A stretch of 64,000 nt of DNA from Sutcliffiella horikoshii DSM 8719. Its GTDB lineage: Bacteria > Bacillota > Bacilli > Bacillales > Bacillaceae_I. The position numbers and the translations under genes were made by a program. This document shows, in pieces, positions 1-64,000 of the stretch. How positions within the stretch are numbered: the stretch's first letter is position 1; the number at the start of each line of letters is the position of its first letter. The notes below the pieces were generated by a model, which was not told the DNA's origin, searched no databases, and saw only the letters and a list, made by a program, of their open reading frames with translations. The stretch lies in the NCBI GenBank assembly GCA_001648575.1, contig LQXN01000060.1, positions 62,001 to 126,000 on the forward strand. The letters run 5' to 3'.

Positions 1-1249
1 TAGGTAAACGCCACATTTCCTCCCCAGCTTCATGAGATGCCTCCAATACTTCCTCAAACCAGGACTCATCATTTGTCATCGCCCCTGTTGTGTGGTGGCC
101 AAGTGCAATGACGACTCCTCCTGTAAGTGTGGCAACGTCAACAAGATAGTTTGCACCATGCTGTTTAGCATAAGTGACGGCATCTGCCAGTACAAGTCGC
201 CCTTCAGCATCCGTGTTTAGGATTTCAATAGTTTTACCACTCATGGAAGTGATGACATCATCAGGCTTAAAGGCGTTTCCACTGATCATATTATCTGTTG
301 AGGCAATAACCGCCACCACGTTTTGTTCAGGCTTCAACTCACCTATTGCTTCCATCGCACCAAGCACAGTCGCCGCTCCACCCATATCTGTTTTCATGCC
401 GACAATGCCGTCTTTCGGTTTAATGGAATAACCACCAGTATCAAAGGTGATTCCCTTTCCAACCAATCCGATGACATCTGTCCACTCATCTTTCCCTTGA
501 TACTTCAGGACAATCATCTTAGGCGGTTCAACGGAGCCTTTATTCACGGCAAGCAAAGCTCCCATACCTAGCTTCTCCATCTCTTCTTTTTCCAAGACTT
601 CCAGTTCGAAGTTGTACTTTTCCGCCAAGCCTGCAGCATGGTTCGCCAAATCAGTGGCAGTCAACATATTGCCTGGAAGATTCACGAGTGTACGGGCACT
701 GTTTGTCCCCTTTGCATACACATATCCTACATGCGCGCTCGCTTCCACTTCCCCCTTATCATGCTCGGTCAAAAGGAAGACCTGCTCAAGTTTCACTTCT
801 GGTTCATTGGATTTTTGTTTATACCCATCGTATTTATAAGTAGCTAAAGGAATGGATTCCCCCAATGCATGGGCTGCATCCAATATATCCACATCTTCCG
901 TGACAAACGATTCCAGTGCCACTGCAACACTAGCAAGCTTAGATTCTTGAAGTGTTTTTCCCACTTTACCAAAAATCTTGCGTAGTTCCACAAAAGTCAG
1001 CTTTTCTTCACGGCCAATCCCAACAATGAAAATTCTTTTAAAGGAAGTTTTGCCTAGAGTATGTATTCTTGAAAGCCTTCCTTTTTTGGCGGAGATATCT
1101 CCATCCTTCAATAATTGTGTCAGGTGACCTTCCAATTGCTGATCGAGTTCTTCCATAAATCCAGTCAATGTACTATGTTTTTCCGATAGGCCTACAACAA
1201 GGGCCTCCTGTTGCTCTGTAAATTCTTTTTCATTATGTACAACAAACAT
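1..1249 (-). CDS. pepA: Cytosol (leucyl) aminopeptidase, C-terminus cut by window edge
   Basis: The minus-strand frame stays open from an ATG at 1249 to the window edge, so the C-terminus is missing (about 416 residues seen, family about 500). M17 family: the signature [10 protein letters not shown] and the metal-site segment [15 protein letters not shown] are both readable, in the right order after a poorly conserved N-terminal domain. These enzymes are cytoplasmic, two-metal, usually hexameric peptidases that remove N-terminal residues. The start is fixed by a GGAGGTGCAGGAAC site just upstream of the ATG. B. subtilis carries the equivalent gene (yuiE/pepA) next to yuiD, as here. No frameshift is seen in the part present. 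Confidence 0.95.
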
Positions 1250-1312
1250 GTTCCTGCACCTCCAGCTTAGTCTAATTCCATTATATCGGATAAACATAAA
1301 TATTTCGACTAT

Positions 1313-1693
1313 CTAATCATCTTCTAAAAAAAGGACAAGAGAAGGCAATAAAGGCAAGGTGGATACCTTTTCATAAGGGACATGATCTATATCTTTCGGC
1401 ATCACCTCTAAACAACGAAGAATGAAGGAATGAACCTTTTCGAGATCTACTCCCCAGTATCTTGGTCTATATTTTTGAATATACACCCTACCTGCTTCCA
1501 TCATTAAGCGGGCTCCTTTTACGTTCCCATATTCATAATGATAGATTGCCACGGTCATTTGCAACAATCCTTTAAGAAAATAATTCTCTTTATCTGTCAT
1601 CCATATTTCTTCAAGTAAATCGTGGCAGGTATAATAATCTCCTTCATTGAAGGAAATAAAGAATTCATAGTATTCTTCCGGGTATATCACCAT
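1313..1693 (-). CDS. DUF309 family protein
   Basis: A 126-residue protein whose first half carries the DUF309 hallmark (FNEGDYYTCHDLLEEIWM) followed by a helical region ending in a leucine-rich tail. The family is helical and of unknown function; nothing catalytic is obvious. An in-frame ATG lies seven codons upstream, but the ATG at 1693 has an AAAGGGG ribosome site 8 nt before it, so I prefer the shorter start. It sits between pepA (same strand) and the divergent yuiD gene, with its promoter presumably in 1694-1857. Function cannot be inferred. Confidence 0.85.
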   Translation of the reverse strand: MVIYPEEYYEFFISFNEGDYYTCHDLLEEIWMTDKENYFLKGLLQMTVAIYHYEYGNVKGARLMMEAGRVYIQKYRPRYWGVDLEKVHSFILRCLEVMPKDIDHVPYEKVSTLPLLPSLVLFLEDD

Positions 1694-1857
1694 TTTTTCT
1701 GCCCCTTTAATCAATTTGTCCTATATTCATCTTAACAAATACGATATTATGATTCATAATAATAAGAAAATTATCTATCCTCCTTTCTTACGTGCTACAA
1801 CCTGGAAGAAAGGGTATAGTAATAGAAACAACCGCAGAGAAAGGGCGATGCTATCAG

Positions 1858-2340
1858 ATGGAGTTATTTTCTAATTTTCCTTTATGGGCTGCGTTGGCAG
1901 CAATCGGATTTGCACAATTCGTAAAGGTACCAATACAATATATTGCCACAAGAAGGATTGACTGGTCCCTTATTACAAGTACAGGCGGGATGCCAAGCTC
2001 CCATTCTGCCGCCGTAACCGCATTGGCAACAGGGGTTGCGTTTGAAACCGGAATGGACTCTCCCATTTTTGCCGTGGCCACGGTATTTGCCATCATTGTC
2101 ATGTTCGATGCAACCGGGGTAAGAAGGCATGCGGGCGAGCAGGCTATCGTATTGAATAAACTTGTTGTTGATTTTAATCGTTTTGTGGAAGAAACCAAGA
2201 AATGGCCTAATATGGATGAGCAGGAAAAAGTAAAAGATTTAAAGGAACTGCTTGGACATAAGCCGATAGAAGTATTTTTCGGAGCCATTACTGGGATCTT
2301 ACTTACCCTATTATTGCATTACCTTGTTCATGTCTTTTAA
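1858..2340 (+). CDS. yuiD: Divergent PAP2-family membrane protein YuiD
   Basis: A 160-residue protein of the divergent PAP2 (DUF212) family. It is hydrophobic at both ends and carries the conserved block GGMPSSHSAAVTALATG near residue 40 and a DATGVRRHAGEQA segment near residue 82. PAP2 enzymes are membrane acid phosphatases, but this branch has no proven substrate. The open frame extends 22 codons upstream to a GTG. The ATG at 1858 gives the usual family length (about 158) and has AAAGGG about 10 nt upstream. The stop is 15 nt before the next gene, so the two are probably cotranscribed. Confidence 0.9.
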   Translation: MELFSNFPLWAALAAIGFAQFVKVPIQYIATRRIDWSLITSTGGMPSSHSAAVTALATGVAFETGMDSPIFAVATVFAIIVMFDATGVRRHAGEQAIVLNKLVVDFNRFVEETKKWPNMDEQEKVKDLKELLGHKPIEVFFGAITGILLTLLLHYLVHVF

Positions 2341-2355
2341 AGGAGGTAGCAGTGG

Positions 2356-3165
2356 ATGAGGCTCATATCTATTTGCCCAAGCAACACGGAGTTGCTCCAT
2401 TATCTCGGATTGACAAGCAACCTTGTTGGAGTGGACGATTTTTCCGATTGGCCTGAAGAAATTTCAACACTGCCCAAGCTAGGGCCTGACTTGAATATCG
2501 ATATGGACAAACTGGAAGCCTTGGAGCCTGACTTAGTTTTGGCAAGCTTAAGTGTCCCGGGAATGGAGAGGAACGTTCGTGAATTGGAAAAGCGCTCGAT
2601 TCCCCATGTCGTCTTAGATCCACAATCACTCGAGGATATAGCAAATGACTTGTTGATAGTAGGTGAACAGACCCATTCTTTATCTAAGGCAAACAAGGTT
2701 GCTTCCTCTATGAGGGAAACAATCGATACATACAGACAATGTGCAGCAGCTTGTGATGGTAGACCTTCATTATACTGGGAATGGTGGCCTAAACCTATCT
2801 TCACTCCCGGCAAGGTCAATTGGCTGACAGAGATAAGCGATTTGGCAGGCGCATATAATATCTTTTCCGATAAAGATGTGGCAAGTTACCAGACAGAATG
2901 GCCAGAAGTGGTGGAGAAGAACCCTGATGAGATATGTATGATCTGGGTCGGGGTGAAAGAGTCAAAAATGAACCCCAAGCATGTGATGAAGCGGGAAGGT
3001 GCAGACACTATGTTTGCCGTTCAGAACTCCAAAATCCATGTACTGGAGGAAAGTCTCTACTGCAGACCTTCCCCTAGGCTTATCATGGGTTTGCAAAAAC
3101 TCGGTTCCCTTCTTCATCCCACTATCTATCCCCAATATACAGGGGATGACCCTTTACTGAAATAG
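2356..3165 (+). CDS. Cobalamin-binding-type periplasmic-binding-fold protein without signal peptide
   Basis: 269 residues resembling BtuF/FecB-type Fe/B12-binding proteins (PF01497): the opening SICPSNTELLHYLGL and LVGVDDFSDWPEEI are typical of the cobalamin-binding group. Unlike transporter-linked relatives it has no signal peptide or lipobox: the first residue already belongs to the fold (MRLISICPSN). The AGGAGGT site at 2341-2347 leaves no room for an upstream leader. It therefore looks cytoplasmic, and no permease or ATPase gene is adjacent. It follows yuiD by 15 nt and is not part of the B. subtilis order I know. The ligand is inferred from family only. Confidence 0.85.
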   Translation: MRLISICPSNTELLHYLGLTSNLVGVDDFSDWPEEISTLPKLGPDLNIDMDKLEALEPDLVLASLSVPGMERNVRELEKRSIPHVVLDPQSLEDIANDLLIVGEQTHSLSKANKVASSMRETIDTYRQCAAACDGRPSLYWEWWPKPIFTPGKVNWLTEISDLAGAYNIFSDKDVASYQTEWPEVVEKNPDEICMIWVGVKESKMNPKHVMKREGADTMFAVQNSKIHVLEESLYCRPSPRLIMGLQKLGSLLHPTIYPQYTGDDPLLK

Positions 3166-3197
3166 CACCTTCACGAAATGAAACGAAGAACTAAAAA

Positions 3198-3233
3198 AGC
3201 CGTACCTCTCAGATAACTCCTGAAGGTACGGCT
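3198..3233. terminator. Terminator-like hairpin, first of two identical copies
   Basis: Inverted repeat AGCCGTACCT ... AGGTACGGCT in the convergent gap after the cobalamin-binding gene. A stretch of 38 bases including the hairpin (3197-3234) is repeated exactly at 3444-3481, on the far side of repeat element A. Confidence 0.75.
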
Positions 3234-3444
3234 TAGTGTATAGACAAAATTATTTTCGAGTAATAAATCCCCTGTTGATCATAGTGGAAGGAGCGTAGAC
3301 TCCCGCGGGAGGAAGGGACAGGTAAGACCCCGCAACGGAGTGAGGAGGCTTACGGACCGCCCGCTGGAAAGCGAAGCTCCTGCAACGGAGATCAACTGTT
3401 CCAACAAATAACCTAAAATTAATCTATAGTTTATCAACAGGCTA
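3234..3444. repeat. Family A element, copy 1 (about 210 bp)
   Basis: Non-coding dispersed repeat. The ends are imperfect inverted repeats (AGTGTATAGACAAA on the left, TTTATCAACAGGCT on the right). The middle, from GTTGATC near 3278 to GATCAAC near 3391, is a long imperfect palindrome rich in GGAAGGGACAGGTAAGACC-type sequence. Homologous copies lie at 14078-14288, 34940-35148 and 57641-57851. It fills the gap between two copies of the local terminator hairpin. No open reading frame of interest is inside. I recall similar core sequences in other Bacillaceae genomes but cannot name the family. Confidence 0.9.
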
Positions 3445-3485
3445 AGCCGTACCTCTCAGATAACTCCTGAAGGTACGGCTTTTTC
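3445..3485. terminator. Rho-independent terminator, second copy
   Basis: Identical hairpin to 3198-3233, followed on the plus strand by TTTTT. Because yuiC converges from the right, the hairpin may stop transcripts in both directions. Confidence 0.8.
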
Positions 3486-3489
3486 CATA

Positions 3490-4206
3490 CTATTCTTCGT
3501 TGCCCCTGTATTGCTGTCGGAACACCTGCATGCTTTCCTCTTCATTCAATTGTACTAATTCTTCCTCGGTTAATGTTCCATCACCTTCTTTGATAACGTA
3601 AACATCAATGGTCTGCTTACCCCAATCATTGAAAACTTCATCTACTGTATCATAATAGAGGTCTATTTTATTCCCTTTGATTGCACCGCCAATGTCAGCG
3701 ACCACCCCATACCCATATCCAGGAATGAAAAGAATGGTCCCTATCGGAAAAACATTGATATCCGCCGCAATGGTGGAATAAAGATCCCTTTTGACTTTAA
3801 GTCCTGAGTATGTAATCCCATAGCTTGGATCTCCAGGATTTTTACCTGTTGATTCATATCCTGCTGTATAACCCGTTGCGTGAACCGTATGTGTAGGATA
3901 TTGATCCCAATCCAGTTCCTCAAGTGTTAACGGCCTCTCTATCGCTTCCTCTGCTGAAACCAATGTAGGCGTTGCAGATAAGAAATTCAGTTGTTTGAAA
4001 TCCAGCCCCATTTTCTTAAGCAGGCCATCTTCTTCTTCGGCTTCTTGTCCATTAGTGGCATATATATTATTCTCTTTTAGCCAATTGTGAATGGTTGATG
4101 CTTCAACCCCTGATATGGATTGAAAGGTGACTGACAAAGCCAGTACAAAAAGTACCGCCATAGCAGACCTTCGGCATACCATTTTTATCATTTTCATGTG
4201 ATTCAC
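3490..4206 (-). CDS. yuiC: YuiC, secreted 3D-domain muralytic enzyme
   Basis: 238 residues. An N-terminal signal peptide with the hydrophobic stretch [13 protein letters not shown] and cleavage probably after GVEA near residue 36 precedes a linker. From about residue 105 comes a 3D domain ([19 protein letters not shown], then [19 protein letters not shown]). The three aspartates that name the domain are present. B. subtilis YuiC has been shown to be a peptidoglycan lytic transglycosylase related to resuscitation-promoting factors, so an extracellular wall-remodelling role is expected. An AGAGGAG site lies about 9 nt before the ATG. It precedes the terminator duplicated around repeat A copy 1. 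Confidence 0.93.
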
Positions 4207-4330
4207 TCACACTCCTCTCACAAGATATTCCTTCCCTCTTTTCAGAAAAAGTATTCCTTTTTTGTGAGAATAGCGGATAAACCCCTTGAAAATCGTGAGT
4301 TTAACAGTAAAATCAAAGCTTAGGAAATAA

Positions 4331-4356
4331 GAAAAACCGGGCAAAAACCGCCCGGT
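4331..4356 (-). terminator. Terminator of yuiB
   Basis: On the minus strand ACCGGGC pairs with GCCCGGT across a short loop and is followed by TTTTTC, 5 nt past the yuiB stop. Confidence 0.85.
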
Positions 4357-4361
4357 CCTGA

Positions 4362-4685
4362 TTAAAACATTTGATATCCATTTCTACGAAGCATCCTAAT
4401 GACGACCCCGGAGCACAAAGCCCCCAAAAAGCCGCTGATAAGAATAGTGACATCTGCAACCTGTAATGATGCAATTTCAGAACCAAGTGTTGAAAAAGCC
4501 GTACCAGGCTGCCTAAAATAATCAATCAGCCTAACATCATCCTGGGCGATGATCCACACACAAACCAACGGGTAAATGATGGCCATAATCCAAGACATGC
4601 GCAATAGCATATTTAAAAGGAAACCAATTCCGAAGAAAAGTACAAAAAACAAAACTACTGATATAAGTAAAATTGGTATGTTCAA
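4362..4685 (-). CDS. yuiB: YuiB-type small membrane protein
   Basis: 107 residues with three hydrophobic segments: an N-terminal one from the first residues (NIPILLISVVLFFVLFFGIG), one near residues 30-48 and one before the C-terminal RRNGYQMF. The frame is open upstream to an ATG at 4745. However, a GGAGGTG site sits 9 nt before a TTG at 4685, and a start there gives the family length (about 105 in B. subtilis), so I chose TTG. Function is unknown. Gene order yuiC-yuiB-yuiA is conserved. Confidence 0.82.
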   Translation of the reverse strand: MNIPILLISVVLFFVLFFGIGFLLNMLLRMSWIMAIIYPLVCVWIIAQDDVRLIDYFRQPGTAFSTLGSEIASLQVADVTILISGFLGALCSGVVIRMLRRNGYQMF

Positions 4686-4843
4686 TACCAAGCACCTCCA
4701 TAACACATCTTTTCTTAGTGTACTGAAAGCGCTGATACGAGTCAATTACTTTTATGGCACAAACAAAAACACAAAGGCAATTGTCCTAAATACGTCATAA
4801 TTGACCTATCATAGAACCAGCGCAATTGTGTTTGATCTACTCT

Positions 4844-4966
4844 TTATTTTCTACCGCTTCCTCCACAGCATGAACATGTTTCCGATCCGCCAAGCAGCAA
4901 TTGAAAATATCCTTTACCAGAACAATACGGACAATCCTTTTTCTCTGTTTGCAGTTGATTTTTCAT
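4844..4966 (-). CDS. yuiA: YuiA, 40-residue Cys-rich microprotein
   Basis: A short frame beginning ATG AAA AAT CAA at 4966 behind a GGAGGGATCAGGA site and ending TAA at 4844. The protein has two CxxC-GxG knuckles (CPYCSGKGYF and CSCCGGSGRK), like the zinc-binding repeats of DnaJ. Four of its 40 residues form these pairs, so it probably binds one zinc ion. The position immediately upstream of yuiB matches B. subtilis yuiA. Function is unknown. Confidence 0.85.
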   Translation of the reverse strand: MKNQLQTEKKDCPYCSGKGYFQLLLGGSETCSCCGGSGRK

Positions 4967-5139
4967 TCCTGATCCCTCCAGATGATTTTTCTAAAAACAG
5001 ATTTAATTTAATTTTCTGATAATATATCATCTTTTAAGAGGAAAAGGAAAGGGACGAATTCGGCTGAAAAGAACGATGTAAGCGAATACATCTTATCCAA
5101 TCTATTTATATCTTGTATTTTCTTAAATTTACAGAATTA

Positions 5140-5619
5140 TTAGAAAAATAACTTATAAGAGCTATAGTTGAAGATCTGCCCTGGATCCATGGCATTCGTT
5201 TCTTTCAATAGAGACAGGTTTGTAAGCTTTGCACAATAGTTAATCAGCAAAGAAGATGCCGGATCACTTTCAAGTTCCTCTATCGATTTAAAGGCAGCAT
5301 CAAGAAGCTCCCCTTCCTGATATTTCACACTATTGGTAAGTGGCGTACAAAGAAATAATAGCATATTGTCACTTATCTGTTCGTCAATGACACCACTTCT
5401 TACTCCAACAAGTCCTTCTACCACCACTTTTATCCCTGTCTCCTCCAATACTTCTCTCTTTACTGCCTCATCGGCTGTTTCATTGGACTCAACAAACCCT
5501 GCAGGGAAGGACCATTTTCCTTTCAGCCCACCATAGCTTTTCTTAACTACAAGCCATTTACCATCCTCATCTACTACAATGCCTGCAACAGCCAGCCAGA
5601 CATTTTCTCTTTTTTTCAT
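5140..5619 (-). CDS. NUDIX hydrolase
   Basis: 159 residues with a complete Nudix box (GFVESNETADEAVKREVLEE then TGI) near residues 37-59. All the metal-binding glutamates (REVLEE) are present. The family hydrolyses nucleoside diphosphates linked to another group (ADP-ribose, NADH, oxidised nucleotides); the substrate cannot be read from sequence. An ATG five codons upstream is also open, but GGGGGA is better spaced for the ATG at 5619. It lies between yuiA and yumB on the same strand. Confidence 0.88.
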   Translation of the reverse strand: MKKRENVWLAVAGIVVDEDGKWLVVKKSYGGLKGKWSFPAGFVESNETADEAVKREVLEETGIKVVVEGLVGVRSGVIDEQISDNMLLFLCTPLTNSVKYQEGELLDAAFKSIEELESDPASSLLINYCAKLTNLSLLKETNAMDPGQIFNYSSYKLFF

Positions 5620-5715
5620 ATGACCATCCCCCATTTTGGTTAGTTATTAAAGGCGAAACAGCAATAAAGTTACGAAAATAACCTTTTATAATGTAATGGT
5701 ATCAGGAAAAAAGAC

Positions 5716-5754
5716 AAAAAGAAAAGCCACACGCTGATAAACGTGCAGCTTTTC
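5716..5754 (-). terminator. Terminator of the NADH dehydrogenase gene
   Basis: On the minus strand AAAAGC and GCTTTT with an inner ACG/CGT pair form a hairpin followed by a T-rich run, just past the stop at 5765. Confidence 0.8.
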
Positions 5755-5764
5755 CAATATTATT

Positions 5765-6982
5765 TTATAAAACGTTAAATTTGCCCTTTTTCATCACCAG
5801 TCCTGCTCCACCAATCATGTAAAGAGCACGGTTATCAACCATTTTCTTCATGAAGGAAGCTTTGGATCCCCAGATTTTGCGACCGAACACTACACCGATT
5901 GCATCGTCTTCACCTAGAGAACAAACTGTTCCTTTAAGGTCTGGAGTGAAAGTTTGTAATTCGCCTTGGCCACGAACCAATACAGCCAAGTTCTTCGCAC
6001 ATACTTCCCCTTGCTGCATTGCGATTTGTGCAGTTGGAGGGTATGGACGGTTGATTTCTTCGTTGATGATAAGAGAACAGTCTCCAACGATGAATACATC
6101 CTCATGTCCAGGTGCGCGCAAGTAAGGATCTACTTTCACACGTCCACGCATGTTTTCAAACCCGGAATCTTCCACTAAGTGGTTTCCTCGGACACCAGCA
6201 GCCCAAACGACTGTACCAGCTTTGATTTCTTCCACTTCTTCTTCCTTTGAAACAATGATTCCCTCTTCTGTCGCTTCTTTGATCGCTGTACCAATTTTGA
6301 ATTCCACGCCTTTACGTTCTAACGTATTTACCGCGTATTCAACTAGTTCAGGATCAAATCCAGGAAGAACAGTCGGTGCTGCTTCTACACACACAATGCG
6401 AACTTTTTCTTTCGGAATATCAAATTCTTGGCATAGCTCAGGAACGCGGTTGACAAGCTCTCCAAGGAACTCGATACCAGTGAAACCAGCTCCGCCTACA
6501 ACAATTGTCAAGCGGTCGTCGCGACGGTGTGCTTCCGTGTTGTAAGTAGCAAATTGATACTCGATATGCTCACGGATTTTACGTGCAACATTCAAGTTTG
6601 CGATAGTGAATGCGTGCTCTTTCAAGCCTTTGATACCGAAAGTCTCTGCTTCATAACCAAGACCGACTACAAGGTAGTCATAAGAAACTTCTCCGCCCTT
6701 GGTTAATGCAACCGTCTTTGCTTCACGGTTAATTCCTGTAACCGTATCATGAAGGAAGTGTACCTTGCTGCGGTCGATCACATCGGAAATTTTGTAACGA
6801 GTGCGGTCAGCCGGCAATGTACCTGCAGACGCTTCATGTAACCATGTTGACTCATAATGATAGTCGTTTTTGTTAACTAAAGTAATATCAGCTTCATTGA
6901 CACCAATCATTTTCTGAAGACGCACAGCTGTTACAAGACCACCGTAACCTGCACCTAAAATAACTATACTTGGCTTTTTCAA
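5765..6982 (-). CDS. yumB: Type II NADH dehydrogenase paralogue (YumB-like)
   Basis: 405 residues. A two-dinucleotide-binding flavoprotein: the FAD site GAGYGGL starts at about residue 10, the NADH site [14 protein letters not shown] is near residue 160, and the FAD-closing IVGDCS is near residue 290. NDH-2 enzymes pass electrons from NADH to menaquinone without pumping protons and sit on the inner membrane face through the C-terminal part. The frame is open 22 codons further upstream, but an AAGGTG site precedes a TTG at 6982 and that start gives the B. subtilis YumB length. Two Rex-like operators lie about 120-170 nt upstream, so redox (NADH/NAD) control is likely. Confidence 0.92.
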
Positions 6983-7099
6983 ACGAATCACACCTTTTAT
7001 ATTGAGATTTTTTATAAAATAAATATGAAGACATGAAACAAATCTCACTTTACCTATTCTTACTATCCACTATAAAGATAAAAATATGAAAATTTATGA

Positions 7100-7117
7100 T
7101 TGTGAAATACTTCACTA
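7100..7117. promoter_or_regulatory. Rex-like operator 1
   Basis: TTGTGAAATACTTCACTA matches the Rex consensus TTGTGAA-N4-TTCACAA at all but one position. It lies in the divergent gap between the NADH dehydrogenase and yumC, about 118 nt before the former's start. Rex represses respiratory and fermentative genes and is released by NADH. Assignment is by motif only. Confidence 0.55.
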
Positions 7118-7134
7118 ACACGGACGGCAAAAAA

Positions 7135-7152
7135 GTGCGAAATTTGTCACAA
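7135..7152. promoter_or_regulatory. Rex-like operator 2 (weaker)
   Basis: On the minus strand TTGTGACAAATTTCGCAC keeps 11 of 14 defined Rex consensus positions. Its centre is 35 bp from operator 1. The pairing of two such sites supports real regulation, but the match alone is weak. Confidence 0.35.
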
Positions 7153-7350
7153 AGAAACTTAACCTATTTAACATCATATTCTTTTTCTGATATTTTTTCA
7201 AGACAAAATCGTAGTTTAAAAAGCTTTAAAATATTCGGAATAATAAGGTTTCAATCAGGATGGTAGCCCTTACATCAACGGAAAACTTTCCGCTTTCAGT
7301 TTATGTTCCCTTTTTTCCAAGGTTGAAAACAGAAATTGTGAGAAAATTAT

Positions 7351-7358
7351 GCTATGAT
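7351..7358 (+). promoter_or_regulatory. Probable extended -10 of yumC
   Basis: TGCTATGAT, an extended -10 element, lies 43 nt before the yumC start. No good -35 hexamer is at the right spacing. The rest of the 418-bp gap 6983-7400 is AT-rich and apart from the Rex-like sites shows nothing else I recognise. Confidence 0.4.
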
Positions 7359-7400
7359 AAAGAAAGAAAGTAAACAATCGTTTTAGGGGGATAGGTACAA

Positions 7401-8393
7401 ATGAGCGAAGAACAAAAAGTATTTGACATCACCATTATTGGTGGGGGACCAACAGGATTATTCACTGCATTTTACGGTGGTATGAGGCAGGCTAGCGTCA
7501 AAATCATTGAAAGTCTACCGCAATTAGGTGGTCAATTATCCGCGTTATACCCTGAAAAGTACATATATGATATCGCCGGGTTCCCAAAGATCCGTGCACA
7601 AGAATTAATCAACAATCTCAAAGAGCAAATGGCTAAATTCGAGCCAACTGTCTCACTGGAGCAATCTGTACAAACGCTCGAAAAAATGGGGGACGGCACT
7701 TTTAAAATTGTGACCGACAAAGAAACCCATTACTCTAAAGCGGTCATCATCACCGCAGGGAACGGTGCATTCCAACCACGTCGATTAGAGCTTGAAAATG
7801 CCATGGACTACGAAAACAAGAACATACACTACTTTGTAGATGATATGAACAAGTTTGCCGGTAAAAAGGTTGTCGTATTCGGCGGCGGTGATTCTGCAGT
7901 TGACTGGGCGCTTATGCTAGAACCGATTGCAGAAAAAGTGACACTTATACACCGCCGTGATAAGTTCCGGGCTCATGAGCACAGTGTAGAAAACTTGATG
8001 AATTCTAAGGTTGAAATAAAAACACCATACGTACCTGCTGAACTGATCGGAGACGACCATGCGATCAACCAGGTTGTCCTTGAGAAAGTAAAATCCGAAG
8101 AACGTGAAGTGTTGGAAGTGGATGATGTCATTGTCAACTACGGCTTTGTATCCTCTCTCGGTCCTATCAAGGATTGGGGACTTGAAATCGAAAAGAATTC
8201 CATTGTGGTCAATTCCAAAATGGAAACAAACATTTCCGGTATCTATGCAGCTGGCGATATTTGCACATACGAGGGCAAAGTTAAGCTGATTGCCTGCGGC
8301 TTTGGGGAAGCACCGACTGCCGTAAACAATGCCAAATCATATATCGATCCAAAAGCAAAAGTACAACCACTTCACAGTACTAGTCTATTCTAA
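7401..8393 (+). CDS. yumC: Ferredoxin--NADP(+) reductase, thioredoxin-reductase type
   Basis: 330 residues, the normal length for the family. GGGPTGLF (FAD) is near residue 13, [10 protein letters not shown] (NADPH) near residue 163 and AAGDICTY near residue 287. Unlike thioredoxin reductase there is no CxxC redox pair in the NADPH domain, which is the mark of the YumC class. In B. subtilis YumC is an essential reductase of ferredoxin/flavodoxin, and together with ferredoxin it feeds cytoplasmic P450s and Fe-S chemistry. A TTTAGGGGG site precedes the ATG. It is transcribed alone, ending in its own terminator. Confidence 0.95.
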
Positions 8394-8410
8394 ATTGTAT
8401 ATGAATGTGC

Positions 8411-8444
8411 AGCCAACCCTTGGGAAACGGGGGTTGGTTTTTTT
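8411..8444 (+). terminator. Terminator of yumC
   Basis: CCAACCC pairs with GGGTTGG and is followed by TTTTTTT, 20 nt after the yumC stop. Confidence 0.9.
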
Positions 8445-8475
8445 GTGTTATTTTTTCTCGTTCTTCTAATTTCCA

Positions 8476-8659
8476 GGCTCTTTTCTCAAAGATTGTTGCT
8501 ATTTATGGATGAAAAGTCGGCAAGTGGACTTTTCATTGCTTATATAGTCTTGAATTTGCAAGCAGTATTCATAGCATAACAGGGAAAAGAGCACGATAGT
8601 AAGTAATATAACGGGCTGATTGGAAAATACGAAAAGCAACAAAGTATACGAAAACAGCC
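8476..8659. repeat. Family B MITE-like repeat, copy 1
   Basis: About 184 bp. The left end GGCTCTTTTCTCAAAGATTG and the reverse complement of the right end GGCTGTTTTCGTATACTTTG are imperfect inverted repeats. Inside is a perfect hairpin (ATGAAAAGTC ... GACTTTTCAT). Related copies lie at 16816-16981 and 54651-54836, with a decayed one at 13893-14015. Non-coding; it fills most of the yumC-8739 gap. Confidence 0.88.
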
Positions 8660-8738
8660 TATTTCTATGAAATCTGTAACCTCCTTCACCAGTTCTACGT
8701 CTAAATTTATAACAAAATCTAATGAGGTGATCAGCCAT

Positions 8739-9272
8739 ATGAAACTCTTTAAGGTTGCTTTCCTTTCCATTCTCCTCTATATCTTATCGCTGCCTTTCTA
8801 TTCTTCAACAGGCTTAGCTTGTTCCTGCCTTCCACCCGGCACTCCACAAGAAGAGTTGGGGAAGATGGATGCCGTTTTCACAGGGAAAGTGTTAGAAGGT
8901 AAAGGGAAATTCAATAGTACAACAGAAGTAAAATTTAGTGTGTCTGAAACATGGAAAGGAGTGAACACGAAGGAAGTAGTTATTTACACGGCTATGGACT
9001 CGGCGGCATGTGGCGTTTACTTTGAAAAAGACAAGGAATACTTGGTCTATGCCCACTTGGAGGAAGGAAAATATACGACATATCTTTGCTCGAGAACAGC
9101 AGGGCTCACAAATGCTCAAGGTGACTTGAAGGAACTTGGCAAAGGCACTGTACCAGCAGAAACTGCCCAAGATTCTACTTCCTTCGCCAAAGAAAATGCT
9201 TTAATCGGAACTCTAGGTTTAGTGGTTGTGCTAGGGACATGTTTCTTCTACAGATGGAAAGTTACAAAATAA
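8739..9272 (+). CDS. Secreted, membrane-anchored TIMP/netrin-like protein
   Basis: 177 residues. A signal peptide (hydrophobic FLSILLYILSLPFY) ends in SSTGLA, after which the mature chain would begin with Cys-Ser-Cys (CSCLPPGTPQ). This resembles animal TIMPs, whose N-terminal CxC chelates the metal of their target protease. A small beta domain follows, with two more cysteines (ACGVY, LCSRT). A C-terminal transmembrane helix (LIGTLGLVVVLGTCFFY) and a basic tail complete the protein. Bacterial members are known by sequence but mostly uncharacterised. The frame runs 24 codons further upstream; the GAGGTGA site at 8724 selects ATG 8739. Inhibition of a protease is inference only. Confidence 0.75.
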   Translation: MKLFKVAFLSILLYILSLPFYSSTGLACSCLPPGTPQEELGKMDAVFTGKVLEGKGKFNSTTEVKFSVSETWKGVNTKEVVIYTAMDSAACGVYFEKDKEYLVYAHLEEGKYTTYLCSRTAGLTNAQGDLKELGKGTVPAETAQDSTSFAKENALIGTLGLVVVLGTCFFYRWKVTK

Positions 9273-9283
9273 AATGCCAGTAG

Positions 9284-9316
9284 AAAAGCACCGTTCATTT
9301 TGAAAGGTGCTTTTTT
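9284..9316 (+). terminator. Terminator after the TIMP-like gene
   Basis: AAAAGCACC ... GGTGCTTTT hairpin followed by TT, 12 nt past the stop. It may serve the convergent gene as well. Confidence 0.85.
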
Positions 9317-9330
9317 CCGTTCTCGCCACA

Positions 9331-9996
9331 TTACCACAAGACAACCAAATTACCGTCATCAAGTTTGATGAGAAAGCCATTGTTATCACCAAGTTCCACT
9401 CTAACTTCTTCGCCAGTCTCTACCACCTGATTAATCCCTTCCACTATACCAGGATACTGCGCCCAATATTCTGTAGAGAAATAATCAACTAACACATCCA
9501 TATGAGCAAGTTCTGTCACAGCAACCCCTGTACTCATGGAAAGTAAAATACCATCTGAATCATGGTAGATCATAAAACCGTCTGATTCTGGGATTCCGTA
9601 AAGCTTGGCACCATACTTGCCTGCAACTTCTATGTGACTTGTAAACTTTTCGTCATCGATCTTATGGTAGGTATAGTCACCAATAGTTACTGTTTCAACT
9701 GATTGTTCCATGACTTCTTTATTCTCTATTGTTTCAGCCTCTGCAGGCTCTTGAGTAATATCTTCATTAGATTTCACATTTATTTCTGTTGTTAGGTCTT
9801 CTTCTTTATCAACCATTGTTTCTGTATGAGGCGCATTGATTGGAATTGACATTCGGACAGGTTGACTGAAAGGCTTTATTGAATGAAGTTGAAATGACTC
9901 ACTTGCTTTTGTTTCAACTCCTTGACAAGATATGCCTATACTTGCAAATCCTATTGCAATAAACAGAACAGCTGCCATGCCCCTTTTTCCTCTCAC
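9331..9996 (-). CDS. Secreted or surface protein of unknown function
   Basis: 221 residues that I do not recognise. A basic start and the hydrophobic segment MAAVLFIAIGFASIGISC form a signal peptide; the Cys is not in a canonical lipobox. Residues about 35-100 are acidic and low-complexity (many Glu, Thr, Val), a likely spacer. The C-terminal 120 residues look globular (IGDYTYHKIDDEKFTSHIEV, then YGIPESDGFMIYHDSDG). The start is uncertain between GTG 10005 and GTG 9996; GAGGGAG is better spaced for the latter. It is convergent with the TIMP-like gene and in tandem with yutM, separated by a terminator. Confidence 0.65.
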   Translation of the reverse strand: MRGKRGMAAVLFIAIGFASIGISCQGVETKASESFQLHSIKPFSQPVRMSIPINAPHTETMVDKEEDLTTEINVKSNEDITQEPAEAETIENKEVMEQSVETVTIGDYTYHKIDDEKFTSHIEVAGKYGAKLYGIPESDGFMIYHDSDGILLSMSTGVAVTELAHMDVLVDYFSTEYWAQYPGIVEGINQVVETGEEVRVELGDNNGFLIKLDDGNLVVLW

Positions 9997-10074
9997 TGTT
10001 ACCACTCCCTCTTTTTCACCTACTTATATAGACGTAAAAAGAAGGGATTTGTTTCATATACTAGACATATTTAC

Positions 10075-10115
10075 AAAGAAAAACCTCGGGTTCCCTAAGG
10101 TTATCCGAGGCTTTT
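10075..10115 (-). terminator. Terminator of yutM
   Basis: CCTCGG/CCGAGG with an inner CCTAAGG loop; on the minus strand the hairpin is followed by TTTTTC. It separates yutM from the downstream secreted-protein gene. Confidence 0.85.
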
Positions 10116-10131
10116 CTTTAACTATTCTTAT

Positions 10132-10494
10132 TTAACATTCTTCCGGCTTCCCTGCTTCCGTCGCTGTACGGAAGGAAGAACCACACCCACAGTTGGCGAT
10201 GGCATTCGGGTTGTCGATGGTAAACCCGCCGCCCATCATGGATTGTTTAAAATCAATTTTTACATCCTGAAGAATCGGCTTGCTTTCAGCATCGATTAAA
10301 ACCTTAATACCGTGCATTTCTAATTCGATGTCCTTTTCGCCTTTTTCTTCTTCAAAGCCCATACCATAAGAAAGACCGCTACATCCTCCACCTTTAACGC
10401 CTACACGTAAAAAGACGGATTCATCACCGTGTTCCTTCATCATATCTTTTATTTGAAAAGCTGCTGCTTCTGTAATTGTAATAATATCACTCAT
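10132..10494 (-). CDS. yutM: A-type iron-sulfur carrier (HesB/IscA/ErpA family)
   Basis: 120 residues. The three conserved cysteines of A-type carriers are visible: one in GGGCSGLSYGM near residue 38 and two in the C-terminal CGCGSSF near residues 103-105. These proteins accept and deliver Fe-S clusters in the cytoplasm. B. subtilis YutM (SufA-like) sits at the same position next to dapF. It fits the other Fe-S genes in the window (yutI, sufCDSUB, lipA). A strong start follows GGGAGGTGTAATGC. Confidence 0.93.
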   Translation of the reverse strand: MSDIITITEAAAFQIKDMMKEHGDESVFLRVGVKGGGCSGLSYGMGFEEEKGEKDIELEMHGIKVLIDAESKPILQDVKIDFKQSMMGGGFTIDNPNAIANCGCGSSFRTATEAGKPEEC

Positions 10495-10608
10495 GCATTA
10501 CACCTCCCAATGTATTCCCTGTTCCACTATTTTTATTATATCGCGAATCGGATGACTGCTCAAACTTACTGCTTTTATAGTATATGCAAGTGGAACAAGC
10601 GATTGTGC

Positions 10609-11463
10609 TTAATAGTAGAAAGTCCCTGTACAGATAACTTCGGCAGGTCCGCGCATTTTCACTGAACCTTCCTTCGTCCATGTGATAAAGAGGTCTCCTC
10701 CTGCGAGGTGAACAATTGTTTCCTTGTCACGTGCAGTTCTTTCATTAAGTACGGATGACACCACTGCCGCACAAGCCCCTGTGCCGCAAGCCTGCGTGAT
10801 CCCAGACCCTCTCTCCCATACCCTGAAATGCAGCTCATCATCTGAGACAACCTCGACAAATTCTACATTAACCCCTTCAGGAAAGCGAGGGTCCTTTTCC
10901 ACTACAGGACCAAGGGAAGTCAGAGGAGCATCCTTTATATCATCCAGATAAAAAATGACGTGTGGATTCCCCATGGACACTGTCGTTATTTCGTAGGTTG
11001 CTCCGTCCACTTCAAAAGGTTCGGCAATTAAAAATCCCTTTTCCTCTACAAGTATCGGTATTTCTCTTGTGGAGAGTTTCGGTTCTCCCATGTCGACTGT
11101 TACAGAGGTAACCTCCCCCTCTTCCACTTCTACTACAGCTTCTACCAGACCAGAAAGTGTTTCGATTTTAAAAATATCTGTGTGGACAATTCCATGCTCA
11201 TATGCATATTTTGCAACACAGCGAAGCCCATTACCACAGTTTTTCCCTTCCGATCCGTCATTATTAAAGATTCGCATTTTTACTGGTGCCGAGTCCGATG
11301 GGCAAATCAAAATCATCCCATCTGATCCGATGCCTGTATGGATGTTGGCTACCTTGACGGCAAGTCCTTCCAACTCTTCTTCTTTTAATTTTTCCTCAAA
11401 CATATTTACATATATATAATTGTTACCCAAACCGTGCATCTTGGTGAATTCAAAGGAGCGCAT
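10609..11463 (-). CDS. dapF: Diaminopimelate epimerase
   Basis: 284 residues. Converts LL- to meso-diaminopimelate for lysine and peptidoglycan. Both catalytic cysteines are seen in their motifs: NCGNGLRC near residue 76 and QACGTGACA near residue 225. The N-terminal [14 protein letters not shown] is the family's substrate loop, with Tyr in place of the commoner Asp-Phe. The ATG follows GGAGGAATAGGAAAAG. Both hairpins at 11553-11650 isolate it from the upstream nucleoside transporter gene, so it has its own promoter in 11464-11552. Confidence 0.95.
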
Positions 11464-11552
11464 CTTTTCCTATTCCTCCAAAAATAAATTATTTATTCAA
11501 GTATAAATACATAAAGGAGTGAACACAATAGAAATATCCCCCGTTTTATATG

Positions 11553-11606
11553 AAAAACCCATGTATCGATTGCTTCTATTGGAAGCACGATAACATGGGT
11601 TTTTCT
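11553..11606. terminator. Long hairpin between yutK and dapF
   Basis: AAAAACCCATG pairs with CATGGGTTTTT, with TGCTTC/GAAGCA pairing inside. T-runs on both sides make it able to work in both directions. It is the second of two hairpins in a row downstream of yutK. Confidence 0.7.
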
Positions 11607-11616
11607 TGTTTATCTT

Positions 11617-11650
11617 TAAAAAAACCACCCGGCCAGTAAGCACGGGTGGC
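11617..11650 (-). terminator. Terminator of yutK
   Basis: On the minus strand CCACCCG pairs with CGGGTGG and is followed by TTTTTTT, 15 nt past the stop. Confidence 0.9.
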
Positions 11651-11664
11651 TAGCATCTTACATT

Positions 11665-12900
11665 TTAGAACAAGAACATACCTGCAATCGCAGCACTCAA
11701 CAAGTTGGAAAGTGTACCTGCGATAATTGCACGGAAACCTAATCTTGCAATGTCAGGACGGCGGTTAGGAGCTAAGTTCCCAAGACCACCAAGTAAAATT
11801 GCCAAGGAAGAAAGGTTCGCGAATCCACAAAGTGCGAAAGAGATGACCGCAATGGACTTACCACTGAATATATCTAGTTGTGCAGAGAATGTAGAGTATG
11901 CAACGAACTCGTTCAGTACAAGTTTTTGACCGATCAAGTTACCTGCCGCTACCGCTTCACTCCAAGGAATACCGATAACGAACGCAAGTGGTGCGAATAG
12001 ATAACCAAGGATAAAGTCTAAGGAGAAGTTTTCGGCACCGAACCATCCACCTACTCCACCAAGAATACCGTTGATAAGTGCAATTAACGCGATAAACGCA
12101 AGTAGCATCGCACCGACGTTCAATGCAAGTTTTAAACCATCAGATGCCCCGCGTGCAGCAGCATCGATGACGTTAGTCGCTCTTTCATCTTCTGATTCAC
12201 CGATCTGTGCATTTGGATCTGTTTTTGGTTCCTCTGTTTCAGGAATAAGCATTTTTGCCATGATCAATCCACCAGGAGCAGCCATGAAACTTGCTGCCAA
12301 CAGATACTCCAAAGGAATTCCAAGTGCTGCATAACCGAACAATACAGAACCTGCAACAGATGCAAGTCCCCCTGTCATGACGGCGAATAACTCAGACTTT
12401 GTCATTCCCGCAATGTAAGGACGAATTACTAATGGTGCTTCTGTTTGTCCAACGAAAATGTTGGCTGAAGCTGACAGGGATTCTGTCTTGCTTGTCCCTA
12501 AAAGTTTTGCAAGTCCGCCACCAAGGAATTTGATGACTATTTGCATAATACCAAGATAATAAAGAACAGAAATTAAAGCAGAGAAGAAAATGATAATCGT
12601 CAATACGTGGAACGCGAAAACAAACCCTGTAGCCTCTGACCCCGGGTTACCTAGTACAGGGCCAAAAAGGAATCCGATTCCTTCGTTAGCGTAGTTGATG
12701 ATATTTTGAACCAGTTCAGTCAAACCAAGGAACATTTTTCGACCAAACTCCCACTTCAACACGATAAAAGCGAATAACAATTGAATTGCTAAACCGCCCA
12801 CAATAGTGCGGACCTTGATCTTTCTTTTGTTTTCTGAAAGAAGGAATGCGATTACAAAAATAACGGCAATTCCCATTAACCCCCAAAGGATATTATTCAT
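11665..12900 (-). CDS. yutK: Concentrative nucleoside transporter (NupC/YutK family)
   Basis: 411 residues, strongly hydrophobic with about ten membrane segments. CNT-family blocks are present: [20 protein letters not shown] near residue 155 and the C-terminal [17 protein letters not shown]. The family imports nucleosides with sodium or protons. The open frame extends upstream to 12960, but GAGGTGAATTTT directly precedes the ATG at 12900. A near-consensus CcpA site (12981-12994) lies upstream, so catabolite control is likely, as for nucleoside uptake genes in B. subtilis. Position next to dapF matches yutK. Confidence 0.92.
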
Positions 12901-12980
12901 AAAATTCACCTCTATTAGAAATTTCTGCAAGTTGTTTGTCGTCAGACATCTAACTATCACATTAACACTTTACTACGAAA

Positions 12981-12994
12981 TGAAAGCGTTTGAA
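12981..12994. promoter_or_regulatory. Probable CcpA (cre) site upstream of yutK
   Basis: TGAAAGCGTTTGAA matches the cre consensus TGWAARCGYTWNCW at 13 of 14 positions. It lies about 80 nt before the yutK start. The rest of 12901-13199 is AT-rich divergent promoter space in which I see nothing else. Confidence 0.5.
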
Positions 12995-13199
12995 AGAACT
13001 TTTTTCTGTTAAAATGTTACAACGTTTACAATACTGTTCACTTAACTATTTACTTTAAGATATATTCCCCAACTTTTTCAAAATAATGTATAGACAAGGA
13101 AAAAACTATCTTTATAAATGGGTATATTGATTCATTAAAGTTGTTACAAACATTATTTTATGGTACTTTTGTATTAAATTGTCGAGAAAGGGTGTTTAG

Positions 13200-13892
13200 A
13201 TGGATCAATATTATAGTCGCGAAATAACTTGTGATAATTGCAATCATGCATATAATACAATAAAAATTAAATCCCGCTTTATCCGCCCCTTGACACACGA
13301 TACGGATTTTTGTTCCACCTATCATTCTGAGGAGACAAACCCTCTTCTCTACTATGTATCCGTCTGCCCACAATGTGGATATGCCGTCACGGACGAATTC
13401 AGCAACAAATTAACAGCAGAATCGCATTCAGCAATCAGAACGAAGATTCAAAAACATTGGCAGTATAAAGACTATGGTATGATCAGATCTGTAAATACCG
13501 CCATTAATGCTTATAAGCTCGCGATATATTCTGGGATAATAAAAAAAGAAGCGGCAGTTGTCATGGCTGGCCTATACCTTCGACTTGCCTGGATTTATCG
13601 CACCGTCGAAAAGAATGCAACCCAGGAAAAGCGATTTCTAAAACTGGCAGTGGAACAATTTGAACTCTCCTATTCGACAGGGGATTTTGAAGACAAAGCT
13701 ATGTCTGAAATAAAGCTTCTCTACTTAATAGGAGACATCCACAGCAGGCTTGGCAATGAGAGACAGGCCATTCGCTATTTTCAACTGGTCATACAGCATA
13801 AGAAGAAAGAAAAAGAAAAACTGCTTGTCGATAAAGCAAGAGACCGCTGGTATGAAATTCGTGCCGCTTCCAAGCTGCAGGCAACAAGCTAA
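13200..13892 (+). CDS. DUF2225 family protein
   Basis: 230 residues. An N-terminal zinc-ribbon-like part has CDNC near residue 11 and CPQC near residue 57. The C-terminal two-thirds are helical and TPR-like (RLAWIYRTVEKNATQEKRFL, then GDIHSRLGNERQAIRYFQLV). The DUF2225 family is widespread in spore formers and its function is not established; the fold suggests protein-protein contact. The ATG follows AAAGGGTG. It is monocistronic and convergent with yuzB; its stop is directly followed by a decayed family B repeat and then a family A repeat. Confidence 0.85.
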   Translation: MDQYYSREITCDNCNHAYNTIKIKSRFIRPLTHDTDFCSTYHSEETNPLLYYVSVCPQCGYAVTDEFSNKLTAESHSAIRTKIQKHWQYKDYGMIRSVNTAINAYKLAIYSGIIKKEAAVVMAGLYLRLAWIYRTVEKNATQEKRFLKLAVEQFELSYSTGDFEDKAMSEIKLLYLIGDIHSRLGNERQAIRYFQLVIQHKKKEKEKLLVDKARDRWYEIRAASKLQATS

Positions 13893-14015
13893 AACTTCTC
13901 AAATTGCTATATATGGCTGAAAAGTGAGCAATTGGGCTTTTCCTTGGTTCCATAGTCTTGAAATTGCAAGCAGCATTCTTAGCTCAACAGGAAAAAAAGC
14001 ACGACAATGCAAAAA
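13893..14015. repeat. Decayed family B repeat
   Basis: Similar in order to family B copy 1: CTCAAATTGCTAT, then GCTGAAAAGTGAGCAATTGG, then AGTCTTGAAATTGCAAGCAG and AACAGGAAAAAAAGCACGA. The right end (GCAACAAAGTATACG) is missing. It starts immediately after the DUF2225 stop codon. Confidence 0.65.
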
Positions 14016-14037
14016 AGTATTCATAACAACCTTGAAA

Positions 14038-14077
14038 AAAATGAGCAAGGAACCTAAAAAAGGTCCCTTGCTCATTT
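14038..14077. terminator. Terminator hairpin, first of two identical copies
   Basis: ATGAGCAAGGAACCT ... AGGTCCCTTGCTCAT hairpin. The 40-bp block 14038-14077 is repeated exactly at 14289-14328 across repeat A copy 2. Confidence 0.85.
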
Positions 14078-14288
14078 CAGTGTGTAGACAAATTTTTTTC
14101 GAGTAATAAATTCCCTGTTGATCGCAGTGGAAGGCGCGCAGACTCCAGCGCGGGAGGAAGGGACAAGTAAGACCCCGCAGGCGTAGCCGAGGAGGCTTAC
14201 GGACCGCCCGCAGGAAAGCGAAGCGCCTGCAACGGAGATCAACTGTTCCACCAGATAACTTAACTAATTAATAGTTTGTCAACAGTCT
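14078..14288. repeat. Family A element, copy 2
   Basis: Same layout as copy 1: end AGTGTGTAGACAAA, TTTTCGAGTAATAAATTCCC, then a palindromic core running from GTTGATC to GATCAAC, and end TTTGTCAACAGTCT. About 210 bp, non-coding. It is inserted between duplicate terminators of a convergent gene pair. Confidence 0.92.
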
Positions 14289-14328
14289 AAAATGAGCAAG
14301 GAACCTAAAAAAGGTCCCTTGCTCATTT
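14289..14328. terminator. Terminator hairpin, second copy
   Basis: Exact repeat of 14038-14077. It ends 5 nt before the yuzB stop codon and may serve yuzB as well as the plus-strand gene. Confidence 0.85.
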
Positions 14329-14332
14329 AATG

Positions 14333-14578
14333 TTAAAACATTGGATTTTCTTCCAAGTAAATATATATGTTGTCTACCAGCTGTTCTGGTGTTTCACCTG
14401 AGACGACATCACCGTTTACAAGAGCAAAAAGCGTATTAAAGCATTTTCCACAATAACCCAGACAGCCATATTCCACAATATCCAGATTTGGATCCTTCTC
14501 CAACACCACTCTCGCCTCTTGAGAACCACTGGCCAGATTGCTTATACAAAATTCGATAATCGGTTTCACATCATTCAC
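14333..14578 (-). CDS. yuzB: YuzB/UPF0349 small Cys-containing protein
   Basis: 81 residues of the DUF1450/UPF0349 family. It has an N-terminal Cys (IIEFCISN) and the CLGYCGKC cluster near residues 39-46, arranged like a shortened thioredoxin-like [2Fe-2S] ferredoxin. I cannot tell from sequence whether it binds a cluster. In B. subtilis yuzB also lies beside the NDH-2 paralogue yutJ, here divergent from it across a 348-bp gap (14579-14926) in which I see only AT-rich promoter-like sequence. Confidence 0.9.
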
Positions 14579-14926
14579 CCCTCTATTGCACTTCCATGCT
14601 ACCTTTTTTTCCTTAAAACGTCAATTTTCAAGTCTCTCATTTGTAGCAAATCCAGCTTGTGTAATGATAGGAGGCCCTGAACAATTTTCTGAAAGAATGT
14701 TGTTATTTTGTCATAATTTCGATATACTTTTAATGTTATTTTATTTAATCGTGTTATACATTTTGTCAAATGAAAGCGCAATTGTATCATAATATGCATG
14801 TTACTTCACATATATCTTATAAAGATTACTAGATTCCTACTATTATATTCCAAAAACGCCTTCCAATAGGTAAGCGTTAATTATATTCTTTTGACTTTAC
14901 TAGCTTAAAAAGGGGTTTTAGCTGCT

Positions 14927-15994
14927 ATGAAAAAACTTGTTGTGCTTGGCGCAGGGTATGGTGGAATGCGTATTTTACACCGTCTGCTTCCTAATCAATT
15001 ACCATCAGATACTGAAATTGTACTAGTAGATAGGGCTCCCTATCATAGTTTAAAAACGGAATTTTATGCGTTGGCTGCGGGAACGATTTCAGACCATCAT
15101 GTACGCGTCACTTTTCCGGAACATGAAAGGCTTTCCGTAAAATATGGGGAAGTTAAAAATGTGGATATGGAAGAGAAAGTGGTTCACTTTGAAGATCAGA
15201 GTACCCTTTCCTTTGATGATTTGATTATCGGCCTTGGCTGTGAGGATAAATATCATGACATCCCTGGTGCTGAAGAATACACTTACAGCATCCAGACCAT
15301 CAACAAATCCCGAAAAGCATATCAGGCATTAAATGATTTAGCCGCCAACAAAGTGGTAGCCATCGTTGGGGGAGGCTTAAGCGGAGTGGAAATCGCAAGT
15401 GAGCTTCGTGAAAGCCGGCCAGATCTAACCATCAAATTATTTGACCGCGGGAAAATCATCCTATCAAGCTTCCCTGAAAGACTTAGCAAATATGTGCAAA
15501 ACTGGTTTGAAACACATGGCGTCGAAGTAGTGAACGGATCTAACATCACACGCGTGGAGGAAAACACCCTCTATAACCACGACGAACCGGTTCATTGCGA
15601 TGTTATCGTCTGGACAGCTGGAATCCAGCCGAATAAAGTAGTCCGAGACCTTGAAGTAGAGAAAGATGGACAAGGACGTGTCGTACTTACAAAGCAGCAT
15701 AACATTCCAGGGCATGAGAACGTCTATGTTGTCGGAGACTGTGCAAGCCTTCCTCATGCTCCAAGCGCGCAGTTGGCGGAAGGACAAGCAGAACAGATTG
15801 TCCAGGTGTTATTAAAGCGCTGGAACGGCGAAACGCCCCCTGAAGAATTCCCTGCCATCAAGCTAAAAGGTGTACTTGGTTCACTTGGAAAAAAACACGG
15901 CTTCGGACTTGTTAACGACCGTCCGCTTACAGGCCGCGTTGCAAGGCTATTGAAATCCGGTATCCTTTGGATGTATAAATACCATAACGGCTAA
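14927..15994 (+). CDS. yutJ: NDH-2 family NAD(P)/FAD oxidoreductase YutJ
   Basis: 355 residues: FAD site GAGYGGM near residue 8, NAD(P)H site GGGLSGVEIASEL near residue 149, and VYVVGDCASLP near residue 265. It resembles type II NADH dehydrogenases but is about 50 residues shorter than the paralogue at 5765-6982. Its C-terminal membrane-binding part is reduced, so quinone reduction is less certain. The nearby Fe-S and Cys-rich genes (yuzB, yuzD, yutI) are conserved neighbours in Bacillus and hint at a shared redox task. The start follows AAAAAGGGG about 14 nt upstream. Confidence 0.9.
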   Translation: MKKLVVLGAGYGGMRILHRLLPNQLPSDTEIVLVDRAPYHSLKTEFYALAAGTISDHHVRVTFPEHERLSVKYGEVKNVDMEEKVVHFEDQSTLSFDDLIIGLGCEDKYHDIPGAEEYTYSIQTINKSRKAYQALNDLAANKVVAIVGGGLSGVEIASELRESRPDLTIKLFDRGKIILSSFPERLSKYVQNWFETHGVEVVNGSNITRVEENTLYNHDEPVHCDVIVWTAGIQPNKVVRDLEVEKDGQGRVVLTKQHNIPGHENVYVVGDCASLPHAPSAQLAEGQAEQIVQVLLKRWNGETPPEEFPAIKLKGVLGSLGKKHGFGLVNDRPLTGRVARLLKSGILWMYKYHNG

Positions 15995-16034
15995 AAAAAA
16001 TCCCCGAGAGTCTTATGACTTTCGGGGTTCGTTT
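15993..16034. terminator. Bidirectional terminator between yutJ and yuzD
   Basis: CCCCGAGAGTC pairs with GACTTTCGGGG; eight T follow on the minus strand and a T-rich stretch on the plus strand. Confidence 0.88.
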
Positions 16035-16360
16035 TATTTTGCCACATATCCATGCTTTTCCATTTCAATATAAATAGTTTTCAATTTCGGATTTCCTTCT
16101 CCCACTATCTCGTCTTCAATTACAACAACCGGATAGAACATATCCTCTTCCACGACTCTTGTGGCGAATTCTTTCTTTTCTTCGTCACATTCTTCTGTGT
16201 TGAAAATATCTATATAGGAGATGGTGAATTCCTGTTCTGGGAATTTCCTGGCCACGGCAGCTTCCAACCATTCACATGTTTCTTTCGATGATGGCAGGTT
16301 GACACAGCTTGGGCAAAGCACCTCTGCACCATAAACACAAATTTCTACCGTTTTCTTCAT
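16034..16360 (-). CDS. yuzD: YuzD-like thioredoxin-fold protein
   Basis: 108 residues of the DUF1462 (YuzD) family. The N-terminal EICVYGAEVLCPSCVNLP places CPSC in the position of a thioredoxin active site, and VVEEDMFYPVVVIEDEIVGE supplies the cis-proline-like strand. It is probably a small cytoplasmic redox protein; no partner is known. It is divergent from the NifU-like yutI with about 165 bp between, the same pairing as in B. subtilis. Confidence 0.88.
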   Translation of the reverse strand: MKKTVEICVYGAEVLCPSCVNLPSSKETCEWLEAAVARKFPEQEFTISYIDIFNTEECDEEKKEFATRVVEEDMFYPVVVIEDEIVGEGNPKLKTIYIEMEKHGYVAK

Positions 16361-16489
16361 AAGGCGACTCCCCCAACTATTACAGCTTTTTCTTCATTTT
16401 AACGTAAAACGCTTACTTTTTCATGAAATTTATTTCGATTTCCTAAAAAGACCCAGTGCAGAGTCATAGATTTTTTTTTAGGTTTTCTT

Positions 16490-16495
16490 TATAAT
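16490..16495 (+). promoter_or_regulatory. -10 box of yutI
   Basis: TATAAT, 31 nt before the yutI start; a weak -35 (TAGATT) lies 17 bp upstream of it. Confidence 0.5.
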
Positions 16496-16525
16496 AGAAT
16501 TATGTAAGGAAAGGAGCGATAACTT

Positions 16526-16762
16526 ATGTCTAACCCGGAAATCAATGCGCAAGTTCAGGAAGTACTAGATAAATTACGTCCATTTCTTCTTCGTGACGGA
16601 GGGGACTGTGAATTAGTAGATGTGGAAGATGGAATTGTAAAATTGCGTCTTTTAGGTGCATGCGGTTCTTGCCCAAGTTCCACTATCACATTAAAAGCTG
16701 GTATCGAACGTGCATTACTTGAAGAAGTACCAGGCATCATCGAAGTAGAGCAAGTATTCTAA
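16526..16762 (+). CDS. yutI: NifU C-terminal-like Fe-S scaffold protein
   Basis: 78 residues consisting only of the NifU C-terminal domain: [19 protein letters not shown], then [18 protein letters not shown] with the CxxC pair at about residues 50-53. Such proteins (Nfu) hold and transfer [4Fe-4S] clusters. In S. aureus Nfu serves aconitase; the client here is not readable. It is monocistronic with its own terminator. The start is supported by AAGGAGCG 9 nt upstream. Confidence 0.93.
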
Positions 16763-16772
16763 TATAAGTTAA

Positions 16773-16815
16773 GAAAACCGGCAAGCGGCTATTATAGTCA
16801 GCTTGCCGGTTTTTT
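16773..16815. terminator. Terminator of yutI, probably bidirectional
   Basis: AACCGGCAAGC pairs with GCTTGCCGGTT and is followed by TTTTT. On the minus strand it may also end the threonine operon. Confidence 0.9.
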
Positions 16816-16981
16816 GGCTCTTTTTTCAAAGATTGTTGCTATTTACGGATGAAAAGTCGACAATTGGACTTTTCATTGCTTACATATCTTGAATTTGCAA
16901 GCAGTATTCATAGCACGATAGTAAATAATATAACGGGTTGATTGGAAAATACGAAAAGCAACAAAGTATGCGAAAACAGCC
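16816..16981. repeat. Family B MITE-like repeat, copy 2
   Basis: Begins GGCTCTTTTTTCAAAGATTG and ends CGAAAACAGCC. The perfect inner hairpin (ATGAAAAGTC/GACTTTTCAT) is present. Relative to copy 1 an 18-nt piece around AACAGGGAAAAGAGC is deleted between short direct repeats (AGCA). It stops 5 nt from the thrB stop codon. Confidence 0.88.
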
Positions 16982-16986
16982 TTTAG

Positions 16987-17907
16987 TTATATGGAGGACA
17001 CTTTACATAAATGATTGGAATGTACCTCGCTGCCTCCTTTACTTACCTGCAGCAGCTCCACTTTATGTTGCGGAAAATCAGCCGTAAGCGTACTGACTAC
17101 CTTTCTTGCCTTCCCTTTTTCACAAAAGCAAATGACAGTGGGTCCTGCCCCGCTTATGGTTACACCAAACGCTCCAGCCTCCGCTGCCACTTCCTTCAAT
17201 TTTTGAAATTCCGGGAACAGCTTTTGACGATACGGCTCATGGAAGATATCGCTTTCCATCATCTTACCGACAAGATCCCATTTCTTCAACATTAAGGCAC
17301 CGAGCATGACATTTGCATGGCTGCTTCCGGCAACCGCATCACCAAATGCAAGTCTTTCGGGCAACAAACCCCGGGAGTCCTTAGTTTTCGCCTCAAAATC
17401 CGGGATGACCGCGACCATTTCCAGATCCTCCACCGGCAGCTTCACATATTCCCATTTTTCGTTTTGATAGGTGGAGACAACCAGCCCACCATAAAGGGAG
17501 GCAGCAACATTATCTGCATGCCCCTCAAATCTTGCTGCAAGCTGCAGCTTTTCGTCAGGGCACAGATTTTTGTTGCAAAGGACATTCATAATCTCTATTG
17601 CACCTACAATTGCCGCTGCACTGCTGCCAAGGCCTCTTGCTAAAGGAATATCACTCATGGTCAGGACATGTACAGGTGGAGCCTTCACTCCCCAAAGCTT
17701 TTGCAACTCCTGACAGACTGTCCAAAGGATGTTATCCTCTTTTTTTATAGAAAGTGGTGGTACACTAGTAAACTTCCATTCTTCTGCATGGTTGACGAAG
17801 AGGGTGACATACTTATTCACCGCCATTCCGATTGAATCAAAACCAGGTCCTAAATTGGCGGAGCTCCCAGGGACTTTTATGACAAAGCCGTCTCTGTATT
17901 CTTTCAT
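16987..17907 (-). CDS. thrB: Homoserine kinase
   Basis: 306 residues, GHMP kinase family. The N-terminal [14 protein letters not shown], the ATP-binding [12 protein letters not shown] near residue 93 and the C-terminal [14 protein letters not shown] are all present. It phosphorylates homoserine for threonine synthesis. Last gene of hom-thrC-thrB: its ATG overlaps the thrC stop (ATGA), which implies translational coupling. A family B repeat begins 5 nt after its stop. Confidence 0.95.
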
Positions 17908-18962
17908 ACTGTGACACCTTCAAACGATTTTACAAGTAGTGAATAGTCGTTCGGGATCTGTTTCACGGTGACATTTGCATGGTTAGTTGCTGTGACAGGA
18001 TCTTTCAATCCGTTCCCTGTCAGGACACATACCACCTGTTTCCCTTTGGGAATTTCACCTGATTTCAACTGTTTGATTACTCCGGCAACAGACGCGCTTG
18101 AAGCAGGTTCGGCAAAGACACCTTCCGTTTGCGCAAGGAGTTTATAGGCATACAGTATTTCTTCGTCTGTCACAAAATCGATTTTCCCGTTAGAATCTCG
18201 CTCTGCCTCGACGGCATATTCCCAACTCGCGGGATTTCCGATCCGAATGGCAGTGGCGATGGTTTCCGGATCCGGAATGACCCGTTTTTGGACAATCGCC
18301 GCTGCTCCCTCCGCCTCAAATCCTCTCATTTGAGGCAAACCTGAAGACTTTTCCAGATGATATTCTTGAAACCCTTTCCAATATGCAGTGATATTCCCTG
18401 CATTTCCAACAGGAAGAGCCAGGACATCCGGTGCCTTGCCAAGCTGGTCGCACACTTCAAACGCAGCGGTCTTCTGTCCTTCGATGCGATAGGGATTCAG
18501 AGAGTTGACCAATGTGATTGGTAGCTCTTGTGATAATTGGCGTACCATTTGCAGGGCCTCATCAAAATTTCCGTCCAAGGAGTAAATTTCAGCACCGTAC
18601 ATGACTGCCTGAGCAAGCTTGCCTTGTGCGATTTTCCCGTCCGGGATGACCACGATGCATTTCATCCCGGCTCTTGCCGCATAGGCCGCAGCAGATGCCG
18701 AAGTGTTGCCGGTTGAGGCACATACGACCGTCGTACTTCCTTCCTCTTTCGCCTTTGCTACAGCAAGGGCCATGCCCCGGTCCTTAAAGGAACCGGTCGG
18801 ATTTGCCCCTTCCACTTTTACATGTAGCTCAAGCCCCAGCTTATCGGATAGCTTTTCTAGAAAAAGCAATGGTGTGTTCCCTTCTTGAAGGGATACGTTA
18901 GGTGTATGTTCATTTACTGGCAGGTAGTTGCTGTATTCCTTTACTAGACCTCTCCACATCAT
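17904..18962 (-). CDS. thrC: Threonine synthase
   Basis: 352 residues, the short PLP-dependent threonine synthase type. The PLP lysine lies in [11 protein letters not shown] near residue 60, the phosphate-binding loop [16 protein letters not shown] is near residue 185, and [11 protein letters not shown] is near the C-terminus. Converts O-phosphohomoserine to threonine. It overlaps hom upstream and thrB downstream by 4 nt each (ATGA), so the three are translated from one message. Two ATG codons are adjacent at the start. Confidence 0.95.
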
Positions 18963-20257
18963 ACGGCCACTTCTCCTTCCACCCGGTAGCTGCTCTTGAT
19001 TTCTTTTACATACTTCATATCGGCAAGCTCTACCAGCAAGTCTTCATAACGCTGAAGGGAGGCATGATGCGTGACGACCACCACTTCTGCTAACGCTTCT
19101 TCCTTTAATGGAAGCTGCAAGATTTTCTCGAAGCTGACACCTTTTTGTGAAAATAGATTGGTAATATGGGAGAGTACCCCTACCTCATCTTCTACATGGA
19201 CCCGAAGGAAATGCTTTGCTTGAACTTCTTCTTTATTCTTTAATGTCTTCTGGAATTGAGGGGATACCATGCTCTTTCCGTTCACACCAAGTCTCATATT
19301 CTTCATCACGCCAACCAGGTCCGACACGACCGCTGTTGCAGTTGGCAGGCTCCCTGCACCAGGTCCATAGAACATCGTTTCCCCTACTGCTTCCCCGTAG
19401 ACATATACGGCATTATATTCATTCTGGACACTTGCCAATGGGTGTGCCTGTGGAAGAAGGGTCGGTTGAACGCTGACCTCCACCTTTTCCTTTTCACGAT
19501 GGGCAATACCGATTAGCTTCATTGTGTAACCAAGCTTCTTGCTATAGTTTAAGTCATCCTCGGAAACGGCGCTGATTCCTTTCACCTCGACATCCTTGAG
19601 CTCTATATTCATGGAAAAACCCAGAGTTGAGAGGATCGCCATTTTCCGTGCTGCGTCGATACCTTCTACGTCAGCAGTCGGATCTGCTTCTGCAAACCCT
19701 AGCTCTTGTGCCTCTTTTAACACTTCTTCATAGGAGGAGCCTTCATTGTTCATCTTTGTAAGGATGAAATTAGTCGTCCCATTCACAATCCCCATCATTT
19801 TCGTGATTCTATCAGATGCAAGCCCGTCGACAAGGCCACGTAAAATCGGGATTCCCCCTGCCACACTTGCTTCATAGAATAAATCACAATTATTTTCCGC
19901 TGCCGCTGCCAGCAATTCTGAGCCATAGACAGCCATCAGGTCTTTATTGGCAGTGACTACATGCTTCTTATTATGAAGCGCCCTTAAAATATGATGGCGA
20001 GTCTCTTCGACCCCACCCATCACTTCGATCACCACGTCAATCTCAGGATCATCCAATACTTCCTCCGCATGCAGCGTCAACAATTCAGGATTCAAATCCA
20101 CCAGCCGCTCCTTATGCAAATCCTTCACAAGCGCCTTCTTCACCCTCACCGGACACCCCACCTGATGCATCAACTTATCCTGATGACTCTCCACAATCTT
20201 CACAACCCCACAACCAACCGTACCCAACCCCAACAAACCAACCGAAATCACCTTCAC
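18959..20257 (-). CDS. hom: Homoserine dehydrogenase with C-terminal ACT domain
   Basis: 432 residues. The NAD(P) site [12 protein letters not shown] is near residue 9, the catalytic-domain block [16 protein letters not shown] near residue 128, and an ACT regulatory domain occupies about residues 350-432 ([20 protein letters not shown]), giving feedback control by threonine. It reduces aspartate semialdehyde to homoserine. Starts with GTG behind AGGAGAG. The first 57 codons end exclusively in G or T (first exception GAA at codon 58), unlike the rest of the gene; the protein itself looks normal. A strong sigma-A promoter is at 20376-20404. Confidence 0.95.
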
Positions 20258-20275
20258 TACACTTCACTCTCCTAA

Positions 20276-20330
20276 AGGGGGGTCTGACCCTCACCACTCT
20301 AAAGCATTAAAGAGGGGTCTGACCCCTTTT
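20276..20330. repeat. Pair of GGGGTCTGACCC palindromes, locus 1
   Basis: Two palindromes with units 35 nt apart (GGGGTCTGAC at 20279 and 20314), separated by CTCTAAAGCATTAAAGAG-type sequence. They lie in the leader of the hom message, just before its ribosome site. The same paired unit, with the same 35-nt spacing and orientation, occurs at 23351-23404. Confidence 0.85.
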
Positions 20331-20375
20331 TTGTTTTGTCTTTTCTATATGCACATTTGTATTTATATAATGGAC

Positions 20376-20404
20376 ATTATAGTGGGGTTTTGGACGCTTG
20401 ACAA
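20376..20404 (-). promoter_or_regulatory. Sigma-A promoter of hom-thrC-thrB
   Basis: On the minus strand TTGTCA, a 17-nt spacer and TATAAT. The predicted leader is about 110 nt and contains the repeat pair. I found no T-box or other riboswitch in it. Confidence 0.75.
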
Positions 20405-20429
20405 GGGGGGATTTATGAGGTTTTTGGGT

Positions 20430-20443
20430 TGTAAGCGTTTACT
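20430..20443. promoter_or_regulatory. Perfect-consensus CcpA (cre) site
   Basis: TGTAAGCGTTTACT fits all 14 positions of TGWAARCGYTWNCW. It is 26 bp upstream of the hom -35 box and about 150 bp before the plus-strand gene at 20596. Which gene it controls is unknown. The remainder of 20444-20595 holds nothing I recognise. Confidence 0.6.
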
Positions 20444-20595
20444 ACTCTGGGGGAGTAAAGGAAATTTATTTCTTTTAATTAGATGATTAAGATATTGTGT
20501 TCTTTTATGAAACTTTTTCCATCTGTTTTCGTACTAGAAGAGTGATGGGTGGTAAAATCACGATTCTTGCAATTACATACTGAAAGGAGCTACTA

Positions 20596-21018
20596 ATGAA
20601 TAATAAGAACATAATGACGATAGTGACCTTAATCTCTGCATTTTTGTTTAGTACGGTGATTGTCTTTGTTTCCCTCTCACCCTTGTCGGAGTTTGGTCCC
20701 AACGCAAATCAATTTAACTCATCGGGAATGTGGCTTTCGATTGCCATGATTGTATTTTTATATGCTGTCCCTTTAGTCATCTATCGTACAGGAGTAGGAT
20801 GGATGAAATACTTGATGGCAGTTCTATGCTTCCTTGGACTATTCACAATGGTGGCCATCATGATCACTGCAACCATCATCGGTTTAACGTATGGAGCTAT
20901 GTCCGCCTTCTACCCGCTTTTAGGCATGTGCGCTATATATTGTCTAGCAAATGCTGCATGGTATCTTGCAGCTTTTCCTAGAAACAAAGAGATAACCCCA
21001 CATGTCAGTTCACCCTAG
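20596..21018 (+). CDS. Small membrane protein of unknown function
   Basis: 140 residues with four hydrophobic segments (IMTIVTLISAFLFSTVIVFV; MWLSIAMIVFLYAVPLVIY; YLMAVLCFLGLFTMVAIMI; MCAIYCLANAAWYLAAF). I do not recognise a family. GAAAGGAGCTACTA places a strong ribosome site before the ATG. It is not in the B. subtilis gene order between hom and yutH and lies inside the stretch bracketed by the GGGGTCTGACCC repeat pairs. It ends in a terminator shared with the convergent dehydrogenase gene. Confidence 0.7.
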   Translation: MNNKNIMTIVTLISAFLFSTVIVFVSLSPLSEFGPNANQFNSSGMWLSIAMIVFLYAVPLVIYRTGVGWMKYLMAVLCFLGLFTMVAIMITATIIGLTYGAMSAFYPLLGMCAIYCLANAAWYLAAFPRNKEITPHVSSP

Positions 21019-21039
21019 AAGAACATACCCTTAAACGAC

Positions 21040-21090
21040 AAAAGCCGGATTTCAGCCACCACTTCCAGGTGGACTAAAATCCGGCTTGTT
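21040..21090. terminator. Bidirectional terminator
   Basis: AAGCCGGATTT pairs with AAATCCGGCTT around an inner CCAC/GTGG; T-rich on both sides. It lies between convergent genes. Confidence 0.88.
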
Positions 21091-21095
21091 TCTAG

Positions 21096-22061
21096 TTATC
21101 TCACTTTCGTTTTCGGCTCTTTCCCATGCAGAACAGCCATAATATTATCACAGCATAATTTCATCATTGTCGTTCTCGTTTCCACACTTGCACTTCCAAT
21201 GTGCGGGATGGCCACGACTTGTGGCATTTTCAACAGGGGATGCTCAGAGCCAATCGGTTCTTGGTAAAATACATCAAGCCCGGCTCCGGCAATTTCGTTT
21301 TGCTGCAACGCCTCGATCAATTCCTCCTCGTCTACCACCTGTCCCCTTCCAACATTGATAAAAAAGGCTGACTTCTTCATCAGTTTGAAAGCATCCCGGT
21401 CAAACAGATGTCTTGTTGCTTCCGTTAATGGTGTCAGGCAAACGACAAAATCAGACTGCTCAAGCAATTGTTCAAAGCTACGATAAGATGCACCTAACTC
21501 CCTTTCCGCTTCCAAATGGCGATTTCTATTATGGTAAAGCACTTCCATGCCAAAGCCATTTGCACGCCTTGCCACTGCCTGCCCAATCTTGCCCATGCCA
21601 ATAATTCCAATACTCTTGTGGTGAACATCTGCCCCAGCAAGCAAATAAGGGCTCCAGCTTTGCCATTGCCCCTCCTTTACATATTCCTGCGCTTCTGTAA
21701 TCCTTCTTGCAGTAGCTAGCAATAAAGCAAAGGTCAGGTCTGCGGTTGTTTCCGTCAGCACATCCGGGGTGTTGCACACAATAACACCTGTTTCAGATGC
21801 TGCTTCCAAATCTATATTGTCATAGCCCACTGCAAGGTTTGCCACCACCTTGAGATTTCGCGAATGTGATAACAACTCTCTATCCACTTTATCCGAAAGC
21901 ATCGTCAGCAGCGCATCCGCTTTTTGCGCTTCCTCTAGAAGCACTTCACGGGGTACCGCTTCACTCTCGCTGTTCCACATTTGCACATCGGCAATCTCCT
22001 TTAATGGAGCCAAAATTTCTTCTGATAGTTTTCTTGTAATAAATACATAAGGCCTTGTCAT
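21096..22061 (-). CDS. D-2-hydroxyacid dehydrogenase (glyoxylate/hydroxypyruvate reductase type)
   Basis: 321 residues. Two Rossmann-like halves: VVANLAVGYDNID near residue 70, the NAD(P) loop SIGIIGMGKIGQAVARRANG near residue 147, and the catalytic His in AIPHIGSAS near residue 285. The family reduces glyoxylate, hydroxypyruvate or other 2-ketoacids; the exact substrate is not readable. The frame is open to 22130, but GGGAGAGAAGAAA selects the ATG at 22061. It is an extra gene compared with the B. subtilis hom-yutH junction. Confidence 0.85.
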   Translation of the reverse strand: MTRPYVFITRKLSEEILAPLKEIADVQMWNSESEAVPREVLLEEAQKADALLTMLSDKVDRELLSHSRNLKVVANLAVGYDNIDLEAASETGVIVCNTPDVLTETTADLTFALLLATARRITEAQEYVKEGQWQSWSPYLLAGADVHHKSIGIIGMGKIGQAVARRANGFGMEVLYHNRNRHLEAERELGASYRSFEQLLEQSDFVVCLTPLTEATRHLFDRDAFKLMKKSAFFINVGRGQVVDEEELIEALQQNEIAGAGLDVFYQEPIGSEHPLLKMPQVVAIPHIGSASVETRTTMMKLCCDNIMAVLHGKEPKTKVR

Positions 22062-22165
22062 TTTCTTCTCTCCCTGCTTCATGTTGACTGGAATGATTGC
22101 TAGTTCAATTATTGTCATTTTATCACTCATGGCACTTCCGATACATACCTATATAGGGGAATCGC

Positions 22166-23173
22166 TTATTTTTTCACCCAGTCCAGGATTGGTATGCCAT
22201 ATGTTTTGGCAGGCACACCTGCTAGATCATAAAAATTTCCTAGGAGCTGTTCATAATAACTGGATGATCGCAAGACCCCTCTCATTCTGTCTTCATGCCA
22301 TTTTTTATCCGCTACAGGTCCGCTTGTATAATAATCCTCCACACATTCTAAATAGTGGACCGGGAAAACAAGACGCGCGTATAGAAGTCGCCATGAGAAA
22401 CTAGAAAGCGGGGAGACCTTTTCATAATCCTGCAAGAAAGTTTGTATTTTTCCGGGATTCATGTCACTGCCTTTTCGACATTCAGCCCTGATCCATTCAG
22501 ACAAGTCTCTGCTGGCATGATCAAATATCCAATCTGTCGGAAGCTTCATCCATTGGTTCTGTTGCCAAGTGAGGTCTGTAAAGCGATGATGACATAGTGT
22601 TGCCGCATCATTTATCATCGGACTGTCATCAAGTTCAGTATCCACTAGATACTGAATTGCATTTTCCGTTAACCCTAAGTAATAAGGGAAAGATTCTACA
22701 AATTGGGTATCAAAAACATCTACCGGATTGCTTCTTACTTTTTCCCTGTAAAAGCTCTCCATCTGGTCGATCCTTTTCACCCATAAGTCCTTCCACTGTC
22801 CGATACGGTTTATGGCTGTCACTTTTGACGGGAAGCTTCTGGCATGGTAATGGAAGGTTGCCAATTCTTTACCGACGAAAAGTTGGTGAGAGTTATTGTT
22901 ATAAGGCATCCTGAAAAGTGCTATTTTTTTCCCTTCTATATCAGTTATATAGGAATCACTTTTATTTTTGACGAAAGAACTAACATATATATCCTGGTGC
23001 GTGCGTATCATATAGTCACTTATCTTTTGAAGTTCATCTATTTCCTCCTCCTCCAAGTGACCAACAGGTACCATGATGTACAGTACCCGATTAGCCCAGA
23101 AAGCATCAAACTGCCGCACCCTTTGTTTTCTTTCCACCCTTAAATCAAAATGTTCATAAATATTCTGCTTCAA
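22166..23173 (-). CDS. yutH: YutH-type spore coat-associated protein
   Basis: About 335 residues related to the CotS/YutH family, whose fold resembles aminoglycoside phosphotransferases (FHYHARSFPS and the later LCHHRFTDLTWQQN correspond to ATP- and catalytic-loop regions, though typical kinase residues are not obvious). Family members are spore coat components made in the mother cell. No ATG fits the ribosome site AGGAGGGG; a TTG at 23173 (or 23176) is the best start. In B. subtilis yutH is next to hom. Here two extra genes intervene. Confidence 0.82.
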   Translation of the reverse strand: MKQNIYEHFDLRVERKQRVRQFDAFWANRVLYIMVPVGHLEEEEIDELQKISDYMIRTHQDIYVSSFVKNKSDSYITDIEGKKIALFRMPYNNNSHQLFVGKELATFHYHARSFPSKVTAINRIGQWKDLWVKRIDQMESFYREKVRSNPVDVFDTQFVESFPYYLGLTENAIQYLVDTELDDSPMINDAATLCHHRFTDLTWQQNQWMKLPTDWIFDHASRDLSEWIRAECRKGSDMNPGKIQTFLQDYEKVSPLSSFSWRLLYARLVFPVHYLECVEDYYTSGPVADKKWHEDRMRGVLRSSSYYEQLLGNFYDLAGVPAKTYGIPILDWVKK

Positions 23174-23340
23174 CAAACATCCCCTCCTATTCCCTAGTAC
23201 CAACTATATGAAGAAAACAAAGAAAACTTGTTAGAAAAGAACAAGCAAATGAACAAACCTAAACAAAAGCTATTATTTCTAACAAAAAAGGGAATAAAGG
23301 ATAAAGAAAGAGGGAGATATGGGGGATATCCTCATTGCTC

Positions 23341-23404
23341 TAAAGCAATAAAGAGGGGTCTGACCCTCTCCGCTCTAAAGCGTTAAAGAGGGGTCTGACC
23401 CCTC
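23341..23404. repeat. Pair of GGGGTCTGACCC palindromes, locus 2
   Basis: CTCTAAAGCNNTAAAGAGG followed by GGGTCTGACCCTC, twice, with a 35-nt period (GGGGTCTGAC at 23355 and 23390). Same orientation as 20276-20330. It ends 30 nt before the yutG start. The preceding 23174-23340 is A-rich non-coding sequence with no other feature. Confidence 0.85.
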
Positions 23405-23433
23405 AACTATATTATAGAAGATGGGTGAGCCGG

Positions 23434-23934
23434 ATGAAGAATTTCGAGAGTATGGATGAGGTAGAGAGAAAGGCTAGAGCTTTGTTGGAGGAGCGCGGGG
23501 TGACGATGGATGATATTGCGGAGTTGGTGTATTTTTTGCAGTCGAAGTACCATCCTGCCCTTGAGCGTTCTGAGTGTTTGGAAAATGTGGATCGCGTCCT
23601 TTCTAAAAGAGAGGTTCAGAATACCGTTCTTACGGCGATAGAGTTGGACATATTAGCTGAAGAAGGAAAGATTCAAGAGCCGCTGCTGCGGATACTGCGT
23701 GATGATGAAGGCTTGTATGGAGTGGATGAGGTATTGGCATTATCTATTGTAAATGTATATGGCTCCATCGGCTTCACCAATTACGGGTATATTGACAAGC
23801 TTAAACCTGGAATACTTGAAAGCCTGAACGACAAAAGCTCCGGGAAGGTGCACACATTCCTTGATGATATCGTAGGGGCGATTGCCGCTGCAGCATCAAG
23901 CCGCTTGGCTCACAGAGCGGCAAATACAGAATAA
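23434..23934 (+). CDS. yutG: Phosphatidylglycerophosphatase A family protein (YutG)
   Basis: 166 residues, PgpA family. DEVLALSIVNVYGSIGFTNY is followed by LDDIVGAIAAAASSRLAHR, the conserved helical core with acidic residues. PgpA enzymes dephosphorylate phosphatidylglycerophosphate; the Firmicute branch lacks the long membrane segments of the E. coli enzyme, so the true substrate is not certain. A GTG three codons upstream (23425) is an alternative start. Codons 19-40 end almost only in G or T, like the start of hom beside the other repeat pair. It is monocistronic. Confidence 0.85.
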   Translation: MKNFESMDEVERKARALLEERGVTMDDIAELVYFLQSKYHPALERSECLENVDRVLSKREVQNTVLTAIELDILAEEGKIQEPLLRILRDDEGLYGVDEVLALSIVNVYGSIGFTNYGYIDKLKPGILESLNDKSSGKVHTFLDDIVGAIAAAASSRLAHRAANTE

Positions 23935-23942
23935 GCAACAAT

Positions 23943-23991
23943 AAAAACCAGGCTCTTGCTAAAACACTTGATAGCAAAAGCCTGGTTTTTT
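23943..23991 (+). terminator. Terminator of yutG
   Basis: AAAAACCAGGC ... GCCTGGTTTTT hairpin with an inner TTGCTA/TAGCAA pair. Probably bidirectional. Confidence 0.9.
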
Positions 23992-24012
23992 ATATGAATA
24001 TAAAAGTAACGC

Positions 24013-24783
24013 TTATATTTTACCGATCCACTCAGAAAGGGACTCAGCCGTATACGTAGGCTGTACTCCATATGTTTCAAGATGGGCCTTTGTTGTCACT
24101 CCTGTATGCACAAGCAACGTATCCATCCCGGCATTCATGCCTGCCTTGATATCTGTATTATAGTTATCCCCAACCATCAGTACCTCTTCACGGGGAATAC
24201 CTAACACCTTCAAAGCCTGCTCCATGATCACCTTTTCCGGCTTCCCTATGAAAGTAGGTTGAGTTTCAGTGGAAACTGTCAATACGGACGTCAAAGAACC
24301 GTTCCCAGGCAAAAGTCCACGCTCAGTCGGAATGGCGATGTCACCGTTGGTAGAAATAAACCGGGCTCCATTGCGGATGTTGATGGTCCCAAGTGCAAGC
24401 TTCTCATAATTGATAGAACGATCAATTCCGCTTACGACCACGTCTGCCCCTTCTTCTACAAGTTCAAACCCTTTTTCGATCAGGGCCGTTCTAATTCCTT
24501 CTTCACCAATTACATAAATTTTCGCTTCAGGTTTATATTCATAAATATAATTTGCTGTTGCATTACTTGTCGTGAACACTTGCTCATCCAAAGTAGGTAT
24601 GTCAAAATCCCTCAACTTCTGTGCCACCTGCAAGGGTGTGCGTGAGGAATTATTGGTTACAAATAAGTATGGTATTTTTTTATCAAATAATGCCTTTACA
24701 AAATGGCTTGCTTCTTCAATCTTTTCTTTTCCACGATACATTGTTCCATCTAAATCAATTAAATACCCTTGGTACTTTTTCAT
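24013..24783 (-). CDS. yutF: HAD-family phosphatase, NagD/YutF type
   Basis: 256 residues. Motif I YLIDLDGTMYRG near residue 9, motif II VTNNSS near residue 42, and motif IV MVGDNYNTDIKAG near residue 205 give a complete HAD site with a C2 cap. This subfamily (TIGR01457 type) dephosphorylates small molecules; B. subtilis YutF is active on p-nitrophenyl phosphate. The physiological substrate is unknown. The upstream 24784-25001 carries no convincing gene. Confidence 0.92.
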   Translation of the reverse strand: MKKYQGYLIDLDGTMYRGKEKIEEASHFVKALFDKKIPYLFVTNNSSRTPLQVAQKLRDFDIPTLDEQVFTTSNATANYIYEYKPEAKIYVIGEEGIRTALIEKGFELVEEGADVVVSGIDRSINYEKLALGTINIRNGARFISTNGDIAIPTERGLLPGNGSLTSVLTVSTETQPTFIGKPEKVIMEQALKVLGIPREEVLMVGDNYNTDIKAGMNAGMDTLLVHTGVTTKAHLETYGVQPTYTAESLSEWIGKI

Positions 24784-24846
24784 CTATCTTCACACTCCAC
24801 TACTGTATCATCACTTCAATTAGTTTAAGCCTTATCCAACCAGTTC

Positions 24847-24942
24847 ATGTTAGCACAATTTGCTAACGCATTAAAAGGAAAAAACATCGTATACGAGCAG
24901 GTATCCCCCTTGGCAGGACCGCTTCCCGATTGGCTGGGTTAG
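24847..24942 (+). other. Possible 31-codon ORF in the yutF-yutE gap
   Basis: ATG TTA GCA CAA ... GGT TAG encodes 31 residues with a plausible composition (KGKNIVYEQVSPLAGPLPDW). The stretch is more GC-rich than the surrounding spacer. No ribosome-binding site precedes it and I do not recognise the peptide, so it may be a gene remnant, an RNA or chance. Confidence 0.2.
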
Positions 24943-25001
24943 AGACACCTCGTCAAATTCATTCTGAGCACAACATACTTCCACCAACCTATAAGACAAA
25001 G

Positions 25002-25034
25002 CAAAAGAACGCCTCCTAATAAGAAAGCGTTCTC
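25002..25034 (-). terminator. Terminator of yutE
   Basis: AGAACGC/GCGTTCT hairpin followed on the minus strand by TTTTGC, directly after the yutE stop. Confidence 0.8.
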
Positions 25035-25037
25035 ATA

Positions 25038-25475
25038 TCAGTTCCTGAATGCGGAAACAGGCCCTAACTCATTTTCTAAATAACTGCGAACAGCCTCACA
25101 AAATTCCATTACCGGTTCCCTTACTTCTTCCAGGCACTTTTCCACTTCAATGTGATCAATCAGAAGATATTCCTGAACTAGTGTTTTCCGAAGGCGTACA
25201 AGCACTTTTAATTGCTTGGCCAAATCATCGGTTACCACTTTCTCATCCTCTAAAATATCTATGATGTCCTCATAGCTACCTGGATCGCGCATGATAAAGC
25301 CGTCAATCATTGCATTCCCCACATCCAGAATCCCTTCAATGACTGCTACCGCAATCCTCTCAAGGGCCACCTTTTCAATAGGGGAGCTCCATGTTTGTTG
25401 CTCTTTGTATATCGTGATATTTTTTTCAATATAATCCAAAGTTTGCCCGATTTTTTCCCTATCCACAAAGTACAT
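25038..25475 (-). CDS. yutE: HepT-like (DUF86) protein YutE, catalytic His absent
   Basis: 145 residues of the DUF86/HepT all-helical fold (VALERIAVAVIEGILDVGNA, then MRDPGSYEDIIDILEDEKVV). True HepT toxins carry R-x4-6-H-x-Y as RNase active site. The matching segment here is RKTLVQEY, so the His is replaced by Gln. No MntA-type nucleotidyltransferase antitoxin is adjacent. It is therefore probably not a toxin; the orphan form is a constant Bacillus gene at this place. The start is ATG 25475 after AAGGAGTTAGGGAT. Confidence 0.85.
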   Translation of the reverse strand: MYFVDREKIGQTLDYIEKNITIYKEQQTWSSPIEKVALERIAVAVIEGILDVGNAMIDGFIMRDPGSYEDIIDILEDEKVVTDDLAKQLKVLVRLRKTLVQEYLLIDHIEVEKCLEEVREPVMEFCEAVRSYLENELGPVSAFRN

Positions 25476-25598
25476 ATCCCTAACTCCTTTGTTTCGCTTT
25501 CTTTGTTGCTACTTCTTTTTGCTTACCATTATTTTATCACAAAAAAACGCACCATATATTGTCGGAAAAAAATATCTGCTAACAAGAAACCAATCGAA

Positions 25599-25608
25599 TT
25601 TGTTATAC
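25599..25608 (+). promoter_or_regulatory. Extended -10 promoter before the DUF3055 gene
   Basis: TTTGTTATACT, an extended -10 (TG, one base, TATACT) 33 nt before the start; no clear -35. Confidence 0.5.
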
Positions 25609-25640
25609 TAGGAAAAGATGCACGGAGGAGGTTGTCCAAA

Positions 25641-25907
25641 ATGGGAGAAAAATTCTTTTTATATGATGATACTGTAGAAACAAAAACCCGCTTTGTCAGT
25701 TTTATGGGTGAAAACAGCCGATTTGACTTGGCTATCGTGAAATCAGACCGTTATTATGGCAAAAGCCTTGTATTGGATATTCAAGGAAATCGCTTTGCTA
25801 TTATCGGAAGCGATGACCTAGACGAGCCTGGTTACATTGAACATGCATACCAATTATCAGAAGAGGATGCAGCCGAATTGCGTTCATTTTTATATGAGGT
25901 AGTGTAA
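25641..25907 (+). CDS. DUF3055 / SAV0927-like small protein
   Basis: 88 residues: FFLYDDTVETKTRFVSFMGE, then RFDLAIVKSDRYYGKSLVLD, matching what I remember of the DUF3055 (SAV0927) family, a small cytoplasmic beta-rich protein without known function. The frame is open far upstream, but GGAGGAGGT at 25624 and the extended -10 select the ATG at 25641. The C-terminus is acidic (SEEDAAELRSFLYEVV). It is divergent from yutE. Confidence 0.75.
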   Translation: MGEKFFLYDDTVETKTRFVSFMGENSRFDLAIVKSDRYYGKSLVLDIQGNRFAIIGSDDLDEPGYIEHAYQLSEEDAAELRSFLYEVV

Positions 25908-25983
25908 ATCACAATTTTTATAAATAATCCCCGATTGTCTAGGTAAAACTAATTGTATTACTAGACTGAGGGGATGTTTTTTT

Positions 25984-26280
25984 ATGTATGATAGAGAAAA
26001 AGATAAAGAAGAAGAACAGTATACGGATTTTTCCAACGTGGAAACCCAACAAAATTATCTGATTCCAGAAACTCTCCCAGAAGGTCCATATGGGTCTCCA
26101 AGAGGAAAAGACACACCCGTAGAAAACAAAAGCACTCCTTGGCGAGATGGCCAGCGTTATTATAGCGCCTTTAATTATGAAAATAAAAACCTCCACCAAA
26201 ATATACCAAGGCAAGACCCTGGGGCCCATCCCACCCATGATGATGAAAATCGAAATGAGGAACCGCCTTATGGTGGATAA
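25984..26280 (+). CDS. DUF3905-like hydrophilic protein
   Basis: 98 residues, very polar, with no hydrophobic core: many Asp, Glu, Pro and Asn, and the block YLIPETLPEGPYGSPRGKDT. It resembles DUF3905, small proteins restricted to spore formers, function unknown. It looks intrinsically disordered. GAGGGGATGTTTTTTT precedes the ATG. Convergent with yutD across a terminator. Confidence 0.7.
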   Translation: MYDREKDKEEEQYTDFSNVETQQNYLIPETLPEGPYGSPRGKDTPVENKSTPWRDGQRYYSAFNYENKNLHQNIPRQDPGAHPTHDDENRNEEPPYGG

Positions 26281-26341
26281 TCCAGGTTTCATAAAACTTT
26301 GTTGAGTGTTCGCATTTAGTGATTGGAGAAACGAGCCTAAT

Positions 26342-26386
26342 AAAAAAAATCCCATCAACCTTTACCATTAGGTCAATGGGATTTTA
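26342..26386. terminator. Bidirectional terminator
   Basis: ATCCCAT/ATGGGAT with inner ACC/GGT; TTTTAG on the plus side and TTTTTTTTA on the minus side. Confidence 0.85.
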
Positions 26387-26396
26387 GTATGCTAAC

Positions 26397-26690
26397 TCAC
26401 TTCGCTTCTGCAGCAGGTTTCTTCACTTTTTTCAATACAAAGTAGGCACAACCAAAATTGCAATACTCCAAAATGTAATCAGGTAACGTACTGATTTTTG
26501 TGTCATGAGTGGACTTGTGGTTTTGATCCTCAAAAAAACCACGCAAACGCAGTTGATTGTAGCCCCAATCACCCACTATGTAATCATATTTATTTAATAC
26601 ATCGATATATCTTGCTCGGAAGGTTTCTTCGTTAAAACCATCCCGGTTTTCTTCCAAAAGTTCGTAGCAATGGTTTCCAATACAAATCAT
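26397..26690 (-). CDS. yutD: YutD-like (DUF1027) protein
   Basis: 97 residues. The hallmark KYDYIVGDWGYNQLRLRGFF and the C-terminal EYCNFGCAYFVLKK (two cysteines) identify the YutD family, small conserved cytoplasmic proteins of unknown role. An ATG five codons upstream exists, but GGAGG is 8 nt before the ATG at 26690. In B. subtilis it also lies between yutE and the yutC lipoprotein gene. Confidence 0.88.
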   Translation of the reverse strand: MICIGNHCYELLEENRDGFNEETFRARYIDVLNKYDYIVGDWGYNQLRLRGFFEDQNHKSTHDTKISTLPDYILEYCNFGCAYFVLKKVKKPAAEAK

Positions 26691-26799
26691 GATTCGATCC
26701 TCCATTTCTGCTCTTATTTACATTATAGACCATTCTCCATCAATTTCTAAGTCAAAATTTTTTTCAATGGGAAACCCTATCATCAAGGGGGTGTTTCCA

Positions 26800-27489
26800 T
26801 TGAGGAAAACAATAAAAATTCTAGCACTTTGCAGTTTGGTTACAGCATCTATGACGGCATGTAACTTTGATCCAACACCACAGGAACGTCAGTCCAGAAA
26901 TATGGTTTACGGGCGAGACGGCCAGCCGATGAACACCAACACCGGTCACCGTTACAATATGTATGATGCAAGAACTGACAACAATCATGATCGAACTCGA
27001 TTTGGCTATATGCGTGATCAAGCAGAACCTGTAAGAAACTCACAGCGATATAATGAAAATATTGCTGCTGTGGACTATGGAGAAATTGCGAACATCATCA
27101 ATAAAATGGTTGTACAATTGCCAAATATTGAGGACTCCGCAACTCTTGTGACAGATGAAGAGGTCCTGATTGCATATGACTCAAACAGTGATGACCGTGA
27201 AATGACGGCAGACCAAGTAAGCAAAACAGGTTTATCTATCGTTCCGCGTTATTATCATGTTTATATTTCCGATAACCCGGAGATGATACATGACATCGAA
27301 CGCTTCCGTTCACTTGGCGTTTCAAGCCCAAGAGTGGATCAGATATTAGAAACAACCATCAAAGAAATGCTTAAGTCCCCTCAAGGGAAAAAGTTGAACA
27401 ATGGTGAAAATGCAAATGGGGAAGCAGAAGGCGAAATGAACGAAGAAACCGAAAAAAGTGAATACGGTAAACAAATGAGAAACGAATAA
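26800..27489 (+). CDS. yutC: YhcN/YlaJ-family sporulation lipoprotein
   Basis: 229 residues. TTG start at 26800 behind AAGGGGGTG. The signal peptide ILALCSLVTASMTAC has a near-lipobox (Met-Thr-Ala-Cys), so the Cys near residue 21 is probably lipidated. The C-terminal 120 residues (YGEIANIINKMVVQLPNIED, VTDEEVLIAYDS, YISDNPEMIHDIERF) match the YhcN/YlaJ family of forespore/spore membrane lipoproteins. The tail is Glu/Asn-rich. Position matches B. subtilis yutC; I assign that symbol by synteny. Confidence 0.8.
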   Translation: MRKTIKILALCSLVTASMTACNFDPTPQERQSRNMVYGRDGQPMNTNTGHRYNMYDARTDNNHDRTRFGYMRDQAEPVRNSQRYNENIAAVDYGEIANIINKMVVQLPNIEDSATLVTDEEVLIAYDSNSDDREMTADQVSKTGLSIVPRYYHVYISDNPEMIHDIERFRSLGVSSPRVDQILETTIKEMLKSPQGKKLNNGENANGEAEGEMNEETEKSEYGKQMRNE

Positions 27490-27494
27490 ATGAT

Positions 27495-27530
27495 TAAAAA
27501 AGGTACAGATGCAAATATCTGTACCTTTCC
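27495..27530. terminator. Terminator between yutC and lipA
   Basis: AGGTACAGAT pairs perfectly with ATCTGTACCT; A-run before and T-rich after, usable from both convergent genes. Confidence 0.88.
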
Positions 27531-27533
27531 CAT

Positions 27534-28430
27534 TTATGCTTGTGCTTGTCTTGCTTTAGATGCTTCGTTTACTTGTTCATCCGCATGGTAGGAAGAACGG
27601 ACAAGCGGACCTGCTTCACAATGGCTGAAGCCTTTAGTCATCGCGATTTCCTTCAGTTCGGCAAATTCATCCGGGTGATAATACTTCTGTACCTTGATGT
27701 GCTTCTTGGATGGTTGCAGATATTGGCCAATTGCCATGATGTCCACATTATTTGCACGTAGGTCCTCCATTGTTTCAATGATTTCCTCTTTTGTTTCCCC
27801 GAGTCCGATCATGATGCTTGATTTTGTGGGGATATCAGGTTGCAATTCTTTTGCACGACGTAAAAGTTCAAGGGAACGGTCATATGTCGCTCTTGCACGG
27901 ACTCTAGGCGTCAGGGAGCGGACCGTTTCGATGTTGTGGTTAAGGATATCCGGTCTTGCTGCCATCAACATTTCAATATTCTCATATACCCCGCCCATAT
28001 CAGATGGAAGGACCTCTATGGTAGTGAAAGGATTTTCACGGCGTACCGCTCTGATGGTTTCAGCAAAGATCCGGGCACCGCCATCTTTTAAATCGTCACG
28101 GGCGACTGCTGTGATTACAGCGTGTTTCAGGTTCATCAATTTCACGGATTCAGCTACACGTTCCGGCTCTTGCGTATCAAGTTCGGTTGGAAGCCCTGTT
28201 TTGACCGCACAGAAACGACAGGCTCTAGTACAGACTGCTCCAAGGATCATAAATGTTGCAGTACGTCTCACAGCCCAGCATTCATGAATATTTGGGCACT
28301 TTGCTTCTTCACAGACAGTATTCAAATTATTCTCTCTCATCAATTTCTTGAGACCAGTATAGTTTTCGTTTGTATTCAGCTTGATTTTCAACCAATCAGG
28401 TTTACGTATGTACTCTTCTTTTTTAGCCAT
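27534..28430 (-). CDS. lipA: Lipoyl synthase
   Basis: 298 residues. The auxiliary-cluster cysteines [12 protein letters not shown] near residue 40 and the radical-SAM motif CTRACRFC near residue 66 are complete, followed by the C-terminal RSSYHADE. It inserts two sulfurs into protein-bound octanoate, using S-adenosylmethionine and two [4Fe-4S] clusters; the auxiliary cluster is the sulfur source. One client carrier, GcvH, is encoded at 59024-59407. It depends on the Suf system encoded at 45-50 kb. Standard length, monocistronic. Confidence 0.96.
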
Positions 28431-28675
28431 ATGCTCAACTCCAACTTGTCTTATTTCAAAGAATAATTATCTATATGTTTTTACTATTCTCACTAATCTT
28501 ATAGGGAAAAATGACATGTTTCATCTGTCACTTTACCAAACATCCAAGGAAGAAACAAGTCCAAAACCTTCCACGGTAAGATGTCCGTCAATCTTCCATG
28601 AATTAGTATAAATGAAATAGAAAAAACTCACCAAACTAAACAGTAGGAAATGAAAGTAAAGAAAGGAGAGAGGTC

Positions 28676-29662
28676 TTGATACGACTATTCTTATGCGTCA
28701 TAATTCTATTTGCTACTATACCAGATGATGCCTCTGCTGCCGAGAAAAGTTTAACCGATGAGCAGATTTATGCAAAAAGGCAGGAGCTATATACGAGAAT
28801 GCAATCTTTTACGCAAATTCCGTGGCATTACTTTGCAGCAGTCGATCAATACGAAAGAAACGTCCGAAGAGTCAGAAGGGATATACCGAAAGCAAAAGGG
28901 GTAATCGGGATCTACTATAAGCCAGAGTTATGGGCAGGTCCACTGAACCCTGATGCACAGGATACCAATCCGTCTAGCATCCAATTCTTTGGCGGCTTGG
29001 GACTTGATGGCAACGGTGACGGGATAGCTGATTCCACGAATGATGAAGATGTGCTTTTTACATTTGCGTCTTATCTTAAGAACTATGGGACCAGTAAGGA
29101 AAATCTAAAAATTGCCCTTTGGGATTATTATCAACGGGATAAAACAGTCGGCCTGATCATGGGGCATTTAAAACTTTATAGCACATATGACACTTTAAAA
29201 CTTGATTCGCATGCATTTCCTCTGCCAATACGTTCTAATTTCAGCTACCGCAACACATGGGGTGATGCAAGGGGATGGGGTGGCCGCAGAATGCATGAAG
29301 GGACCGATATTTTTGCAAGCTATGGTGTCCCTGTCCGCTCCACTTGTTATGGCATCATTGAAATCAAGGGGTGGAATAAGTTTGGCGGATGGAGACTTGG
29401 GATCCGTGATATCAATAATACGTATCATTATTTTGCCCACCTGAACGGCTTTGCCAAAGATCTAGAAGTAGGGCAGGTAGTAGAGCCCGGACAGATAGTC
29501 GGATCTGTTGGCAGTTCAGGATATGGCCCTCCCGGAACAGCTGGAAAGTTCCCCCCACATCTTCACTATGGGATGTATAAGGACAATGGATATACAGAAT
29601 GGTCTTATGATCCATTTCCACACCTTAAATCATGGGAACGTATAGATCGCAAAAAACGCTAA
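28676..29662 (+). CDS. lytH: LytH, M23-family spore cortex L-Ala-D-Glu peptidase
   Basis: 328 residues. The TTG start follows AAAGGAGAGAGGTC. Signal peptide FLCVIILFATIPDDASA is followed by a helical N-terminal part. The M23 zinc site comes as MHEGTDIFA (HxxxD) near residue 213 and PPHLHYGM (HxH) near residue 292. B. subtilis LytH (YunA) trims stem peptides to single L-Ala in spore cortex and is made late in the mother cell. Gene position next to lipA is the same. I could not identify a sporulation promoter with confidence in 28431-28675. Confidence 0.93.
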   Translation: MIRLFLCVIILFATIPDDASAAEKSLTDEQIYAKRQELYTRMQSFTQIPWHYFAAVDQYERNVRRVRRDIPKAKGVIGIYYKPELWAGPLNPDAQDTNPSSIQFFGGLGLDGNGDGIADSTNDEDVLFTFASYLKNYGTSKENLKIALWDYYQRDKTVGLIMGHLKLYSTYDTLKLDSHAFPLPIRSNFSYRNTWGDARGWGGRRMHEGTDIFASYGVPVRSTCYGIIEIKGWNKFGGWRLGIRDINNTYHYFAHLNGFAKDLEVGQVVEPGQIVGSVGSSGYGPPGTAGKFPPHLHYGMYKDNGYTEWSYDPFPHLKSWERIDRKKR

Positions 29663-29706
29663 AAAAGCTGTTGGCCTGGAATTTCTCCAAGCCAACAGCT
29701 TCCTCT
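29661..29706. terminator. Terminator between lytH and the MetS gene
   Basis: AGCTGTTGGC pairs with GCCAACAGCT; A-run upstream gives TTTTTT on the minus strand for the transporter operon. Confidence 0.88.
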
Positions 29707-29708
29707 AT

Positions 29709-29813
29709 TTAAGCTTCCTTACTTTTTTTGATCGCCCATGCGATGCTTCCCGCAAGGCCGCCCCAAATGATGGCAATACCGACAACCATCATGATAATCG
29801 CGCTTGTATCCAT
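29709..29813 (-). CDS. MetS-type small subunit of an NSS transporter
   Basis: 34 residues: one transmembrane helix (IIMMVVGIAIIWGGLAGSIA) and a basic tail. The ATG overlaps the stop of the large transporter gene as TAATG, so translation is coupled. Tiny partners of this kind (MetS family) accompany sodium-dependent NSS transporters; in Corynebacterium MetP needs MetS for methionine uptake. The GGAGGT before it lies inside the end of the large gene. A clear example of a functional microprotein. Confidence 0.85.
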   Translation of the reverse strand: MDTSAIIMMVVGIAIIWGGLAGSIAWAIKKSKEA

Positions 29814-31336
29814 TATTTATTGACCTCCTTTGATGAGGATGGAAGATCCAAGGTATCTTTTTTCCATTTTATTAGGGAGAAGGCAATACCTACGAGCAAT
29901 GCAAGGACTGCCACAACTACACCATATTGGATGGTGAAGATACGAGGGTAACCTTCGTAAACCTCCGCGATGTTTGTACGGATCAAATCAATCATCATAT
30001 ATCCAAGTACAAGCGGTGTGATAACAGCCAATGACCAGGTCCACCAATGTCCTAAGAACCCTGTTAATTTAATATCGGAAATCTCATTCGCGTGGTTTCG
30101 TAATGATTTTAGCTGTCTTGCAAAGTATACGACAACGATTACTTGAACCAGACCAGCAAGTGCCACACCGAATTGGTTGATGAAGTAGTCAGCTACATCA
30201 AGGAAGTTCAACCCGCCTTGAGTGGCAAAAACCAATGAAATAATTGCAGATAAGCCTCCACCGAATGCTACTGCTTTAGTACGGGAAACCTTGAACTTAT
30301 CCTGTACTCCAGCTACAAAAGTCTCCACAATCGATATCAAGGAAGATAATCCTGCCAGGACTAGCGATCCAAAGAAGAGGAAGCCAAACAGCTGGTTGAA
30401 AGCCGGAAATTCATTGATGATTTGCGGGAATACAACGAATGCCAGACCGACGCCCCCTGCTACCACTTCATCTACTCCAACCCCTTGTTGAACAGCCATG
30501 AAACCTAGGATACTGAATACCCCGATACCAGCCAGTAATTCAAAACCGGAGTTACTGAACCCTGTGATGAATGCATTATTTGTGATATCAGATTTCTTTG
30601 GCAGATAACTTGAATACGTAATCATGATCGCAAATGCGATTGATAGACTGAAGAATATTTGTCCATATGCCGCTACCCAAACCTTACCGTTAGCTATAGT
30701 GCTCCAGTCAGGTTTAAAGAATGCATTAAGACCAGTGCCTGCACCTTCTAAAGTCAGGGCACGGACTACGATGATCAAGAAAAGTACAACTAGTGCAGGG
30801 ATGAATATTTTGTTTGCAACCTCTACACCCTTTTTAACACCCTTGAATAATACGCCTAGCGTTACCACCCAAACGATGATTAATGGCAATAATACAGAAG
30901 GAACCATACTTCCGAATTCACCAGGTGCTGATACCTGAAGATATTCTCCAATAAGGAATCCACCTGTGTCGTCCCCCCACTTCAAATTCAGTGAGAACAC
31001 AGAGTAAGACATGGCCCAAGCGATGATGACGGCATAATAAGTAGAAATTACGAATGCGATACCAACTTGCCACCAGCCAAGCCATTCATACTTTTTGTTC
31101 ATTCTTGCATAAGAAAGTGGTGCAGAACCGCGGTACTTATGACCCATTGTGAATTCAAGGATCAATAGCGGAATACCCGCTGTCAGAAGGGCGAATAAAT
31201 ATGGAACGAAGAAAGCCCCTCCTCCATTTTCATAAGCAGTTGCCGGAAAACGCCATATGTTCCCTAAACCGATGGCCGATCCAACCGCTGCCAAAATAAA
31301 TCCTGCTCTTGTCCCCCATTGCGGCCGATTATCCAT
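29813..31336 (-). CDS. Sodium-dependent amino-acid transporter (NSS/SNF family)
   Basis: 507 residues, about twelve membrane segments. The NSS signature AIGLGNIWRFP in helix 1 (near residue 21) and GGGAFFVPYL give the sodium and substrate site of the LeuT fold. The coupled MetS gene and resemblance to MetP point to methionine and/or alanine, but no methionine riboswitch precedes it. The promoter at 31436-31464 is a near-perfect sigma-A promoter. In the leader GGACTCTTT/AAAGAGTC can pair just before the GGGGGAGAG ribosome site. Confidence 0.9.
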   Translation of the reverse strand: MDNRPQWGTRAGFILAAVGSAIGLGNIWRFPATAYENGGGAFFVPYLFALLTAGIPLLILEFTMGHKYRGSAPLSYARMNKKYEWLGWWQVGIAFVISTYYAVIIAWAMSYSVFSLNLKWGDDTGGFLIGEYLQVSAPGEFGSMVPSVLLPLIIVWVVTLGVLFKGVKKGVEVANKIFIPALVVLFLIIVVRALTLEGAGTGLNAFFKPDWSTIANGKVWVAAYGQIFFSLSIAFAIMITYSSYLPKKSDITNNAFITGFSNSGFELLAGIGVFSILGFMAVQQGVGVDEVVAGGVGLAFVVFPQIINEFPAFNQLFGFLFFGSLVLAGLSSLISIVETFVAGVQDKFKVSRTKAVAFGGGLSAIISLVFATQGGLNFLDVADYFINQFGVALAGLVQVIVVVYFARQLKSLRNHANEISDIKLTGFLGHWWTWSLAVITPLVLGYMMIDLIRTNIAEVYEGYPRIFTIQYGVVVAVLALLVGIAFSLIKWKKDTLDLPSSSKEVNK

Positions 31337-31435
31337 TCTCTCTCTCCCCCTATTTAGACTCTTTTTATTACCAAAAAATAGATTAAAGAGTCCAAATGTT
31401 TTATTTTTTCTGATTATTTAATATAATTTATACAT

Positions 31436-31464
31436 AGTATAACTAGACTTTATGACTATGTCAA
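31436..31464 (-). promoter_or_regulatory. Sigma-A promoter of the NSS transporter operon
   Basis: Minus strand TTGACA, 17-nt spacer, TATACT. The remaining gap up to 31605 is AT-rich and featureless. Confidence 0.8.
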
Positions 31465-31605
31465 AACAAACTTTTACACTATATTAGTCGACATTACGTG
31501 ACAATTCTCGACAATGCATTTTTATTCTATCAACATCACCCAACAGGCTAAATGCACTGATACATGAGAGTTTCATTATGAATATTTATTCATTTTGTTT
31601 TTCAA

Positions 31606-31662
31606 AATAAAAACACCTCTCTTTTTATCACTTAATAAAAAGTAGATAAAAAGGAGGTGTTC
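31606..31662 (-). terminator. Terminator of the NhaC-family gene
   Basis: Long hairpin AACACCTC-CTTTTTATC / GATAAAAAGAGAGGTGTT followed on the minus strand by TTTTATTTTG. Confidence 0.88.
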
Positions 31663-31690
31663 ATTACTTTATTTGAAAAGTATTATGAGA

Positions 31691-33256
31691 TTATTCAGCT
31701 GTTTTCAACGTTTTAAAACTAAAACCAATAACAACAAAAGCAACTAATACTACTAACAGTCCAAGTAATGCGCTTCCAGTCAGACCAAGCACAATGAAAC
31801 CTGCAATCGCGACACCTGCACTAATTAGCGCATATGGAAGCTGTGTCAATACATGGTCAATATGATTACATCCTGCACCAGTGGAGGAAAGGATTGTTGT
31901 ATCGGAAATTGGTGAACAATGATCTCCGAATACCGCCCCGGCCAATACTGCTGCAAGTACAGGTAATAAAATGGTTACATCTGTTGCCACTGCTATTTGA
32001 CCTGCTATAGGAAGCAACAGCGTGAAAGTACCCCATGAAGTTCCTGTCGCAAGTGCTGTAAAACCTGCAATGACAAAAATGATTGCTGGCAAGAAAGCAA
32101 TATTTATATTAGAGTTTTCCACTTGTTCGGCAATGTACGTTCCAGTACCCAAACCATCAATCAATCCGGCAATGGTCCATGCAAATAATAGAATATAGAT
32201 GGCAGGCAGCATCGATTTTGTTCCTTCTTTCAACCCTTGCCCCACTACATTACTTGATACTCCACCTTTTGAAATTTGAGTGAAAAGTAAGACTAAGGAA
32301 ACTACCAAAGCAAACAAACCACCATAGAATAATGCTGCAGATGGATCTGTGTTTTCAAAAATACCTAAGACAGTGATATCTCCTTCAATTGCAGAAGCAC
32401 CGGTCCAAAGCATCGCTCCAATCACACCGACAAAAAGTGCGACAATCGGCCAAACAAGATTGCCAATTGTTCCTTTAGTGCTAGTAGGAAGTTCGTCTGA
32501 TAGCTCTCCTGGCACTTCTTTTTCTGAATCGTATAATTCCCCAGTCTCCATTGCACGTTGCTCGTGCTTTCTCATTGGACCGATATTGAAGTTGAAATAA
32601 CTTACAAGGAAAACCATGATAATTGCTGAGAATACGTATAAATTCATCGGAATGATTTGCATGAATGCACTAAATGCTGTTAAATCACTAATATTTTGTC
32701 TTACAATTACATCTGCCCCTATAATACCGATAATAACTGCACCCCAACTTGAAACAGGTGAGATGACACAAATCGGTGCAGATGTGGAATCGATCAAGTA
32801 CGCTAATTTGGCACGTGATACCTTGTAGCGGTCCGTTATCGGTCTACTGATTTGACCCACTGCCAATGCGTTGAAATAATCATCGATAAAAATAACGATA
32901 CCTAAAACAGCAGTTAAAAATTTCGAACCTCTTCTTGTCTTGATTTTTGTCTGTGCCCAGTCAGCAAAGGCCCTGCTGCCACCAGTGATAGAAATGAATG
33001 CAGTAATGATTCCTAAGATAATTAAGAACACAAGGATATAAATATTCCATAAGTTCAACTCTTTATCGTCTACCGAATAAAAAAGACCTAGTACCATATC
33101 CCAAATCAGCACAAACATTGTCACCGGATTGAAGTCAGCCAACATTAAAGCTGCAGCAAGAATACCTACTCCAAGTGAAAGCAATACTCTCCTGGTCAAT
33201 ATAACCATCAAGATTGCAAGCACTGGAGGAATCAAAGAATAAATTGTTCCTTCCAT
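31691..33256 (-). CDS. NhaC-family transporter, probable lysine importer
   Basis: 521 residues with about eleven membrane segments. NhaC-superfamily blocks include VFGDHCSPISDTTILSSTGA near residue 440 and IFIDDYFNALAVGQ near residue 120. By sequence alone it would be called a Na+/H+ antiporter. However, a lysine riboswitch with its terminator sits directly upstream, and NhaC-type proteins under this riboswitch (LysW) have been predicted to import lysine. I therefore call it a lysine transporter by inference. The open frame extends 27 codons upstream into the leader; GGGGG 10 nt before selects ATG 33256. Confidence 0.85.
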   Translation of the reverse strand: MEGTIYSLIPPVLAILMVILTRRVLLSLGVGILAAALMLADFNPVTMFVLIWDMVLGLFYSVDDKELNLWNIYILVFLIILGIITAFISITGGSRAFADWAQTKIKTRRGSKFLTAVLGIVIFIDDYFNALAVGQISRPITDRYKVSRAKLAYLIDSTSAPICVISPVSSWGAVIIGIIGADVIVRQNISDLTAFSAFMQIIPMNLYVFSAIIMVFLVSYFNFNIGPMRKHEQRAMETGELYDSEKEVPGELSDELPTSTKGTIGNLVWPIVALFVGVIGAMLWTGASAIEGDITVLGIFENTDPSAALFYGGLFALVVSLVLLFTQISKGGVSSNVVGQGLKEGTKSMLPAIYILLFAWTIAGLIDGLGTGTYIAEQVENSNINIAFLPAIIFVIAGFTALATGTSWGTFTLLLPIAGQIAVATDVTILLPVLAAVLAGAVFGDHCSPISDTTILSSTGAGCNHIDHVLTQLPYALISAGVAIAGFIVLGLTGSALLGLLVVLVAFVVIGFSFKTLKTAE

Positions 33257-33336
33257 AACAAAAAAACCCCCATTAGTTGTAATATGCTTGACCGGATCAA
33301 ACGGGTTACAACAATGGAAGGCGCTGAAAGAAAACA

Positions 33337-33612
33337 AAATAAAAAGTAATGATAGAAAATAACTATCATTACCTGTGTAATGTGTTATCCTCCATCCGAT
33401 CAGTAGCCCTCCACTATAAAACCGTCCGTACCGGTCATAATGGCAGTGTTATCCTTATTCAAGATAACCCCAGCGATATAAGTTCGACAGCTTACATCAC
33501 TTCGGCACAGCATCCTTTCTCCTACCATCTTTGGTGTCACCCTCCAGTAGTATTACTCTTATGCTATGCAGCCTCTACCTCATCGTATGATAAGGGAAGT
33601 ATATTAATTTAT
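33337..33612 (-). promoter_or_regulatory. Lysine riboswitch (L-box) with transcription terminator
   Basis: Read on the minus strand: GATGAGGTAGAGGCTGC, GTGCCGAAGTGAT, ATCGCTGGGGTTATC, ACACTGCCATTATGACCGG and GTGGAGGGCTAC occur in L-box order. They are followed by a perfect 10-bp terminator stem (GTAATGATAG / CTATCATTAC, 33346-33372) with TTTTTATTTT. Lysine binding should favour the terminator and lower expression of the transporter. Confidence 0.92.
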
Positions 33613-33618
33613 GAATAT

Positions 33619-33647
33619 ACTATATCATATTTCCTATTTTAGGACAA
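33619..33647 (-). promoter_or_regulatory. Sigma-A promoter of the lysine riboswitch transcript
   Basis: Minus strand TTGTCC, 17-nt spacer, TATAGT, about 7 nt before the presumed leader start. Confidence 0.7.
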
Positions 33648-33669
33648 AGGAAATATTTCTCGCTGCCTA

Positions 33670-34776
33670 TCAACTTACAGCAGCTATATTATCTTGCCTG
33701 TCACAATCCACAATCGCCAGATTAAGGTGATCCTTTAGATTGATATCATACGGCTTTTCTAATTCCTCTCCTTCTTCTTCTACAATTCTAAGAATAGGTC
33801 GTTCCGTCAAATCTTTATTTTGCCCGATTACAAGTCCTTTTCTGCCATCATTTAAGGTAAGCATCAGACCGTACGGATAGATAGCAACGGATTTTCGGAA
33901 AGCTTCAATTATTTCAGGTTCATAAAGTGTTCCTGAGCCTGCATAAAGTATCTCTAAACCTTCATGCGGCAACATTGCACTGCGATAGACTCGATGGGAA
34001 GTAACTGCATCGAAAACATCCGCTACAGCAAGTATTTTCCCGAAAAGATGGATGTCATCCGTCTTGATCCCCCTCGGATAACCACTGCCATTAAGACGCT
34101 CATGATGTTGAAATGCACAATGGGCGACCATAAGCGGAATGGATTGCATGTTGCGGAGAATGTCGTAGCCGTATGTGGCATGTCTTTTCATCTCTGCAAA
34201 CTCATCGCTAGAAAGTTTACCAGGCTTGAATAAGATATTATTTGGAACAAGCATCTTTCCAATATCGTGGAGAATACCGCCTAGCCCCAAGGTTTCCAAA
34301 TCCTTCTGTGACAATCCTAGCTTCAGTCCAATGGACAGCGCATAAAGAGTCACATTAAGAGAATGGGTAAATACATAATTATCATGTACATAGACATCCG
34401 TCAACAAGGCGGAAACTTCATCGTTGGATTTCATATCTGTAAGCAGATGTTGAATTAGTGATTTTAAATCTTTGGATGATTCATCCATCACAAACCATTT
34501 ACTTAATGCTTTTTCATGCTCCACTGATCTGAACATATCAGTGATGGTTTTTACTGCCTCATTCCGGACTTTATCCGATATGATAGTCGGAACTTCCATC
34601 CCGTTTGTCCGGGCATCTTTTATATATACATACGTAACATTTAATTGTTGCAGGCGTGAAATCATTCGTGAAGTGACAGAAATCCCCTCGCTCAACAGCA
34701 CCCTGCCGGAATCATTATATATTGACCTGGCTAATTCCATTCCCGGTTTCATTGATCTTGTAGGTAATAGTCTCAT
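33670..34776 (-). CDS. HD-GYP domain protein, probable cyclic-di-GMP phosphodiesterase
   Basis: 368 residues. N-terminal 100 residues are an uncharacterised helical segment (VLLSEGISVTSRMISRLQQL). The HD-GYP domain spans about residues 135-300: HSLNVTLYALSIG, HDIGKMLVPNNIL, FQHHERLNGSGYPRG and DVFDAVTSHRVYR carry the metal ligands and the GYP motif. The C-terminus (LTLNDGRKGLVIGQNKDLTE) is a small beta module. The domain cleaves c-di-GMP in other bacteria. A GTG at 34794 is also open; GGAGAAGTT selects ATG 34776. Monocistronic. Confidence 0.88.
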   Translation of the reverse strand: MRLLPTRSMKPGMELARSIYNDSGRVLLSEGISVTSRMISRLQQLNVTYVYIKDARTNGMEVPTIISDKVRNEAVKTITDMFRSVEHEKALSKWFVMDESSKDLKSLIQHLLTDMKSNDEVSALLTDVYVHDNYVFTHSLNVTLYALSIGLKLGLSQKDLETLGLGGILHDIGKMLVPNNILFKPGKLSSDEFAEMKRHATYGYDILRNMQSIPLMVAHCAFQHHERLNGSGYPRGIKTDDIHLFGKILAVADVFDAVTSHRVYRSAMLPHEGLEILYAGSGTLYEPEIIEAFRKSVAIYPYGLMLTLNDGRKGLVIGQNKDLTERPILRIVEEEGEELEKPYDINLKDHLNLAIVDCDRQDNIAAVS

Positions 34777-34913
34777 AACTTCTCCTATCTTCACATTTCG
34801 ACAAAATCTATATATTTCCTATTATAGTAAAAATTTATTAATAAAGCTTGGTAATTTTGAAAAAAGTTATGAAGAATTTTTAAACAAGGATAATAAACCG
34901 GATAGAAAGACAA

Positions 34914-34939
34914 AAGTACCACCCTTTGCGGTGGTACTT
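34914..34939. terminator. Terminator hairpin, first copy
   Basis: AAGTACCACC CTTTGC GGTGGTACTT. It is repeated at 35149-35174 with one loop difference, across repeat A copy 3. Confidence 0.85.
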
Positions 34940-35148
34940 CAGTGTGTAGACAAAGCTCTTTTCGAGTTATAAATTCCCTGTTGATCGCAGTGGAAGGAGC
35001 GAAGACTCCTGCGGGAGGAAGGGACAGGTAAGACCCCGCAACGGAGTGAGGAGGCTTACGGACCGCCCGCTGGAAAGCGAAGCTCCTGCAATGGAGATCA
35101 ACTGTTTTAACAAATAACCTAACTAATTTATAGTTTGTCAACAGTCTG
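34940..35148. repeat. Family A element, copy 3
   Basis: Ends AGTGTGTAGACAAA and TTTGTCAACAGTCT, palindromic core from GTTGATC to GATCAAC. It lies between the yunC terminator copies and upstream of the HD-GYP gene, whose promoter must be in 34777-34913 or in the element itself. Confidence 0.92.
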
Positions 35149-35178
35149 AAGTACCACCCTTTACGGTGGTACTTTTAT
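35149..35178 (-). terminator. Terminator hairpin, second copy (yunC side)
   Basis: AAGTACCACC CTTTAC GGTGGTACTTTT. On the minus strand, transcripts from yunC reach this copy first. Confidence 0.8.
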
Positions 35179-35256
35179 CAAAGTCGGCTTGTATGGATAC
35201 TTACAGACTATATGAAAGGGTAAGTCTAGCAGTTAAAGCAGCCGCTTTATCCTCTT

Positions 35257-35559
35257 TTACAACATTTTCAATAATGCATCCTTCCCCGCCATGCCTACCG
35301 TAATACCTAAATTCTCTGCCTCATACGTAATGGATTCCAAAGGGGCCTCTATCAATTGCTCAATGGTTCGCACTCCAACTGCCCGCCCTGCAATAATTTT
35401 ACGTTCCTTCAGCTTGGCATTCAACAAGCCAACATCCAGGGCACCACACATGATGTAACCCTTGTCACTGGTGACTGCCATAAAATTTGTTTTCGGTAAT
35501 CGCACTGTAATCGCAGTAAACGTATGGCCTTCGATTGTAATTGGTGTCATTTCAATCAT
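35257..35559 (-). CDS. yunC: YunC-like DUF1805 protein
   Basis: 100 residues: IEGHTFTAITVRLPKTNFMAV, then GYIMCGALDVGLLNAKLKERKIIAGRAVGVR. A small beta-sheet protein of the DUF1805 family with unknown function; the Cys in MCGALD is conserved in memory of the family. It follows yunD by 67 nt on the same strand, as in B. subtilis. Confidence 0.88.
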   Translation of the reverse strand: MIEMTPITIEGHTFTAITVRLPKTNFMAVTSDKGYIMCGALDVGLLNAKLKERKIIAGRAVGVRTIEQLIEAPLESITYEAENLGITVGMAGKDALLKML

Positions 35560-35626
35560 AGATTTTTGTCACGCTCCCTTCCCATAACAATTTATGTGAT
35601 GTAATGGAAAGGGTGTGAAAAATAGG

Positions 35627-36994
35627 TTATTTTCCCGAAAAGGAATGTGCCAGTACATCCCGGAGGAGTTCTGGTAAAAAGAATTTCTTCTCCTTTGCCC
35701 GGATGATGCTTGGATACATCCTGCCAAATGTAAACATATCAATGGTTCCGACTGTAACCATATCGGAGGATTTCAAAAGTCTATCTCCTATATAAATAGC
35801 TGTGATCTGCACTGTGCCGTCAGAGATATGTTCTTGATCGAAGTGGACACCGTTGAATGCCATCTTGCCCATGACTTCCCCCCGGAAACCAAGTCCTTTG
35901 ACCCGCAGCTGCTCCATTTCCGGATGGAGGGCTTGTTGTACCACCTCTCTGAGTTCCTCACCCGTCAAGGCGACTCGGCAAGGATTTATAGGATGGGGGC
36001 AGATTCGATGTAGCACTTCATGTGTAACATCCCCTTCTTCAAGACCGTCCAATAGAACCCCAGAATTGACCATCCCGATATCGGCCTGGCACCATTTCCG
36101 CAACCTAGCCGCAAGGAAATCGGGAAAAGCAGAAGGCGCAAACCATTCTACCGGTAATGGTTGTTCAATTCTACCGATCCTCTTATTCAGCGTCTGTTCT
36201 GCAGTTTGCTGCATTTCTTTTATCAAATCGACAATTTCCTTAGCTGGTTCATAGAGTTCCAACTTATGAAGTTTTGCAGTGGCTTCAACAAGTGACCTTG
36301 CTTCTCTATCATATATAAGGTCTACCTGACCGATATATTGTCCATATTTCCCTGCTCCGCAAATGAGCGTATCACCTATGAATCTTCCATCAGGTAACAC
36401 ATGATGGGTATGTCCCCCAAGAATCACATCTATTTCTGGAAACCTCCTTGCAAGCTCCTCATCATCCGATATACCAAGATGAGAGAGGACCACGATAATG
36501 TCAGCCTTTTCTTTTAATTCCGGAAGATATTTTTCCAAAATAGTATAAGGATCTTCTATTTTCCAGCCGAGCAAAGAGTAGAAATGCTGATAGAATACTG
36601 TCACACCGAAAAAAGCAACATTGATACCATCCATGTCTTTCACTTCATAAGGCTTCACCCATTGAGGATAGCCACCATCCTCTTCAAATAGATTGGCTGC
36701 CAGCACAGGGAATTCCGCTTCTTCATAGAGCTCCGATAGTCCTTGATGGTCAAGTGTAATCCCTTCATTATTTCCAAAAGTGACAAAGTCATAGCGAAGC
36801 TTGTTTAATAATGCCGTATTTGCTTTACCACCGGTAGCTTCCGTAATCGGATGGAAACGGTCCATATTATCACCTATATCGACAAGTGCCGAGGGATGTG
36901 TGGAAGCCTGTTCCTTCAAAAAAGCGGCCAACTTTGGGTAGGCGTCAAAATGACTGTGTATATCGTTTGTATGTAAAATTCTAATTTGCTGCAC
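35627..36994 (-). CDS. yunD: YunD, bifunctional metallophosphatase/5'-nucleotidase
   Basis: 455 residues. Metal-site motifs of calcineurin-like phosphatases: LHTNDIHSHF near residue 7, VDIGDNMDR near 38, TFGNNEG near 72, VLSHLG near 170 and LGGHTHH near 192. They are followed by the 5'-nucleotidase C-terminal domain (about 270-420). It has no signal peptide, so it is cytoplasmic, unlike secreted UshA-type enzymes. GTG start behind AGAGGAGAG. Likely cotranscribed with yunF upstream (14 nt apart). Confidence 0.92.
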   Translation of the reverse strand: MQQIRILHTNDIHSHFDAYPKLAAFLKEQASTHPSALVDIGDNMDRFHPITEATGGKANTALLNKLRYDFVTFGNNEGITLDHQGLSELYEEAEFPVLAANLFEEDGGYPQWVKPYEVKDMDGINVAFFGVTVFYQHFYSLLGWKIEDPYTILEKYLPELKEKADIIVVLSHLGISDDEELARRFPEIDVILGGHTHHVLPDGRFIGDTLICGAGKYGQYIGQVDLIYDREARSLVEATAKLHKLELYEPAKEIVDLIKEMQQTAEQTLNKRIGRIEQPLPVEWFAPSAFPDFLAARLRKWCQADIGMVNSGVLLDGLEEGDVTHEVLHRICPHPINPCRVALTGEELREVVQQALHPEMEQLRVKGLGFRGEVMGKMAFNGVHFDQEHISDGTVQITAIYIGDRLLKSSDMVTVGTIDMFTFGRMYPSIIRAKEKKFFLPELLRDVLAHSFSGK

Positions 36995-37008
36995 ACCGGT
37001 TCTCTCCT

Positions 37009-37857
37009 CTAAAATAAATCTAATTGCTTCGGGGCCAAGCCCGTATACTCTAGTCCCAACAGGTCGATCATCTGCTTGGCATTCCCAGCAGCATGGCCAC
37101 CAGAATTATTGTTGAATAGCATAAACACATTTTGGGATGACGAGGTAAGTTTCTCCAAGTTCTTTTTCCATCCCAACAGCTCTTCCTTGTTATAGTCATA
37201 CAGATAGCGGACCTCCCGCCAGTCCTTCCCTGTTACAGACTTTGTCCAGCCATGAATGTTGCGGCCGTGCAGGCGTACAAGGGTATTGTCCGGATCTGTC
37301 GGGTGCAATACAGTCGGAATTGAACCAGTTCCTGCTTGCGGCTCATCACAGATGCTATGGATCCAGCCTTCCTCTTCCATAAACGTGAGTGTCCTGTCAT
37401 GGTAGGCCGGCTGAAACCAGCTCTGGTTGCGAAATTCCAGTGCTACCTTTGTATCACCCATCTGTTCCTTGCACCATCTTAAATAGTCGACATTCTCCTT
37501 TTTGCATTCAAACCATGGGGGGAATTGAAATAGGACCATTGCCAACTTCCCTGCATTTTCGTATGGCATTAGAGATTCCTTAAAGGCTGTGAACATCAAT
37601 TCTTTCGAGTCAAAAGGAATCTCCCCCCGTTGATGTCCAGTCATTCCTTGATATGCTTTCACTATGAATCGGAAGCTGTCAGGGGTACTCGCCACCCACT
37701 TTTCGACGTTCCTCGTCGGCTGGATGGCGTAAAAGGAAGCATCTACTTCCACTGAAGGGAAATGCGCCCCATATTCCTGTAACTTATCTTTTGCTGCCAC
37801 TCCCGCAGTATATAACGAATCATGATCTCCCCAGCCTGTCACACCAACATAAATCAT
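37009..37857 (-). CDS. yunF: DUF72 family protein (YunF)
   Basis: 282 residues, DUF72 TIM-barrel-like family: MIYVGVTGWGDHDSLY at the start, FPSVEVDASFYAIQPTRNVE near 35, the VALEFRNQSW block near 140 and FMLFNNNSGGHAAGNAKQM near the end. Function unknown in spite of wide occurrence. ATG at 37857 follows GAGGTGAAACGA, preferred over the in-frame GTG three codons upstream. First gene of yunF-yunD-yunC. Confidence 0.88.
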   Translation of the reverse strand: MIYVGVTGWGDHDSLYTAGVAAKDKLQEYGAHFPSVEVDASFYAIQPTRNVEKWVASTPDSFRFIVKAYQGMTGHQRGEIPFDSKELMFTAFKESLMPYENAGKLAMVLFQFPPWFECKKENVDYLRWCKEQMGDTKVALEFRNQSWFQPAYHDRTLTFMEEEGWIHSICDEPQAGTGSIPTVLHPTDPDNTLVRLHGRNIHGWTKSVTGKDWREVRYLYDYNKEELLGWKKNLEKLTSSSQNVFMLFNNNSGGHAAGNAKQMIDLLGLEYTGLAPKQLDLF

Positions 37858-37975
37858 TCGTTTCACCTCATTTTTTTCATTTTATCATAACTGCCTGGAA
37901 TATCTCATGTTTGTAGTGCAGGTTATGGGAGTAATTGGTATGATAAATATAGAATTTAATTTATGCGGAGGACTT

Positions 37976-38629
37976 ATGAAAAACAAAATTGTTGTATTCG
38001 ATTTACTATTTTACTTGGCTTTGCCTTATCTGATCTGGAAATTTGGACAGGAGCCATTAGGGGACTATTACGCCATCCTGCTCTCCACAGCTCCTGGATT
38101 CATTTACACTATTATCCGATTTGCGGTAGAGAGGCAATTTAATGTGACCGGCATGTTCATCATGGTTTCCCTCTTCATAAGTACTTTGGTGGATATCCTC
38201 TCAGGTGATGCATTCACCATGCTGCAAAACTCGGTATATGTGTCAGCTGGATTCGGTTTATTTATACTGGGAACCATGCTTGTAAGGAAGCCATTGGCAT
38301 TATACTTTGGAGCTGATATTGCCTATTTGCAGGGGCAAAAGCGCGAGGACAGTTTAAAGCTTTATCGTCAAAAGAACATTCTTCCTGCCTTTTATTTCAT
38401 TACTGCCATATTTGCCCTCCGGGGACTTTTCGGTGCAGGGTTGAAGTACTATCTCATAGGAGTTTATGGAGTGCAGGGGTATGACAGGATCCTGTTCTTC
38501 ATGAAGGTGAATGGCTGGGTGTTTGGTGCATTGATTGCTGCAGGTTTCATTTATTCCAGTTTGAAAATCAATGAGCATCTGGAGAGCACGAAAATTGTGG
38601 ATACAAAGGATAACAATGTTGCAGGGTAA
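37976..38629 (+). CDS. VC0807-family membrane protein
   Basis: 217 residues with about six membrane segments; FDLLFYLALPYLIWKFGQEP and YYAILLSTAPGFIYTIIRFA are typical of the VC0807 family. No function is established. ATG at 37976 follows GGAGGACTT, while the frame is open to 37907. Monocistronic with its own terminator, convergent with the germination operon. Confidence 0.82.
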   Translation: MKNKIVVFDLLFYLALPYLIWKFGQEPLGDYYAILLSTAPGFIYTIIRFAVERQFNVTGMFIMVSLFISTLVDILSGDAFTMLQNSVYVSAGFGLFILGTMLVRKPLALYFGADIAYLQGQKREDSLKLYRQKNILPAFYFITAIFALRGLFGAGLKYYLIGVYGVQGYDRILFFMKVNGWVFGALIAAGFIYSSLKINEHLESTKIVDTKDNNVAG

Positions 38630-38652
38630 ATACGTTTAAAACATTGGAATGT

Positions 38653-38693
38653 AAAAATGCCTGCAGTGGATTCCATCGGTGCAGGCATTCTTA
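38653..38693. terminator. Bidirectional terminator
   Basis: AATGCCTGCA / TGCAGGCATT with A-run left and T-run right, between the VC0807 gene and the germination operon. Confidence 0.85.
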
Positions 38694-38717
38694 AAAGGCA
38701 CAAAACATTAACTATTG

Positions 38718-39797
38718 TCATGACTCCTTACCAGAAGGCATCTTTAGATTCCCTTCATTCTGTATATTAATTTTAATATCTTGTTTAAAGACTAATTCTG
38801 GATAATACTTCGACCGCCATCCTTTTAGTTCCTTTCTGGATATCTCTTTCCTGAAGAATTGACCGATTCCAAGGATATCCGCTTCCCTGGACTGGATTTT
38901 CGAAAACATTATTTCGTACCTTTCCTGTAGTAAAGCAGTCAATGACTTCTTTATTTCTTCACTTGAAGCCTCTTCCCTTGTTTCCAATACCATAACATTC
39001 AACTGTAGTGTGGAATGAAAATATGGCCTGCCGTTTACCATTTTACTCTCATGATTCATTCTGTTTCCTAAAATCATGACACTTCCTTCATCCAACACTT
39101 CAATTTTCCCTTGATTGCTTTCATCATTAAATGCGTTGTATAGCAATGTTTCATTGGTGTCTAACACATCCACCATTTTACCGTTCTTTATGACTGCCCC
39201 ACCGACAAATTCACAGATAGAATCATTATCTTTGCTTATCATGGCAATGGAAACGTCTTTCGTATAGGAATGGATGCTATGATAGACTTGCCATACCCTT
39301 GTAAGCGGGATTTGCGGATTCCACCCGGCATTCTTTTCAAAAAAATCCAAGAGCACCGTTTCTTCAGCATGTTCCTGGTTCTCCAAAGCAGAAAAGAAAT
39401 TTTCTATATCATTCTGACTTATAGCAAGCAGCGCTTTGGAAGGAACATCCCTTGACCTCATGAAACCGGAAATTAAATCTTTCATTCCTTCCTCAGCCAA
39501 TTTTCTATCGACAACGATTACTTTTGTATGCAAAAGGTCGATGTCGCTCTCCAAATTTGCACTCATTTTATCAATAATTTGGTTGATTGTGCTGCCAGTC
39601 TCACTCACGATAGTCGTTTGCATTACTCCCCCTGTTGTTTTTGGTATCTGCAAAAACAACTTATAATCCTCTTGATTCTTGGTGATACCTAAAACCACTG
39701 GCATCATCCTATGGTTTATATCCTTATTATCCCAGCAACCGGTCAGGCCAAGAATAAACACTAGCGATAAACAAAGTCCCAACTTTCTAGACACCAT
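38718..39797 (-). CDS. Ger(x)C-type spore germination lipoprotein
   Basis: 359 residues. Signal peptide with lipobox LGLTGC near residue 20, then the GerC N-terminal domain (CWDNKDINHRMMPVVLGI). It is the lipoprotein subunit of nutrient germinant receptors in the spore inner membrane. The ATG follows GGGGGGAGC and lies 10 nt inside the upstream gerB-type gene, so the three genes are coupled. Which nutrient it senses cannot be read. Confidence 0.92.
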   Translation of the reverse strand: MVSRKLGLCLSLVFILGLTGCWDNKDINHRMMPVVLGITKNQEDYKLFLQIPKTTGGVMQTTIVSETGSTINQIIDKMSANLESDIDLLHTKVIVVDRKLAEEGMKDLISGFMRSRDVPSKALLAISQNDIENFFSALENQEHAEETVLLDFFEKNAGWNPQIPLTRVWQVYHSIHSYTKDVSIAMISKDNDSICEFVGGAVIKNGKMVDVLDTNETLLYNAFNDESNQGKIEVLDEGSVMILGNRMNHESKMVNGRPYFHSTLQLNVMVLETREEASSEEIKKSLTALLQERYEIMFSKIQSREADILGIGQFFRKEISRKELKGWRSKYYPELVFKQDIKINIQNEGNLKMPSGKES

Positions 39798-40869
39798 GCT
39801 CCCCCCCTTTTTTTGACAGCAACCCAATGCACAACAATGATATAGGTACAGTTATAAGGACATAAAATCTCAAAAAGGTATTCCAGCTAAAAAGCATTTC
39901 AACATCACTCCAGTTAGGAATGAACAGGCAGGTTATAAAAATGGAACACGTAAAAAAGATAACAAGGAAAGATGGCCTTGCAACAGGAATAAAGGTATGG
40001 GCGATTCTTACAGCTTTCCACATTACTAAAGAAAGGAACAACATGATGAACGTTATTAAACTCAATAAGAAAAAAATCGTGACACGATCAAACATTAACC
40101 AAGTTATGTTTATAGCATCCAAAGTCATTACAAAAGGAAAGAAAAAAGTCGATGAAGTAGCCTGCCCATAAGTCAGGATCGGAACATAGACAGATAGGAA
40201 GAAGCTAGGGACAACTAAAGCTATTGCCAGAAAAACTTTCTTTTTCTGATAAGAGAAGTAGGGTTGTACAAAACCGAGGAACAAGTAGCCACCTCCAATG
40301 GCAAAAAAACTATTGAGAAAATCCTGCTTTTTGATGAAGGAAAAGTCAGAATTCCAAACAGGATAGATGTAATTCCAATCAACATTTTGAAAGGAGAACA
40401 CCATGACAAAGATTATAAGAGGTAAAAATAGATAGGCAATCACAATCCCAGTCCTAAAGATCGTTTCTACTCCTTTAATGGCCATATAACATGTGATGAC
40501 CAATAGTAAAAGCATGATGGCCCAGAGCGGGGTATTAGATAAAAATACAATGGTGATGATTTCAGAATAGGCGCGGATCGAAATGATGATTGCCATTATG
40601 AAATATGCAAAAATCGGGAGAAGGAAGAATATCTTTAATAATGTGCCTGCTTTTGCTTTCGTATAAATCTGGATGATATCCTTGCCAGGAAAAAATGATA
40701 GCCCCTTCAAGTACAGACAGACAACCAAGATATGAAACAATACTCCTGTAAAGATTGGTATCCAATGCGCCTCATCCGTACTACTTATGATATTTGCAGG
40801 GTAAAGAAAGAAGATCAACCCCATATGAGTCAACAAATAAATACAAACTACTTGCCAGCTTTTATCCAC
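39787..40869 (-). CDS. GerB-type germinant receptor permease subunit
   Basis: About 360 residues with ten hydrophobic segments, the amino-acid/polyamine transporter-like GerAB fold (PF03845). It overlaps both neighbours (8 nt with the A subunit gene, 11 nt with the C subunit gene). GTG start at 40869 behind AAAGGGTGG; an upstream GTG at 40881 is also in frame. Subunit B is thought to bind the germinant in B. subtilis GerA. Confidence 0.9.
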   Translation of the reverse strand: MDKSWQVVCIYLLTHMGLIFFLYPANIISSTDEAHWIPIFTGVLFHILVVCLYLKGLSFFPGKDIIQIYTKAKAGTLLKIFFLLPIFAYFIMAIIISIRAYSEIITIVFLSNTPLWAIMLLLLVITCYMAIKGVETIFRTGIVIAYLFLPLIIFVMVFSFQNVDWNYIYPVWNSDFSFIKKQDFLNSFFAIGGGYLFLGFVQPYFSYQKKKVFLAIALVVPSFFLSVYVPILTYGQATSSTFFFPFVMTLDAINITWLMFDRVTIFFLLSLITFIMLFLSLVMWKAVRIAHTFIPVARPSFLVIFFTCSIFITCLFIPNWSDVEMLFSWNTFLRFYVLITVPISLLCIGLLSKKGGEHGV

Positions 40870-42196
40870 TGCTTGTACCACCCTTTGAAAAATTCATATT
40901 AAAGTAGGGCACCCCGAGTGTTTTTATACTTGCAAAGTATCCACAAATAAGGAACACTCCTGCCATGATACCAAAAACACCGAATATAGATGCCAAGATC
41001 AAGATCGTATACTTCAACATCCTGATGGTAATTAAGTTTTGATAACCGATAACGGTTGCATTCGCAATGGTCGTTGCCGCTAACACAATGATAAGAAGAT
41101 TGCTCACCAACTTTGCATCCACTGCAGCTTGACCAAGGATGATTCCACCTACCATGGTAATGGTAGGACCGATACTTTTGGGCAGGCGGATACTTGCTTC
41201 TACGATTAACTCTAAAATTATCAGCATGAGGATAATTTCCACTAAAGCAGGATATGGAACACCATTTCGGCTTTCGGCAATAGATAAAGCCAATTCTATC
41301 CTTAAGACCTCCGGATTGACTGCAACCAGAGCAACATATAATCCAGGTGCAATCAAGGCAATCATCACACCGATAAATCTTAATAATCGAATGGAAATCG
41401 TAATCGGCATAGGGAAGTTATTATCATTTTCCAGAATAAAAATATCCCAAAAAGTACTGGGCAAAATATAAGCAAACGGAAAACCATCGACAAAAACAAC
41501 CACTCTCCCCTTCAACACACAACTAGCCGCTTGTTGGGGTATTTCTGTTGCATGAATCCTACCTACTGTACTCCAAGGCGATAGCTTCAAAACTTTCATT
41601 AAATCCTGGATAGAATGCAAATCCGTATCAGATCCATTCCCCAGCAATTCTACTGTCTTATGTAAAAGTTTTTCATCTACACTTGCGGCATCATAGCTTA
41701 TGGAAACATTCTTCTTCTGTCTCTTTCCTATCAAAAAATCTTTCACACGCAGTTGATCAGATACTAATCTTTTTCTGAGAATACCAATGTTCACGAGCCT
41801 TTCTTCATTGAAAGAATTTAACGGACCTTGCAAAACACTGCCATTCGTAGGCTGTTCAACCGATCTGCTCAACGGCATTCTGATCGGTTCAATACTAAGC
41901 ATGAAATCTTGATAATCCTCAAAAAATAAGATTAATTCACCTTCTAAAATTGTTGTGATGATTTCATGCTCCTTTGTCATCCTTTTCCCATTACTGACCA
42001 AGTAATCCAGCACTTCCTTTTGCATGAGTGCTGCAGTTGTCACATGTTTTTCAATTAATTCCATTGATTTCGCTGTGTCAATTAAACTCCGTACACCGAT
42101 AACCCCAAAACGAATCTGGTCGAATTTTTCTTCAATAATAAAGAAATCGTCATTATCACCTAATTTATCCTTTAAGGAGCTTAATAGAGAGCCCAT
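40862..42196 (-). CDS. GerA-type germinant receptor subunit A
   Basis: 444 residues. The N-terminal cytoplasmic half carries the GerA domain (RVVVFVDGFPFAYILPSTFW near residue 240); the C-terminal half has four or five membrane helices (FIGVMIALIAPGLYVALVAV, LRIELALSIAESRNGVPYPA). First gene of a complete A-B-C receptor operon. The ATG at 42196 follows AAAGGAAG; an ATG six codons earlier is also open. Confidence 0.92.
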   Translation of the reverse strand: MGSLLSSLKDKLGDNDDFFIIEEKFDQIRFGVIGVRSLIDTAKSMELIEKHVTTAALMQKEVLDYLVSNGKRMTKEHEIITTILEGELILFFEDYQDFMLSIEPIRMPLSRSVEQPTNGSVLQGPLNSFNEERLVNIGILRKRLVSDQLRVKDFLIGKRQKKNVSISYDAASVDEKLLHKTVELLGNGSDTDLHSIQDLMKVLKLSPWSTVGRIHATEIPQQAASCVLKGRVVVFVDGFPFAYILPSTFWDIFILENDNNFPMPITISIRLLRFIGVMIALIAPGLYVALVAVNPEVLRIELALSIAESRNGVPYPALVEIILMLIILELIVEASIRLPKSIGPTITMVGGIILGQAAVDAKLVSNLLIIVLAATTIANATVIGYQNLITIRMLKYTILILASIFGVFGIMAGVFLICGYFASIKTLGVPYFNMNFSKGGTSSG

Positions 42197-42245
42197 ATCA
42201 ATGCTTCCTTTCATCTATATGATTATTTAGAATTACATTTTTTTA

Positions 42246-42279
42246 TCTTATTAGTGTTACCCTGGCGGATTAAAATATG
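42246..42279 (-). promoter_or_regulatory. Weak sigma-G-like promoter of the germination operon
   Basis: On the minus strand ACATAT, a spacer of about 17 nt, then AACACTA, a partial match to the forespore sigma-G consensus. Expected biologically for a germinant receptor, but the match is poor. Confidence 0.25.
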
Positions 42280-42421
42280 TAGAAGGATCGTTTCTCATGA
42301 AAAGTAATAAATATCTTTAATACATTAAAAATTTATTGTTTATCAATATATTTTATGTTAAATTCAATAAATAGCCACAGTGATCTGTGCAGTAAATTAA
42401 TAAATTAAGTGAGGTGCGACT

Positions 42422-42901
42422 ATGCTCCGTGAAACAATTTTTTTAAAGCTTGCTGTTTTACTTATCGGGACCCCTGTCCTTGCTTTATGCATATTCTGGC
42501 TCCCCTGGTTTTCTCGGGAAGCAGCAGAACAATATCCAAAACTGGCATTTTTGCAATATCCGTTTTTAATTGGTGTTTATATAACCGCCATTGCGTTTTT
42601 CATGGCTCTATATCAAGCATTGAAGCTGTTAAGCTATATTGATAAAAACAATGCATTTTCCGATCTGTCTGTAAAAGCGTTAAAAACAATCAAATATTGT
42701 GCAATAATCATCAGTGGCTTATACGTTGTATTTCTCCCGCTCTTCTACTTCATCGGTGAGATCGACGATGCCCCTGGTATCATCGTACTTGGCTTGGTCA
42801 TTATTTTTGCTTCTGCAGTGATTGCCGTCTTTGCAGCGGTTCTCCAAAAGCTTTTGAAAAATGCCATTGAAATAAAATCAGAAAATGATTTAACGGTCTG
42901 A
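42422..42901 (+). CDS. DUF2975 membrane protein
   Basis: 159 residues with four membrane segments (LAVLLIGTPVLALCIFWLPW; FLIGVYITAIAFFMALYQAL; CAIIISGLYVVFLPLFYF; VLGLVIIFASAVIAVFAAVL), matching DUF2975. In Firmicutes this family is nearly always followed by a YozG-like HTH gene, as here 10 nt downstream. The pair behaves like a membrane protein and its regulator; role unknown. The AGTGAGGTG site precedes the ATG. Confidence 0.85.
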   Translation: MLRETIFLKLAVLLIGTPVLALCIFWLPWFSREAAEQYPKLAFLQYPFLIGVYITAIAFFMALYQALKLLSYIDKNNAFSDLSVKALKTIKYCAIIISGLYVVFLPLFYFIGEIDDAPGIIVLGLVIIFASAVIAVFAAVLQKLLKNAIEIKSENDLTV

Positions 42902-42910
42902 GGTGAAAAC

Positions 42911-43138
42911 ATGGCGATTATAATAAATGTTGATGTAATGTTAGCAAAACGGAAAATGAGTGTTACCGAACTATCTGATAGAGTAGGCATCACGATGGCA
43001 AATCTGTCTATTTTAAAAAATGGGAAAGCAAAGGCCATTCGTTTCTCGACTTTAGAGGGCATATGTAAGGCGTTGGATTGCCAGCCCGGAGACATTCTAG
43101 AATATAGTAGCGATGATGAGGAAATTCAAAATGGCTAG
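42911..43138 (+). CDS. YozG-like XRE-family HTH regulator
   Basis: 75 residues, almost all HTH (MLAKRKMSVTELSDRVGITM, NLSILKNGKAKAIRFSTL). The C-terminal CKALDCQPGDILEY is typical of small Cro/CI-type proteins of the YozG group. Paired with the DUF2975 gene, probably autoregulating that operon. The next gene's open frame begins inside its end. Confidence 0.9.
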   Translation: MAIIINVDVMLAKRKMSVTELSDRVGITMANLSILKNGKAKAIRFSTLEGICKALDCQPGDILEYSSDDEEIQNG

Positions 43139-43181
43139 GGGCATGGAGCTTGAGTCAGGGATAAAAAAGAAGGAATCTTCC

Positions 43182-43949
43182 ATGGTTGATGCTTTTAAAC
43201 AACTTGTACGGTTTGGCTGGCAACAAGCACTTTCCTGTGTGTTTCCTGTCGTCATATTTGCCTCTCTGGCTTTGACACAAGTAATCCCCCTTCCCTTTTT
43301 ACCACGATATGATTGGCTTTTGCTCATCTGTATTTTGATGCAATGGTGGATGTTACGATCTGGACTTGAAACCCGTGATGAACTAAAAGTCATCACCTTG
43401 TTCCACCTTATTGGCCTGGCTCTTGAAATCTTCAAGGTGCACATGGGATCATGGTCTTATCCAGAGGAAGGTTACTCCAAGGTGTTTGGAGTTCCTTTAT
43501 ATAGCGGATTCATGTATGCAAGTGTTGCAAGTTATCTTTGTCAGGCATGGAGAAGAATGAATGTCGAATTAATCGATTGGCCACCATTTTGGGCAGTGGT
43601 TTCGCTTGCTACGGCCATCTATCTTAATTTCTTCACCCATCATTATTTGATTGATATAAGATGGTGGTTATCTGCATTAGTCATTATCCTGTTTTGGAAA
43701 TCTTGGGTCATTTATGAGGTTGGCGGGATTCGTTATCGTATGCCTATCGCACTTTCCTTTGTGCTCATTGGTTTTTTCATCTGGGTTGCAGAGAATATCG
43801 CCACATTTTTCGGTGCTTGGGAATATCCGAATCAAACAGAAGCATGGAGCCTAGTCCATTTAGGAAAGGTAAGTTCCTGGCTTTTATTGGTGATCGTAAG
43901 CTTTCTCATTGTTGCGACGTTGAAAAGGGTTAAGGGGAAGAAGTTTTAA
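43182..43949 (+). CDS. DUF817 membrane protein
   Basis: 255 residues, about seven membrane helices, DUF817 family (FGWQQALSCVFPVVIFASLAL at the start; HMGSWSYPEEGY and FGAWEYPNQTEAW with conserved aromatic residues). Function unknown. The frame is open from 43113, overlapping the HTH gene; AAGGAATCTTCC before ATG 43182 and the family start favour the shorter form. Probably cotranscribed with the DUF2975-HTH pair. Confidence 0.8.
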   Translation: MVDAFKQLVRFGWQQALSCVFPVVIFASLALTQVIPLPFLPRYDWLLLICILMQWWMLRSGLETRDELKVITLFHLIGLALEIFKVHMGSWSYPEEGYSKVFGVPLYSGFMYASVASYLCQAWRRMNVELIDWPPFWAVVSLATAIYLNFFTHHYLIDIRWWLSALVIILFWKSWVIYEVGGIRYRMPIALSFVLIGFFIWVAENIATFFGAWEYPNQTEAWSLVHLGKVSSWLLLVIVSFLIVATLKRVKGKKF

Positions 43950-43980
43950 GGAGTATGGAAATAAACATTATAGGTGAAAA

Positions 43981-44015
43981 GAGCTTTGGTACAGACTGAT
44001 ACCAAGGCTTTTATT
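43981..44015 (+). terminator. Terminator after the DUF817 gene
   Basis: AGCTTTGGTA / TACCAAGGCTT hairpin followed by TTATTATTTT. Confidence 0.8.
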
Positions 44016-44101
44016 ATTTTAGCTGACAGTAACATTAGTTCAAACTATTGCGACCCTACAACTACAATTTGTAAATTGAAATATTATAAAGCAAAACATC
44101 A

Positions 44102-44827
44102 TTAATCTGACCATAGTTCACTAACCGTTACAAAACGATATCCTTCACTCTGCAGTTTCGGAATCAAGATTTCCACTGCTTCTATTGTTTCCATCCTGTT
44201 TCCACCACCATCATGTAAAAGTATGACATCTCCTGGGTGTATATTTTTCATAATGTGATTTGCTATATTGGAAGCACTTTTACTATCCCAATCCCTGGGA
44301 TCCTGGTGCCATGACCATAATAGTACCTTGTGCTCCAAACCGACGGCCGAATCAATAATATCTTGAGAGAAATATCCCCCCACCGGACGAAAGAATCTAG
44401 GTCTATTCCCTGTTTCTAATAAAAGAATGTTATTTGTTTTTTCAATTTCCTCCACCATTCTTTCAGGTTTAATAGTAGTATCATAGGAATGAGAAAACGT
44501 ATGATTTCCGATTTCATGAGAACCCATGACAATATTTTTGATAATATCAGGATTTTTCTCTACATTGCTTCCAACCACAAAAAATGTCGCTTTTGCATCA
44601 TACTTTTCTAGAATATCCAGAAGTATAGGAGTATAGACTGGGTGTGGCCCATCATCAAAGGTTAGCGCCACAATTTTCTCCTGTGTATTGACTTCCCATA
44701 ATACCTGACCAGTTTTCTCATATTCACTTCTTGTTTTAGTTTCTGCAAATGCAGTTACTTGTAAAAGAATAGAAGTAAATAATAAAAAGAGCGTCATTAA
44801 TACAAATCTTTTTAGAAGTGTTAACAT
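44102..44827 (-). CDS. Secreted polysaccharide deacetylase (NodB domain)
   Basis: 241 residues. Signal peptide FVLMTLFLLFTSILLQVTAFA, then a complete NodB domain: VALTFDDGPHP (catalytic and metal Asp) near residue 55, HEIGNHTFSH (metal His pair) near 103, RFFRPVGGY near 145 and VILLHDGG near 200. It removes acetyl groups from peptidoglycan or another surface glycan; PdaA/PdaB-like roles in sporulation are possible but not shown. ATG follows GGGGGTAAGTCAC; the frame is open to 44923. Confidence 0.9.
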   Translation of the reverse strand: MLTLLKRFVLMTLFLLFTSILLQVTAFAETKTRSEYEKTGQVLWEVNTQEKIVALTFDDGPHPVYTPILLDILEKYDAKATFFVVGSNVEKNPDIIKNIVMGSHEIGNHTFSHSYDTTIKPERMVEEIEKTNNILLLETGNRPRFFRPVGGYFSQDIIDSAVGLEHKVLLWSWHQDPRDWDSKSASNIANHIMKNIHPGDVILLHDGGGNRMETIEAVEILIPKLQSEGYRFVTVSELWSD

Positions 44828-44996
44828 GTGACTTACCCCCTTTATAAATCCCTTTCTATTTATCTTCCCCATAATGATATGAAATATTTTACAATATCTA
44901 CTTTTTCCTGATAAGCCGTGCAAGTCAGTGAAGAGTTTTACCGAGAGGATTTATCTAAGATTGCTGAAATTCCGGAATAAAAAATCCGGTTTATGG

Positions 44997-45025
44997 TATA
45001 ACTCGAAAATATCTTTGTCTACACA
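44997..45025 (-). repeat. Family A remnant: one end only
   Basis: Minus strand TGTGTAGACAAAGATATTTT then CGAGTTATA, agreeing with the left end of copy 3 at 27 of 29 positions. It directly follows the suf terminator, as the left end of every other copy follows a terminator. Core and right end are absent. The rest of 44828-44996 shows only a weak CCGGAT/ATCCGG-type hairpin at about 44972-44990. Confidence 0.75.
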
Positions 45026-45029
45026 TAGA

Positions 45030-45076
45030 AAAAAAACAGAAGGTGAACTTTTTGAGTTCACCTTCTGCTTTTTTGT
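45030..45076 (-). terminator. Terminator of the suf operon
   Basis: CAGAAGGTGAACT pairs perfectly with AGTTCACCTTCTG; TTTTTTTT follows on the minus strand. Confidence 0.92.
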
Positions 45077-45102
45077 AAAGCTATATCAATTATAAATGGG
45101 AT

Positions 45103-46500
45103 TTACCCAATAGAACCTTCCATCTCGAACTTGATCAGACGGTTCATTTCTACTGCGTATTCCATTGGTAGTTCTTTTGTGAATGGCTCGATGAAGCCCA
45201 TTACGATCATTTCTGTTGCTTCTTCTTCAGAAAGGCCACGGCTCATCAGATAGAACAGTTGCTCTTCAGATACTTTGGATACCTTTGCTTCATGCTCAAG
45301 AGAAACGTTGTCATTGAACACTTCGTTATAAGGAATTGTATCAGAAGTAGACTGGTTATCCATGATTAACGTGTCACACTCGATGTTGGAGCGCGCGCCG
45401 GAAGCTTTTTTACCAAAGTGTACGATTCCACGGTATGTTACTTTACCACCTTGCTTGGAGATGGATTTAGAAACGATTGTGGAAGACGTGTTTGGTGCAA
45501 GGTGGATCATCTTCGCACCTGCATCCTGGTGTTGGCCTTTACCAGCTAATGCGATGGAAAGAGTCATACCACGAGCTCCTTCACCTTTAAGGATGACCGC
45601 TGGGTATTTCATCGTTAATTTGGAACCGATGTTACCATCAATCCATTCCATTGTTGCATTCGCTTCACACACTGCACGCTTCGTAACTAGGTTGTATACG
45701 TTGTTCGCCCAGTTTTGAATTGTCGTGTAACGGCAGTAAGCATCTTTCTTGATGATGATTTCTACTACCGCACTGTGAAGGGAGTTTGTTGTGTAAACAG
45801 GTGCTGTACAGCCTTCTACATAGTGTACATGTGCGCCTTCGTCTACGATGATAAGCGTACGCTCGAATTGACCCATGTTCTCAGAGTTGATTCGGAAGTA
45901 TGCCTGTAGTGGAGTTTCCACTTTTACACCTTTAGGAACGTAGATGAAAGATCCACCAGACCATACTGCTGAGTTCAGTGCAGAGAACTTGTTGTCAGTA
46001 GGTGGTATTACTTTCGCGAAATGCTCACGGAAGATGTCTTCGTTTTCTTTTAAGGCTGTATCCGTGTCTTTAAACACGACACCCAGATCTTCTAAGTCTT
46101 CTTGCATGTTGTGGTATACAACTTCAGATTCATACTGAGCAGATACACCTGCAAGATATTTTTGTTCCGCTTCAGGGATACCTAATTTGTCAAACGTCTG
46201 CTTGATCTCTTCAGGTACTTCATCCCAAGAACGCTCAGACTTCTCAGATGGCTTTACGTAGTACGTAATTTCATCAAAGTTCAAGCTGTTCAAGTCGCCG
46301 CCCCATTGTGGCATTGGCATGTTATAGAAATGTTCTAATGATTTAAGACGGAAATCCAGCATCCATTGAGGCTCTTCCTTCATACGAGAGATTTCTTCAA
46401 CGATCTCTTTCGTAAGACCACGGCCGGAACGGAAAATGGAAACGTCTTTGTCCTTAAAACCATACTTGTAATCGCCGATTTCAGGCATTTTTTTAGCCAT
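45103..46500 (-). CDS. sufB: SufB, Fe-S cluster scaffold subunit
   Basis: 465 residues, full SufB: N-terminal [20 protein letters not shown], core [20 protein letters not shown], and the C-terminal [18 protein letters not shown]. With SufC and SufD it forms the scaffold on which Suf builds clusters. GGAGGGAATAAA selects ATG 46500; the frame is open to 46557. Last gene of sufC-sufD-sufS-sufU-sufB, the Firmicute order. Confidence 0.96.
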
Positions 46501-46574
46501 TTTATTCCCTCCATTCAAGAGGTGAGCAACAGTTGGGCTGCATGAGCCCACTATCACTCCCTATCTTGCCTTGC

Positions 46575-49511
<2,937 letters not shown>

Positions 49512-49526
49512 GATAATCCTCCTTGC

Positions 49527-50309
49527 TTACGCTTCTTGACCGACTGTTTCGTCTTCGATACCCAATTCTTGCTTAATCCAATCGTAACCTTCTGCCTCTA
49601 AACGTTGTGCTAATTCCTTGCCGCCGGACTTCACGATGCGGCCTTGCATCATTACGTGAACGTGGTCAGGGGTGATGTAGTTCAATAAACGTTGGTAGTG
49701 AGTGATGATAAGACAACCGAAGTCATCTCCGCGCATTTGATTGATTCCTTTAGAAACAACCTTCAATGCATCAATATCAAGACCAGAGTCAATCTCATCA
49801 AGGATAGCGATTTTAGGCTCGATCATCATCAATTGAAGAATTTCGTTACGCTTCTTTTCCCCACCGGAGAAACCTTCGTTCAGGTAACGCTGTGCCATTG
49901 CTTGATCCATTTCCAAGAAGTCCATATTCTTATCCATTTTACGGATGAACTTCATCAGGGAAATCTCATCGCCCTCTTCACGGCGAGCGTTGATAGCAGA
50001 ACGCAAGAAGTCTGCGTTTGTTACACCGCTGATCTCACTTGGATATTGCATTGCAAGGAATAAGCCTACTTGTGCGCGCTCATCCACTTCCATCTCAAGA
50101 ACATCTTCACCATCAAATGTGATGCTTCCGCTCGTTACTTCATATTTCGGGTGACCCATGATAGCGGAAGAAAGCGTAGACTTTCCTGTTCCGTTAGGAC
50201 CCATGATTGCGTGAATCTCTCCGCCTTTTACTTCAAGATTTACACCCTTTAAAATTTCTTTATCATTAATGGATACATGTAAATCTTTAATCGTTAACGT
50301 TGAACCCAT
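49527..50309 (-). CDS. sufC: SufC ATPase
   Basis: 260 residues. Walker A GPNGTGKST near residue 38, signature FSGGEKKRNE near 151 and Walker B IAILDEIDSGLD near 168, in the SufC form of ABC ATPases (soluble, not a transporter). It drives conformational change of SufBD. GGAGGTTACAGTT precedes ATG 50309. First gene of the operon. Confidence 0.96.
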   Translation of the reverse strand: MGSTLTIKDLHVSINDKEILKGVNLEVKGGEIHAIMGPNGTGKSTLSSAIMGHPKYEVTSGSITFDGEDVLEMEVDERAQVGLFLAMQYPSEISGVTNADFLRSAINARREEGDEISLMKFIRKMDKNMDFLEMDQAMAQRYLNEGFSGGEKKRNEILQLMMIEPKIAILDEIDSGLDIDALKVVSKGINQMRGDDFGCLIITHYQRLLNYITPDHVHVMMQGRIVKSGGKELAQRLEAEGYDWIKQELGIEDETVGQEA

Positions 50310-50388
50310 AACTGTAACCTCCAATGTTCTTGTGTTCCTATATGAAAACACATTCTTGTTTTAATTCTCATTTTATTCTCATTACAAT

Positions 50389-50398
50389 CTTATAACAA
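50389..50398 (-). promoter_or_regulatory. Probable promoter of the suf operon
   Basis: Minus strand TTTGTTATAAG, an extended -10, about 80 nt before sufC; TTGCTA lies 15 nt upstream of it as a poor -35. No Fur or IscR-like site was recognised. Confidence 0.45.
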
Positions 50399-50549
50399 AT
50401 AGAAAGTGATAGCAACCTTTTCCGCCTTGTGTAAGATACCCTCAAATTATAACGAATATAAGGGATGAAAGTCGAATTTTCGGGGGGATTTTTTTATAAG
50501 GCCCTTTCACTTAGATTGTTGCCATCCACTGGAAAAAGAAATTCAAACA

Positions 50550-50602
50550 ACAAAAAGGGTCTGTGTCATTCTCAGCTTAAAGAGAATGGCACTAACCCTT
50601 TT
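50550..50602. terminator. Bidirectional terminator in the suf-yurZ gap
   Basis: AAAAAGGGT ... CATTCTC / GAGAATG ... ACCCTTTTT, stem of about 20 bp with A-run and T-run on the two sides. Its position 50 nt after the short ORF at 50651-50803 suggests something in this gap is transcribed. Confidence 0.85.
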
Positions 50603-50650
50603 TCTTCTATAATATATGTGTTCAATCTGTTAGTTTATCAAATAGTGGTT

Positions 50651-50803
50651 TTAGGGGTGGTGATTACGGTCTACATTATTAACAATCTGCAAGCTTTTTT
50701 GGTAATCCTCTTCTCGTTTTTGCTCAACTTCCAGAAGTTTGGAGAGCTTATTTGAATACTCCTCATAACCAAAACCATAAGCTTGAAACATTGCTTTCTC
50801 CAT
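50651..50803 (-). CDS. Unrecognised 50-residue ORF, possibly a gene remnant
   Basis: ATG at 50803 to TAA at 50651. The peptide is polar and helical (FGYEEYSNKLSKLLEVEQKR), coiled-coil-like. No ribosome site stands before the ATG. The frame runs further upstream without a standard start codon to a stop near 50848, which suggests the 5' end of an older gene has decayed. A terminator follows. The remaining gap, 50849-51249, contains frames on both strands but none with a convincing start or protein character. Confidence 0.3.
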   Translation of the reverse strand: MEKAMFQAYGFGYEEYSNKLSKLLEVEQKREEDYQKSLQIVNNVDRNHHP

Positions 50804-51249
50804 TTCACTTGTGTACTTTACTTGTACCTGATGGATAATAAACCATTCCCTTCCTATTTATAAGTGTTTATTTTTAGTATCAGTTTCTTGATACCCTCGA
50901 ATTATTTATAATAAACACATTTATAATCATAGCAGTGGTGGTTAATTTAACCAAACGAAGTATGGAGTGATTACTAAGGATATTTAGGGTTGTCGAGTTA
51001 TTAGAAGAAATGGTTGGCAGGAGACATAGTATTTCTCTGTTTTGCTTAGCCGTTCTGGTTGTCCTGATAAAAGTACCAAATAATGATGAATGGTGGAAAA
51101 GTGTCCTAACTAATACAACACTCAACAAACTTAAAAAGCCCAACCAAAAAGGTCAGACTTTCAAAAGGCTTTCATTGCATACTTTATTGCTTTTTCGTAT
51201 TTTCCAATCAACCCTTTACATTGATTCTTTGAGAAAAGAGCTTTCAAAA

Positions 51250-51621
51250 TCAGTGTTTAAGTTCATTAAAATCACTGATACAGGACTGCACCAATGTTAC
51301 AGATTGGCTCATAGCTGCCCCTCCACCGAATGCGGCTGTAACGCCACAAACTTCCAAAATCTCCTGCTCTGTCGCACCTTGATCCAAGCAGCCTTTTGTG
51401 TGGTAAACGATGCAATATTCATCTTGGGAATAAACACTTACACCTAGAGCGATCAACTGTTTCTGCTTCTTATCAAGAACTCCCTCTTTAAAACAAGCTT
51501 CCGTGAATTCGTTATAATGATGTGCTAATTCAGGCATTTTTTCGGTGAATACACCAAGCCCTGCTTTATAATCATGAATCGCTGCTTCTGCATAGTTTTT
51601 TGGCTCATACTGTTGTTCCAT
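51250..51621 (-). CDS. yurZ: Carboxymuconolactone decarboxylase-family protein (YurZ-like)
   Basis: 123 residues of the CMD/AhpD-like all-helical fold (LAHHYNEFTEACFKEGVLDK, then DEYCIVYHTKGCLDQGATEQ). The Cys-x3-His pair is kept, but the first cysteine of the AhpD CxxC motif is Asp (DEYC), so disulfide peroxidase-type chemistry looks unlikely. In B. subtilis yurZ lies next to the suf genes. ATG 51621 follows GGGAGTTGTCTTC. Symbol by synteny. Confidence 0.82.
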   Translation of the reverse strand: MEQQYEPKNYAEAAIHDYKAGLGVFTEKMPELAHHYNEFTEACFKEGVLDKKQKQLIALGVSVYSQDEYCIVYHTKGCLDQGATEQEILEVCGVTAAFGGGAAMSQSVTLVQSCISDFNELKH

Positions 51622-51729
51622 GAAGACAACTCCCATCCTTATTTTTCACAAGGTTAGTATTTGTTCAGGTGGGAGGTAAGTATTCATGAGTCGTAAATAT
51701 AATATTTTAAATCCTTATTTTCATTGCAT

Positions 51730-51763
51730 AAAAAAGACCCCGCACCTTAAAAGTGCGGAGTCA
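51730..51763 (-). terminator. Terminator of metNIQ
   Basis: Minus strand GACTCCGCAC ... GTGCGGGGTC followed by TTTTTT, just after the metQ stop. Confidence 0.9.
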
Positions 51764-51771
51764 CATAACCC

Positions 51772-52602
51772 TTACTCTTCATCAGCAGCTTTCGCTGGAA
51801 GAACAGATCCTTTATATTTCTCATCAATGAAAGCTTTGATTTCGTCAGATTGTAGCACTTCAATCAACTTCTTGATTTGTTCGTTATCTTTGTCTTCCTC
51901 ACGTACAACAATCAAGTTTACATAAGGGTTGTCATCTTTGGACTCAAGCGCAATTGCTTCCTCTTCAGGATTGATTTCTGCCCCTAGTGCATAATTTCCA
52001 TTAATCAGGACAGCATCTCCATCACCATTCAAGTATGCTTGAGGTAAGAATGCAGCTTCAAATTGTGTATTGAACTCCAAGTTTTTTGGATTGTCTTCGA
52101 TATCATCAATAGATGCAGATGTAGTTTCCACACCTTCTTTTAATGTGATAAGTCCTTTTTCTTCAAGCATCGCAAGGATACGTCCATGATCGGCAACAGA
52201 ATTACTCATCAGGATTTCTGCACCTTCAGGTAATTCTTCTAGACTGTCATACTCTTGAGAATAAACTCCGATTGGCTCAATGTGAACGCCACCAGCACTC
52301 ACAAATTCGTAATCATTTTCCGCAATCTGCGTTTTCAAGTATGGTTCATGTTGGAAAAAGTTTGCATCAATGTCTTTATCACGGAGTGCTTGGTTTGGAA
52401 TAATATAGTCTGTATAAGTTTGAATATCTAATTCAATGCCTTGTTCTTCTAAAATGGGTTTAGCTTCTTCTAATATTTCAGCATGTGGTACATTTGAAGC
52501 TCCGATTACTAGCTTCCCTTCCTCAATGCCTTTTTCTCCACCGCATGCTGCAAGAATCAGCACTAATAATGATACAACTGCTAAGCCTAATACTCTTTTC
52601 AT
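51772..52602 (-). CDS. metQ: Methionine-binding lipoprotein
   Basis: 276 residues, NlpA/MetQ family. Lipobox VLILAACGG near residue 20; LVIGASNVPHAEILEEAKPI starts the binding domain and FFQHEPYLKTQI lies near residue 85. It delivers methionine to MetIN. Last gene of metN-metI-metQ, under the SAM riboswitch. Confidence 0.95.
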   Translation of the reverse strand: MKRVLGLAVVSLLVLILAACGGEKGIEEGKLVIGASNVPHAEILEEAKPILEEQGIELDIQTYTDYIIPNQALRDKDIDANFFQHEPYLKTQIAENDYEFVSAGGVHIEPIGVYSQEYDSLEELPEGAEILMSNSVADHGRILAMLEEKGLITLKEGVETTSASIDDIEDNPKNLEFNTQFEAAFLPQAYLNGDGDAVLINGNYALGAEINPEEEAIALESKDDNPYVNLIVVREEDKDNEQIKKLIEVLQSDEIKAFIDEKYKGSVLPAKAADEE

Positions 52603-52621
52603 ATCTTGAGTCCCCGCTTTC

Positions 52622-53278
52622 TTATCGTTTGTCTAGTTTGTTGGTTATTAAATCTCCAATAAATTGGATGATAAATACAATGATTAAAATGATGACAGTA
52701 CACACAAGGGTTACTTCCCAGTTATTGCGTTGGAAACCGTCAAGGAAAGCAAGGTTACCCAATCCGCCTGCACCGATGATTCCCGCCATGGCAGTGTAAC
52801 TTACAATGGCAATTGCTGTTACAGTTATACCTGATACCAATGCTGGCATCGATTCCGGAATCAACACTTTCCATATGATTTCTGAAGTTTTTGCGCCCAT
52901 GGACCGTGCTGCCTCAATTACACCTTTATCAATTTCACGTAAAGCAATCTCTACCATACGTGCGTAGAATGGTGCAGCCCCAATAATTAGGGCAGGGAGT
53001 GCTGCATTTGACCCGATGATGGTATCCATGATAAATCTCGTAAAAGGTATGAGTAAAAATATCAGAATGACAAACGGTATGGATCTAAATATATTTACAA
53101 ATGCCGCTACAATCCCATTAACGACACGACTTTCCCAAATGTTTCCCTTTGCCGTCAAGAATAGTAACAATCCTAAGATGATACCTAAAATGAAAGTAGC
53201 AACAACAGATATACTGCTCATATAAAGGGTTTCTAGGGTAGCATCCCACATTTTGTCCCAATTAACGCGTTCAAGCAT
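52622..53278 (-). CDS. metI: Methionine ABC transporter permease
   Basis: 218 residues, five membrane helices, with the ATPase-contact loop EAARSMGAKTSEIIWKVLIP near residue 140. Its start overlaps the metN stop by 8 nt. Standard MetI length. Confidence 0.95.
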   Translation of the reverse strand: MLERVNWDKMWDATLETLYMSSISVVATFILGIILGLLLFLTAKGNIWESRVVNGIVAAFVNIFRSIPFVILIFLLIPFTRFIMDTIIGSNAALPALIIGAAPFYARMVEIALREIDKGVIEAARSMGAKTSEIIWKVLIPESMPALVSGITVTAIAIVSYTAMAGIIGAGGLGNLAFLDGFQRNNWEVTLVCTVIILIIVFIIQFIGDLITNKLDKR

Positions 53279-54296
53279 GTGTCATCACCTCCAACTCCAC
53301 TTGCTGCTCACGGATAAATGCCAGCGCCGCTTGTATTTGGGCCTCTTCTCCATCAAGATGGACGAAAAGAGTGCCATATGCGCCATTTTGAGTCTGTGAG
53401 ATTTTACCTTGAAGGATGTTCACATCAATTGGGAATTTTCGTATTAAATTTGTGATCAAAGGCTGTTCCGCCGACGTGCCTACAAATGTTAGCTGAATCA
53501 CTTTACCTTGCGGATATTCTGATAACAGATGTTCCACTGTTTCTTGTGTATCATCTGGTTCTGTCACCTGTTTTACAAATCGTTTAGTGATCGGCTGTTC
53601 CGGCTTACGGAATACATTTAGAACATCTCCTTGCTCGACAACCCTTCCATTCTCCATGACCGCAACACGATGACAGATTTTACGGATGACATGCATTTCG
53701 TGAGTGATCAGGACAATGGTCAGGGATAAACGCTTGTTAATGTCCACCAAAAGATCAAGTATAGAGTCCGTCGTCTGAGGGTCCAAAGCGGAAGTTGCCT
53801 CATCACATAAAAGGACCTTTGGATTATTAGCTAATGCTCTGGCAATTCCAACCCTTTGCTTTTGTCCTCCACTTAACTGTGACGGGTAAGAGTCTTCTCT
53901 TCCTTCTAATCCCACCAGCTTAATAAGTTCTTCCACCCGCTCATTGCGTTCTGTTCTGCTGACTCCAGCAATCTCAAGAGGAAATGAGATGTTTTCCTTT
54001 ACCGTCCTCGACCATAACAGATTGAAGTGCTGAAAGATCATACTTATTTCTTGGCGCGCTTCTCTCAGTTCCTTACCTTTAACTTTCGCAAGATTCTTTC
54101 CTGCTACATCCACCACCCCTTCAGTTGGGGTTTCAAGTCCATTCAACATCCTGATCAGGGTGCTTTTCCCCGCTCCGCTATAACCGATGACACCGAATAT
54201 CTCCCCTTGGTTGATGGATAAATCTATATTATCAACTGCTGTCACTAATCCATTTTTTGTTTTAAAGATTTTTTTTACACCTTGAAGTGAAATCAT
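53271..54296 (-). CDS. metN: Methionine ABC transporter ATPase
   Basis: 341 residues. Walker A GYSGAGKST near residue 38, signature LSGGQKQRVGIARAL near 141, Walker B LLCDEATSALD near 162. The C-terminal 100 residues form the NIL/ACT-like domain that senses methionine for trans-inhibition (VIQLTFVGTSAEQPLITNLI). First gene of the operon, preceded by the SAM riboswitch terminator. Confidence 0.96.
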   Translation of the reverse strand: MISLQGVKKIFKTKNGLVTAVDNIDLSINQGEIFGVIGYSGAGKSTLIRMLNGLETPTEGVVDVAGKNLAKVKGKELREARQEISMIFQHFNLLWSRTVKENISFPLEIAGVSRTERNERVEELIKLVGLEGREDSYPSQLSGGQKQRVGIARALANNPKVLLCDEATSALDPQTTDSILDLLVDINKRLSLTIVLITHEMHVIRKICHRVAVMENGRVVEQGDVLNVFRKPEQPITKRFVKQVTEPDDTQETVEHLLSEYPQGKVIQLTFVGTSAEQPLITNLIRKFPIDVNILQGKISQTQNGAYGTLFVHLDGEEAQIQAALAFIREQQVELEVMTHA

Positions 54297-54372
54297 GCCT
54301 GCACCTACCTTCTTACATTTCCTCGTTTTAGCTTACCCAATTAAGATTAATCCATCTTTTGTTTCCATCTAG

Positions 54373-54414
54373 AAAATAAAAAAATCCCTTCTGCAATAAT
54401 GAGCAGAAAGGATT
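54373..54414 (-). terminator. SAM riboswitch terminator
   Basis: Minus strand AATCCTTTCTGC / GCAGAAGGGATT followed by TTTTTTTATTTT. It is the expression platform of the riboswitch upstream. Confidence 0.9.
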
Positions 54415-54419
54415 GAATG

Positions 54420-54555
54420 AAAAAAGTCCTTTCTCTCATCTATCAAAGCACAAACCTCTGCTTTGTGTGAATTGGCACCAATTTCAACAATGAATTGTTG
54501 ACGGTTGCCGGGTTTCATAGGGCACATCCCTCCACCTCTCTCGATAAGAGATAAA
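54420..54555 (-). promoter_or_regulatory. SAM-I riboswitch (S-box) of metNIQ
   Basis: Minus strand CTTATCGAGAGAGGTGGAGG, then GCCCTATGAAACCCGGCAACC and AAATTGGTGCCAATTC, all S-box landmarks in order. With SAM bound the terminator forms and the transporter is off. Confidence 0.95.
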
Positions 54556-54604
54556 TATATTAAATTGGATTTAAGTATTTGGGTAATTTGAATTAACGAG
54601 TGTT

Positions 54605-54634
54605 ATCGTATCATGGGTACAAATAGCATGTCAA
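54605..54634 (-). promoter_or_regulatory. Sigma-A promoter of metNIQ
   Basis: Minus strand TTGACA, 18-nt spacer, TACGAT, about 50 nt before the riboswitch. Confidence 0.75.
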
Positions 54635-54650
54635 TTAAAAACTTTTATAA

Positions 54651-54836
54651 AGACTCTTTTCACAAAGATTGTTGTTATTCACAAGTGAAAAGTCGGCAAT
54701 TGGACTTTTCACTTCTTACATAGTCTTGCAATCGCAAGTAGTATTCTTGGCATAATAGGGAAAAGAGCACGCCAGGAAGTAATGTGACAGGTCGATAGAA
54801 AACTACGAAAAAGCAACAAAACATACGAAAACAGCC
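54651..54836. repeat. Family B MITE-like repeat, copy 3
   Basis: Begins AGACTCTTTTCACAAAGATTG and ends CGAAAACAGCC, with the inner hairpin GTGAAAAGTC/GACTTTTCAC. Both arms of that hairpin differ from copy 1 by compensating changes (ATGAAAAG to GTGAAAAG, CTTTTCAT to CTTTTCAC). It ends 1 nt before the lipid kinase stop codon. Confidence 0.88.
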
Positions 54837-54837
54837 T

Positions 54838-55722
54838 TTATAAAACCTTTAGGGCTTTCTTCTCCACTTTGAAATCCGCTTTCTCATTCTCAATAATTTC
54901 TCCGTCACACTGCATGACCAAAGGTTTTTTTGAGTGGATTTGAACAGCGCATCCTCTAAGCATCGTCACGTTCCTGTGTGCGACGTGTCTACCATTGAAT
55001 GCTAATGGAAAGACAAATAACAACTCCCATCTTCCAATCCCCGAAACCACACAAATATCAAGCTGGCCATCATCTCCTTCAGCACTTGGACATATCTTGA
55101 TTCCACCGCCATAGTAAGGCATATTGGCTACAGCTATCAACCAAACATCCTTAAATTCACGCATCTTTCCATCTACTACGATAGAAGCAGTCGACGGCTT
55201 ATATGTTAAGAGAACTTTAAATATATTCATGACATATGACATCCCGCCAAGACCCAGTTTGTTTAAGTAGCGCTTAGATTTCGACTGATTGGTTGCTTGT
55301 GCGACCATCCCATCAAAACCGAGGCCCGCAATGGAAATATAATGCCTCCCCCCTACCTTTGGCACATCGATGGGACGGACATCCCCAGATAGAATGCGTT
55401 CCACTGCCATTTCCACATCAAAAGGGACCCCGAGACTTCTCGCCAAGTCGTTTCCAGATCCGGCAGGAATAATCCCAAGAGCCACCTCTTTTTGAACAAG
55501 ACCACTAACCACCTCATGAACGGTGCCATCTCCACCAATCACTATTATTGCAATTATCGCCTTATCATTTATATTCTCTATTAATTTATTGGCATGACCT
55601 TTATATTCAGTAAAGGAAAACTTGAACAACACTTTTCTATCCTGTAATAATCTTTCAGTTTTATTCCATACTCGAAATCCTTTTCCGTTGCCTGCTGTTT
55701 TATTGACTATAAAATAATACAC
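54838..55722 (-). CDS. Diacylglycerol kinase-family lipid kinase
   Basis: 294 residues. DAGK catalytic motif VIGGDGTVHEVVSGL near residue 60 and GSGNDLARSLG near residue 88. The family includes DgkB and YegS-like kinases, so the lipid substrate is not certain. The last codons run directly into the family B repeat; the stop TAA touches it. Monocistronic; no separate terminator is seen, so the repeat's hairpins may serve. Confidence 0.9.
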   Translation of the reverse strand: MYYFIVNKTAGNGKGFRVWNKTERLLQDRKVLFKFSFTEYKGHANKLIENINDKAIIAIIVIGGDGTVHEVVSGLVQKEVALGIIPAGSGNDLARSLGVPFDVEMAVERILSGDVRPIDVPKVGGRHYISIAGLGFDGMVAQATNQSKSKRYLNKLGLGGMSYVMNIFKVLLTYKPSTASIVVDGKMREFKDVWLIAVANMPYYGGGIKICPSAEGDDGQLDICVVSGIGRWELLFVFPLAFNGRHVAHRNVTMLRGCAVQIHSKKPLVMQCDGEIIENEKADFKVEKKALKVL

Positions 55723-55790
55723 TTTCTTACACCGCCTATATGATTCTCTCTCTATCTAACCTTAATTCGTTACAGGCGTGCAAAATTCCT

Positions 55791-56126
55791 TTATGAGACC
55801 ACTTTTCTTTCTGAATGGTTTACCAGGGTGAAAATCGAATCTAATAGTAAATAATGCCTGAAAGATCCCTTGAATGATAATCCTTTAATTTCCCTCATTT
55901 TCGTTCCTTTCAATAGTTGGATGATTTCTTCCGTCGAACCCTCGATTACAATATCAACCATATTTTCTTCCACTTCCACCTGCAAATCTGATTTACAGAG
56001 AGAAAAGATTGTTTTTTCTCCATAGGCGATCAAGCAGCAGCGCAGACTATAGTAAGGCAAAATTTCCATCACATGTAGTTTATTTTTTGCTTTTGCGATA
56101 AATACTTCCAAGCTATCTTTCACCAT
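55791..56126 (-). CDS. yusD: YusD-like small protein
   Basis: 111 residues, mixed alpha/beta, resembling an SCP2-type fold in order (LQVEVEENMVDIVIEGSTEE, then IIQLLKGTKM) but too short and divergent to be sure. Assigned yusD from its place between metN and yusE; function unknown. GGGGGCGGGTTTGT precedes the ATG. Confidence 0.65.
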   Translation of the reverse strand: MVKDSLEVFIAKAKNKLHVMEILPYYSLRCCLIAYGEKTIFSLCKSDLQVEVEENMVDIVIEGSTEEIIQLLKGTKMREIKGLSFKGSFRHYLLLDSIFTLVNHSERKVVS

Positions 56127-56246
56127 ACAAACCCGCCCCCTTTTCCTAGTAATTCCTTATCAGCTAGGGGAATCCCTGCAAAATAAAAAGAACAAATACC
56201 GCGTCTTTCCGGTAATTATTCTTCATTTCCCAAGAAATATGTCAGA

Positions 56247-57515
56247 CTATGATGTCTTAACCATAGTCTTTTGTAAGGTTGCCGTCGATTTTTCCCTAAA
56301 CATCAAGTAAAAGAAAATAGAACTTGTCAGATAAAGCACTGCCGTAATGGAGAATACAATCGAATATCCCCAATATTCCCCGTACAAAAGCACGATAGTC
56401 ATCGACACCGGACCCATGCTCGCCCATCCCAGCGAGAACACCATCTGATTAATGGAATTGGCAAAGCCCTTCAGAGAATTATCCACCCGTTCCATCATCA
56501 TGGAGGAAATAATCGGGTTTGCGGCATTCATGAGCGCCTGTCTGAAAAGGAATCCAAGTGCTGCCAACCAAAAAACTTGGGTGAAGGCAGTTAAAAGCAT
56601 AAAAGGCAGGGAAAGAAGCTGCAAAATGACCACCGCCCTCATTTCCCCCACTCTACGTACAACTGCAGGTCCGATAATCATGGCGACAGCGGTCACCGCC
56701 TGACCGAGTGAAAGGACGATACCGATAGTCGAGTTGGAAGTCCCAAAACGGTCTGCAAAGTACATGTTCAAATATGGTATAACCAAGCCCGACCCAAATC
56801 CGACCAAAATGGAGGCAAAGGAAAAAGCAAAAATTAATTTCCACTGTCCTTTAGGGATGGAGGACCTAAAGCCTTTAATCGAAAAAGCCTTGTTTTCTTG
56901 TTTTCGTGGAACTTCTGTCGTTTTAAGCAAAGGAAAGATTCCGACGATGAAGATGACACTACCGATAAGCAGTGTAAGTCTTATGCTCCAAACTGGACTA
57001 AGACCAATCAAGTGTAAAAATAAGTCTGTCAATGTACCGCCAAGAAGGTTCCCGACTACATTCGCGCCCATCATGACCGCAAAATGATAACTGAAAAGCT
57101 TTACCCGCTGCTCTTTTGTAGAACTTTCCGCAAGCCAAGGAACTGCCGTTACCTGAATGAAAGCCATTGCAATACCTGCTATAAATGCACTGACGAGAAG
57201 TAAGGATTCCAATTCAAATATACTTCGCAAAAACATAAAAATCCCACTAAAAAACACACCATAGATCATCATTTTCCTGCGTCCAATTTTATCGCTCAAA
57301 ATTCCCGCTGGTATTAAAATGATCGCTGCAGCCAGTGATGACATTGCGATAACATTTCCATTCACTGTTTCTGCAAACCCGAGCTCTCTGATATAAAAAT
57401 TATAAACAATCATGAAGATCCCAAGCCCTATTTGGGTCAGGATATTAACGATGAATAGTTGCTTGATGTTGTGATTATAGCTCTTGAAAGATTGAAGCCA
57501 ATTTGCATTTTTCAA
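56247..57515 (-). CDS. Major facilitator superfamily transporter
   Basis: 422 residues, twelve membrane helices. The helix 2-3 loop GILSDKIGRRKMMIYG near residue 75 is the MFS signature. The sequence does not reveal the cargo; a drug or sugar exporter is possible. TTG start behind AAGGGG. It is not between yusD and yusE in B. subtilis, so it is an insertion here. Upstream lies repeat A copy 4. Confidence 0.88.
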   Translation of the reverse strand: MKNANWLQSFKSYNHNIKQLFIVNILTQIGLGIFMIVYNFYIRELGFAETVNGNVIAMSSLAAAIILIPAGILSDKIGRRKMMIYGVFFSGIFMFLRSIFELESLLLVSAFIAGIAMAFIQVTAVPWLAESSTKEQRVKLFSYHFAVMMGANVVGNLLGGTLTDLFLHLIGLSPVWSIRLTLLIGSVIFIVGIFPLLKTTEVPRKQENKAFSIKGFRSSIPKGQWKLIFAFSFASILVGFGSGLVIPYLNMYFADRFGTSNSTIGIVLSLGQAVTAVAMIIGPAVVRRVGEMRAVVILQLLSLPFMLLTAFTQVFWLAALGFLFRQALMNAANPIISSMMMERVDNSLKGFANSINQMVFSLGWASMGPVSMTIVLLYGEYWGYSIVFSITAVLYLTSSIFFYLMFREKSTATLQKTMVKTS

Positions 57516-57620
57516 AGTAAGTAACCCCTTGTCTGTATAGGTGAATATTTCGCATCCCTAAACAAATTTACTCCTTTTTCAGAAAAATGGCAATAGGTGA
57601 TTGTGTCGAAAACAAAATAA

Positions 57621-57640
57621 AAAACACCATTGAATGGTGT
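57621..57640. terminator. Terminator hairpin, first copy
   Basis: ACACCATTGAATGGTGT, short perfect hairpin. A diverged copy (CCACTGAATGGTGT) stands at 57859-57873 across repeat A copy 4. Confidence 0.75.
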
Positions 57641-57851
57641 CTTTAGTGTGTAGACAAAGTTTATATTTGATAGAAAACCTTAGTTGATCGTAGTGGAAGG
57701 CGCGCAGACTCCCGCGGGAGGAAGGGACATGTAAGACCCCGCAGGCGTAGCCGAGGAGGCTTACGGACCGCCCGCAGGAAAGCGAAGCGCCTGGAACGAA
57801 GATCAACGGTTCCAACAGTTAAGCTAACTAATTTTTAGTTTGTCAACAGTC
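57641..57851. repeat. Family A element, copy 4
   Basis: Ends AGTGTGTAGACAAA and TTTGTCAACAGTCA; core from GTTGATC to GATCAAC closest to copy 2 (GGCGCGCAGACTCC, GCAGGCGTAGCCGAGGAGG). It lies downstream of yusE and upstream of the MFS gene. Confidence 0.92.
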
Positions 57852-57876
57852 AAAAAAAACCACTGAATGGTGTTTT
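57852..57876 (-). terminator. Terminator hairpin, second copy (yusE side)
   Basis: Minus strand AAAACACCATTCAGTGG then TTTTTTTT; the stem has lost pairs compared with the other copy but the T-run is strong. Confidence 0.65.
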
Positions 57877-57880
57877 CTCA

Positions 57881-58195
57881 TCACTTCCCGTCGTACTCCT
57901 TAAAGAGACTGTACAAATACTCCACAGAACGGAAAGCATATATCTTTTCTTTGATTTCGCCATTTTTGAAAATCATCAAACAAGGGACACTCTCGATTTC
58001 CCACTGCATGGCAAGATCCTGAATATAATTCACATCCAGCATGCCGAACGTAAAATGGGGAAAGAGTTCTTTAGTCACGTCCATCATCCGCTTAGCAACC
58101 TGACATGTACCGCACATCGGCGTGTAGAAATAAACAACAGTAAGTTTATCTGTGTTGATTTCCTGTATTAGTTGATTCTTCGTCCAATCCTTCAT
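57881..58195 (-). CDS. yusE: YusE-like thioredoxin-family protein
   Basis: 104 residues. Thioredoxin fold with the active site MCGTCQVAKRM near residue 30 (CGTC instead of CGPC) and cis-proline in IESVPCLMIF near residue 74. Probably a cytoplasmic disulfide/persulfide-handling protein. ATG 58195 follows AAGGATGAG; longer starts exist up to 58237. Directly downstream of yusF. Confidence 0.88.
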   Translation of the reverse strand: MKDWTKNQLIQEINTDKLTVVYFYTPMCGTCQVAKRMMDVTKELFPHFTFGMLDVNYIQDLAMQWEIESVPCLMIFKNGEIKEKIYAFRSVEYLYSLFKEYDGK

Positions 58196-58220
58196 TATCT
58201 CATCCTTCATGAATCCGTTA

Positions 58221-58568
58221 TTACAAATATTGTGCATGAATATCTATGTTGGCACTTAGCAATACCGTGGCGATATGTTGATGTGGCGCAGAGGCCACTT
58301 CTCGATACATTTTATCAATATAAAGATGCTCCGCTTCAGGGAATTCCCTTTTAAAAAGCTTTCGCAGTTTTTCACCAGAATTATCGGCATCCACCAGGAT
58401 ATAAACTTCTTTATCCATGATATCTTCCATCAATTCATCCAATTTGGTAACGCTGATGGTCCCATTTGTGCAAATAATATGAACTGGTTCATTGATGACT
58501 TCCTGAATGCGTTTTTTATCAGATTTCCCTTCAACTATAATGATCTTTTCCTCATGAATAAAATCCAT
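58221..58568 (-). CDS. yusF: YusF-like Toprim domain protein
   Basis: 115 residues that are nearly all one Toprim domain: IIVEGKSDKKRIQEV near residue 10 (catalytic Glu) and YILVDADNSGEKLRKLF near residue 54 (DxD). Related to the Toprim of RNase M5 and primases, without other domains; its nucleic-acid role is unproven. GGTGATGGGAT stands before the ATG. Confidence 0.88.
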   Translation of the reverse strand: MDFIHEEKIIIVEGKSDKKRIQEVINEPVHIICTNGTISVTKLDELMEDIMDKEVYILVDADNSGEKLRKLFKREFPEAEHLYIDKMYREVASAPHQHIATVLLSANIDIHAQYL

Positions 58569-58675
58569 ATCCCATCACCTGTTCTATAAAAATGTATAAA
58601 GATATGTTGCTTTATACTATAACTATTCCGTATAGCGGTAATGTTCACATATAATCAGAAATAAGGGCGTTAATA

Positions 58676-58712
58676 ATAAAAAGGGGCGGAACTAATGAAA
58701 GTCCCAACCCCA
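58676..58712 (-). terminator. Possible terminator of yusG
   Basis: GGGG..GGAACT can pair with AGT.CC..CCCC and TTTTTATT follows on the minus strand. The stem is interrupted. Confidence 0.4.
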
Positions 58713-58719
58713 CCGATGG

Positions 58720-58965
58720 TTAGCACCATCCATTTTCGTAGTCGCAATCTACATATTTCGCATCTTTTTCAGAAGGCACCTGAACCTGTTGAAAGATCTT
58801 ACTTCCTTCCTGTTCATAACCATTTTTTAAATTGTATTGGTTGCCTTGTTCAGTAAACAGCACCTGACCAATGGATTCGCGCTCCACAAAAAGTTCAAAT
58901 CCTTGTTCCGTCAACTTCCCGTTTACCCGGTCGGTAATATCCAACCTTTTGTTTTCCAGTGTCAT
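58720..58965 (-). CDS. yusG: YusG-like (DUF2553) protein
   Basis: 81 residues, DUF2553 family (RLDITDRVNGKLTEQGFELF, C-terminal DCDYENGWC). Function unknown; two C-terminal cysteines. Lies between gcvH and yusF as in B. subtilis. GAAGGTGACCTTAG precedes the ATG. Confidence 0.85.
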   Translation of the reverse strand: MTLENKRLDITDRVNGKLTEQGFELFVERESIGQVLFTEQGNQYNLKNGYEQEGSKIFQQVQVPSEKDAKYVDCDYENGWC

Positions 58966-59023
58966 CTAAGGTCACCTTCTTTAGTAATGTTAACTAAAAT
59001 TAGGTTGCCCCTCAGTATGATAA

Positions 59024-59407
59024 TTAATCTTCTTTTGTCATTTCCTCATATTGTTCAGCAGTCATTAATTTGTCTACTTCACCAGCATCTGTAGGTTCAA
59101 CCACAATCATCCAAGCTTTTTCATATGGAGATTCGTTCACAAACTCAGGGCTGTCATTTAAATCTTCATTAACTTCCACTACTTTACCGCTGATTGGAGC
59201 GTAAAGTTCGGATACTGTTTTAACGGATTCTACACTTCCGAAAGGCTCGTCTGCAGAAATTTCGTCTCCAACTTCAGGAAGCTCTACAAACACAATATCT
59301 CCAAGTTCGGATTGTGCAAAATGTGTAATCCCCACTCGAACTGTTTCTCCTTCAACTTTTACCCATTCATGCTCTTCGGAATAACGTAAATCTTTAGGTG
59401 TGCTCAT
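59024..59407 (-). CDS. gcvH: Glycine cleavage system H protein
   Basis: 127 residues. The lipoyl lysine is in [15 protein letters not shown] near residue 64. As H protein it shuttles aminomethyl groups. In B. subtilis GcvH is also the obligatory relay that carries octanoate/lipoyl groups to the dehydrogenase complexes, so it works with LipA (27534-28430). No gcvT/P genes are near. GGAGGG 8 nt upstream selects ATG 59407. Confidence 0.96.
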
Positions 59408-59483
59408 CAATAATTCCCTCCATCAAACTAGTTTATTTCACCTCTTTCAATAGGGACTTTCCCAATTAAAAAGAGAGCCTGTC

Positions 59484-59840
59484 CTATTTCCATGTTTCCT
59501 CAAACTGGCCTTCATTAAATCCAACTGTTACTTTGCTGCCATCCGTTGTAATGGGACGCTTGATCAGCATGCCGTCTGTTGCAAGAATATCAAGCAATTC
59601 ATCTTCAGAGGCTGTTTTCACTTTATCCTTCAATCCAAGCTCACGATATTTCATGCCGCTTGTATTAAAGAATTTTTTCAATTCGAGGCCACTTTTCTTG
59701 TAAAGGTCCTCCAATGTTTCGCGTGATGGCGGATTTTCGACAATATGTACTTCTTCTACTGCTACACCATTCGCTTCCAACCACTTTTTAGCATTGCGGC
59801 ATGTCCCACATTTAGGATACCAATAAAACGTAACTGCCAT
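59484..59840 (-). CDS. yusI: ArsC/Spx-family protein YusI
   Basis: 118 residues with thioredoxin-like fold; YPKCGTCRNAKKWL near residue 8 gives a CxxC pair as in Spx rather than the single Cys of arsenate reductase. The C-terminal LIKRPITTDGSKVTVGFNE is typical of the family. It could be a small reductase or Spx-like regulator; the basic Spx contact residues for RNA polymerase are not evident. Next to gcvH as in B. subtilis. Confidence 0.88.
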   Translation of the reverse strand: MAVTFYWYPKCGTCRNAKKWLEANGVAVEEVHIVENPPSRETLEDLYKKSGLELKKFFNTSGMKYRELGLKDKVKTASEDELLDILATDGMLIKRPITTDGSKVTVGFNEGQFEETWK

Positions 59841-60053
59841 AACCTTTTTGCACCACCTTACAATAGATGATTTTACTCATATATTGTAGCATAACAGAAA
59901 GCATGAGCCTAATTATCAACTCTAATAATTCGACGTATTTCTATGATTTCCTTCATAACTTCAAACAATTTCTATATACAATAGATTTTAGATGGTTTAA
60001 CCATTAAAATAGACCTATAATGCCGAATATCAAAAAGTGAAAGGATGAGCCCA

Positions 60054-60746
60054 ATGACGGAAAAGTTGTCAAAAGAACTTAATGCATTTTTGTTTACTTC
60101 TTTTGAAAAGAAAATATCTGTCAAAAAGGGAGCTTATTTATTTCAAGAGGGCATGGTTGCCTCGGATATTTATTTAGTTTTGAATGGAAATTTTAAAATA
60201 AGCAAGGTGACACCTGATGGACAGGAACTCACTTTAAGACTTTGCAGCGAAAATGACCTAATCGGTGAACTCACCTTATTTTGCGCAGGGGCTATTTACA
60301 TGCTTAGCGCTAAATCCATGGATGACAAAGGGGAAGTTTTAGTGATTCCTAAGGAGAAGCTAGAACGAAAGCTTGCGGAAGATGGGAAGCTTGCTTTAGA
60401 GTTTATGAAATGGATGAGCCTGCACTTCCGAAAAACGCAGACTAAATTCAGGGATCTCGTGCTGAACGGGAGAAAAGGCGCCTTGTATTCTACTTTAATC
60501 CGAATGTCAAATAGCTATGGAATTTTAAAAGAAAAAGGCATTTTAATCGATCTTCCTTTAACCAACCAGGAACTAGCTAACTATTGTGGTACATCACGGG
60601 AAGTGGCGAACAGGATGCTTTCCGATTTAAAAAAGAATGGGGTTATTTCCGTAGACAAGGGCTGGATTACCATACATGACCTAAATTATTTAAAGCTTCA
60701 GATTCATTGTGAAAATTGTCCAGATGAGTTGTGCAGAATTGATTAG
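60054..60746 (+). CDS. fnr: Fnr-type oxygen-sensing regulator (Crp/Fnr family)
   Basis: 230 residues. cAMP-binding-like beta barrel (FQEGMVASDIYLVLNGNFKI), dimer helix, then an HTH_CRP domain (LTNQELANYCGTSREVANRM near residue 175). The C-terminal CENCPDELC (C-x2-C-x4-C) matches the three cluster cysteines of B. subtilis Fnr, and Asp134 (KFRDLVLNG) is placed like its fourth ligand. A [4Fe-4S] oxygen sensor for anaerobic genes is thus likely. The symbol is by motif, not synteny. Start chosen at ATG 60054, with AAAGG 9 nt upstream; an ATG three codons earlier is too close to it. Confidence 0.82.
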   Translation: MTEKLSKELNAFLFTSFEKKISVKKGAYLFQEGMVASDIYLVLNGNFKISKVTPDGQELTLRLCSENDLIGELTLFCAGAIYMLSAKSMDDKGEVLVIPKEKLERKLAEDGKLALEFMKWMSLHFRKTQTKFRDLVLNGRKGALYSTLIRMSNSYGILKEKGILIDLPLTNQELANYCGTSREVANRMLSDLKKNGVISVDKGWITIHDLNYLKLQIHCENCPDELCRID

Positions 60747-60779
60747 ATTATATTCCCGAACCCTTGATTTATAACAATC

Positions 60780-60816
60780 AAAAACCAGGCTCCTCCAAAG
60801 GGAAGCCTGGTTTTTC
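60780..60816. terminator. Bidirectional terminator between fnr and fadE
   Basis: AACCAGGCTCC / GGAAGCCTGGTT with A-run left and TTTTT right. Confidence 0.88.
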
Positions 60817-60820
60817 AATA

Positions 60821-62605
60821 TTAAACAGTGTATTTTTGAGCGTCCAATACAACAGCTGCAATTTCGCGCTTCTTCGCAACTACATTGATCGGTGTGTGGC
60901 GAGTGAATTTACGAAGCGCAGAAATCATCATGCGAAGCGTATCTCCACTCTCAGCAGCCACCAATGTTTCTCTGGCATCTGCTTCAATTTGGTTGAACGC
61001 TTCTTGACAGAACACTTGAGTATAAAGAACTTTTTGTTTGTTTTTGTCTTCGCCGGATTTTGCGATCGCTTTTTCCGTACGTAGTACTGCAGACTCCATA
61101 GCATAGACGTTACTGATGATGTCAGCGATGTTAACAAGCAATTCTTGCTCTTTTTCCAATGCTTTTCCGTACTTTTGAGCAACAAGCCCAGTCATTAGGA
61201 TAGCGATTTTCTTAGCATTTTTCACAAGATATTTCTCTTGCTCCAATACTCCGTCTCCAACTTCCTCCGGCATAAGCATCATTAACTCTTCTTGCAGACT
61301 TTGTGCTTTTTGGATAAGTGGAAGTTCGCCTTTTAATGCTTTACGCAGATATGTTCCTGGAACCAATAAGCGGTTGATTTCGTTTGTTCCTTCAAAGATT
61401 CGGTTGATACGGGAGTCGCGGTACATTCTTTCTACTTCGTACTCTGCCATAAAGCCGTATCCACCATGAATTTGAACCGCCTCATCAACTACATAGTCAA
61501 GCGTTTCAGAACCGAATACTTTATTTAAAGAACACTCGATTGCATATTCAGCAACAGCTTTTGCCACTGCATTAGGATCCTTCTCTTCTTCTTTAGTCAA
61601 GCGGCCCATGCTGTCTTCAAAAAGTCCGACTGTACGGTATACAGAGCTTTCTGTTGCATATGTTTTAACTGCCATGTTTGCAAGCTTCTCTTGGATAAGG
61701 GAGAATTTTGCGATTGGAGTTTTGAATTGCTGGCGTTGATTTGCATATGTTGCTGCAAGCTCGATTCCACGCTTGGATCCTCCGACTGTCCCAACAGCCA
61801 ACTTGTAGCGTCCGATATTCAAGATATTGAAGGCGATAACGTGGCCACGCCCTATTTCCCCTAAAAGGTTTTCTTTCGGTACAAGTGCATCTTCCAAGAT
61901 CAAAGTACGTGTAGAAGATCCCTTGATTCCCATTTTCTTTTCTTCCGGTCCTGTGGAGACCCCACCAAAATCGCGCTCTACGATGAATGCGGAGAAGTGC
62001 TCGCCATCAATTTTTGCATAAACAACGAATACGTCAGCAAATCCAGCATTTGTGATCCATTGCTTTTCTCCATTCAATACATAGTGGGTGCCTTCGACAT
62101 TCAATTTTGCAGTCGTTTTCGCACCAAGTGCATCAGATCCGGAACCTGGCTCTGTTAAGGCGTACGCTGCAAGCAATTCACCGGAAGAGAGTTTTGGAAG
62201 GTATTTTTGCTTTTGGTCTTCATTACCGAAAAGAACGATTGGAAGGGATCCGATTCCAACGTGTGCTCCGTAGGATAAGGAGAAGCCGCCAGCTCTTGAG
62301 AATTTTTCTGTGATCAGGGATGAGCTGATTTTATCAAGGCCGAATCCGCCGTACTCTTCTTGTACGTCTGCTCCTAAGAGGCCTAGTTCGCCTGCTTCTT
62401 TTAATAGTTTTACGGAGATGTCGAAGTTGTGGTGTTCGATTTCTTCCAGGTTGGGTACTACTTCATTTAGGACGAATTCTTCTGTTGTTTTGGCAATTAG
62501 TTTGTGTTCGTCTGAGAAGTCCTCTGGTGTGAAGACTTTTTCTGCGGCGATGTCGTCAAGTAGGAAGCTTCCGCCTTTGATTATGTTTTCTAATGTGTTT
62601 GACAT
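60821..62605 (-). CDS. fadE: Acyl-CoA dehydrogenase (FadE/YusJ)
   Basis: 594 residues, longer than short-chain enzymes because of a C-terminal extension as in VLCAD types. FAD/substrate motifs ALTEPGSGSDALG near residue 150, QIHGGYGFMAEY near 393 and INRIFEGTNEINR near 415. First step of fatty-acid beta-oxidation. B. subtilis has yusL-yusK-yusJ in this order under FadR. The first roughly 70 codons end in A or C about 90% of the time, unlike the rest of the gene. An intergenic repeat core separates it from fadA. Confidence 0.94.
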   Translation of the reverse strand: MSNTLENIIKGGSFLLDDIAAEKVFTPEDFSDEHKLIAKTTEEFVLNEVVPNLEEIEHHNFDISVKLLKEAGELGLLGADVQEEYGGFGLDKISSSLITEKFSRAGGFSLSYGAHVGIGSLPIVLFGNEDQKQKYLPKLSSGELLAAYALTEPGSGSDALGAKTTAKLNVEGTHYVLNGEKQWITNAGFADVFVVYAKIDGEHFSAFIVERDFGGVSTGPEEKKMGIKGSSTRTLILEDALVPKENLLGEIGRGHVIAFNILNIGRYKLAVGTVGGSKRGIELAATYANQRQQFKTPIAKFSLIQEKLANMAVKTYATESSVYRTVGLFEDSMGRLTKEEEKDPNAVAKAVAEYAIECSLNKVFGSETLDYVVDEAVQIHGGYGFMAEYEVERMYRDSRINRIFEGTNEINRLLVPGTYLRKALKGELPLIQKAQSLQEELMMLMPEEVGDGVLEQEKYLVKNAKKIAILMTGLVAQKYGKALEKEQELLVNIADIISNVYAMESAVLRTEKAIAKSGEDKNKQKVLYTQVFCQEAFNQIEADARETLVAAESGDTLRMMISALRKFTRHTPINVVAKKREIAAVVLDAQKYTV

Positions 62606-62645
62606 TTTGTTTTCCTCCCGTTTGGTTACTAAATTAGGGTAACTT

Positions 62646-62785
62646 TTACACCGCTGTTGATTTCCGCACCGGGCTTCGCTTTCCTAGGGGCTGACGAGAG
62701 CCTCCTCACTTCGTTGCGGGGTCTCCACCTAACGCTATCTCCCTCAGGAGTCTTCGCCCTGTGCTCCAATCAACAGCTAAGTTAT
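62646..62785. repeat. Divergent family A core without ends
   Basis: Reverse orientation relative to copies 1-4: its reverse complement reads CTGTTGATTGGAGCACAGGG, CGAAGACTCCTGAGGGAG, GAGACCCCGCAACGAAGTGAGGAGG-type sequence, AGGAAAGCGAAG and AAATCAACAG, in the order of the family A core. The TGTGTAGACAAA/TTTGTCAACA ends and duplicated hairpins are absent. It lies inside the fadA-fadE operon spacer. Confidence 0.8.
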
Positions 62786-62801
62786 TTTATAAACAATCTA
62801 T

Positions 62802-63980
62802 TTATGCCAGTAGTTCGAATACGCCTGCGGCTCCCATTCCGCCGCCGATACACATGCTGACTATGCCAAACTGTTCGTTGCGGCGTTGCATTTCGTGTAG
62901 GAGGGTCAGGGTCAGTTTGGAACCTGTGCATCCAAGTGGGTGTCCGAGTGCGATTGCCCCGCCGTTTACGTTTACTTTGTCTTCATCAAGACCAAGTTCG
63001 CGCATGACTTGGATTGCTTGGGATGCGAAGGCTTCGTTCAACTCCAGTAAGCCGATATCGGAAAGTTCCAAGCCTGCCAGTTTAAGTGCTTTTGGAATGG
63101 CTACTACCGGGCCGATTCCCATTACTTCCGGTGGTACGCCGCCTACTGCGAAGGATCGGAATTTAGCGATTGGTTTTAGACCAAGTGCTTCCGCTCTCTC
63201 TCTTTCCATCACAAGTACAGATGCTGCCCCGTCACTTGTTTGAGAAGAGTTTCCTGCTGTTACGGAGCCTTTGACATTAAATGCCGGGCGCAGTTTGCTC
63301 AATATTTCCATGGAAGTGCCCGCTCTTACTCCTTCATCCTGGCTGAAAGTGAAAGTGGACTCTTGCAATTTGTGGTTGGCTCCAACCTTGCGCATCGTTA
63401 CATCCACAGGCACGATCTCATCCACAAATTTACCTTCTTGGATCGCTCTTGCAGCACGTTCATGACTGCGAACTGCGAATGCGTCCTGGTCTTCACGGCT
63501 TACACCGTATTTTGTTGCAACCTGTTCTGCCGTGTGTCCCATTCCCATGTAATATTCAGGAGCTGAGTCGACAAGTCGTGCATTCGGACGGACTGTATGA
63601 CCTGTCATCGGCACCATGCTCATGGATTCCGCTCCGCCTGCGATGATGGATTCAGAGTGTCCAAGCATGATTCGTTCAGCCGCATAGGCGATAGTTTGCA
63701 AGCCTGAAGAACAATATCTATTGATGGTAATCGCAGGTACGCTTGATGGAAGTCCAGCCAATCCTCCGATGTTTCTTGCCATGTTCAGTCCTTGTTCCGC
63801 TTCCGGCATCGCACATCCGAAAATCAGGTCATCGATTGGACCATCATAATTGCCTGCTCTTTTCAGTGTTTCTTTAACTACTAATGCCCCTAGATCATCT
63901 GGTCGAACTGTAGCTAGTGATCCTTTTCTTGATCTTCCGACTGGTGTTCTTGCACCAGCAACAATAACGGCTTCTTTCAA
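62802..63980 (-). CDS. fadA: Acetyl-CoA acyltransferase / 3-ketoacyl-CoA thiolase (FadA/YusK)
   Basis: 392 residues. Nucleophilic cysteine in [15 protein letters not shown] near residue 87, [17 protein letters not shown] near residue 345 and the C-terminal [13 protein letters not shown]. Last step of beta-oxidation. TTG start with GAGGGGAGC ending 3 nt upstream; the upstream fadB (yusL) gene would lie beyond the window. Cotranscribed with fadE. Confidence 0.95.
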
Positions 63981-64000
63981 AATGCTCCCCTCGCTTTTCT

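Follow-up and report, generated by a model that had tools for sequence, protein, structure and literature searches.

Strand-specific G/T-rich halos around REP-like palindromes in the genome of Sutcliffiella horikoshii

In Sutcliffiella horikoshii DSM 8719, nearly every tested copy of the palindrome GGGTCTGACCC is surrounded by a halo in which the strand reading outward from the palindrome is rich in G and T; the halo spans distances of about 50 to 250 bp to either side. Over this distance the outward strand holds G for A and T for C, whatever the orientation of the genes. Recurrent cutting of the palindrome, with subsequent repair synthesis that runs outward and leaves G.T mispairs behind, may account for the halo; we infer both the cutting and the polymerase error, and give this reading a probability of about 0.5.

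hom and the two palindrome pairs of the window

The window, a stretch of 64,000 nucleotides, holds two pairs of REP-like palindromes, 3 kb apart and with the same flanking pattern. Pair 1 lies beside hom, which we take to encode homoserine dehydrogenase (the name comes from an earlier sequence-only reading). The features are as follows.

18959..20257, minus strand: hom, 432 aa, GTG start at 20257 (open reading frame listing)
20087..20257, minus strand: left halo of pair 1, hom codons 1-57, third bases all G/T (codon count)
20279..20291, plus strand: REP-like palindrome, pair 1 copy 1, GGGGTCTGACCCT (pattern match and composition-step scan)
20314..20326, plus strand: REP-like palindrome, pair 1 copy 2, GGGGTCTGACCCC, 35 bp from copy 1 (pattern match and composition-step scan)
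20327..20550, plus strand: right halo of pair 1, non-coding, G/T 64-68%, C 6-13% (100-nt windows)
23135..23340, minus strand: left halo of pair 2, G/T-rich on this strand (in the 170 nt from 23135, plus-strand G+T is.324)
23355..23367, plus strand: REP-like palindrome, pair 2 copy 1 (pattern match and composition-step scan)
23390..23402, plus strand: REP-like palindrome, pair 2 copy 2 (pattern match and composition-step scan)
23403..23600, plus strand: right halo of pair 2, spanning the start of the ORF at 23425-23934 (plus strand)

The initial annotation had reported that the first 57 codons of hom end only in G or T and that the plus strand beyond pair 1 is G/T-rich and C-poor. The codon count (57 of 57; G 65%, T 35%, no A or C) and the percentages listed above confirm both statements. 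A run of this length has a chance of about 1e-16, computed with hom's own G+T rate of.53. Third positions in the remainder of the gene are A.27, C.20, G.28, and T.25. In hom, codon 58 is GAA, and up to codon 75 the further A/C-ending codons are 66, 67, and 74. The annotation also had the skew stopping abruptly, whereas across the genome it declines gradually over about 250 bp.

A blind composition-step scan of the window ranked the two pairs first (.43) and second (.27), and the next site scored.22. In 170-nt windows, the lowest plus-strand G+T of the 64 kb (.259, from 20093) and the highest (.682, shared by the tracts at 20382 and 20327) sit on opposite sides of pair 1, and the flanks of pair 2 are the second-lowest (23135) and fifth-highest (23421) tracts. 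The ORF at 23425-23934 has 82% G/T-ending codons among codons 2-57. Palindrome pairs with 35-bp spacing recur elsewhere in the genome. A second plus-strand G/T-rich stretch, at 61500-63980, has no palindrome; in this stretch the minus-strand ORF 62802-63980 has 79% A/C at the third positions of its last 57 codons.

The halo around palindromes across the genome

The genome (G000) contains 98 exact GGGTCTGACCC sites, four of them on a duplicated contig, and the reversed control pattern has none. The sites group into 74 clusters. Each flank was oriented to read away from the palindrome, which gave 146 arms with one contig-edge cluster left out. That cluster is on contig C28, which duplicates part of C66, and is absent from all profiles; the other C28 cluster is counted among the 146 arms and was dropped from the codon-orientation, sequence-context, replication-direction, and 68-cluster tests. 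The RAYT, ggt, and spoIIQ-like ORFs of C28 (L043) are the same as those of C66, and the contig looks like an assembly duplicate.

Outward-strand G+T over the 146 arms is.47-.50 in the first 50 bp, with no mean bias, perhaps because this segment is part of the repeat unit. The five 50-bp bins between 50 and 300 bp have, in order,.616,.629,.584,.544, and.508, and beyond 300 bp the value is.48-.50. G and T are both raised and A and C both lowered, and 130 of the 146 arms exceed.5 at 100-150 bp. Enrichment of skew beside the palindromes, the genome-wide check proposed in the initial annotation, was found in the 68-cluster test, which leaves out four C66 clusters beyond 164 kb: 67 of 68 clusters exceed.5 (mean.612), and 44 lie above the 99th percentile of random sites. 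Two thousand random sets have a mean of.501 and a maximum of.516 (z about 27 for the palindrome clusters). Halo strength is not linked to how many palindromes a cluster holds (.611 over 104 arms beside single palindromes and.610 over 40 arms beside multiple ones). A clear reversal is seen in three arms, with 200-bp values of.31,.31, and.33; one is within a tandem array and two are in the region left of and at the RAYT gene.

The strand affected does not depend on the genes. At 100-150 bp, third positions on the outward strand have a G+T of.741 in outward-reading genes and.820 in inward-reading genes, compared with.513 and.478 at 1-2 kb, and intergenic DNA has.619. Because the outward strand is the G/T-rich one, inward-reading genes carry A/C-ending codons at their ends. 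Gene ends with a palindrome at most 120 bp from the stop are.748 A/C-ending (n = 34, one below.5), versus.514 where there is no palindrome within 1 kb (n = 299; five reach.75, including the RAYT gene). Gene starts with a palindrome at most 120 bp upstream are.738 G/T-ending (n = 22, three below.5). Equal skew at repeat-free gene starts, which the initial annotation had regarded as evidence against a palindrome effect, was not seen: without a palindrome within 1 kb the mean is.512 over 310 genes, two of which reach.75. The annotation had listed selection on message structure among the possible causes. Message structure and translation-ramp codon choice were both rejected, given the opposite codon bias of inward-reading genes and the normal repeat-free starts.

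The bias is the same in either gene orientation and in intergenic DNA, which indicates that the palindrome and not transcription sets the strand. A side effect of transcripts ending or starting at the palindrome is therefore extremely unlikely, even though many copies lie at gene boundaries (the 34 ends and 22 starts above). A general terminator effect was rejected as well, since 31 perfect-stem terminators without the palindrome have a mean of only.514.

Replication direction was assigned manually, using the GC skew of the stretches examined instead of their overall G+T, which is itself affected. At 50-100, 100-150, and 150-200 bp, leading-outward arms have.589,.632, and.562 and lagging-outward arms.643,.626, and.609 over all contigs (72 arms each). 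Outside C66 (48 arms each) the two classes resemble each other, with.628/.657/.586 and.622/.618/.594. In C66 they differ (.511/.582/.515 leading-outward versus.686/.643/.640 lagging-outward, 24 arms each, on backgrounds of.505 and.466). An effect of replication direction was not seen outside C66, though one is present within it. Thus polarity is set by the palindrome, and halo strength in C66 has an additional component.

These data bear on the idea that forks stall at the palindrome and restart with error-prone DnaE on both strands, as at a tiny replication origin. The sign of the halo is that of leading-strand polymerase errors (available part of PMC8510543), DnaE is a primer-extending polymerase that itself lacks an exonuclease domain (available part of PMC11890065), and the two sides differ in strength in C66. 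However, a site normally has one fork direction, yet arms are alike outside C66, and the stronger side within C66 is the lagging-outward one. We consider this origin unlikely.

Related genomes with and without the palindrome

Among the best 80 of 436 loci related to hom (72-97% identity), the six with the palindrome pair have 93-100% G/T-ending codons at positions 2-57, and the 74 without it have a mean of 49% and a maximum of 66%. Skewed hom orthologues lacking the pair, the other observation that the initial annotation would have counted against the palindromes, were thus absent among the 74. In the region orthologous to C66, the relatives G015 and G002 carry halos of.596/.578 and.577/.602, respectively, at 50-150 bp (18 clusters each). 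In both, left arms peak at.54 and right arms at.65-.66, the right being stronger as in G000.

Against the palindrome-free relative G005, the differences at 100-150 bp number 87 for A>G versus 5 for G>A (891 versus 421 in the far background) and 33 for C>T versus 21 for T>C (428 versus 864). Purine-pyrimidine exchange in this comparison affects 9.8% of sites, with a background of 9.2% (summed counts). Against G009, which has no variant palindrome in the C66-orthologous region, the counts are A>G 56 and G>A 6 (background 800 and 572) and C>T 31 and T>C 15 (592 and 798). Contrasts with G014 and G004 are weaker, and both genomes carry divergent palindromes.

Palindromes might instead have landed in, or hitch-hiked with, sites that were already G/T-rich. 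G+T at the orthologous spots of G009, G014, and G004 is somewhat above.5 (.54-.58 over 50-250 bp), and most of these spots lack the exact palindrome. On the other hand, the arms of palindrome-free G005 are near background at.52, and the skew is missing from every one of the 74 hom relatives that have no pair, which refutes pre-existing skew for hom; for the genome we give this explanation next to no weight. G009 has this G/T excess even with no variant palindrome in the region.

Substitution classes help to separate mutation from selection. Between the window and the six palindrome-bearing hom relatives, third-position divergence in codons 2-57 is.144, versus.38-.41 elsewhere. Transitions in this halo are reduced to.035 at fourfold sites (.20-.22 elsewhere) and to.045 at twofold sites (.27 elsewhere). 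Transversions, at.205, are lower than the mean of the other blocks (.284), yet within their range (.173-.355). A comparison at fourfold sites covered the C66 region right of the RAYT gene, with the left part excluded. There, transitions at 50-150 bp and beyond 500 bp are.061 versus.148 in G015 and.113 versus.166 in G002 (212 near sites in each), and transversions near and far are.184 versus.180 and.198 versus.206. Directional A-to-G and C-to-T pressure would make purines settle on G and pyrimidines on T and leave exchange between the classes unaltered. Selection for G/T would also purge G-to-C and T-to-A changes and roughly halve transversions, which is not seen in the C66 comparison. Fewer transitions near palindromes with about the same transversions therefore point to mutation, and the alignments indicate directional A-to-G plus C-to-T mutation pressure rather than selection for G/T. 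The initial annotation had proposed such a shift on one strand, running outward from the palindromes on both sides, and it is supported by the genome-wide profile, the palindrome-free relatives, and the split between transitions and transversions.

In a reading based on selection, the cell or the repeat itself would require an outward strand rich in G/T beside the hairpin, or an inward strand that is A/C-rich and unstructured, as might serve termination or the transposase. Some palindrome copies resemble intrinsic terminators, with long stems and T runs, and 5407 of the 7200 bases within 50 bp of clusters are intergenic according to a mechanical ORF caller. In addition to the nearly unchanged transversions, the involvement of gene starts, hom among them, alongside gene ends, and the near-neutral value of the palindrome-free terminators, make this cause highly unlikely.

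The halo was also sought in other genomes. REPs of Escherichia coli K-12 have none (31 clusters in six 50-kb stretches). The exact palindrome occurs in four other genera, sampled at 30 loci of 55 matches with two G032 clusters counted twice. Little or no halo accompanies it in G032, G025, and G040; the strongest of the four is the mild halo of G055 (.60 and.56 at 50-150 bp, 7 loci). Variant palindromes of G004 have a weak halo (.568 at 100-150 bp, 12 clusters). In chosen stretches, the sister palindrome GGTGCCTGACCCC has no halo in G077 (26 clusters) or G033 (6), where values beside palindromes are somewhat below.5, and a weak one in G057 (15) and G223 (12). G077, which belongs to another family, has 139 GGTGCCTGACCCC sites, many in inverted pairs 31 bp apart that are REPIN-like (L324-L329); its halo-free palindromes are a useful contrast. 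The most frequent 11-mers of G009, G014, and G005 are largely derived from tandem arrays. The missing or weak halo at E. coli REPs and related palindromes indicates that a REP alone is insufficient and that the effect needs something particular to the horikoshii group.

The palindrome element and a possible origin of the halo

Palindromes occur as singles, as direct pairs with 35-bp or 43-bp spacing, and in other arrangements. By eye, one group has TTCGAC about 25 nt upstream, often with a long stem and then a T run, and another adjoins AAAGAG. A tandem array of about 61-bp units with a sister palindrome, GGGGTCAGGCACC, ends in one GGGTCTGACCC (L052, about 11140-11410; G000:C60:48149-48407), as if the two palindrome types could interconvert. 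The transposase gene associated with the palindromes, and a compositional domain beside it, are placed as follows.

C66:42911-43726: RAYT-type Y1 transposase gene, palindrome pair at its start
L067:1-12709, equal to G000:C66 about 30.8-43.7 kb, top strand: G/T-rich domain to one side of the RAYT gene, 13 kb or longer

The RAYT-like protein belongs to the Y1 (IS200-like) family (Pfam PF01797, 51.2 bits, cut-off 23); its best NCBIfam match is NF047646, the model for REP-associated tyrosine transposases, at 76.8 bits, slightly below the cut-off of 80. Eighteen of 20 RAYT loci were aligned, leaving out the duplicate contig and a G005 fragment. The tyrosine of YIH(L/Q)NP, presumably the catalytic one, is kept in all 18, and HTH replaces HUH in horikoshii-type RAYTs, in G004, and in one of the two RAYTs of G010. 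Two inverted palindromes 84 bp apart both lie at the start of the longest ORF, before the conserved domain, and the nearest palindrome downstream is about 1.7 kb off, beyond ggt.

All 11 genomes of the genus with 80-100 sites have a RAYT orthologue at least 78% identical. The site count in the remaining five of the 16 is 0-15, and their RAYT orthologues reach 56-60% identity at most: G004 (9 sites) and G010 (15 sites, 80% complete) have orthologues of that identity, and G009 (0), G014 (1), and G005 (0) have distant RAYTs or only a fragment. In G015 the RAYT ORF is truncated to 159 aa and diverges at its end, although this genome retains 91 palindromes and the halo (L097).

The element resembles REP/RAYT systems (REPtrons, REPINs) in its many short, dispersed, mostly intergenic palindromes, in a Y1 transposase orthologue that tracks their number, and in the palindrome pair at the transposase start. 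RAYT hallmarks are a His-hydrophobic-His motif and a nucleophilic tyrosine, and REPs carry a GTAG-type tag at the palindrome foot (available part of PMC2817692). Here the motif is instead His-Thr-His, the inverted palindromes are on the same side of the gene, and no GTAG-type tag was seen by eye. Because two traits described as typical in the literature, flanking on both sides and the tag, were not found, we call the element REP/RAYT-like. It further differs in its strand-specific halo, absent around the E. coli REP clusters. A strand-specific mutation halo is not mentioned in the available parts of RAYT/REP papers (PMC2817692, PMC3116915, PMC6006769). No description of such a halo beside REP-like palindromes was found in the titles and abstract openings of the open-access papers listed, and no open-access paper was found for the palindrome string.

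Across the RAYT gene and an adjoining stretch of about 13 kb, the G/T-rich strand is the opposite of the one predicted from the pair at the RAYT start. Third positions on the top strand of the domain are.62-.80 in nearly all genes shared by G000, G015, and G002, including ggt, chrA, and actP (exceptions in G000 are pcp,.53, and a plus-strand ATPase gene,.52). The corresponding values are.44-.63 in G009 and G005, and those of G004 and G014 (.33-.72) mostly fall in between. The excess stops at the RAYT palindromes and is far longer than the 250-bp halos. The domain contradicts a simple outward rule; it may be a long-tract form of the halo process or something else. In the 11 REP-rich genomes (horikoshii-type loci L086, L091-L097, L099, L102, and L103), the RAYT coding strand is 80-86% A/C-ending over its last 600 nt, opposite to expectation from its own upstream palindromes. 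The distant RAYTs of G009 (30% A/C-ending) and G014 (40%) lack this bias, and that of G007 has 78%.

Repair of a break from the sister copy, with 3' ends extended across the break, is established recombination logic. In the reading that we prefer, the palindrome would form a hairpin when single-stranded and be cut repeatedly by the RAYT-like Y1 transposase or a hairpin nuclease. The break would be repaired using the sister copy, and both 3' ends would be elongated across the palindrome and on into the arm beyond it. On each side, the new strand would then be precisely the outward one. Error-prone synthesis or escape from mismatch repair would place G opposite template T and T opposite template G, and the G.T mispairs would be fixed as A-to-G and C-to-T on the new strand. 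Repetition over evolutionary time could saturate the synonymous and intergenic positions that a repair tract covers. According to the available part of PMC8510543, both transitions are about twofold more frequent in mismatch-repair-defective E. coli when A and C are on the lagging-strand template. This template corresponds to new leading-strand sequence, so the sign of the halo matches. We count the co-occurrence of palindrome number and RAYT orthologue in the genus in favor of cutting by RAYT. The halo of G015, with its 159-aa RAYT ORF, counts against RAYT as the cutter, and the unequal sides in C66, G015, and G002, the three reversed arms, and the 13-kb domain count against the model.

Deamination of an exposed single-stranded outward strand (C to U and A to I, enzymatic or spontaneous) is a rather unlikely alternative. 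It would yield the two transitions, C-to-T and A-to-G, on a single strand to either side of the palindrome and leave transversions about unchanged. However, cytosine deaminates much faster than adenine, and here the A-to-G bias exceeds the C-to-T bias at third positions; no strong or deaminase-like neighbor-base preference was evident in the halo. Moreover, 5' resection at a break exposes the 3' overhang, here the inward strand, so ordinary resection would give the opposite sign. In the available part of PMC11890065, substitution in Bacillus subtilis is higher with C on the leading strand, and exposed leading-strand cytosines, likely through deamination, contribute to the C:G strand asymmetry, which keeps this alternative alive. 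Both deamination and error-prone copying had been offered in the initial annotation; copying fits better, short of proof.

The proposed outward repair synthesis can be set beside other known processes. Leading-strand keto skew and replication errors involve the same transition pair on the new strand (available part of PMC8510543), and as at an origin the sign switches at the palindrome, the outward strand being G/T-rich. In contrast to that skew, the halo is centered on some 70 clusters, extends about 250 bp, and is fork-independent outside C66. E. coli mutagenic break repair also joins a break with low-fidelity repair synthesis, as proposed here, but is stress-induced (available part of PMC5542668), whereas the sites here are fixed and natural and carry a base-composition record on a defined strand. 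Diversity-generating retroelements and antibody somatic hypermutation are targeted hypermutation systems. They likewise concentrate mutations in a small stretch beside a fixed element, unlike the near-complete transition drift at tolerated sites of ordinary genes seen here, which has no sign of useful diversity.

More tentatively, and with less than even odds, the palindromes and the Y1 transposase could form a dedicated site-anchored mutator, in which programmed cuts and resynthesis in the outward direction would put transitions on one defined strand within about 250 bp of some 70 chromosomal sites. If so, halo composition would record the element's past activity.

In the horikoshii group, a short repeat locally overrides codon choice in conserved genes, apparently via strand-specific mutation, and mutation and selection can be separated there through transitions and transversions. 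Codon-usage and phylogenetic analyses of repeat-adjacent genes could mislead if the halo is ignored. The halo offers a natural read-out of the place, strand, and length of possible DNA resynthesis around a palindrome, and the cellular role of RAYT-type transposases becomes testable.
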